In this document: piece after piece, positions 1 to 33,272 of the stretch
Layout: the number at the start of each line of letters is the position of its first letter
Numbering within the stretch: the first letter of the stretch is position 1
From: an uncultured Alphaproteobacteria bacterium
GTDB lineage: Bacteria > Pseudomonadota > Alphaproteobacteria > CAAHEQ01 > UBA3637
Reading direction: 5' to 3'
Length of the DNA: 33,272 bases
Assembly: GCA_947629595.1 (NCBI GenBank)
Contig: CANREI010000004.1
Location: 1 to 33,272 of the forward strand
Program-made: the position numbers and the translations under genes
The notes under the pieces: generated by a model
What the model was told of the DNA's origin: nothing
Database searches by the model: none
What the model saw: only the letters and a program-made list of their open reading frames with translations

Positions 1-285
1 TCGCGTTCTCTCGTGCCGTTTAACCGAGATAACGTTGAAAAATATCATTTTGCCTATTGGCATATCGGCATTTATGTTTATCGGGCGACGGCGTTACGCA
101 AAATTGTTTCGCTGCCGGTCGGCGTATTGGAAAATATTGAAAAGCTGGAACAATTACGGGCGCTGGAAAACGGCATGAGTATTTATGCGCTCATTGTTCC
201 CTCCGTCAAGCTGATTGAAGAGGCACCGGCCGATATCAATACACCGCAAGAATTGGCAGACGCTCAAAAATATTTCACGTTATAA
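1..285 (+). CDS. kdsB: 3-deoxy-manno-octulosonate cytidylyltransferase (CMP-KDO synthetase), C-terminal part, 5' truncated by window edge
   Basis: Open frame 1 from the window edge to TAA at 283-285; HIGIYVYRATALRKIVSLP...LENIEKLEQLRALENGMSIYA and INTPQELADAQ are KdsB-like motifs. Confidence 0.85.
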   Translation, partial: SRSLVPFNRDNVEKYHFAYWHIGIYVYRATALRKIVSLPVGVLENIEKLEQLRALENGMSIYALIVPSVKLIEEAPADINTPQELADAQKYFTL

Positions 286-304
286 ATCATCCGGAGGAGA
301 ATCA

Positions 305-1723
305 ATGTTTACAGGACTATCGGAACGACTGAACACCGTTTTTGACAAATTAACCCGTCGGGGCGTGTTAACGGAAAGTATGGTTGATGAAACCATGCGG
401 GAAATTAAAATTGCCCTCTTGGAAGCCGATGTTGCCCTGCCCGTCGTGAAATCTTTTATTGCCGACGTGCGCGAAAAAGCCGTCGGTGCCGATGTGATTA
501 AAACCGTTTCACCGGCACAAACGGTGGTGAAAATCGTGCACGATTCTCTGGTTCAATTATTGGGCAACACCGAACCTTTAAAATTACTGCCGCATCAACA
601 AAACGTGATTTTAATGTTGGGACTTCAAGGTTCCGGCAAAACAACTTCTTCGGCAAAGCTTGCTAAACGCCTTCAAAAAGAAGGAAAAAAAGTTTTGTTG
701 GCCTCATTAGATGTTTATCGTCCGGCCGCTCGTGAACAATTAACGGAACTGGCCCGCCAAAACGATTTACCCGTTTTATCGATTGAGGCAAACGAAAAGC
801 CGCTGCAAATTACAAAGCGTGCGTTACAAACGGCGCGCGATAATTTAGCCGATGTGCTTATTTTGGATACTGCCGGTCGGTTGCACATTGATGAAGAAAT
901 GATGCGGGAACTGATGGCCGTTCGCGACTTGGCCAAACCGATTGAAAGCTTGTTGGTGGTTGATGCGCTTATCGGACAAGACGCCTTGAATGTTGCCGAG
1001 CAATTTCATCAAAAAATCGGCATTACGGGCACAATTTTAACGCGTATCGACGGTGATTCCCGCGGCGGTGCCGCTTTATCCATGCGCGCCGTTACAAAAA
1101 CGCCCGTTCGCTTTTTGGGTGTGGGCGAAAAAGCCGATGCGCTGGAAGTGTTTGATGCCAAACGCATTGCCGATCGCATTTTGGGAATGGGCGACGTGGT
1201 CGGGCTGGTTGAAACGGCCATGGAAAAAATCAATCAGGAGGAGGCACAAAAAGCAGCCGAACGCATGATGAGCGGCCATTTTGATTTAAACGATATGCTT
1301 TCGCAAATTCAACAAATCAACAAAATGGGCGACATTAAAGGCATTATGAAAATGATTCCGGGACTTTCCAAACTGCAAAGCAAACTGAATGCGGCCGATA
1401 TTGACAACAAAATTATTAAACATCAGGAAGCCATTATTCTCTCCATGACGCCCAAAGAGCGCAAAAATCCCGATATATTGAAAGCCGCCCGAAAACAACG
1501 CATTGCGGCGGGCGCCGGCGTGCAGGTGAGTGATGTCAATCGCTTGTTAAAACAATTCGAACAAATGGCACAAGTGATGAAATATTTTAAAAAAGCAGGC
1601 CCGCTCGGTATGATGGGTATGATGAAAAAAATGAATGCTTTAACCGGCGGCAATCTGCCGAATACGGGCAACTTTGAGGGTCAACTTCCCTCCTCTTTTA
1701 AATATAATCCGTTTAAAAAATAA
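305..1723 (+). CDS. ffh: Signal recognition particle protein Ffh
   Basis: GLQGSGKTTSSAKLA, DVYRPAAREQL, DTAGRLHIDEEMM and Met-rich M domain. ORF-track start at 215 overlaps kdsB; ATG 305 is preceded by GGAGGAGA. Confidence 0.96.
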   Translation: MFTGLSERLNTVFDKLTRRGVLTESMVDETMREIKIALLEADVALPVVKSFIADVREKAVGADVIKTVSPAQTVVKIVHDSLVQLLGNTEPLKLLPHQQNVILMLGLQGSGKTTSSAKLAKRLQKEGKKVLLASLDVYRPAAREQLTELARQNDLPVLSIEANEKPLQITKRALQTARDNLADVLILDTAGRLHIDEEMMRELMAVRDLAKPIESLLVVDALIGQDALNVAEQFHQKIGITGTILTRIDGDSRGGAALSMRAVTKTPVRFLGVGEKADALEVFDAKRIADRILGMGDVVGLVETAMEKINQEEAQKAAERMMSGHFDLNDMLSQIQQINKMGDIKGIMKMIPGLSKLQSKLNAADIDNKIIKHQEAIILSMTPKERKNPDILKAARKQRIAAGAGVQVSDVNRLLKQFEQMAQVMKYFKKAGPLGMMGMMKKMNALTGGNLPNTGNFEGQLPSSFKYNPFKK

Positions 1724-1753
1724 ACATTTTCTTCCTTTTTTGGTGTTTTTTGC

Positions 1754-1782
1754 TTGACGAATAAAAAAGAGTATGGTATAAA
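1754..1782 (+). promoter_or_regulatory. Candidate sigma70-type promoter upstream of rpsP
   Basis: TTGACG (1754-1759), 17 nt spacer, TATAAA (1777-1782), ~140 nt before the rpsP ATG. Confidence 0.55.
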
Positions 1783-1923
1783 AAGCCATCTTTCATAAAC
1801 TGGAATGGTATTTTCAGTCTCTAAGGAGATACATCAATCCGCGATGGTTCGTGCATTGGTGCGATTATTCCGTATACGGTTTATGAACGGTAAACATAAA
1901 AACAATGAAAGGAATAAAAATAT

Positions 1924-2379
1924 ATGTCAGTACGTATTCGTTTAGCCCGCGGCGGTTCTAAAAAACGTCCGGTTCATAAAATTGTTGTTGCCGATAAACG
2001 CGCCCCGCGTGACGGTCGGTTTATTGAAGCATTGGGATCATATAATCCGTTATTGCCCAAAGATCATGCCGATGCTTTGCGCGTGAACGTTGAAGCGGCG
2101 AAAAAATGGATGGCACAAGGTGCCGAATTAACCGAACGGGTGCAAAAACTTTTTGCCTTAATCGGTTTAACGGAAAAACCGGCCATTCACGAACAACCGA
2201 AAAAATCGGCGCCGAAAGCCAAAGCCCAAGAACGGTTGAAAGAAGCTCAAGAAAAAGCCGCTGCCGCTCGTGAAGCGGAAGAAGCTGCCGCGCGGGAAGC
2301 CGAAGAAGCCGCCAAAGCGGCGAAGGAACAACCGGCAGAAACGCCGGCGGAAGCAACACAGGAACAACCTGCCGAATAA
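1924..2379 (+). CDS. rpsP: 30S ribosomal protein S16 with Ala/Glu/Lys-rich C-terminal extension
   Basis: [43 protein letters not shown]; operon context. Confidence 0.96.
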
Positions 2380-2389
2380 GGAATAAAAA

Positions 2390-2905
2390 ATGTCCCAACT
2401 CGTCTGTATCGGTCAAATCATCAATGTTCACGGCGTGAAAGGCGCGGTTAAAATTAAATCGTATCTTTCAAATCCCATGGATATCGGCACATTTGAATCG
2501 GTTACGGATCAAAAACAAAAACGATTCTTCAAAATTAAAGCATTGAATCAAAAACAAGGCATTGTTTTGGCACGCATTCAAGGCATTGAAACGCGTGAAG
2601 ACGCCGAAACTTTAAAAGGCACTTCTCTTTATATCGAACGCGCTCAATTACCGAAAGAAAAAGCAGATGAATATTACTACTGCGATTTAATCGGGTTAAC
2701 GGTTTATCATGGGGGGAAAGTGTTCGGCAAGGTGTTATCGGTGGAAAACTTCGGTGCCGGCGATATTATTAACATTCAATTATCGAACGGCAAAGTTTTT
2801 CCGTTTGATTTTTCAAACGCAACGTTTCCGGTTGTTTCCGTTAAAGACGGATATATGGAAATTTGCTTGCCGATCGGGCTGGAAGGAGTGTTACATGAAA
2901 ATTAA
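2390..2905 (+). CDS. rimM: Ribosome maturation factor RimM
   Basis: GQIINVHGVKGAVKIKSYLSNP, YYYCDLIGLTV, between rpsP and trmD. Confidence 0.93.
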   Translation: MSQLVCIGQIINVHGVKGAVKIKSYLSNPMDIGTFESVTDQKQKRFFKIKALNQKQGIVLARIQGIETREDAETLKGTSLYIERAQLPKEKADEYYYCDLIGLTVYHGGKVFGKVLSVENFGAGDIINIQLSNGKVFPFDFSNATFPVVSVKDGYMEICLPIGLEGVLHEN

Positions 2906-3599
2906 CGTGTTAACGCTTTATCCGGAAATGTTCCCCGGCTTTTTGGGGTATTCGCTGGCAGGAAAAGCTTTAAGCGAAGGAAAATTCAGCTTTAATGTGG
3001 TGAACATTCGTGATTTTGCCACCGATAAATATAAATCGGTTGATGATACGCCTTTCGGCGGCGGCGCCGGTATGATTATGAAACCGGACGTTGTCGACGC
3101 GGCGTTAAAATCCGTTTACAAAAGCGGTCCGATTTATTATCTCTCGCCGCGGGGCGACGTTTTTCGTCAACAAACGGCGCATGAATGGGCAAAATTAAAC
3201 GAAATAACGTTTTTGTGCGGACGATTTGAAGGAATTGACCAGAGAATTCTTGAAAAATGGCAAATTAAAGAAATCAGTGTCGGCGATTTTGTCTTGTCGG
3301 GCGGCGAACCGGCGCTGTTAACCATGTTAGATGCGGTTGTCCGCCTCTTACCGAGTGTTATGGGAAATGAAACCTCTCAATATGACGAAAGTTTTGAAAA
3401 CGGTTTATTGGAATATCCGCAATATACAAAACCGCAAAATTGGGAAGGTTATCAGGTTCCGGAAGTTTTGGTATCGGGGCATCACGCCAAAATTAAAGAG
3501 TGGCGTTTGGCACAATCGCTTGCATTAACCAAAGCAAGAAGACCGGACTTGTGGGAAAAATATCCGGATCGGAATAAATATGAAAGGAAAGTATCATGA
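2895..3599 (+). CDS. trmD: tRNA (guanine-N1)-methyltransferase TrmD
   Basis: [51 protein letters not shown]; internal ATG at 2895 preferred over the ORF-track start. Confidence 0.95.
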
Positions 3600-3973
3600 A
3601 CTTAATTAAAGAATTGGAAAATGAACAAATCGCCAAATCAGGCAAAAAAATTCCTGATTTCAAAGCGGGCGATACCGTTAAAATTATGTATAAAATTGTT
3701 GAAGATAAAGGTCGTGAACGCTTACAGGCTTATGAAGGCGTTTGCATTGCCCGTCATAACGACGGCTTAAATTCTTCCTGTGTTATTCGCAAAATTTCAT
3801 TCGGCGAAGGCGTGGAAAGAATTTTCCCCTTATATTCACCGAACGTTGCCAGTATTGAAGTTGTCCGTCGCGGTAAAGTAAAACGCTCTAAAATTTACTA
3901 TCTGCGCAAATTATTCGGTAAAGCGGCGCGTATCAGTGAAGAAAAAGATAAAGCCGAAACAACGGAAGAATAA
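3596..3973 (+). CDS. rplS: 50S ribosomal protein L19
   Basis: [34 protein letters not shown]...[23 protein letters not shown]. Confidence 0.96.
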
Positions 3974-3990
3974 GTGTGACTTATTTATCA

Positions 3991-4027
3991 AAAAAAATGC
4001 CCCGCTTTTTCAAACGGGGTATTTTTT
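3991..4027. terminator. Rho-independent, probably bidirectional terminator between rplS and lepA
   Basis: CCCCG-ctttttcaaa-CGGGG stem, A-run on the left and T7 on the right, between convergent genes. Confidence 0.8.
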
Positions 4028-4046
4028 TAAAAGACGCTTGATTTTT

Positions 4047-5849
4047 TTATTCATCGCCGATTTTTAAAGCTTGAATAAAGGCGCTTTGCGGAATTTCCAC
4101 ATTACCGAATTGCCGCATTTTTTTCTTGCCTTCCTTTTGTTTTTCCAACAGTTTGCGCTTTCGGGTGATATCACCGCCGTAACATTTTGCCGTCACATCT
4201 TTTCGAAAAGCGGCAATATCTTCGCGGGCAATAATCTTGCCGCCGATACTGGCTTGAATGGGAATTTTGAATTGATGACGCGGAATGAGTGTTTTTAAGC
4301 GTTCGCAAATTTGCCGTCCGCGTCTTTCCGACTGGGAACGATGCGCCAAAAATGCCAACGCATCAACCTGCTCACCGTTCACCAAAATATTCACGCGCAC
4401 CAAATCACTTTTTTCATAATCGGATACTTCATAATCGAAACTGGCATAGCCGCGAGAGATGGATTTCAACCGATCATAAAAATCAAACACAATTTCATTC
4501 AGCGGCAAATGATAAACAGCCATGGCACGATTACCGACATACGTTAAATCTTTTTGCACGCCGCGCCGTTCGGAACAGAGTTGTAAAATACTGCCCAAAT
4601 AGTCATCGGGCGTTAAAACGGTTGCCTTGACCCAGGGTTCTTCAATAAATGCAATGCTGCTCGGATCGGGCATATCGGCGGGATTATGCGTGACAATTTC
4701 CGTGCCGTTCGTTAAATGCACTTTATAGGCAACCGACGGCGCGGTGGTGATTAAATCCAAGTTAAATTCCCGACTTAACCGCTCTTGAATAATCTCCATG
4801 TGCAAAAGCCCCAAAAAGCCGCACCGAAAGCCCTGCCCCAAGGCGGTGGATTTATCGGGCGAAAACTGAAAAGCGGCATCATTCAGCTGCAATTTTCCCA
4901 ACGATTCTTTTAAGTTTTCATAATCGCTCATATCCACGGGGAACAGGGAGCAAAACACAACGGATAAGCTGGGCTTAAAGCCGGGAAGCGCGGTTTGCGT
5001 CGGATTTTTATCATCGGTAATGGTATCACCGACCCGCGTTTCACCGATGGATTTAATACCGCAAATAATAAATCCGAGCTCACCTGCGGCCAAAGAATCG
5101 CAATCGGTCATTTTAGGGGTAAAAACACCCAAGCGCTCAACTTTATAAACGGCTTTCGTTGCCATCATTCGAATGGACAAGCCTTTTTTCAAAACGCCGT
5201 CAATCACGCGCACCAACACAATAATGCCCAAATACGCATCATACCACGAATCCACCAACATGGCTTTTAAAGGCGCCGCTTCATCGCCTTTCGGCGCCGG
5301 CAGCCGATGAACGATTGTTTCCAACACCTCGTCAATACCGATTCCCGTTTTTGCCGAAATCAGCGGTGCATCATGCGCATCAATGCCGATCACATCTTCA
5401 ATTTGCGTTTTAACCCGATCGGGATCGGCCGCCGGCAAGTCAATTTTGTTAATCACCGGCACAATTTCATGATCGGCATCTAACGCTTTATAAACATTGG
5501 CCAGCGTTTGCGCTTCAACCCCTTGTGTTGCATCAACCACCAAGAGCGACCCTTCGCAAGCCGCCAAAGATCGACTGACTTCATAGCCGAAATCCACATG
5601 CCCCGGCGTATCAATTAAATTTAAAATATAAGTTTCGCCGTTTTGCGCCCGATAATTCAACCGCACGGTTTGCGCCTTAATGGTAATGCCCCGTTCGCGT
5701 TCAATATCCATATTATCCAAAAGCTGTTCTTTCATTTCCCGATCGGAAACGGCACCGCATTTTTGAATAAGCCGATCCGCCAACGTGGATTTGCCGTGAT
5801 CAATATGCGCCACAATGGAAAAATTGCGAATATGCGATAAATCTGACAT
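4047..5849 (-). CDS. lepA: Elongation factor 4 (LepA) GTPase
   Basis: [41 protein letters not shown], 600 aa. Confidence 0.97.
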
Positions 5850-5933
5850 TTATAATTCCTTTTTCAAAACCGATGAAGGCACTATACCCGAAACACGGTT
5901 AAAAATCAAGTTTTTTCGGGATTTTCTTTTCAA

Positions 5934-6533
5934 TTAAAACACCAAATGCAATAAAATACCGAAAAGAGCGCCCGAAATCATAATTTGAATCATGGAAAGG
6001 CGCAATTTCAACGCACTGAAAAAAGCAAGCAGCGCTATAACCGTTTCAACGGGATTAACGGCAAAGCCTTGTAAAGAAGCCCCCGCGGTGATAAAGTCAA
6101 ACAAGCGCCTCCACGGAACGGGTTGCGTAAAAACCGACATACCGGCAAACAACACAATCGCATAAGAAATCATGGCAACGCCCGCATAGCGCACCCCTTT
6201 TAATATGCCTTGCATAAAAAGCGTTTTTTCCAATCGATCCAAAACGGTAATGGCGCAAAACGACAGGAAAACAGTGGGCAACACAAGCCCCAACGAGGCT
6301 GCCAAAGCCCCTAAAATACCCCGTTGCGTAAAACCGATCCATGTGGCCGTGTTTAAACTGACGGCACCCGGCGTGATTTGCGATAAAACAAGCAAATTGC
6401 CGAATGCGTCTAATGAAAAAACAGGATTTTCTTCCACAAAAGTTGTCATCAACAGCGGAATAATCATATAACCGCCGCCGAACAAAACCACGCTGAATTT
6501 GGCAAACTGACAAAACAAAAAAAGACTACTCAT
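5934..6533 (-). CDS. Chromate transporter family protein (short ChrA half)
   Basis: FGGGYMIIPLL...QITPGAVSLNTATWIGFTQRG; tandem with a second ChrA-like half. Confidence 0.82.
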   Translation of the reverse strand: MSSLFLFCQFAKFSVVLFGGGYMIIPLLMTTFVEENPVFSLDAFGNLLVLSQITPGAVSLNTATWIGFTQRGILGALAASLGLVLPTVFLSFCAITVLDRLEKTLFMQGILKGVRYAGVAMISYAIVLFAGMSVFTQPVPWRRLFDFITAGASLQGFAVNPVETVIALLAFFSALKLRLSMIQIMISGALFGILLHLVF

Positions 6534-7143
6534 GTTTTTTCTCCTTGAAGAAGAGCTTTTTTTGCTTCTTTAAAATTAAAAAGAATCCGACGGGCATGGA
6601 AAACATAATTACATAAAGCGGATATACGTTTGCCATCAGTAAAATCAGCAAAATTAAAATAATGAGCCCGTCCCAAACGGAATGAATAATCTCTTTTCCC
6701 AAGCGCCACGCCGTTACGGCAAAAACGCCCGTTACTGCCGAGCGAATACCCGAAAAACCGCTTGTAATGTAAGGATTATTCGGACTTAAATCCGGAAAAA
6801 AATAAGCAATCGAACAAATAATCAGCAAGGAGGGAATCATCACACCGATTAAGGCCGCCACCGAGCCGATAAATCCCGCTATGCGCGAACCGACATATAA
6901 CGACGCATTCACGGCAATTAACCCCGGCACGGTTTGCGTTAATACCACCATATCCAATATTTCTTTTTTATTGAGCCATTTATGTTTGCGCAAAAAAACT
7001 TCTTCAATCACGGGTAACATGGCCAATCCGCCACCCACCACGAATAAGGCAATTTTAAAAAAGGTACAGAATAAAACCCGACACCGAACAATCAGCTCTT
7101 TTTTTGTTATTTTTTCAGGTGTTGTTTGAAACGATTTTCTCAT
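6526..7143 (-). CDS. Chromate transporter family protein (second short ChrA half)
   Basis: VVGGGLAMLPVIEEVFLRKHKWL...TVPGLIAVNASLYVGSRIAG; overlaps the other half. Confidence 0.82.
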   Translation of the reverse strand: MRKSFQTTPEKITKKELIVRCRVLFCTFFKIALFVVGGGLAMLPVIEEVFLRKHKWLNKKEILDMVVLTQTVPGLIAVNASLYVGSRIAGFIGSVAALIGVMIPSLLIICSIAYFFPDLSPNNPYITSGFSGIRSAVTGVFAVTAWRLGKEIIHSVWDGLIILILLILLMANVYPLYVIMFSMPVGFFLILKKQKKLFFKEKKHE

Positions 7144-9287
7144 TTTTGAGACAGAGCCGTTTTTTGCGCTGCTTTTTCATCTTTCGAAGCGTCTTTGACC
7201 TCTTTTGCCTTAACGGCGTTTTTATTCGCTTCGGCTTTCGAGGCTTCTCCGGCTTTTTCATCTTTTGAAGCTTCTTTTGCCTCTTCCGCCTTTACCGGCT
7301 CTTGAACCGCTTCGGCTTTTGGGGCTTCACCTGCTTTTTCATCTTTGGAAGCCTCCCCTTTTTTGCTTGTTCTTAACAATTCGTCCGTTTTGAATTCCAT
7401 TTCCAAAACAAGCTGGCCGTTTTCATCAAAAATTTGAGCAATACCGTCTTTTTTACCCTCTTTAAAATGCGCGATGCTTCTTAAAACACCGTTTTCAAAA
7501 TAGGTGCGACTTTCGCCGTTTAACAAATTATCACGATATTCATCTTCGCTTTGTAACTTGCCGTTTGCATGATAAATGCGTTGTTTTCCCTGCATTTGCC
7601 CGTTCACATACGCCGCATCGATGTGAATTTGTCCGTCGGGATAATATTGTTTAAATTCCCCGTCCGGCACATTATTCTTTAAAATGGTTCTGGAATTCAG
7701 CTGTCCGTTTTCATAATAGGTGGCAAACTCACCGTTTTGCTCGCCGTTTTGATAAAGCGCCGTTGTTTGCACTTGTCCGTTTTGATAATAAGCAATAAAA
7801 GGTCCGCTTTGAACACCGTTTTCAAATGTTTTTTCCGCCGCCAGCTGACCGTTTTCATAATATTCCTGTGATTTTCCCACCGCTTGTCCGGCACGCATAA
7901 CCACATGCGATTGCAAATTACCGTCAGAAAAATACGTGTTCATTTCACCGTCGGGCAAATCGTTTTTATAATGCAAATCCATTTTAATTTGCCCGTTTTG
8001 ATAATAAGCTTTTGCCGTACCGTCTTGCTTACCGGCTTTAAAATAAACCTCGTTTTCCAAACTTCCGTCGGGATAATAAGATTTACTCACACCGTCAATT
8101 AAATCGGCCTTATAAGTTTCTTCCTGCTGCAAGGCACCGAAATCATAATACGACTTGGAAACGCCTTCTTTAAAGCCGTCTTTATAATGCTCTTCCGATT
8201 GTAACTGTCCGTTTTCATAATAAGTTTTAACAATGCCTTCCGGCCCTTGCGGTTTAAACAACCCCTCGCCTTTGAGCTTGCCGTTCGGATAATATTCTTT
8301 CACTTCGCCGTTTAATTCGCCGTTTGTAAAATGACGCTCCAACAATAATTGCCCCGTTTCGCTAAATGCCTTATCCGTTCCGTCTTTCAAACCGTTTTTG
8401 TAATTCGTTTCAAAGTGCAATTGTCCCGACGGATAATAAATGCGCGAAACTCCTTCGGGTTTTCCCATTTTAAAAGTTGTTTCGTTTAACAATTTACCGG
8501 TATCATAGTAGGAAACGGCTTTATCAATCAAAAGCCCCTGATAATACATTTCAATCGTTTGAATTTGCCCGTTTTCATAATAGGTTCGACTTTCCCCGTG
8601 CGGTAATCCGTTAAAGAAATGCGTTCTTGCCAACAGTTTGCCCTCTTTTGTTTTTTCCTGCACAATACCCGTGAGCGGCATTTTACCGTTTTTCACATAA
8701 AAAATGCCGTTATTAAAGAAAATTTCATCTTTGGTAAAAGTGGGCAGTTTCATTTTTTTATCCGCAGAGGCTACGGGTTGCATCTCTCCCTCGGCTTGCG
8801 GACTGATATTCACAACCGGCTTAAAGCCCGTCGGCTCGTTTTGAGCAATATCCTGCACGGGGGCCGTCGGTTTCGAAGTCGGCACAACTGCCGTCGGTTC
8901 CGGCTTGACCAACGGTGCCGTTTGCAACACAGGCGCTAAACGAACGGCCGGCGCGGGGGACGACACAGCCGGAACAGTCTGCCCTGCTTTTGAAGGAACG
9001 GCGGGTGTTTTCATGACCGGTGCGGGAACAACGGTACCGTTTGCCGCGGGCATAACCATTTGAGTCGGTGCCTGAATTTGATGAACGGGAACGGCATTCC
9101 CCGCGGCGGGAACCTGTCCCATAACGGAAGCCGATAAAGATCCGGAAGAAAGCGGGCGCACGGCACGCGTCGGCTGAATGTTTGCCGCTTCCCGTAACGC
9201 CGCCGCATTGCTGACAACCTGTGCTTCAACGGATACCGTGCCGAAAAGCAACCCGCTCATTAACGCCATATTAAAAACTTTATTCAT
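7140..9287 (-). CDS. Secreted MORN-variant/YwqK-type repeat protein with Lys/Glu/Ala-rich C-terminus
   Basis: Signal peptide MNKVFNMALMSGLLFGTVSVEAQ; about 17 repeats of xYYxNGQLxxExxYKNGxxxG. Start set at 9287 (AGGAG upstream) rather than 9404. Confidence 0.85.
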   Translation of the reverse strand: MNKVFNMALMSGLLFGTVSVEAQVVSNAAALREAANIQPTRAVRPLSSGSLSASVMGQVPAAGNAVPVHQIQAPTQMVMPAANGTVVPAPVMKTPAVPSKAGQTVPAVSSPAPAVRLAPVLQTAPLVKPEPTAVVPTSKPTAPVQDIAQNEPTGFKPVVNISPQAEGEMQPVASADKKMKLPTFTKDEIFFNNGIFYVKNGKMPLTGIVQEKTKEGKLLARTHFFNGLPHGESRTYYENGQIQTIEMYYQGLLIDKAVSYYDTGKLLNETTFKMGKPEGVSRIYYPSGQLHFETNYKNGLKDGTDKAFSETGQLLLERHFTNGELNGEVKEYYPNGKLKGEGLFKPQGPEGIVKTYYENGQLQSEEHYKDGFKEGVSKSYYDFGALQQEETYKADLIDGVSKSYYPDGSLENEVYFKAGKQDGTAKAYYQNGQIKMDLHYKNDLPDGEMNTYFSDGNLQSHVVMRAGQAVGKSQEYYENGQLAAEKTFENGVQSGPFIAYYQNGQVQTTALYQNGEQNGEFATYYENGQLNSRTILKNNVPDGEFKQYYPDGQIHIDAAYVNGQMQGKQRIYHANGKLQSEDEYRDNLLNGESRTYFENGVLRSIAHFKEGKKDGIAQIFDENGQLVLEMEFKTDELLRTSKKGEASKDEKAGEAPKAEAVQEPVKAEEAKEASKDEKAGEASKAEANKNAVKAKEVKDASKDEKAAQKTALSQK

Positions 9288-9441
9288 AAAAACTCCTTTT
9301 ATAAAAGTGTTATTAAAATAGCAGATTACACAATTAAAATCAATCTTTTTTATGTTATTTTTAAATATTTTCTTATTTGATAAATCTTCCTTGACAGAAA
9401 ACAAGGCTTTTGATATTTTAAAAACAAGAAGGAATTTTTGA

Positions 9442-10002
9442 ATGGAATATTTTGTTTTTTTGATTCTTTTAATCGGATACGCGGCTCTTTTTTATGTTAT
9501 TTATTCCGTTTATTCGCTTTTGAAAGGGCGATTCGGCGTTTTTGCGCCTTATGTGCCGAGTGTGGGAAAATCAAAAAAGAATATGCTTGATTTGGCACGC
9601 GCGGAACTTCTTCAAGCCGAAAAACAAATGACGGTTATCGATTTGGGCAGCGGCAGCGGCTCATTATTGCTGCCTTTGGCAAAAGAATTTCCCGATCATC
9701 GTTTCATCGGCATTGAATATGATTGGATTTTAATTCTGGTTTCTTTGTTTCGATCGCGCAAACTCAAAAACATCGAGTGGCATAAGCAAAATTTTATGAA
9801 TTATTCCTGCGAAAAAGCCGATATTGTTTTTTGTTATTTGTTAAAGACAATGCAGGAACGCGTGGGGCTGAAACTGGCCCGTGAAATCAGCGATTCCTGC
9901 GTTGTCATTACGGAACTTTATCCCGTCAATCATTTGCGTCTTGTCAAAGCCGTCAAACCGGCATTCAACTTGGGTATTCCGGTTTATAAAATGCGCAAAT
10001 AA
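9442..10002 (+). CDS. Membrane-anchored class I SAM-dependent methyltransferase-like protein
   Basis: N-terminal TM helix and MTVIDLGSGSGSLLLPLAKEFPDHRFIGIEYD (motif I). Confidence 0.65.
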   Translation: MEYFVFLILLIGYAALFYVIYSVYSLLKGRFGVFAPYVPSVGKSKKNMLDLARAELLQAEKQMTVIDLGSGSGSLLLPLAKEFPDHRFIGIEYDWILILVSLFRSRKLKNIEWHKQNFMNYSCEKADIVFCYLLKTMQERVGLKLAREISDSCVVITELYPVNHLRLVKAVKPAFNLGIPVYKMRK

Positions 10003-10006
10003 GGTG

Positions 10007-10327
10007 TTAATTTTCAAACCGTGAAAATAATTCGCACACTTCTTTCAAAGCTTTTTCGCGCTCTTTTTCATTGTCAAACGAACGGCAGACATATTCTTTT
10101 AAATACATATTCAACAAATTACTTTCAACGGCTTTAACGGCACCGCGTACGGAACGTAATTGCGTTAAAACATCAGAACGGTTTCGCCCCGCCTCCAACA
10201 TTCTTTTAACGCCTTCGATTTGCCCGATAATCCGATTTAATTTCGGCAATTGCGACATCGGATTTATCTCTTTTTGTTTCGACAGTATTTTCATTGTATT
10301 ATTCCTTTTGTTACCCTTCAATCCCAT
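10007..10327 (-). CDS. CsoR/RcnR/FrmR (DUF156)-family transcriptional repressor
   Basis: LNRIIGQIEGVKRMLEAGRNRSDVLTQLRSVRGAVKAVESNLLNMYLKEYV; exact start uncertain. Confidence 0.8.
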   Translation of the reverse strand: MGLKGNKRNNTMKILSKQKEINPMSQLPKLNRIIGQIEGVKRMLEAGRNRSDVLTQLRSVRGAVKAVESNLLNMYLKEYVCRSFDNEKEREKALKEVCELFSRFEN

Positions 10328-10476
10328 TGATTGAACAACTTTATCATAAAAAAAGAAAATATTTTTGTCAATAAAAAACGATAATATTTTTTTAAAAAAG
10401 AAATAAAATTATTTTAAGTTTTTTATAAAATATTTATTTATCAATATATTATTTAAAAATATAATTTGTTAATAAA

Positions 10477-11430
10477 TTATTGATTAGTTTCATTATTTAT
10501 ATTTGAATCGCTTCGAATATGATTTTTCAGGAAATAAATGCCCAAATAAATCAATGCCAAAAAGAACGGCAGAAAGAAATAAACGGCCCGATAGACGAAC
10601 AAACTGGCCAAAACAGCGCCCTTTTCTGCCATAGCATGCGGAAAAAGCAATAAAAACAATGATGTAAAAACGCCCAATCCGCCCGGTACCTGCGATACCA
10701 GCGCCGTTACTTGTGCAATGGTATAAACAATAAAAACCGGCAAAAAGGGCGTTTCAAGATGATAGCGCAAAACAGAATAAAAAACAACCGATACCAAAAA
10801 GTTATCGGCAAACCCCACCAATAATTGTAATCCCGTTAATCTTTTTGACGGCGCTTTTAAGGTAACGCCGCCAATGCGAACGCTTCGTTTTGACTTGATG
10901 ACCCAAAACCAATAACCCGAAAAAGCACAAACGATGAGAATTGAAACGCCGTAATATGTTTCCAAGTGCGCTTGATCGGTTAACGCGGGCGTGAACGGCG
11001 TTAAAAGCGTGGCAATCACGTAAATCAGACCCATTCCCATAAAAAGCGTTAATGTTTCAAAGGCAATCAGCAGTAAAATTTGCGCGCGCGGAAGCCCGAG
11101 CGGCGTATAAAACAAATATCGAACGGCACCGCCCGAAATAAAGGCATGCCCCACCGTATTACTGACGGCAAAACCGACGGCTGCGGTTTTAAACACCGTT
11201 CGAAACGGCAGTTTATATCGAATGTAATCCAATGCCGACACATCGTAACAAGCCAACACAACAAAATCGGCAACAACGAAAAAACAGGCAATCAATAACA
11301 CCCAAAGCGGCGTTGAACTCATTAACTGCCATACTTTTTCCCATCCCGCTTTTTCCACTTCTTTGATAATCAACCAAAGAGCCAAACCGAAAAAGAAAAA
11401 ACTGATAAATTGAATGATTCGATTGAACAT
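10477..11430 (-). CDS. LPG synthase TM/flippase-like (UPF0104-type) integral membrane protein
   Basis: Multi-TM; NTVGHAFISGGAVRYLFYTPLGL, VSQVPGGLGVFTSLFLLLFP. Start at ATG 11430 (MFNRIIQF) preferred over 11613. Confidence 0.75.
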   Translation of the reverse strand: MFNRIIQFISFFFFGLALWLIIKEVEKAGWEKVWQLMSSTPLWVLLIACFFVVADFVVLACYDVSALDYIRYKLPFRTVFKTAAVGFAVSNTVGHAFISGGAVRYLFYTPLGLPRAQILLLIAFETLTLFMGMGLIYVIATLLTPFTPALTDQAHLETYYGVSILIVCAFSGYWFWVIKSKRSVRIGGVTLKAPSKRLTGLQLLVGFADNFLVSVVFYSVLRYHLETPFLPVFIVYTIAQVTALVSQVPGGLGVFTSLFLLLFPHAMAEKGAVLASLFVYRAVYFFLPFFLALIYLGIYFLKNHIRSDSNINNETNQ

Positions 11431-11448
11431 TTGAAAAAATCCGATAAA

Positions 11449-11486
11449 AAAACGGCGGATAACGGTTTTATCCGCCGTTTTATTTT
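11449..11486 (-). terminator. Rho-independent terminator downstream of the porin gene
   Basis: AACGGCGGATAA (11451-11462) pairs with TTATCCGCCGTT (11468-11479); T-run on the minus strand. Confidence 0.8.
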
Positions 11487-13475
11487 TTAGAACATCATTG
11501 TTGCGCGAATGGAAGCAACCGTTGCCGTATTCGATTTTTGATTCAAGCCGGGATTGATGTAAAACTGCACATCCGGCGTGATGGTCATAAACGAGCTGAT
11601 GCCCCACGCCCAATAAGCTTCCAACATATTTTCAACCGAGCGCGACCCTTCTCCGTTTACGCCTTTATCCAGCTTATTCACGGCACCCGCAAAGCCGATT
11701 TGATCCAAGGCGTTTCGATTGAGCGGATTATTATAAACGCCGCCCAACACATATGACTGACGAATACCGTTTACGCCTTTATTCACACCGTTGGCACGCA
11801 TAAACAAAGCTAATTTTTGCCCCATATTTTGTTGGGCATTCACGCTCCACCCTTGTGTTTTTTCCGGCTGTGCCTCAACGGACGGCTGATGATAGAGCAG
11901 CACGCTCAAAGTTGCCTGTCCCAATTTATTTTTCGGGTTAATCGTTCCGCTGACAAATGACGTAAACTTTTTGCCCCAATGATTTGTGGAAATATTGTTG
12001 CCGTCAATGTTTTGCGCATCTTGTCCGCCGGCAGATATACTCCAAAACGGATCAGGCGATACGGTTAAATAACCGCCTAAACTTGCCGACGGATAGGTAC
12101 TTGTTGCGTTTTGCGAAAACGATTCGTTGACAAAGTTAATTTGTTGGTTCGAATCGTAAGTCGTTCCGTCAAAATTATACATCGGAAACTGTCCGAGCGT
12201 TACGCTGAGCCAATTTAATTTGCCGGGCATTTGATGCGTATAACTTAATTCATAGAAATAGTTTGCTTTTGTCGTATAATCGTTTAAAGGCGTTACCACT
12301 CCGATATTACTGCCGAGTTCGGCACCGTTACCGTTCCAATAGCGCACCATTTCATACGCCAGGTTGGCCGAACCGCTGCCCCATGTATCCGACTGAAACA
12401 TATCCCATGTGGCGGCACCGTAATATTGCGTTTGCCACGGGGTAATATGCCCCGACGGCGCCCCGCGTTGCCCCATCAAAGAAACATCTAACGTATAAGA
12501 CAAACCCGTTTCTTTCAACAACTCGTTTTTTGCTTGCGCATAAGCGTTGGCCCAGCTGTTCACATCTTTATCGGCCCGACTTAAAAAAGAAGGGCTTGTT
12601 GCCTTTCTGCCGCGTGCCGTTTTCCCGTGTACAATCGGCACCGGATGCGTTGTTTCATCAGCGTTTAATACCGGAACATCGCCGGCGGATTTTCCGTTCG
12701 GGCACGTTTTTTCTGCCATGGCCTTCTTATTCATTCCATCACCGCCGTTTCTGCCTTGAATGTTATTTTGAAGCGACATCGGCTTACCGGCATCTTTCAC
12801 AACAGGTTTTACAGGTTGTTTTTGCGCAGGTATTTTAGCGGAAGGCTCCTTTACACCGTACGTTTTTTGCAGGGCCTCCTGATGCAGGCGTGATGCCTTT
12901 TCTTCATTTGTTTCCGTTATATTTTGCCACTTTTCTTTGGTCCCTTCTTTCACGTCTTGCCATGTTTCTTTGGTTCCCTCTTTCACATCTTCCCATTTTT
13001 CGGCGGTAGCGTCTTTCACATCACTCCACTTTTCGGCCGTTGCATCTTTTATGTCACTCCACTTTTCGGCGGTAGCGTCTTTCACGTCACTCCACTTTTC
13101 GGCGGTAGCGTCTTTCACGTCACTCCACTTTTCGGCGGTAGCATCTTTTGTTTTTTGCCACGTATCGGAAGCGCTTTCGGAAAGTGATTTTTGCTTTTGA
13201 ATATTTAATTGTTCCCTTTTCACGGCGCGATCCCGCACCAATTGTTTTTGCGTGCGGTTCAGTTTTTCGGCTTTGGGACTTTTTTGAACAGCTGCCTCAA
13301 TTTGTGCCTTATTTTGTTCCGTTTGAACGGGATGCATCGGCGCTGCCCGACTACCGGTTAACCGATACGGCGGTGTACCGTTTGCATCAGTCGGTTGCAT
13401 TTGTGCCGTTGCTTCCTGCGCCCAACATAAAAAACTTAAAATACCCGTTAAAAAATAAAAGTGTGCTTTTTGCAT
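11487..13475 (-). CDS. OprB-like outer-membrane porin with N-terminal 11-mer repeat region
   Basis: Signal peptide; KDATAEKWSDV repeats; beta-barrel-like C-terminus ending in VASIRATMMF; GAATWDMFQSDTWGSGSANLAYEMVRYW. Confidence 0.7.
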   Translation of the reverse strand: MQKAHFYFLTGILSFLCWAQEATAQMQPTDANGTPPYRLTGSRAAPMHPVQTEQNKAQIEAAVQKSPKAEKLNRTQKQLVRDRAVKREQLNIQKQKSLSESASDTWQKTKDATAEKWSDVKDATAEKWSDVKDATAEKWSDIKDATAEKWSDVKDATAEKWEDVKEGTKETWQDVKEGTKEKWQNITETNEEKASRLHQEALQKTYGVKEPSAKIPAQKQPVKPVVKDAGKPMSLQNNIQGRNGGDGMNKKAMAEKTCPNGKSAGDVPVLNADETTHPVPIVHGKTARGRKATSPSFLSRADKDVNSWANAYAQAKNELLKETGLSYTLDVSLMGQRGAPSGHITPWQTQYYGAATWDMFQSDTWGSGSANLAYEMVRYWNGNGAELGSNIGVVTPLNDYTTKANYFYELSYTHQMPGKLNWLSVTLGQFPMYNFDGTTYDSNQQINFVNESFSQNATSTYPSASLGGYLTVSPDPFWSISAGGQDAQNIDGNNISTNHWGKKFTSFVSGTINPKNKLGQATLSVLLYHQPSVEAQPEKTQGWSVNAQQNMGQKLALFMRANGVNKGVNGIRQSYVLGGVYNNPLNRNALDQIGFAGAVNKLDKGVNGEGSRSVENMLEAYWAWGISSFMTITPDVQFYINPGLNQKSNTATVASIRATMMF
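12940..13150 (-). repeat. 33-bp tandem repeats encoding 11-aa KDATAEKWSDV units
   Basis: Near-identical gtcactccacttttcggcggtagcgtctttcac units in tandem, diverging leftward. Confidence 0.9.
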
Positions 13476-13611
13476 AATAAAATTCCCCCATCATAAAAAT
13501 TGAAGTGATAAAAAAAACATCAAACAATTGACTAGGTCTTTTCCTGCGACAAATGCAACAAAATAAAGTCGAAAGAATATAAATTTTTCCGCTTAAATGA
13601 AATTTATTCGA

Positions 13612-15843
13612 TTAAGAATCCGATGACTGATCCGGTAAAACGGTTATAATATGCAAATCGGATATGCGCGCCATTTCGTCGTCTTTTCGGACAATATAAG
13701 GCGGAATGGGCGGGGCCGGCTTTAATTCCGATCGCTTTTTATATTCCGGCACTTTATCGTAAAGCGGCGTTGTTACTTTGTTAATCGGTCTGTCCAAATG
13801 GCCGGCATATAAAACAAGTTGTTTGTTGGGCGCCATACTTAACAAACCGCTACCGCTTACGACCGAATCGGCTAATGTTTTAATTTTGCGCTTAATCGGG
13901 AAATATAAATCAAAACCCACCTTAACCTGTTTGGGCCCCGGCAGTAAAGGACCCGTCCAATCGAACCAACTCCATGAGCGATCATAAGAACTTCTGTCCA
14001 CTTTGGTATAAGGCGTAATGCCTTTTGTTAACACATTTCTTGTTTCGGGATTATTTTGACGTTTAATAATTTTAGCTGCCACCGAGCTCATAATAATATC
14101 GGCTGTTTCCTGACTGTATTTTGAAGAAATTTGATGCCAATCCTGCACGCAAACCAAAAATTTGTTTTGTTTCACCCGTCCGAAAATAATCCCGTCCGTA
14201 ATGCTTTCCAGCGAAGGCATATGTTGAAATTCATCTAAAATAAAGCCGACGGAACACGGGCCGACTTTGCCCTCCCCGGGGCCGTATAACATTAAATACT
14301 GCGTGGACATGTTAATAAACAAGGTACTTAACAAAACGGAAGACTTTAAATCTTCATACGGTACCGACATATAAATGGTCACCGGTTTATATTGTCCGGT
14401 TTCTTTATCTTTAATGCCGCGCAATTGTTCATAATTGAAATCGTTTAACGACGTGCGACACCGAACGGCGGAATTTTTAAAAATATTCACGCCCGACAAA
14501 GCCATTGACATGACCGAACCGCGTTGCTTATCGGGCAAACTCAATACTTGGTTTAATTCCAAAAGCGTGCGTCTGCCATAACCGTAATAAGCCGTTTCCA
14601 ACACGATTTTTTCAAAAATCATTTGCCACGCATCTAAATCCAAGGCCGCTATATCCTGATTTTTCTGTCGCTCGGCAATTTCCGCATTACACCGAATCTG
14701 GGCGGTATTGATAATATCCAGCAACATGGCAAAACAGGCATCATGTCCGTGCCACTCCGCGGGAATTAAATCCCAGGTGCCGACGGGCAAGTAATTATTC
14801 AAGGTGATTTTATGTTGTTTGGCCTTTTCTTTGGCGGCCAAAACTTCGGGAAAATCCCGCATGGATTCATAATAGGTTATTAAAATATCATAATCTTCAT
14901 CATCCATGGCTTTGTTTTTAATTCGCGACAGGAAATAATCATTTGCCTGCGCCTGATCAACTTTTCCGCATAAATAGCCGGCTAATCCCGTTAAACACCC
15001 CCGTCCCGTTTTAACCCAATACGGATCGGTGCCGGAAGGGCCGTCGGGAATTAAAAAAGAAATCAAATTATCGATATACCCTTCCCGCCCGTCTTGTAAC
15101 GACGGCAAATTGCCGGGACCGATCGGATTCCAAGACGGCCAATAAATGCCTTTTTCTTTATGATCTTTTCCCATCCAGTTCATTTTAAAGACAGGCCCGA
15201 GCGTTGCCCGATAACCGCTTGTTAATTTTGCAATTTCACCTTTCGGATCATGAATAATGAGCGTTGAATCCGTATCCTCCAAAATAGAGGGAATAATCAC
15301 GCCCATCGTTTTTCCCGACCCCGGCGCGCCGATACAAAAAACCGATCGACAATCCGGCATTTTCATTTTTCGATCGGCAAACAAACCCAACAACAAATGC
15401 TTGCCTGCATATAAACCCATTTTTTCAATATCTTTTGCCGAAGCTTCGCGTCCGTCGCCAAATCGTTGCGGAAACAAATAATACGGATTGGCATGACAAA
15501 TCCACAATTCATAAAAGAAAAAAGCCCCCATGGCAATGAGCGGAAAACGCCACGCGGCAAAACTGTACCAGTTAAAATGATGCGGTTCATCAAACCAAAA
15601 CAGCTTAAACCACCGCCAATAATCCGATAAAGGCAAACTGAAATGCCCTTGAAACACTTTGGTGAAATAAGCGGCATAAATTTCAAAAAGATTATTTTCA
15701 AAATGCGAAGAAATAACCTGTGAGAAAGGCAAACAAATTAAGGCGCACACCCAAAACAGAACAAAACCCAATAAAGCGCGCCATGACCACCATTTCAGGC
15801 AGTTTCTGGTTGATATTTTTTCGGGCGCCCATCTGATAACCAT
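13612..15843 (-). CDS. VirD4/TraG-like type IV secretion coupling ATPase
   Basis: FCIGAPGSGKTMGVIIPSILEDTDSTLIIHDPKGEIAKLTSGYR, WNPIGPGNLP, VGFILDEFQHMPSLESI; N-terminal TM segments. Confidence 0.88.
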   Translation of the reverse strand: MVIRWAPEKISTRNCLKWWSWRALLGFVLFWVCALICLPFSQVISSHFENNLFEIYAAYFTKVFQGHFSLPLSDYWRWFKLFWFDEPHHFNWYSFAAWRFPLIAMGAFFFYELWICHANPYYLFPQRFGDGREASAKDIEKMGLYAGKHLLLGLFADRKMKMPDCRSVFCIGAPGSGKTMGVIIPSILEDTDSTLIIHDPKGEIAKLTSGYRATLGPVFKMNWMGKDHKEKGIYWPSWNPIGPGNLPSLQDGREGYIDNLISFLIPDGPSGTDPYWVKTGRGCLTGLAGYLCGKVDQAQANDYFLSRIKNKAMDDEDYDILITYYESMRDFPEVLAAKEKAKQHKITLNNYLPVGTWDLIPAEWHGHDACFAMLLDIINTAQIRCNAEIAERQKNQDIAALDLDAWQMIFEKIVLETAYYGYGRRTLLELNQVLSLPDKQRGSVMSMALSGVNIFKNSAVRCRTSLNDFNYEQLRGIKDKETGQYKPVTIYMSVPYEDLKSSVLLSTLFINMSTQYLMLYGPGEGKVGPCSVGFILDEFQHMPSLESITDGIIFGRVKQNKFLVCVQDWHQISSKYSQETADIIMSSVAAKIIKRQNNPETRNVLTKGITPYTKVDRSSYDRSWSWFDWTGPLLPGPKQVKVGFDLYFPIKRKIKTLADSVVSGSGLLSMAPNKQLVLYAGHLDRPINKVTTPLYDKVPEYKKRSELKPAPPIPPYIVRKDDEMARISDLHIITVLPDQSSDS

Positions 15844-15845
15844 AT

Positions 15846-17555
15846 TTATCCTTTCGTTTTTCCCTTAACCGGACGCATATTCTGCGCTTTGCCGATAACC
15901 CGCATCGGCCCTTTTTCACGCACAATTTGAGATATTTCTTCAATCGTATAACCGGCATTCGTTAAATCGCGGACAGTTTCTTCATCATCCGTCGGCTTAA
16001 CGGGTTTCGCCGGTTTTGCGCGCTGCGACGCTGTTTCTTCATAAGCCGACCGCATTTCTTCTTCCCGTTTTTCAAGTTCTGCCTCTCGTTTTAAACGCTC
16101 TTGTTCGGCATAATAGGCATTTTTTGCCATTTCGGCCGTTACTTTGATTTCGGCTTTCTTTTCCTGCGCTTCGGTATGCGACACAATCATTTGCGGAACA
16201 TTTTCCGAAGAACGATTTAAAGAAATAACCTTTGGCTCCGCCGCTGTCGGCATTTGACGAACGGAAACAGGCATTTCTTTTTTATTGAAATCAGCCGAAT
16301 TGTTTTCAAATGCTTGCCGTTCAAAGAAAGAATGCTTTGCGAAATCAAGCGTTTCTTTTTTATTTGAAAGGCTTGTTTCATTTTTCGGCTTTGTTTGAAG
16401 GATCACTTGTTTCGGCGCTTGCTCAACAGATTGATTGCCTGCTTGACTTTCCGCTTGCGCCCTTGATTGCAAAATCGATAAAGGCGCTTTTTTATCTGAT
16501 ATTTGTTCGCCTGTTTGCTTATCCGGCACAGGTTTTTGTTCTTTGGTTTCAAAATTTTCTTTTAAGGCTTGATTTTCGGTTAAAATTTTGGCTTTTGATG
16601 ATGCTTGTTTTTGTTCAGGTTCTTCTTGTAATTTCTTTTGGCGTTCAGCCTCTTTTTGTGCTTGTTCTTTATGAAATTTTTGAAGCCCCCAAGCGCGGTT
16701 TTCTTCCCGTTCGGGCTCTTTTTTCAACGGACGCCGACTGTTTTTTGTTGGCGCGCCCTTTTTCTTTTTGTTTTTAACTTGTTCCTGTCGATATTTTTCA
16801 AGGGCTTCTTCCCGATCCAGCATGATTTTACGACACAATCTTTCGCGTGTTTTTTCTTTTGTTTTTCTCACATCCAAACAATAACTGTTCCAACCGCTTA
16901 AACTCATCAGCTGCTTCGGATCAATATAGGTGCCGCATAAATTGATACCGTCCAACGCAAAAACGGATAAATCAATATCGGTTAAGTCTACTTTGGAAAA
17001 ATCCAACCGCCGCACATCCAAACAAATCAAATCTTCTTTCGAAAGCGTGCGAATATCAAGCTCTCCGCTTTCAATCAGACGAATGATTTTTTCAAGCTCC
17101 GTTAAATATTTTTCGGCTTCTTCATCAAAAAAGGCTTTTTCCGTTTTGTTATGCTTAAAAAACGTTCGTTTAAAAGTAGCGCCCGAAAAATCACAGCCGC
17201 TCAAATCAGAATCTTCAAAATAAGCCTCATCGAAGCAACAGTTTGAAAAATCGGCATTTTGTGCTTTTGTTTTATAAAAAACGGCGCCTTTAAAGTTACA
17301 CCCGTCAAACAAACCGCCCGATAAATCGGCACCTTTGAGATTCAGCCCCGAAAAATCACATCCCGATAAGGTTTTACCGCTGCGCACCGCTTCAATCAAC
17401 CGAACGGATCGTTCATCGGAACGATAATCCTTGCGCTCGGAGGGCAGAACAAACGCAGATCCCTCTTTTTGCCCTAAGGAAAAATAAATCATATCGGCAT
17501 CGGTTACTTTCACGTCTGCCGTTTTTCTTTCCGGTCGTTTTAATTCTTGTTCCAT
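15846..17555 (-). CDS. Pentapeptide-repeat protein with long charged low-complexity region
   Basis: CDFSGLNLKGADLSGGLFDGCNFKGAVF...ADFSNCCFDEAYFEDSDLSGCDFSGATF; Glu/Lys/Gln-rich C-terminus; 2 nt upstream of the virD4-like ORF. Confidence 0.78.
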   Translation of the reverse strand: MEQELKRPERKTADVKVTDADMIYFSLGQKEGSAFVLPSERKDYRSDERSVRLIEAVRSGKTLSGCDFSGLNLKGADLSGGLFDGCNFKGAVFYKTKAQNADFSNCCFDEAYFEDSDLSGCDFSGATFKRTFFKHNKTEKAFFDEEAEKYLTELEKIIRLIESGELDIRTLSKEDLICLDVRRLDFSKVDLTDIDLSVFALDGINLCGTYIDPKQLMSLSGWNSYCLDVRKTKEKTRERLCRKIMLDREEALEKYRQEQVKNKKKKGAPTKNSRRPLKKEPEREENRAWGLQKFHKEQAQKEAERQKKLQEEPEQKQASSKAKILTENQALKENFETKEQKPVPDKQTGEQISDKKAPLSILQSRAQAESQAGNQSVEQAPKQVILQTKPKNETSLSNKKETLDFAKHSFFERQAFENNSADFNKKEMPVSVRQMPTAAEPKVISLNRSSENVPQMIVSHTEAQEKKAEIKVTAEMAKNAYYAEQERLKREAELEKREEEMRSAYEETASQRAKPAKPVKPTDDEETVRDLTNAGYTIEEISQIVREKGPMRVIGKAQNMRPVKGKTKG

Positions 17556-17648
17556 GGCTTCATTATAACACATAATCTTAAAAAAGAAACAAAAAAAAGA
17601 TGACAACTTAAAATTCTTGTGATATGATGAGCCGTTGAAAGGAAAAAG

Positions 17649-18104
17649 ATGATTTATCTGATTGGCTCACTGGCCGTTATACTGGATCAATTAACGAAAT
17701 ATTTGGCCGTTTCGTATCTGCCGGAACATCAATTTGTTCCCGTTTGTCCTTTTTTCAATTTCTTTTTAACTTATAATAAAGGCGTGAGCTTTTCGTTTTT
17801 ATGGTCGGATACGGCTTACGGACCTTATGTGTTAAGCCTGCTTTCACTCATTATTTGTCTCGGTCTTGTTTACTGGATAACCCGCGAATCCGATCAATTT
17901 ATGAAAGCTTGTTTGGCATTGGTGTTGGGCGGTGCGCTCGGCAACGTTATTGATCGCGTGCGAATCGGCAGCGTTATTGATTTTCTTGATTTTTATTATC
18001 ATTCTTATCATTGGCCCGCCTTTAACATAGCCGATACGGCTATTTGTTGCGGGGCGGGTCTTTTATTTTTTAAACTGTTTTTACAAAAGAAGGAAAAAAA
18101 ATGA
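17649..18104 (+). CDS. lspA: Lipoprotein signal peptidase (signal peptidase II)
   Basis: DQLTKYLAVSYLP, FNFFLTYNKGVSFSFL, GGALGNVIDRVRIGSVIDFLDFYY, WPAFNIADTAI. Confidence 0.95.
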   Translation: MIYLIGSLAVILDQLTKYLAVSYLPEHQFVPVCPFFNFFLTYNKGVSFSFLWSDTAYGPYVLSLLSLIICLGLVYWITRESDQFMKACLALVLGGALGNVIDRVRIGSVIDFLDFYYHSYHWPAFNIADTAICCGAGLLFFKLFLQKKEKK

Positions 18105-18310
18105 AAAAAATACTCTTTATTGTTCCGTTACTTGTTATTCTCAGCGCATGCAGTGAATCAAAGCCGCCGTTGGAAAGCACACAAATTGTTGACGGCAAAT
18201 CCATTGTTATGCCGCCCGAGTTTTATGTTTTACCCAAAGCATCAGCCCCCGCAAGCACCTCCGAAAATGCGACCGCATCCGATAACAATCAATCAAAAAT
18301 AAAAGGATAG
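18101..18310 (+). CDS. Small lipoprotein, possibly minimal BamF-like (DUF3035-type)
   Basis: Lipobox [19 protein letters not shown] resembles the PPEF-x-L-P motif; overlaps lspA by ATGA. Confidence 0.55.
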
Positions 18311-18314
18311 AATC

Positions 18315-19928
18315 ATGATTCATACGACCTTGTCGGAACACGCCGAAACCGTTCGCAAAATGAACTTACGCCAAGCTTTTCGGGAAGATGAAAATCGCTT
18401 TCAAAAGTTTTCCGCTTCATTTGAAAACCAAATTTTATTGGATTATTCCAAAAATCTCATTACCGATGAAACCATGGCACTTTTGCTTCAATGGGCAAAA
18501 GAAGCGCATTTAAAAGAAAAAATCAATGCCATGATGCAAGGCGAAAAAATTAACACAACGGAAAATCGGGCGGTGTTACATATCGCCTTACGCAATCGGG
18601 ATAATCACCCGATTGAGGTTGACGGTAAAGACGTTATGCCCGAAATTAACCGCGTGTTGGAGCAAATGCACCGTTTTTCCGATCAAGTGCGCAACGGTTC
18701 GTGGAAAGGCGCGACGGGAAAAGCCGTAACGGATGTTGTAAATATCGGCATCGGCGGTTCCGATTTGGGGCCGGCCATGGCTCACGATGCTTTGGCCTTT
18801 TATCGCATTGATTCCCTTCGCTTTCACTTCGTTTCCAACGTTGACGGAACGGATATTGCCGAAACATTGAAAAAATGCAATCCCGAAACAACGCTTTTTA
18901 TTATTTCTTCCAAAACGTTCACCACGCAAGAAACGCTGACAAATGCGCAAACGGCGCGCAAGTGGCTGGTGCAAAAATTGGGCGAAAATGCCATTGAAAA
19001 GCATTTTGTTGCCGTTTCCACCAACAAAGAAGGCGTTGAAGCCTTCGGAATCAATCCGGAAAATATGTTTGTTTTTTGGGATTTTGTCGGCGGTCGCTAT
19101 TCGCTTTGGTCTGCCATCGGTTTATCGCTGATGATCGGAATCGGTTATACGCATTTTACGGAAATGCTCGCCGGCGCACACGCCATGGATAAACATTTTC
19201 AAGAAACACCGTTCGAAAAAAATCTGCCGGTTATTTTGGGCGTTATCGGTGCCTGGTATGCCTCTTATTTGGGTGCCGAATCTTATGCCGTTTTGCCTTA
19301 CGATCAATATTTGCATCGTCTGCCGGCTTATTTGCAGCAATTGGATATGGAAAGCAACGGCAAGAGCGTTCAAAAAACGGGCGATGCCGTTACCCTTTCA
19401 ACCGGGCCCGTTCTGTTCGGTGCGGCAGGCACAAACGGCCAACATTCGTTTTATCAGCTCATTCATCAGGGCACGCATCTCATTCCGACCGATTTTATCG
19501 CGCCCGTGTTTTCGCTGAACGAATCGGTGGGACAGCATAATATTTTACTTGCCAATTTTATTGCCCAACCCGAAGCTTTGATGACGGGCAAAACGGCCGA
19601 AGAGTTGCGTGCGCAAGGCGTTGATGAAAAGCTCATTCCGTTTCGCACTTTTTCCGGCAATCGACCGAGCAACACTCTTTTAATTGAAAAAATCACGCCT
19701 TACACTTTCGGAGCCTTAATTGCTTTATATGAACATAAAGTGTTTACCCAAGGCGTTTTATGGAACGTGAACAGCTTTGATCAATTCGGCGTTGAGCTCG
19801 GAAAACAGCTGGCGAAAAACGTTTTAACGGAGCTTGTCGATTCCACTCAACCGCTTCATCACGATTCCTCCACCAATGCGCTCATTCAAACCGTTCGGCA
19901 AAAAAGAAAAGGGTTAAAGAATACATAA
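18315..19928 (+). CDS. pgi: Glucose-6-phosphate isomerase
   Basis: [61 protein letters not shown]. Confidence 0.97.
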
Positions 19929-19943
19929 AGGAATGAAAAGCTG

Positions 19944-21821
19944 ATGTCCATTCGATTATTACCGCAAAATCTGATCAATCAAATCGCTGCCGGCGAAGTG
20001 GTGGAGCGCCCTTCCTCCGCCTTAAAAGAATTGATTGAAAATGCCGTTGATGCCGGCGCCACAAGAATTGACATTAAAATTCAAAACGGCGGTAAAACCT
20101 TTTTTTCCGTAACGGATAACGGCAAAGGTATGACGAAAGAGGAATTAACGTTGGCCGTTGAACGGCATGCCACCAGCAAATTACCGCATGACGACTTGTT
20201 TGAAATCAATTTTTTGGGGTTCCGCGGTGAAGCCCTGCCCTCCATCGGTTCGGTTGCCAAATTAAGTATTTCGTCACGCACGCCCGATTCGGCGGAAGCA
20301 TGGAATATTAAAGTTGAAGGCGGCCATAAGTTTCCGCCCGTGCCGACAGCGCATCCGATCGGCACAACGGTTGAAGTGAAAGAGTTATTTTTTGCCACGC
20401 CTGCCCGTTTAAAATTTTTAAAATCGGATCAAAGCGAATATTTAAGCGTGAAAGAAATCGTTAATCGCATTGCCATGGCTTATCCGCATATTCAATTTAT
20501 TTTATCCGATGAAAAACGGCAGATTTTAAATTATCCGATTGTGCCGGAACTGTTTGATCGCGTTGCGCAAGTTATCGGTAAATCGTTTCATGAAAATGCC
20601 GTCCCGATTGATGAAGTTTATGATGATATGACTTTAAAAGGCTTTGTCAGTCTGCCCACTTATACGCGTTCAACTGGTGCCGAGCAATATTTATTCGTGA
20701 ACGGTCGTTTTATTCGGGATAAACTTGTAACCGGCGCCGTTCGGGGGGCCTATCAAGGATTGATCGGGCATGATGCCTATCCCGTTCTGGCCTTGTTTTT
20801 AAAGCTTTCCAATGAAAATGTCGATGTCAATGTTCATCCGGCCAAAATTGAAGTTCGTTTTAAAGAAAGTGCCAAAATTCGCGGATTTTTAGTGGCGGCC
20901 ATTCGTAACGCATTGGCGCAAAACGGGTTTAAAACCGCTACCACCATCGGTATCGGCGCTTTGGAAAAAAGTCAGCCGCAATCTTTTCCCGCAAGAAAAC
21001 ATATCTCTGTTTTTGAAAATAATCGGCAAATGCAAATGATGTCCGATGTTGTTTCCGACAAACCGTCAACAAACTGGGCACCCGATTACACATTGCCGCA
21101 TATCGGATACAGCGTTAAAAAAGATTTGCCCGATGAAAAGCCTGAAACGCCCGCATTTTCCGAACCGTACCAAAATGCCGAACCGAATATCGCGCCGAAT
21201 GTTACAAATTTGTCGGAAAACAAGCCGCAAAGCGAAACTTTTCCGCCGCTCGGATATGCCAAAGCACAGCTTTATAAAACATATATTATTTCGCAAACGG
21301 CAGACAGCATTATCATTATTGATCAACATGCGGCGCATGAGCGTTTAACTTATGAAAAGCTGGCGCAAAATATGGCCGATCATGCGCAAACACAGCTGCT
21401 GCTCATACCGGAAGTCATTGAATTATCGCCTGATGAAACAATGATATTAAGCACGCGCGCCAATGAATTAAAAGATATGGGTTTTGTCATTGATGCTTTC
21501 GGGCGAGATTGTGTTGCCGTGCGGGAAATTCCGGCGTTGTTGTCTCAAAGCGACATTCAAAAACTTGTGCAAGATTTAGCCGATACGATTTTGGAATATG
21601 ACGACACCGTTTTATTAAAAGACAAAATGAAAGATATTTGTGCACGCATTGCCTGTCACGGTTCCGTTCGTGCCGGACGGGTTTTAACAATCGATGAAAT
21701 GAACGCACTGCTCCGTCAAATGGAAGAATGCGCAACGGCCGGGCAATGCATTCACGGGCGACCGACATATATTGAATTAAAACTCAACGATATCGAGCGG
21801 TTATTCGGACGCAAAAAATAG
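19944..21821 (+). CDS. mutL: DNA mismatch repair protein MutL
   Basis: IRLLPQNLINQIAAGEVVERPSSALKELIENAVDAGA, GFRGEALPSI, CIHGRPTYIEL. Confidence 0.97.
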   Translation: MSIRLLPQNLINQIAAGEVVERPSSALKELIENAVDAGATRIDIKIQNGGKTFFSVTDNGKGMTKEELTLAVERHATSKLPHDDLFEINFLGFRGEALPSIGSVAKLSISSRTPDSAEAWNIKVEGGHKFPPVPTAHPIGTTVEVKELFFATPARLKFLKSDQSEYLSVKEIVNRIAMAYPHIQFILSDEKRQILNYPIVPELFDRVAQVIGKSFHENAVPIDEVYDDMTLKGFVSLPTYTRSTGAEQYLFVNGRFIRDKLVTGAVRGAYQGLIGHDAYPVLALFLKLSNENVDVNVHPAKIEVRFKESAKIRGFLVAAIRNALAQNGFKTATTIGIGALEKSQPQSFPARKHISVFENNRQMQMMSDVVSDKPSTNWAPDYTLPHIGYSVKKDLPDEKPETPAFSEPYQNAEPNIAPNVTNLSENKPQSETFPPLGYAKAQLYKTYIISQTADSIIIIDQHAAHERLTYEKLAQNMADHAQTQLLLIPEVIELSPDETMILSTRANELKDMGFVIDAFGRDCVAVREIPALLSQSDIQKLVQDLADTILEYDDTVLLKDKMKDICARIACHGSVRAGRVLTIDEMNALLRQMEECATAGQCIHGRPTYIELKLNDIERLFGRKK

Positions 21822-22676
21822 CTATTTCCAATAATCTTTAATCCAAGTTGCCGGTTTTAAATGCTTATACAGTTTTTTAATGCCGCGGGGATATTTTCTG
21901 TCCGTGGGATCGGAACACCAAATGCCTTTTGAAGCGTCTTCCAAATCGGGCAATCCGTGAAAAGCAATCATTTTCAAGCCTTTTATGTCGGGAATTTTCG
22001 GCGACACAAACGACCGCAAATACCACTTGGGCAAGCAATGAAAACGAAAGCTTTTAAACCAATTATCCGGCCAAAAATTTAATTTTCCCCATTTTTCAAT
22101 TACTTTACCGGATAAATATTCCTGCGATGCCGTGTAAAATTTTTCAACCACTTCTTTGGGATGTTCTTCAAAATAACGTTTAATAAATCCCAACGTGCCC
22201 ACAACAAACGAATAACAGCTTGCCTGCCCGACTTTATCCCCTTTGGAATGCCAATCGTTAATAATGTAAAATTGAGTGCCTTTCGGATATTCAAAAAACT
22301 CATCTAAATTGCCCACAATCAGCGAATCCAAATCAAAGAAAAACACTCTTTGGCCGTCCAATCCGCCCAAATGATCATCACACAAAGCAGCTTCTTTGCG
22401 ATATGAATATTTTTGCGCCCATTCTTTTTCGGCGGGATTCACGTTTGTAAATTCGGGCAACGGATGCACGATAATATCGGGATTTAACCCCTCGGGATAT
22501 TCGGTAAAGCAATGAAAATCAATTTTATATTTTGTATTTCTTTTAATCATGGAACACAGTTTATTCACATCATCGGGTCCGTAATAAGTCGGCCCCCATT
22601 TAATGCAAATCACGTTATATTTTTTTGCCGATGAAGTCATTTTTTGATTTTTATTTTCCGATGTTTTTGTTTTCAT
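21822..22676 (-). CDS. Glycosyltransferase-like protein
   Basis: YNVICIKWGPTYYGPDDVNKLCSMI...RVFFFDLDSLIVGNLDEFF (DxD-like) ...KMIAFHGLPD; GGAGG upstream of ATG 22676. Confidence 0.6.
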   Translation of the reverse strand: MKTKTSENKNQKMTSSAKKYNVICIKWGPTYYGPDDVNKLCSMIKRNTKYKIDFHCFTEYPEGLNPDIIVHPLPEFTNVNPAEKEWAQKYSYRKEAALCDDHLGGLDGQRVFFFDLDSLIVGNLDEFFEYPKGTQFYIINDWHSKGDKVGQASCYSFVVGTLGFIKRYFEEHPKEVVEKFYTASQEYLSGKVIEKWGKLNFWPDNWFKSFRFHCLPKWYLRSFVSPKIPDIKGLKMIAFHGLPDLEDASKGIWCSDPTDRKYPRGIKKLYKHLKPATWIKDYWK

Positions 22677-22806
22677 TGAACCTCCGTTGACATATCTGTG
22701 ATTTTTATAGTGTATCGACATCAACAAAATATGTCAAGCTAAAATTATTTACATAAAAATCAGCCGTCGGATTGTTTTTCAAAAGAAAAGCGCCGACGAC
22801 ACCGTT

Positions 22807-22831
22807 AAAAAATCCCCCGAAAAAGGGGGAA
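22807..22831 (-). terminator. Rho-independent terminator for the minus-strand pilin-like gene
   Basis: Minus strand TCCCCC-tttttc-GGGGGA-TTTTTT. Confidence 0.8.
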
Positions 22832-22872
22832 GCGGCAGAATAAACTAGGCTTTTTTAATGTTTGCACCGATA

Positions 22873-22942
22873 TTTTCCCTCTATCGGCGGGTGGGACAGA
22901 CGGCTTTATGTCGTCTGTCGCTATGGGCCGATAGGGGGAAAA
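22873..22942 (-). repeat. Nested-hairpin element, copy 0, downstream of the left pilin-like gene
   Basis: Outer arms TTTTCCCTCTATCGGC (22873-22888) / GCCGATAGGGGGAAAA (22927-22942); inner stem GACAGACG (22895-22902) / CGTCTGTC (22912-22919). Confidence 0.88.
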
Positions 22943-23059
22943 TGAGTACGGCATTGCACATTTTCTACCCGAAAAGAGAGGAGAGGTGCCCCGCTGAATG
23001 GAAGCCTTAAAGGCGGGGCATCGGGAGGGACGATGGCTTCGTCCTCTCAAAAGCTGGCC

Positions 23060-24637
23060 TCACTCACATAAGGCATAGTCGAAGCTGCCGTTGCCGCGAC
23101 TGATGTAGTCGAGGTAACCGTTATAGAGGTAGACGCGGTACGCGAAGCAGGAAGAATCATTACTTCCATATGGATCGCTCAACCATAAATACTGGCTCGG
23201 ACGACTGTCTTCCTTCCCGTTATACGCCTTGCTTAATTCCTTCACTCCACTACTTACATCATCACTCGTGCTAGACTTATTACACGCCATCTCTGACCCC
23301 TCTGCATGGCAATATCCATATATACACTCTCCTCCGCTATATTGAATTTTATGCCTACATTGTAATTCAGAAATTGTCACCATGTGTTTATTACCCGGCA
23401 ACGCCTCGCAGAACCGCTTCGCACTCCACCAGGTCATAACCTTTGTTGATATAATGTATTTACTGCTTATATCTCCTGATTTGTTAATATCACTTTCTGC
23501 CTTCCTGCACTCACTCTTATAAGTGTCACTCCCCTCACCAAAGCCTTTGCTCTTATCAAATTCACTTGTGCAACTATATCCCCGATACAAATAGCAATAC
23601 TCTCCCTCTTTGCAATCAGCATTACTCTCGCATTCGCCGATTTTGCAGCGTTGTTTTTCTTCATCCCAATCGGCACATTGGTTGCATGTACCATAATTAG
23701 CGTAATAACCTGTATCGCACCAATAATGCTTCCCGTCTCCTTTTTTATCACAATCACTGTTCGTTCTGCATTCAACACATTGATTACTATACAAAACCGG
23801 CTTATCTTCCGGACATGTGGCAACACATTCACTGCCGTTCCAGTTTGGTGTATCCGGATAAACATTTTTGCAAGTATCACACTTACCCTCGGCGTTACAA
23901 ATCGGATAACTTGAACTGGTGCAATGGCTGTTATCACCGCATGCCGCACACTCTTCTATTTCTTTATTCCAATGCTGACTTGATGAGCATTTGCATTGCC
24001 TTGTCGCTTCATCCCACGGCGCGTCTTCCGGGCAGTTTTTACACGCACCGTCTGCGCTGCAATACCCTTCACACGTTGCCTCATCGCATTCTTTTCCGCC
24101 GCCCGAAACGCCCAAATCTTTGGTCGAAAAGGCTACCATTACTTCATTTTCTTCATTGTCACAAGGGATTTCCGCCGTCTCATAATCTTTACCGTTAATT
24201 TCTAATACGGCCGTATCATCCATGCCGTCTAATAAGGTTGCCAAAGGTTTACACACCCCGGCCGGTATGCCTGATAATGCAAATGAATAGCCCGTTTCTG
24301 TTTCGCCCGGCGTTTCTGTTTCTATATCTTCAAATTCAACCGCAACGCCATAATTTGCATTAAATTTTAAGTGTTTTTCATCATCGTACGGCGAGCCGAG
24401 CAATAATTCTTCCGCCCCTTGCGCAACTTTTATTTTTGCATCGGTGCGCATGAGGTTAATTTCATTCGCGATTTGATTCGCCTGATACCGATTCATGGCC
24501 ATTCTATATCCTGAAATGCCGCCGATTGAAATAACGCCGATAACGGCCAGAACGCCCAGCATTTCAACCATACTACGGCCTTGTTGCGCTTGATTTTCAA
24601 TTTGTTTTAATTGTTTTTTCCTTGTTTTATTGCTCAT
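23060..24637 (-). CDS. Pilin-like N-terminus, Cys-rich modules and C-type-lectin-like C-terminus
   Basis: QQGRSMVEMLGVLAVIGVISIGGISGYRMAMNRYQANQIANEINLMR (prepilin-like helix with Glu5); Cys-rich middle; MTWWSAKRFCEAL...YLWLSDPY...CFAYRVYLYNGYLDY...ALCE. Confidence 0.8.
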   Translation of the reverse strand: MSNKTRKKQLKQIENQAQQGRSMVEMLGVLAVIGVISIGGISGYRMAMNRYQANQIANEINLMRTDAKIKVAQGAEELLLGSPYDDEKHLKFNANYGVAVEFEDIETETPGETETGYSFALSGIPAGVCKPLATLLDGMDDTAVLEINGKDYETAEIPCDNEENEVMVAFSTKDLGVSGGGKECDEATCEGYCSADGACKNCPEDAPWDEATRQCKCSSSQHWNKEIEECAACGDNSHCTSSSYPICNAEGKCDTCKNVYPDTPNWNGSECVATCPEDKPVLYSNQCVECRTNSDCDKKGDGKHYWCDTGYYANYGTCNQCADWDEEKQRCKIGECESNADCKEGEYCYLYRGYSCTSEFDKSKGFGEGSDTYKSECRKAESDINKSGDISSKYIISTKVMTWWSAKRFCEALPGNKHMVTISELQCRHKIQYSGGECIYGYCHAEGSEMACNKSSTSDDVSSGVKELSKAYNGKEDSRPSQYLWLSDPYGSNDSSCFAYRVYLYNGYLDYISRGNGSFDYALCE

Positions 24638-24650
24638 TTTTCGCTTCCTT

Positions 24651-24840
24651 TCAATGCAAATAGCATAAAATAAACGTACCTTTAATGCAACGCTGATTCC
24701 GGGGTAAAATTACCCTTAAATTTTGGTAAAATGGCCTTTTTATAAACCATTGATATTGCATTAAAAATACCTCAAAATAAATTTTTTTTGAAAAAATCAA
24801 AAAAAAGTGTTGCAAAAATCGTACGTTTTTTTGATGCATA
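24651..24840 (-). promoter_or_regulatory. Leader of the left pilin-like gene (inverted copy of 25890-26088)
   Basis: Minus strand cgtacg-attttTGCAACACTTTTTTTTGATTTTTTCAAAAAAA...TTTAATGCAATATCAA...GGGTAATTTTACCC...GCGTTGCATTAAA...TTTATTTTATGCTATT closely matches the right leader. Confidence 0.75.
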
Positions 24841-24851
24841 TTCAAAAAAAA

Positions 24852-25029
24852 TCGCCTTGATGAGAGGCGACCGGAAGTTGGAAACTACTCAAAGGAAATA
24901 GTGCGATATATTGACCAAAAGGCTATTTTATCGCCTTCCGGTCGTTCGATTACTTGCCTTGTTTATAAAAAAACAAGGCTAAAATCTATCCTTTTTCAAG
25001 GATACCTTTGAAAGAGGTTTCCATACCTC
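24852..25029. other. Cluster of hairpins, candidate structured ncRNA or cis element
   Basis: TCGCCT/AGGCGA (24852/24865); CGACCGGAAG/CTTCCGGTCG (24868/24935); GCCTTGTTT/AAACAAGGC (24956/24971); TATCCTT/AAGGATA (24987/24998); GAGGT/ACCTC (25014/25025). Confidence 0.45.
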
Positions 25030-25110
25030 GGGGCACACATCACTTGCCTTGCTTCCAGAATAAAAGCTTTTCATACCAATGTCAAGCAGAAAAAGCAGCA
25101 TCATTTATTT

Positions 25111-25177
25111 TTTCCTCTATCGGCCCATAGCGGAGCGGCACAGTTGCGCCGCTCCACATCCGCCGATAGAGGGGAAA
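25111..25177 (+). repeat. Nested-hairpin element A (type I)
   Basis: Outer TTTCCTCTATCGGC/GCCGATAGAGGGGAAA; inner GGAGCGGC (25132-25139) acagttgc GCCGCTCC (25148-25155). Confidence 0.9.
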
Positions 25178-25217
25178 TTCGGCGACAACGTTAAAATTTG
25201 ATACATTTTCCCTGCTA

Positions 25218-25288
25218 TTTTCTCAATTTTCGGTCCACCGCGCTATTCCACAATAGCGGGATAGCACTTCCCGCCGAAAATAAGAGAG
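25218..25288 (+). repeat. Nested-hairpin element B (type II)
   Basis: Outer TCTCAATTTTCGG/CCGAAAATAAGAGA; inner CGCTATT (25241-25247) ccac AATAGCG (25252-25258). Confidence 0.85.
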
Positions 25289-25418
25289 GAAACAAATACA
25301 GTTACCCTCAAAAAATAAATATAATATCAGCCGAAAAGAAAAGAGAGTGCCAACTGCAAATAGAGAAGAAAAATATCGTTTGTCTTTACCACTTCTGCCA
25401 AAATGACAGCCTGACGCC

Positions 25419-25487
25419 TTTCCTCCTATCGGCACATAGCGACAGACGACATAAAGCCGTCTGTCACACCCGCCGATAGAGGGGAAA
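25419..25487 (+). repeat. Nested-hairpin element C (type I)
   Basis: Outer TTTCCTCCTATCGGC/GCCGATAGAGGGGAAA; inner GACAGACG (25441-25448) / CGTCTGTC (25458-25465). Confidence 0.9.
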
Positions 25488-25560
25488 AAGAGAGTGCCAT
25501 ATACAGATAACAGAGTGATACATTAAAAAAATAACGCCGCTTTCGGTTCTCTACCTTTTC

Positions 25561-25627
25561 TTTCTCATTCTCGGCACATAGCGGAACGTCACAATTGCGA
25601 CGTTCCACATCCGCCGAGAATGAGAGA
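25561..25627 (+). repeat. Nested-hairpin element D (type I)
   Basis: Outer TCTCATTCTCGGC/GCCGAGAATGAGA; inner GGAACGTC (25583-25590) acaattgc GACGTTCC (25599-25606). Confidence 0.9.
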
Positions 25628-25653
25628 CAGAGACACAATTTTCTTTTCCTGCC

Positions 25654-25722
25654 TTTCTTATTTTCGGCACACCGCGCCGGCGCATATTTCAAGCGCCGCT
25701 ACTTCCCGCCGAAAATAAGAAA
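25654..25722 (+). repeat. Nested-hairpin element E (type II)
   Basis: Perfect 15-bp outer stem TTTCTTATTTTCGGC/GCCGAAAATAAGAAA; inner CGGCGC/GCGCCG (25678/25693). Confidence 0.9.
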
Positions 25723-25774
25723 CCGTGCCCAAATGATACCTTTTCTAGCTGTTTTTAGCTGCAAAGTCTCATCA

Positions 25775-25842
25775 TTTCCCCCTGTCGGCCCATAGCGATG
25801 CGCCACTTTCTGCGGCGCAACCCACACGCCGATAGAAGGAAA
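25775..25842 (+). repeat. Nested-hairpin element F (type I, less perfect outer stem)
   Basis: Outer TTTCCCCCTGTCGGC/GCCGATAGAAGGAAA; inner TGCGCC/GGCGCA (25799/25814). Confidence 0.85.
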
Positions 25843-25889
25843 ATCCAGTGACAACGCTAAAAACCGACATATTTTCCCAATTACCTGTC

Positions 25890-26088
25890 CTCAAAAAAAC
25901 GTACGTTTTTTGCAACACTTTTTTTTGATTTTTTCAAAAAAATTTTATTTGGAGGTAAATTTAATGCAATATCAAAGGGTTATAAAAAGCCTGTTTTATC
26001 AATTTTTGAGGGTAATTTTACCCCCGAATCTGCGTTGCATTAAACGTACGTTTATTTTATGCTATTCGTATACTGAAAGGGAGTCGGA
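25890..26088 (+). promoter_or_regulatory. Leader of the right pilin-like gene (inverted copy of 24651-24840)
   Basis: CGTACG (25900-25905), TTTAATGCAA (25960-25969), GGGTAATTTTACCC (26010-26023), TTGCATTAAA (26035-26044), CGTACG (26045-26050). Confidence 0.75.
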
Positions 26089-26090
26089 AA

Positions 26091-27611
26091 ATGACAAGAA
26101 AATTAAAAAAACAAATTGAAACACGCTCTCAAAGCGGCCGGAGCATGATTGAAATGCTGGGGGTGCTGGCGATTATTGCCGTTCTGTCCATCGGTGGGAT
26201 TGTGGGCTATAAATTAGCTATGAACTACTATCAGGCCGATCAGATTGCGAATGAAATTAACTTAATGCGTAACGATTTAAAGGTTAAATATGCTCTGGGG
26301 AATGAAGAATTGTTATTGGGGGACCCTTATGATGATACACCCGCAGATGAAAATTACAGCGGGCATTTATCAACACAATATGATCGTTATCCCGTTGATT
26401 ATGATTGCATCCGCAAAGACAAAGCAGAATTTTATAATTGTCGCGAAACAGATGCTTATTATATTAAAGTGGGAAATGTTTCGAAAGGCGTCTGTAAGCC
26501 CCTCGCAACGCTTCTTAATGGCATGGACGGTTTAATGTATATGGAAATCAATAAAGAAGTTTATAAAGAAAATGATTTATGCACGAGTGATGAAAATAAT
26601 GAAATTTATATTGAATTTGATGCGGAAGAAGTGAATGGAAACTATGATTCGAATCGTCCCGAAGGTTGGTGCACTGATGATGACGATTGTGACGCTTCAA
26701 GACCTATTTGTGATATAGAAAATAATGAATGCGTGGAATGTATAGATTATACGGATTGCACGGATTCCACCAAACCCCGTTGTAATGTTGAACAAGGTAA
26801 TTGCGAATCGTGTCCGCCGGAAACGCCTAAATGGAACGGCGAAGAGTGTGTGGAATGTTTATCGTCTGCCGATTGCACGAATCTCGATAAACCAAATTGT
26901 AACGCAGGGACAAACACATGTGAAGCATGCCCGCCGGAAAAACCATTATGGAACGGCTCAAATTGTGAAGCTTGCCCTGAAGATGAACCGTGGAACGGCG
27001 AATCTTGCGGATGCAGAAGTAATGATGATTGCGAAACGGATGAATATTGCTCTATGTTGTGGCGTACAGGTGATATATGTCAAATTGCCGAAACAGGAAA
27101 GTGTAAAAAATTAGGCCATTATCAGAAAGAACAGTTTGATAATGAAACCTACTATGTATCAGATGAAACAATGACATGGTGGAGTGCTCAAAATTACTGT
27201 CAAGCCCTTACGCGCACAACAGATTGCGGCGGTAACATGGTGAGTTGGAGCAAACTCAATTTGCAATGCGCCAATGAAATTGTGGTTCAAGATGGTTGTA
27301 AATGCAGTGATGAAAATTGTAATTTGGATCACCAAGTCAAACAATGTCAACGATTAAGTCTCGCCGAAGGTATCCATTTGTATTGCAAAAAAGATACTGC
27401 CGGAACAAGCGGTTCATCAAATATTCCGGATAAACTGAAAACATTACGAGAAACGTTTTTTAACAATGACTCCGAAAGTTTTGTTTGGCTTAATGACGGA
27501 AATAATCCTTGCTATGCGTGGGTTATCGGACCAAACGGAATTGTTACCGCTCGTCCGCGATATTACGGTAGAGATATCTTGGTGAGCGACGGCCATGCCT
27601 TTTGTTATTAA
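26091..27611 (+). CDS. Pilin-like N-terminus, Cys-rich modules and C-type-lectin-like C-terminus (paralogue of 23060-24637)
   Basis: QSGRSMIEMLGVLAIIAVLSIGGIVGYKLAMNYYQADQIANEINLMRNDLKVKYALGNEELLLGDPYDD; CPPETPKWNGEEC/CPPEKPLWNGSNC modules; MTWWSAQNYCQAL...FVWLNDGNNPCYAWVI...AFCY. Confidence 0.8.
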   Translation: MTRKLKKQIETRSQSGRSMIEMLGVLAIIAVLSIGGIVGYKLAMNYYQADQIANEINLMRNDLKVKYALGNEELLLGDPYDDTPADENYSGHLSTQYDRYPVDYDCIRKDKAEFYNCRETDAYYIKVGNVSKGVCKPLATLLNGMDGLMYMEINKEVYKENDLCTSDENNEIYIEFDAEEVNGNYDSNRPEGWCTDDDDCDASRPICDIENNECVECIDYTDCTDSTKPRCNVEQGNCESCPPETPKWNGEECVECLSSADCTNLDKPNCNAGTNTCEACPPEKPLWNGSNCEACPEDEPWNGESCGCRSNDDCETDEYCSMLWRTGDICQIAETGKCKKLGHYQKEQFDNETYYVSDETMTWWSAQNYCQALTRTTDCGGNMVSWSKLNLQCANEIVVQDGCKCSDENCNLDHQVKQCQRLSLAEGIHLYCKKDTAGTSGSSNIPDKLKTLRETFFNNDSESFVWLNDGNNPCYAWVIGPNGIVTARPRYYGRDILVSDGHAFCY

Positions 27612-27702
27612 AAAACAAGAAAATGAAAGCCTCCGTTATGTAAAAAGACAGTACAAAAAATTGTTCGTTTTATTAAAAACAAAACGTTGATTTTAACCTT
27701 TT

Positions 27703-28095
27703 TTATTTTTGAACGCTCTTCTTGCGGGCTTTGGCCTGCCCTTTTCTTTTTAAACCGCTTTTTAACGCTTTCGGCTTTTCGTTATGATAAACAATTTCGC
27801 TTTTTTCAAACTCTTGCTTAAATGCCGGCTTGGCAATTTTTAACAACACAAAACGCGTAAGCATAAACACGCAGAAAATCAACAAAAGCCGTGCCATATT
27901 CTGCTCGGCAAACAACAGGGCTATAAATATCAGCAAAAAAATGCGTAAAGCGCCCGAAAAGAATAAAATCATCATCGGATGCGTTGATTTTCGCACAATA
28001 CCCATGGTTCGCCAGAGTAAATAAAAGTAAATCAGACATAAAACAACGCCCACAATGAAAGAAACAATTATATCCGAACCCGTTAATAAATGCAT
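27703..28095 (-). CDS. Small membrane protein resembling N-ATPase AtpR
   Basis: Three predicted TM helices with GALRIFLLIFIALLF...LLIFCVFMLTRFVLLK; basic C-terminal tail. Confidence 0.4.
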   Translation of the reverse strand: MHLLTGSDIIVSFIVGVVLCLIYFYLLWRTMGIVRKSTHPMMILFFSGALRIFLLIFIALLFAEQNMARLLLIFCVFMLTRFVLLKIAKPAFKQEFEKSEIVYHNEKPKALKSGLKRKGQAKARKKSVQK

Positions 28096-28097
28096 TT

Positions 28098-29672
28098 TTA
28101 CTCCTTTTGTTCATTAACATCAATGCTGGCCTGCGCCAAAATTTTAACGGCAGCCGCAATGGTATCGTTTCGCTCCCTGTTTGTGTTAATACAATGCCAA
28201 TCAATCACGCCGATATGCGCCGATAATTGCTCCTCCAGCTGTTCGCTGTTGCGAATGTCCGACGGATTGCGCTTGCGAGTCTTAACCCGTGACAAGCGCA
28301 CATCAAGCGGGGCCTCAATCCAAAGCCCCACAAAAGGCACCGACATTTTTTGCGCCAAACTTTCCACTTTTTTCCGTTCCTTTTCGTTATGAAACAAGGC
28401 ATCTATAATCACGACGGACCCCACGGATAACGCCGTTTGCGCCTGTTGACGCAACACATCATACACCACCTGTTCAAAGGCCGGCGTTTGATATGATTTT
28501 GACAGCTTTTCATTCAAAGGACAACCCGCCATTTGCTTTTTCACCACATCATCGCGCAAAATAACGGCTCCGGGCGCCGGATTTAACAACCCGCCCAACT
28601 CGCGCGCCACACGCGATTTTCCGCTGCCCGAAAATCCGCCGCAGGCAATGAGTGCCGGCTTATTTAAACCCAAAAAGTGAACGGCTAAATTAAAATATCG
28701 TTGCGCGCTTTTTTGCGCTTCTTCTTTTTCTTTATCTGCCACCAGAAGCGATTTGCGCGCGCACATAACCGCTCGTGAAGCCGCCCGCATGGATTGATAT
28801 AACGGCAACAACGGATAACCCGACGTATCATTGGTATACGCCAGATAGTGATTAAATAAAATATTGGCCAGCCGTCTTAATCCGCGCCGTTCGAAATCCA
28901 TCAATAAAGAGGCTAAATCATAAAGCGTATCAATGCAATCCAGCGACTCGTTATATTCAATCGGACTGAAAAATAAATATTTGCCGTTATCTCGGGCAAT
29001 ATTGCTTAACAACAATTCCCCGTGACATTTTCGCACATATCCGCCCTTTTGACGTAACGCAATCAGCGGGGCTTGTCGCGCTAAAAATTGTAAACTCTTT
29101 TGCGTGAGTTTCTGCAAACGCTGCGACGGAATAAACGTTGTGAAATCCGACAAACTGACGGCAATACCTTTAATCACGTTTTGAATATCAGTATAGGACC
29201 ATTTGGTGCGAAACGTTTTGGCTTTGCAATGCAAATCGGCCAGCTGCTCGGCCAAATCCATCACTTCAAAGCGATCAAAATCAGCCTCGGGCAAAATAGC
29301 GCCCAAAATCTCGGATTTTTTAAGCCGCCGCATCACCAAAATCGAATCAACTTCAACACCGACCTGTCCGCCGAAAACAATCTGCCCGTTCGGCAATTGT
29401 CTCACCGAACGAATGCCGATAATCAGGTGGGGTGCATAAACCGTACTGCGACGCATTTCCCGCACACAGGCAACACGCCTTTTTTGCGGCGTTGAAAAAT
29501 CAACATTCGGCAACAAAACCGCGCGTTTGAGTTTTAACACATAATCGCCCGCCAGAAATAACAAGGCAATGTGCGATTGCAACAACTCCACCGACGAGAC
29601 ATGCCATGCGGCCGGATAAATTTCCGGTTGCAACAAAGCCTGAATAATGTTTTCCTGATCGTATAATATCAT
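28098..29672 (-). CDS. Bifunctional aminoglycoside-phosphotransferase-like / AAA P-loop kinase protein (COG2187/COG0645 type)
   Basis: LFLAGDYVLKLKRAVLLPNVDFSTPQKRRVACVREM; LKCHGELLLSN-like segment; P-loop ACGGFSGSGKSRVARELG. Confidence 0.75.
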   Translation of the reverse strand: MILYDQENIIQALLQPEIYPAAWHVSSVELLQSHIALLFLAGDYVLKLKRAVLLPNVDFSTPQKRRVACVREMRRSTVYAPHLIIGIRSVRQLPNGQIVFGGQVGVEVDSILVMRRLKKSEILGAILPEADFDRFEVMDLAEQLADLHCKAKTFRTKWSYTDIQNVIKGIAVSLSDFTTFIPSQRLQKLTQKSLQFLARQAPLIALRQKGGYVRKCHGELLLSNIARDNGKYLFFSPIEYNESLDCIDTLYDLASLLMDFERRGLRRLANILFNHYLAYTNDTSGYPLLPLYQSMRAASRAVMCARKSLLVADKEKEEAQKSAQRYFNLAVHFLGLNKPALIACGGFSGSGKSRVARELGGLLNPAPGAVILRDDVVKKQMAGCPLNEKLSKSYQTPAFEQVVYDVLRQQAQTALSVGSVVIIDALFHNEKERKKVESLAQKMSVPFVGLWIEAPLDVRLSRVKTRKRNPSDIRNSEQLEEQLSAHIGVIDWHCINTNRERNDTIAAAVKILAQASIDVNEQKE

Positions 29673-29869
29673 TTTATCTTGCCTTTAATTTTTTTATTAT
29701 ATGCCTTTTCAAAAACATTTCAATCTTTTTTTTATTCTCGGCTTTCGAAAATAATCAGTCGGAAGATAAAAATTATTTTTTTCAAAAAAATATACTTTTT
29801 TTTGTTTTTTTCATAGATTTTTTGAAAAATTTGATTATATAATATATCAACCGAAGAACGGAGATAAAA

Positions 29870-30820
29870 ATGGCCAATCCTTATGATTTACTGGGTATAA
29901 AAAAAACAGCGACCGCCGATGAGATAAAAAAAGCCTATCGTAAATTGGCGCGAACGTTGCATCCCGATGTCAATCCCGATAAAAGCGCCGCCGATAAGTT
30001 CAAAGCCGTAACGGCAGCATACGACTTGTTATCCGACCCCGATAAACGACGGCGCTTTGATGCCGGTGAAATTGACGGTGAGGGAAATCCCACCCCGTTC
30101 GGCGGCGGATTTAACGGTGCCGGCGGATTCGGCGGCGGGAACGGCTTTCAAGGCGCCCGTTATGCCGGGCATCAAATCAATCCCGAAGATTTAGCTGCCA
30201 TGTTCGGGGGCGGATTCGGCTCATCGGGCGGATTCGGCGGTTTCGACTTTTCCGATTTATTCGGTATGGGACAAGCCGGTGCCGGCAAACGGCGCGCATC
30301 GGCTTCTGAGGAACCGATTGACAATGATATTACCTACACACTCTCCATTCCGTTTGATTTATCCGTCACCGGCGGTGAAACAACCGTTTCACTCGACAAC
30401 GGTAAACGATTGAAAGTGAAAATTCCCGCCGGTGTAACCGACGAATCCGTTTTGCGCTTAAAAGGACAGGGAAAATCCGGTTTCGGTCGCACGGGTGATG
30501 CGCTTATTAAAATTATTGTTCAAAAAAGCACTCTTTACACGCGCGAAGGCAATCATATTCTGGTAACCGTTCCCATCAGCCTGAAAGAAGCGATTTTGGG
30601 TGCCAAAATTACCGTTCCGACTCCTTTCGGTGCCGTTCGAATGAATATTCCGCCCTATTCCGGCAGCGGCAAAGTGTTACGCTTAAAAGGCAAAGGTATT
30701 AAGGATAAAGGCGATTTGTTGGTCACCTTAACCGTGACGCTGCCCGATAAACCCGATACCGCTTTAACCGATTTTATGAAATCGTGGGAGGAACCGTATC
30801 AAAATTTACGGCAGTTTTAA
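29870..30820 (+). CDS. DnaJ-family (CbpA-like) co-chaperone
   Basis: J domain NPYDLLGIKKTATADEIKKAYRKLARTLHPDVNPD; Gly/Phe region; DnaJ C-terminal domain; no zinc-finger Cys. Confidence 0.92.
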   Translation: MANPYDLLGIKKTATADEIKKAYRKLARTLHPDVNPDKSAADKFKAVTAAYDLLSDPDKRRRFDAGEIDGEGNPTPFGGGFNGAGGFGGGNGFQGARYAGHQINPEDLAAMFGGGFGSSGGFGGFDFSDLFGMGQAGAGKRRASASEEPIDNDITYTLSIPFDLSVTGGETTVSLDNGKRLKVKIPAGVTDESVLRLKGQGKSGFGRTGDALIKIIVQKSTLYTREGNHILVTVPISLKEAILGAKITVPTPFGAVRMNIPPYSGSGKVLRLKGKGIKDKGDLLVTLTVTLPDKPDTALTDFMKSWEEPYQNLRQF

Positions 30821-31088
30821 TTTTTTATCCGTTTATTTTTGCCGATGATTTGATAAACCCTCATCAATGTTTTTGCAAATTGATTCGATAAAAAATAAAA
30901 ATCCGCGCGATGCATTTTTTTGTCAAATGACAAAAAAGTAAGTACAAAGGAATTACTTTTTTGACTAAAAAAAAGCATTTTTTTCACTTTTTTAAAAAAA
31001 AATGACTTTTTTTCAATTTTGTCTATTTCCATCTTTTTAAAATAAGTGTATAGTAAAAAGCAGAATCTAAATTGATGAGGAGAAAACC

Positions 31089-32078
31089 ATGGAAGAAATT
31101 ATTTTCCCAAACCAAATCAGAATGTTTCGGCGTGTTCGCGGTAAAACCATGAAAAGCCTGGCTGATATTTTAAATTTGAGTTTATCGGCCATCAGTAAAA
31201 TTGAAAAAGGCTATCGAAGAATCGATGAGGAACAATTGGCCAAAATTTCCAAATTTTTGGATTGTCCGCCCGAATCGTTGTTTGTATCGGAAAAGTCTTC
31301 CCAACCCGAAGTGATTAAGGCTTGGAAACGGGAACAGGATCGGCGACGGAAAATCAATTCCGGCAGCGGATTAAAAACATTGGGTGCCGGTCTTCGTTAT
31401 TTGAGAGGGCAAAAAGGATTAACCTTGCAAACCGTTTCAAAAGGGGCCAAAATGACCTTATCGGTTTATCATCGCATTGAAATGGGGCAACGTGAAGTTG
31501 ATGAAAAAACATTTAAAGATATTGCACACGCGCTGGGCTTTTCCGAAAGCGATTTACAATTAAAAATTTATGAATTGGATATGTCGGGCGCCTTGGATGA
31601 ATTAAAGCAAAATGAAGGAAAAGGCGGTATTTTTGCCAGCAAAGGCGGCTATAACGATTTACCCGTCAGTCGTTTTATGTTACGGGCGGCCGATTCGCAG
31701 GAAGTCACCGTTCCCATTTTCGGATTTCCGCGTGAAGGCGGGGCCATTCGCATCAATAAAGATCAACCGATCGGCTCGATTTTGTGTCCGTCCAACATGT
31801 CATTTGATCCGCAAATGTATGCCGTTCGAATGAAAGTTCAGGCGTTGGGTGACGTGATTCCCGTTGATTCGGTTTTAGTCGTCTCGCCGCGCACAACCCC
31901 CAAAAAAGGAGACTTGGCCTTATTGCAAATTACGGAAGATGATGTTTTACCGGTTACGGTAACCGATGAAACCGGTGAACAAATTTCCGTATTAAGTCCC
32001 ATTCGGGCCGAAACGTTTACCATTGCCAAACAAAGGTTTGAAAAATTGCATCGAATTGTGATGATTGTGTTTTCATAA
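31089..32078 (+). CDS. Regulator with two XRE-like HTH domains and an S24/LexA-like C-terminal domain
   Basis: RMFRRVRGKTMKSLADILNLSLSAISKIEKGYRRI and LRYLRGQKGLTLQTVSKGAKMTLSVYHRIEMGQREV; C-terminal VPIFGFPREGG...MYAVRMKVQALGDVIPVDSVLVVSPRTTPKKGDLALLQI. Confidence 0.82.
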   Translation: MEEIIFPNQIRMFRRVRGKTMKSLADILNLSLSAISKIEKGYRRIDEEQLAKISKFLDCPPESLFVSEKSSQPEVIKAWKREQDRRRKINSGSGLKTLGAGLRYLRGQKGLTLQTVSKGAKMTLSVYHRIEMGQREVDEKTFKDIAHALGFSESDLQLKIYELDMSGALDELKQNEGKGGIFASKGGYNDLPVSRFMLRAADSQEVTVPIFGFPREGGAIRINKDQPIGSILCPSNMSFDPQMYAVRMKVQALGDVIPVDSVLVVSPRTTPKKGDLALLQITEDDVLPVTVTDETGEQISVLSPIRAETFTIAKQRFEKLHRIVMIVFS

Positions 32079-32093
32079 AGAAAGGAACAGAAA

Positions 32094-33272
32094 ATGGATG
32101 AGCGCACACCGCTTGATCAGGATAATCAGCTTTTATATGCGTTTTTAAATCGCAAAAAAACGCGCGATAATCAAGCTGCCGTGACGGCTCAACGGTTAGT
32201 CAATCTGTTTCGCCAACTTTCTTCTTTCAGCCCCGAATTTGTCGCACAATATAATCAAATGCTTTTAGGCGCCAATGATGAAATTCAAATGATGTTACAA
32301 GATATTGTCGGCGGGCCGACCGTTCGGCAATATTTAACCTATCTAAAACAGGCATACGGGCAAGCGGTTAACGAGCAGGAGGGCAGTGAAAAAACGTCTG
32401 TTTCATCCGTGAATACGGGCTATTTACCCTCTGCCGATGATGATACACCGTTTTATAAAACGGCATTGGGTTTTGGCGAAGCGGCTCCCAAACCATCCAG
32501 CGAACCGATTGTTACCATTCAAGATTTTACCAAATGGCAAAAATCACAAGAGGCCTTGATCAGAAAAGCCATGATGGCTCAAAATAAGGCTATTTCAAAA
32601 CTGGCACTGGCTTTATCCGAAAAGAAAAACACTGTCGACAATCAACCGACACCGCCAATTCAATCGGCCTATCCGCAGTCGCCGTTTCATATGCCGCAAC
32701 CCTCAACTCCTTATGTGAATCAAGCCGTCGGAACTCATTTACAATCCGATTTAACGCAATTTGAAGAACCAAATCCGGTTATGCAAAACAGCTTCTCTTC
32801 TTCGGATAACGGCAATCAGCCTGTTTTATCGGAAAACACGGCTGCATCGGAAATATCCGAAACCACAGCACCGCTTGAAGAACCGACAGCATTTGAATCG
32901 TTTGAAGAGACCGCCGCGACAACAGATAACACGTTTAATCTTCCCGAAGAAAGCGTTGAAGCACCTGTTTCGTTTGAAGAAACCGCAACAACAGATAACA
33001 CGTTTAATCTTCCCGAAGAAACCGTTGAAGCACCTGTTTCGTTTGAAGAAACCGCAACAACAACAGATAACACGTTTGCCCTTCCCGAAGAAGCCGTTGA
33101 AGCACCTGTTTCGTTTGAAGAAACCGCCGCGACAACAGATAACACGTTTGCTCTTCCCGAAGAAGCCGTTGAAGCACCTGTTTCGTTTGAAGAAACCGCC
33201 GCAACAACAGATAACACGTTTGCCCTTCCCGAAGAAACCGTTGAAGCACCTGTTTCGTTTGAAGAACCCGCC
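32094..33272 (+). CDS. Uncharacterised repeat-rich protein, 3' truncated by window edge
   Basis: GGAACAGAAA-ATG at 32094, frame open for 393 codons to the edge (absent from the ORF track, which lists closed ORFs); MDERTPLDQDNQLLYAFLNRKKTRDNQAAVTAQRLVNLFRQLSSFSPEF... Confidence 0.75.
   Translation, partial: MDERTPLDQDNQLLYAFLNRKKTRDNQAAVTAQRLVNLFRQLSSFSPEFVAQYNQMLLGANDEIQMMLQDIVGGPTVRQYLTYLKQAYGQAVNEQEGSEKTSVSSVNTGYLPSADDDTPFYKTALGFGEAAPKPSSEPIVTIQDFTKWQKSQEALIRKAMMAQNKAISKLALALSEKKNTVDNQPTPPIQSAYPQSPFHMPQPSTPYVNQAVGTHLQSDLTQFEEPNPVMQNSFSSSDNGNQPVLSENTAASEISETTAPLEEPTAFESFEETAATTDNTFNLPEESVEAPVSFEETATTDNTFNLPEETVEAPVSFEETATTTDNTFALPEEAVEAPVSFEETAATTDNTFALPEEAVEAPVSFEETAATTDNTFALPEETVEAPVSFEEPA
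32904..33272 (+). repeat. ~72-bp tandem coding repeats (EETAATTDNTFALPEEAVEAPVSF)
   Basis: At least five copies of gaagaaaccgc(cgc)gacaacagataacacgttt..cttcccgaagaa..cgttgaagcacctgtttcgttt with in-frame 3-nt length variation. Confidence 0.92.

Follow-up and report, generated by a model that had tools for sequence, protein, structure and literature searches.

A pilin-like gene ending in a run of NNY codons

The window analysed here is a stretch of 33,272 nucleotides from an uncultured Alphaproteobacteria bacterium (assembly GCA_947629595.1, contig CANREI010000004.1, positions 1 to 33,272); its features are listed in Table 1. The gene under study, hereafter the target gene, encodes a protein whose N-terminal sequence, GRSMVEMLGVLAVIGVISIGG, is a type IV pilin-like start. 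The motif GRSMVEMLGV was recognized in it by eye and compared with the class III leader and N-methylation motif, with E at +5. The Pfam N_methyl profile missed its cut-off both for the target protein (E 0.87) and for the neighbouring paralogue (E 0.033). The target protein is presumably exposed at the cell surface.

Table 1. Positions of the features identified in the window (VR, variable region)
Feature	Positions	Strand	Description	Basis
Target gene	23060..24637	-	525 aa, type IV pilin-like, Cys-rich stalk, C-terminal lectin-like domain	ORF
Pilin-like N-terminal segment	24503..24577	-	Residues 21-45	Sequence; Pfam N_methyl sub-threshold
C-terminal 205 aa	23063..23677	-	pLDDT 84, pTM 0.86; predicted C-type-lectin-like fold	AlphaFold2 model
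NNY run	23072..23140	-	23 consecutive NNY codons (codons 500-522 of 525), 38/69 nt G/C	
VR	23054..23152 (about)	-	From TCCTGC to GGCCAG, past the stop codon by 6 nt	Aligned copies in other pilin-lectin genes
Conserved 3' block TTATGTGAGTGAGGCCAG	23054..23071	-	Common to most VRs; candidate initiation-of-mutagenic-homing site (putative role)	
Small hairpin	23025..23048	-	Directly follows the VR; candidate target hairpin	
Divergent neighbouring paralogue	26091..27611	+	Architecture as target gene, no VR	
Palindromic element copies	22873-22941, 25110-25177, 25419-25487, 25561-25628, 25775-25843			
181-nt inverted repeat	24654-24834 and 25891-26071		Upstream of both divergent pilin genes; copies 90% complementary to each other	
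ORF of short tandem protein repeats (SSGRANVLSVVAAVSSNETGAST...)	32816-33217		At the window end	

About 100 candidate places related to the target protein were found in the genome (G000; 1.34 Mb, 77% complete), which makes these pilin-like places an unusually large paralogous family for an assembly of that size.

Pfam and NCBIfam profiles gave no named domain for the lectin-like part of the target protein. In the AlphaFold2 model, the VR forms the last strands of a C-type-lectin-like fold. Foldseek matches to this model were weak (best E 0.059), and C-type lectin folds dominated the top of the list; DUF1566 proteins and Legionella Lcl (8q4e, E 0.71) were also among the matches, and the Thermus aquaticus DGR variable protein appeared far lower. 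The likeness to the Lcl C-terminal domain and to the DUF1566-like lectin fold is a weak structural match and concerns the fold only. The VR lies at the 3' end of a gene with a predicted C-type-lectin fold, the fold matches being weak but consistent.

The 23-codon NNY run and its G/C content were recovered exactly as in the original prediction. The next longest NNY run in the target gene has 9 codons, and the longest in the 19 other genes of the window has 17. With NNY codons making up 51% overall, a run of 23 has a probability of about 1.7e-7 per start, and about 0.001 such runs are expected in the window. The divergent paralogue had been said to carry no such run, and the longest in its last 60 codons is indeed 8. 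Two other statements needed correction. The gene was described as otherwise rich in A-ending codons, which is right in direction but mild in degree (28% A and 31% T at third positions). The segment quoted is real, but its ends were drawn too tightly, as the part shared with other genes extends slightly further on both sides and includes the stop codon (Table 1). The recurrence of the run in register in other genes, described below, is stronger evidence than its length. The hairpin just past the VR was clear at two of the five copies tested, in the target gene and at L099, and absent at the three others; its conservation is not general.

Copies of the segment in this genome and in a sister species

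A degenerate pattern, in which third positions and a few others were fixed and the suspected adenines left free, had 7 matches in G000, against 14 in a sister species (G005; genome of about 1.6 Mb, 95% complete). The reversed pattern, used as a control, matched none in either genome. When the template inferred from aligned copies was used as a query (E<1e-5), 9 copies were found in G000 and about 24 in G005. Two further G005 copies came one from a separate search and one from a weaker match to the inferred template, for a total of about 24-26. At least seven hot spots of very probable DGR rewriting are present in G000, among them roughly the final 30 codons of the target gene, and about 25 in the sister species. 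Several G000 paralogues align with the VR at their 3' end though they are only about 40% identical elsewhere in the protein. Weaker, degraded copies of the VR are also present in G000.

The AAC tract that follows CGC has 4, 5 or 6 codons among the VRs of G000 and G005, and 12 codons in one target of G027 (L130, G027:C13) compared with four AAC in the G027 template (L106, G027:C69). These changes of length by whole codons would reflect either slippage during reverse transcription or the use of several templates. In the more complete genome G012 (98%), eight VRs were found with a third-position fingerprint of their own. There was no template among them, although G012 has a different DGR reverse transcriptase (RT). 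That enzyme (L009, G012:C4) and L008 (G020:C15) represent a second DGR RT type within this family, different from the one described below and adjoining CASWSASS...-type repeats.

Variation at adenines

In the alignment of 22 VRs, 20 first or second codon positions carried three or four bases each, and third positions were nearly fixed, down to the presence of T instead of C at the same codons. Since A was the commonest base at most of the hypervariable positions, an A-rich template is implied. One further adenine, in a TAC codon, was unchanged in 20 of the 22 VRs. Two synonymous types of template seem to exist, CTC NNT NNC GGT and CTT NNC NNT GGT.

Over its first 19 codons, the VR of the target gene differs from the inferred template at 11 of 21 adenines and at 1 of 36 other positions (Fisher p about 2e-5, a value that is partly circular, as this VR helped to infer the template). 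When the 22 VRs were compared with the real template of a relative, G027, changes were observed at 52% of A, 7% of C, 22% of G and 19% of T, and part of the change at non-adenine positions results from fixed synonymous differences between templates. Departure from the template almost only at template adenines was thus observed with the inferred template and with a relative's real one.

We compared the copies with each other according to the divergence of their flanks. Identity in the adenine columns was 0.29 for gene pairs with flanks more than 80% identical and 0.35 for pairs with flanks less than 40% identical, compared with 0.37 for independent draws. The non-adenine columns agreed at about 0.92 whatever the flank divergence, the two species included, which indicates that overwriting was recent. 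Such a pattern is expected if one shared template overwrites the copies again and again, each time with new errors at adenines, and is not expected from gene conversion or selection alone.

Templates, RT and Avd in related genomes

An A-rich template lying between an Avd-like gene and an RT gene was found in six relatives, three of the same genus (G001, G004 and G008) and three of the same family (G010, G029 and G027). The template inferred from the 22 VRs is almost identical to these real templates; that of G027 reads SCNAYNVNLNNGNVNNNNRNNNNYAVC (also given as SCNAYNVNLNNGNVNNNNRNNNNYAVCR) and is nearly the predicted one. The RT of the relatives is of the DGR type and contains the motifs GNLTSQ and YVDD; within the genus, G001, G004 and G008 have RTs with GxxxSQ and YVDD. 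Avd matched NF033474 over its whole length at E 1e-14, a match that falls short of the curated cut-off. Genus templates with a named record come from MAGs of Alphaproteobacteria; one such record is labelled roe deer cecum and another water buffalo rectum.

Template and VR occur on a single contig in G010, G029 and G004, and in all three the differences in the core are all at adenines. The G010 pair involves a pilin-lectin gene (L116, G010:C32, 1430-2250) that shares about 100 nt with a template located 719 nt downstream, with 16 differences, all at A. No RT was present within the stretch read around this pair; G010 has its only detected RT on a different contig (C50), which suggests that template and RT can be separate in this family. 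In G008, nearly all VR differences are at A when the G001 template is used for comparison. The single target found in G001 departs from the G001 template at several non-adenine sites as well; the DGR cassette of this genome is carried on a 147-kb contig.

In conclusion, the 3' segment of the target gene is very probably a DGR variable region. The adenine pattern and the templates of the relatives support the original prediction of a DGR target at the C-terminus of a lectin-like domain on a pilin-like scaffold.

Search for the RT, Avd and template in G000 and G005

No RT was detected in the 77%-complete G000 assembly, either with the RVT_1 profile or by tblastn with the RT of the genus, and no Avd was found there. 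No template was found either; the best G000 copy of the inferred template is 86% identical to it, and all copies are VR-like. The expectation that the sister species G005 would carry the template was not borne out, as the search with the inferred template yielded only VR-like copies; neither an RT nor an Avd was detected in this 95%-complete genome either. The original prediction had placed the RT and template at a remote site acting in trans, and all tests were compatible with it, with the RT and template of G000 itself missing from the incomplete assembly.

The absence of all three elements from G000 and G005 most likely results from loss during assembly or binning. In G033, the sole Avd (G033:C56:40-345) starts 40 bp from a contig end, with the template and RT expected beyond it in sequence that was not assembled. 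This position makes a contig break at the template site a likely cause of missing cassettes. Near-copies of the template may split an assembly at the template, and the resulting short contigs may drop from bins. Alternatively, some lineages may well have lost the enzyme, as the RT frame contains stop codons in G008 and G027 and has a truncated look in G034.

Other explanations of the variable segment

The same observations can be taken further, with VRs made by a DGR that has since been lost from the lineage of G000 and from G005, their diversity now being frozen and spread only by inheritance or recombination. The missing RT, Avd and template, the damaged RT genes of the three relatives and the degraded copies in G000 would all fit such a loss. 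The constant agreement of non-adenine columns across flank divergence and across two species points instead to recent overwriting, and the truncated G033 locus shows that assembly can cut cassettes at this very place. We therefore regard a former, now lost DGR as unlikely, and a live DGR serving the VR in trans as probable.

Gene conversion among pilin paralogues, combined with ordinary positive selection and no reverse transcription, could draw on about 100 paralogous places and use the conserved 3' block past the stop codon as an anchor. Such a process would not fix third positions while randomizing first and second ones, nor would it limit changes to the columns that have A in the relatives' templates; furthermore, the nearest paralogues have flanks in common but not the states of their adenine columns. 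This explanation is strongly disfavoured by these three observations, and we rejected it as highly improbable. A third reading involves no hypermutation, only ordinary bias in codon use or a GC-richer 3' end imported horizontally. It would explain why third-position C is more frequent in the segment (19/27) than in the rest of the gene, but it is refuted, with next to no chance of being correct, by other genes in which the third-position pattern recurs exactly while the first and second positions left free mostly differ, compared with zero matches for the reversed pattern.

A model for diversification in trans

In the DGR model, the RT and its Avd partner would copy an A-rich template RNA, reading AAC GCG TAC AAC GTY AAC CTC AAT AAC GGT AAC GTC AAC AAC AAC AAT CGC AAC..., and insert random bases opposite A. 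An RT and template would have to be present in G000 now, or to have been until recently. The resulting cDNA would then replace the corresponding segment of any one of several target genes scattered in the genome, as far as the conserved 3' block immediately beyond the stop codon. The residues changed would lie in the last strands of the C-type-lectin-like domain carried by the pilin-like protein, which could provide a changing set of binding surfaces. As the AAC tract changes by whole codons, the length of the loop may vary too. We tentatively propose, with confidence somewhat short of even, that dozens of pilin-lectin genes in the small genome of a gut alphaproteobacterium are diversified by one DGR acting in trans, which may change both the residues and the length of the loop.

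DGRs with many targets and acting in trans are already known. In cyanobacteria, DGRs have remote CLec targets, several of them dispersed per retroelement (PMC7517822). As here, the dispersed targets have a C-terminal lectin fold and a 3'-terminal VR; the cyanobacterial variable proteins are mostly predicted to be cytosolic and linked to regulation (PMC7517822), whereas the scaffold is pilin-like in the present case and the cognate RT and template are absent from the assembly. Thiohalocapsa PB-PSB1 has 15 target proteins with 21 VRs, and activity in trans was inferred from a perfect match at non-adenine positions (PMC10907252). It resembles the present system in the number of targets per genome, in the change of codon positions 1 and 2 and in the argument for trans action from non-adenine identity. 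It differs in genome size (7.95 Mb, with nine DGR loci) and in its targets, which are putative conflict-system sensors (PMC10907252); in G005, with a genome of about 1.6 Mb, most of the approximately 25 VRs belong to pilin-lectin genes. The RT of the relatives shares 39% identity with that of Bacteroides phage F2, and the phage relatives listed include Bacteroides phage RTs; compared with F2-type DGRs, the targets here are pilin-like proteins. What would distinguish the present case is the combination of a many-target DGR with pilin-like scaffolds in gut Alphaproteobacteria. No pilin-like scaffolds with this many dispersed DGR targets were found in the literature searched, a scope that excluded bioRxiv and most subscription papers.

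Surveys of metagenome contigs that start from the RT miss remote targets (Roux et al., 2021; PMC8144416). The present target was found from its codon pattern alone and opened the way to targets on pilin-like surface proteins throughout the family; the codon pattern is thus a testable route to DGR targets where the retroelement is missing from the assembly. Through DGR rewriting, the bacterium can probably alter the binding of its pilus-like proteins again and again and, if the system is active, gut bacteria with small genomes could rewrite many surface binding sites in parallel.

Other elements in the window

Around the two pilin genes there is a family of intergenic palindromes, each about 65-70 nt long (TCGGCCCATAGCG...CCGCCGATAGAGG). 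The 181-nt inverted repeat includes a ACGTACGTTT palindrome; from its position upstream of both genes, it is probably a promoter or leader common to the two.

Follow-up and report, generated by a model that had tools for sequence, protein, structure and literature searches.

The hairpins described here are probably palindromic elements within intergenic mosaic arrays on either side of pilin-lectin cassettes, and probably serve there as junctions for DNA recombination. They lie in a stretch of 33,272 nucleotides (the window) from the 1.34-Mb genome of an uncultured alphaproteobacterium (G000), and we infer recombination from the sequence of their junctions. All genomes used are, according to their records, short-read metagenome bins, in which repeats break contigs and could also create false joins.

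Inward-facing hairpin arrays flank pilin-lectin genes

An earlier note on this DNA had claimed six units of the same orientation in one intergenic stretch, and six hairpins, all on one strand, are indeed present at 25109-25843; a seventh stands beyond the neighboring gene. Each unit is a two-storey hairpin of 65-71 nt: the outer stem, of up to 14 bp, is followed by a small internal loop and a short helix containing a bulged base, and the inner stem of 8 bp carries a loop of about 5-9 nt. The units fall into two superclasses, type I (A, C, D, F and the hairpin at 22873) and type II (B and E). The features of the window are as follows.

22873-22942, plus strand: seventh hairpin, type I (88.7 bits), separated from the array by the left pilin-lectin gene and of opposite orientation
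23060-23152, minus strand: 3'-terminal variable region of the left pilin-lectin gene, with a DGR-type codon pattern
23060-24637, minus strand: left pilin-lectin gene (525 aa) between the inward hairpins at 22873 and 25109, with a pilin N-terminus, a Cys-rich middle and a lectin-like C-terminus
24800-24834: 35-bp inverted repeat (97%) containing CGTACG, left arm, located in the left pilin gene's promoter region; counterpart at 25891-25925
25109-25177, minus strand: hairpin unit A, type I (82.7 bits), outer stem CCCTCTATCGGC, inner stem GGAGCGGC
25178-25773, strand not applicable: spacers between the window hairpins, of which those of 45, 76 and 28 nt belong to families recurring in other G000 and G005 arrays and that of 133 nt is a singleton
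25219-25288, minus strand: hairpin unit B, type II (36.1 bits with the type I model), outer stem TTATTTTCGGC, inner stem GCTATCCC
25418-25487, minus strand: hairpin unit C, type I (82.7 bits), inner stem GACAGACG
25560-25628, minus strand: hairpin unit D, type I (81.5 bits), outer stem CTCATTCTCGGC, inner stem GGAACGTC
25653-25723, minus strand: hairpin unit E, type II (45.8 bits), inner stem CGGCGC
25774-25843, minus strand: hairpin unit F, type I (79.3 bits), inner stem TGCGCC
25891-25925: 35-bp CGTACG inverted repeat, right arm, located in the right pilin gene's promoter region
26091-27611, plus strand: divergent pilin-lectin gene (506 aa), the second of the window, across the array from the first

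Neither window pilin had a match in Pfam. The structure predicted for the 525-aa protein reached a pLDDT of 64.5 (moderate), and its top PDB matches were type IV pilins (E = 0.026); the assignment as a lectin is therefore based on the sequence pattern and the link to diversity-generating retroelements (DGRs) and not on a fold match. The pilin-lectins are putative surface adhesins. A motif of the form CGTACG...TGCAACACTTTTTTT recurs upstream of many pilin genes.

The layout of the window follows an order that recurs elsewhere: a unique gene, an inward array, 230-490 bp, a pilin-lectin gene, 15-125 bp, a second inward array and a unique gene. Here, it is represented by the hairpin at 22873 (+), the pilin gene at 23060-24637, the array at 25109-25843 (-) and the pilin gene at 26091-27611. 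The spacings mark the two clusters of hairpin-gene distances, the longer being that of the 5' side and the shorter that of the 3' side. The innermost hairpin points to the gene in 41 of 49 cases on the 3' side and in 46 of 68 on the 5' side; the remaining 22 of 68 innermost 5' hairpins face away from the gene, which counts against the reading given above. Intrinsic terminators were rejected as an identity for the hairpins, because the outer stem terminates in A on either strand and a T run is lacking.

The earlier note had raised the question of whether copies concentrate beside pilin or lectin genes, and this proved to be the case. The copies are not scattered: all 24 hairpins in 400 kb of a second genome of the genus, G005, lie within 1,050 bp of a pilin-lectin gene, recognised by its type IV pilin start, Cys-rich middle and lectin-like end, although they form about nine clusters and are therefore not 24 independent events; of randomly placed intergenic points, 33% have such a gene within 1.5 kb. 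One false detector call inside a coding gene of L180 was omitted from this test. Pilin-family genes number 85 in G000, 90 in G005, 32 in G007 and 16 in G009, the four genomes with hairpins. Congeners lacking hairpins also have large families (99 in G001, 61 in G008 and 31 in G004), so the arrays are not needed for the expansion of the pilin family.

Elsewhere, the window encodes other repetitive proteins. These are a YYENGQ-type repeat protein (MORN-like) and a tandem TAEKWSDVKDA repeat protein at 7140-9404 and 11487-13475, and, at the end of the window (32816-33217), an open reading frame of near-perfect repeats of about 25 aa (NVLSVVAAVSSNETGASTASSGRA).

The hairpin family is abundant but restricted to one genus

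The core pattern CGGCNCATAGC occurred 74 times in the window's genome compared to 4 times for a reversed control pattern. A covariance model gave 138 matches there, in part the same palindrome on the opposite strand, and type II copies were added by local search. Altogether, the family has about 100 copies in G000 and likewise in one close relative. In the covariance-model search of this and related genomes that the earlier note had proposed, the family is present in 4 of 39 genomes, all of a single genus (G000, G005 with 121 matches, G007 with 66 and G009 with 3), and the covariance search gave no match in 6 congeners and 29 more distant relatives. Hairpin and gene calls outside the covariance search were made by our own scripts, which miss degenerate copies (e.g. 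unit F) and split or truncate genes at the ends of loci.

Named records containing the core pattern are mainly Alphaproteobacteria bins from the rabbit gut (Lapin). Isolated matches in other named records look like chance, and a few short pattern-bearing contigs in other Lapin bins look misbinned. Repeat-bearing contigs also occur in unrelated rabbit-gut bins (L080, L086, L095, L109, L129, L130, Akkermansia bin; L074, L112, Gastranaerophilales bin); these are probably misbinned Alphaproteobacteria contigs. No Rfam 15 family matched at its gathering score, and gathering or relaxed thresholds returned only chance matches, such as sub-threshold microRNA families. Together with the failed REP/RAYT tests described below, this agrees with the earlier statement that the family was not recognised.

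Stems covary and the minus strand is favored as the folded strand

Among 17 aligned copies, standard pairs filled 93% of the pair cells, compared to 80% in shuffles and 35-55% with a slid partner, and 14 of the 28 pairs showed changes on both sides. The covariation score was 0.436 versus 0.187 for shuffled alignments, none of 500 shuffles reaching the observed value, and 0.06-0.15 for slid partners. Pairing is thus kept across unrelated stem sequences, and both scores bear out the initial description of inner and outer stems that diverge in sequence and remain paired.

The complement of the strand on which the units had first been described folds better, with a mean of -43.3 versus -33.4 kcal/mol under RNA parameters (lower in 110 of 115 copies), and we therefore read the hairpins on this minus strand. 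DNA parameters favored the same strand (-21.9 versus -18.3, lower in 108 of 115 copies). Three stem positions are predominantly G.U or U.G pairs in type I and type II alike. After removal of the frayed outer edge and of positions at which G.U is the norm, the remaining stem positions gave 48 distinct G.U versus 23 A.C changes on the minus strand (p = 0.004), a bias that is nil when all stem positions, edges included, are taken (88 versus 97). The conserved G.U positions and the G.U excess suggest that the strand which folds is the minus strand, and the conservation of the unpaired junction, the G.U pairs and the bulge suggests that a protein reads the minus-strand fold.

An alternative is a structured RNA, for which the minus strand would be transcribed and the hairpins would act in processing, stability or regulation of the pilin genes. 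The conserved U.G pairs, the one-sided G.U excess and the much lower RNA folding energy of the minus strand speak for it, and yet we regard it as quite improbable. DNA parameters favor the minus strand too, no Rfam family matched, and, with inward-facing hairpins, the favored strand is sense upstream and antisense downstream of the gene, so that no single transcript accounts for both sides. The earlier note had argued for selection of structure either as RNA or as single-stranded DNA or a cruciform; since the arrays are mostly extragenic on both sides, and the 5' arrays stand 230-490 bp upstream of start codons, a role as DNA fits better.

The covariation itself is real. What did not hold was the use of covariation alone as proof of stepwise compensatory selection: the inner stem varies without regard to the flanks, and at orthologous sites one complete, paired stem takes the place of another (see below), so recombination and self-templated copying of palindromes can also yield covariation. 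The compensatory changes result at least partly, and probably for the most part, from block replacement of whole stems, and, as whole stems are exchanged as blocks, such changes alone do not prove selection on RNA. More generally, strong covariation among repeats within a genome can stem from block exchange, and a claim of RNA selection needs a test of the flanks.

Hairpins, spacers and genes form mosaic junctions within and between species

Within the arrays, neighboring hairpins have the same orientation in 101 of 112 cases (11 opposed) and are separated by spacers of 27-198 nt, which comprise 16 recurring families and singletons. For 102 hairpins of one outer-stem class (class P), 10 gene-side and 14 distal flank families occurred in 45 combinations, with 44 four-gamete quartets; the type II hairpins gave 57 quartets. 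Gene-side flank, inner stem and distal flank are thus reassorted almost without restriction. The inner stem of class P was independent of either flank (p = 0.57 and 0.83), while the association of left and right flanks was weak and non-zero, slightly above that of shuffled data (mutual information 1.15 versus 0.89, p = 0.001). Rare hairpins have arms from two different classes (L011:1454, in the alignment).

At identical chromosomal sites, sister species also have different hairpins, spacers and pilin genes, the breaks falling at hairpin edges. G000 and G005, whose MutL proteins are 97% identical, share loci in which the unique flanks are 95-97% identical up to the edge of the hairpin and the inner stem differs (L018/L061 and L141/L060). 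Both the inner stem and the outer flank differ at the end of related pilin genes in L154/L194. At L157/L083, the same hairpin has a pilin promoter as its neighbor in one species, and in the other it borders the 3' end of a pilin gene. At L250/L063, a hairpin beside the same unique sequence adjoins a spacer in G005; in G009 the adjoining DNA is promoter-like. For the part of each repertoire compared, the match between pilin-lectins of G000 and G005 is often no better than about 40-65% along most of the protein, with some blocks of higher similarity. The two flanks of most tested G005 cassettes are found on different contigs in G009, an argument from synteny that is weakened by contig breaks, and some of the mosaic junctions could be assembly errors because all data come from short-read metagenome bins. 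For the window array, a search for empty sites found synteny broken in G005, G007 and G009, and the loci examined offered no clean empty site.

A high-copy intergenic palindrome may also be a selfish repeat, REP- or MITE-like, that owes its spread to a transposase recognising the folded single strand and that merely tolerates or prefers the intergenic regions of pilin genes. The copy number, the imperfect palindrome with its conserved bulge and mismatches, and the strand asymmetry are in line with such a repeat, and TnpA-REP reads bulged palindromes (PMC8266576). We consider this unlikely: no Y1 transposase (PF01797) was found in G000, G005, G007 or G009, none of 218 units has a GTAG tag at the 5' edge, adjacent hairpins are arranged head to tail and not opposed, the spacers recur with many different hairpins and do not match split empty sites, and the copies are confined to one gene family.

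Bracketed genes have retroelement-type variable ends

In 25 lectin ends from G000 and G005, several codons are approximately random at positions 1 and 2, with a mostly near-invariant C at position 3. This is the pattern expected of a DGR with an AAY template (positions 1 and 2 random, position 3 fixed), and many target genes of one genome thus appear, judged by codon pattern, to have retroelement-type variable regions. An RVT_1 reverse transcriptase, a bAvd-like protein and a template repeat rich in AAC/AAT are encoded in G001 (L229), G008 (L230) and G004 (L231). No RVT_1 reverse transcriptase was detected in the hairpin genomes G000, G005, G007 and G009, an absence that is not proven because two of these bins are 77% complete (G005 is 95% complete), and the hairpin-genome loci examined gave no template-repeat-like match. 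Reverse transcriptase and hairpins never occurred together among the 10 genomes of the genus.

The position of the hairpins close to variable ends may suggest that they are accessory DGR targets, guiding retrohoming from downstream of the variable region (VR). There is a precedent in phage BPP-1, which needs hairpin or cruciform elements downstream of its VR (PMC3240598), and the type I hairpins often lie 15-125 bp past the stop codon of genes with DGR-type variable 3' ends. This is, however, very unlikely to be their function. The hairpins are lacking in the congeners that have reverse transcriptase, Avd and template repeat, variable-end genes occur with no detected hairpin nearby (L181:10810, L186:6808), hairpins also stand upstream of genes and beside pilin genes without an ALCE end, and known DGR hairpins differ in stem, loop and distance to the VR.

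Recombination between arrays may exchange pilin-lectin cassettes

If the hairpins are recombination junctions of mosaic arrays, recombination between arrays would be either homologous or catalyzed by a candidate structure-specific enzyme acting on the folded single strand. The exchange would replace, invert or copy the cassette between the arrays, and the cell would gain a fast-changing set of adhesins on top of the retroelement-type hypermutation of the lectin tips. In a stronger form, which we put forward only tentatively, the hairpins could be dedicated, structure-read recombination sites of a new system for cassette exchange, in which pilin-lectin genes diversified by a retroelement are swapped, inverted and copied. 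Diversification would then have two layers: hypermutation of lectin tips and shuffling of whole genes.

No recombinase tracks the hairpins, as serine and tyrosine recombinases (Resolvase, Phage_integrase) are present in all 10 congeners, with or without hairpins. A serine recombinase of the Mpi master DNA invertase type is encoded beside a G005 array (L060:4467-5066; score 271.4, cut-off 272), and a second serine recombinase gene lies near hairpins in G000 (L166, C1:28224-28649).

Two sister species differ in nearly the whole sampled pilin-lectin set, and their other genes are nearly the same; the renewal of a large surface repertoire by bacteria can therefore be studied here as a natural test case.

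Comparison with known systems

Integron attC sites are hairpins of a folded single strand with conserved unpaired features and a free stem sequence, and they form arrays with cassettes. The units described here resemble them in the folded hairpin, the conserved unpaired features and the freedom of stem sequence; they differ in that the gene sits between inverted arrays. The R box pair RYYYAAC...GTTRRRY occurred in 0 of 218 units, and membership in the attC sites was rejected on this ground. PF00589 proteins number 1-6 per congener, with Xer, phage and IntI types counted together.

The target hairpins of DGRs, as described for BPP-1, have a 7-10 bp stem and a 4-nt GRNA loop and lie 4-34 bp after the VR (PMC3240598). 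As here, the DNA hairpin is close to where a variable lectin-like gene ends, and its structure is conserved while the stem sequence is free (PMC3240598). Stem length, loop and distance are different in our units, which excludes them from this class; in addition, arrays are present on both sides of the gene and the congeners bearing reverse transcriptase have no hairpins.

With REPs and BIMEs, the units share the high copy number, the extragenic position, the bulged and mismatched palindrome and the mosaic clusters, and the CGTC-tagged REPs of Alphaproteobacteria are also without a known transposase (PMC3733652). REPs, however, are 20-40 bp long, are tagged with GTAG or CGTC and occur mostly as head-head or opposed dimers, whereas the units here are 65-71 nt long, untagged and head to tail. 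Among the 218 units, GTAG was found at the 3' edge of 5, and CGTC at the 5' edge of 7 and the 3' edge of 4. Lacking both the tag and, in G000, G005, G007 and G009, a RAYT (Y1 transposase), the units were rejected as members of the REP/RAYT family.

The closest parallel is provided by the neisserial NIMEs, in which dRS3 palindromes and RS modules form arrays next to surface genes, those of the pilus included; recombination, changes of cassette and rearrangement have been linked to them (PMC3898611, PMC9778887). In both systems, the intergenic regions adjoining surface or pilus genes hold short palindromes in alternation with spacer modules of a limited number of kinds; the recurring spacers measure 27-198 nt here and the RS modules 30-160 bp, and recombination is suggested by the junctions. 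The dRS3 element is a 20-bp palindrome, ATTCCC(N8)GGGAAT, whereas the unit here is a two-storey hairpin of 65-71 nt with several interchangeable stem sequences, and the arrays are tied to one gene family and face inward from both sides. The dRS3 pattern was absent from the window and from L060, L128, L107 and L196, and the units were accordingly rejected as NIMEs. By analogy, the arrays are nevertheless best read as working most like NIMEs while being unrelated to them in sequence. Gut Alphaproteobacteria would then possess an independent counterpart to the mosaic arrays of Neisseria, distinguished by a far more elaborate hairpin and a tight tie to one hypervariable gene family.
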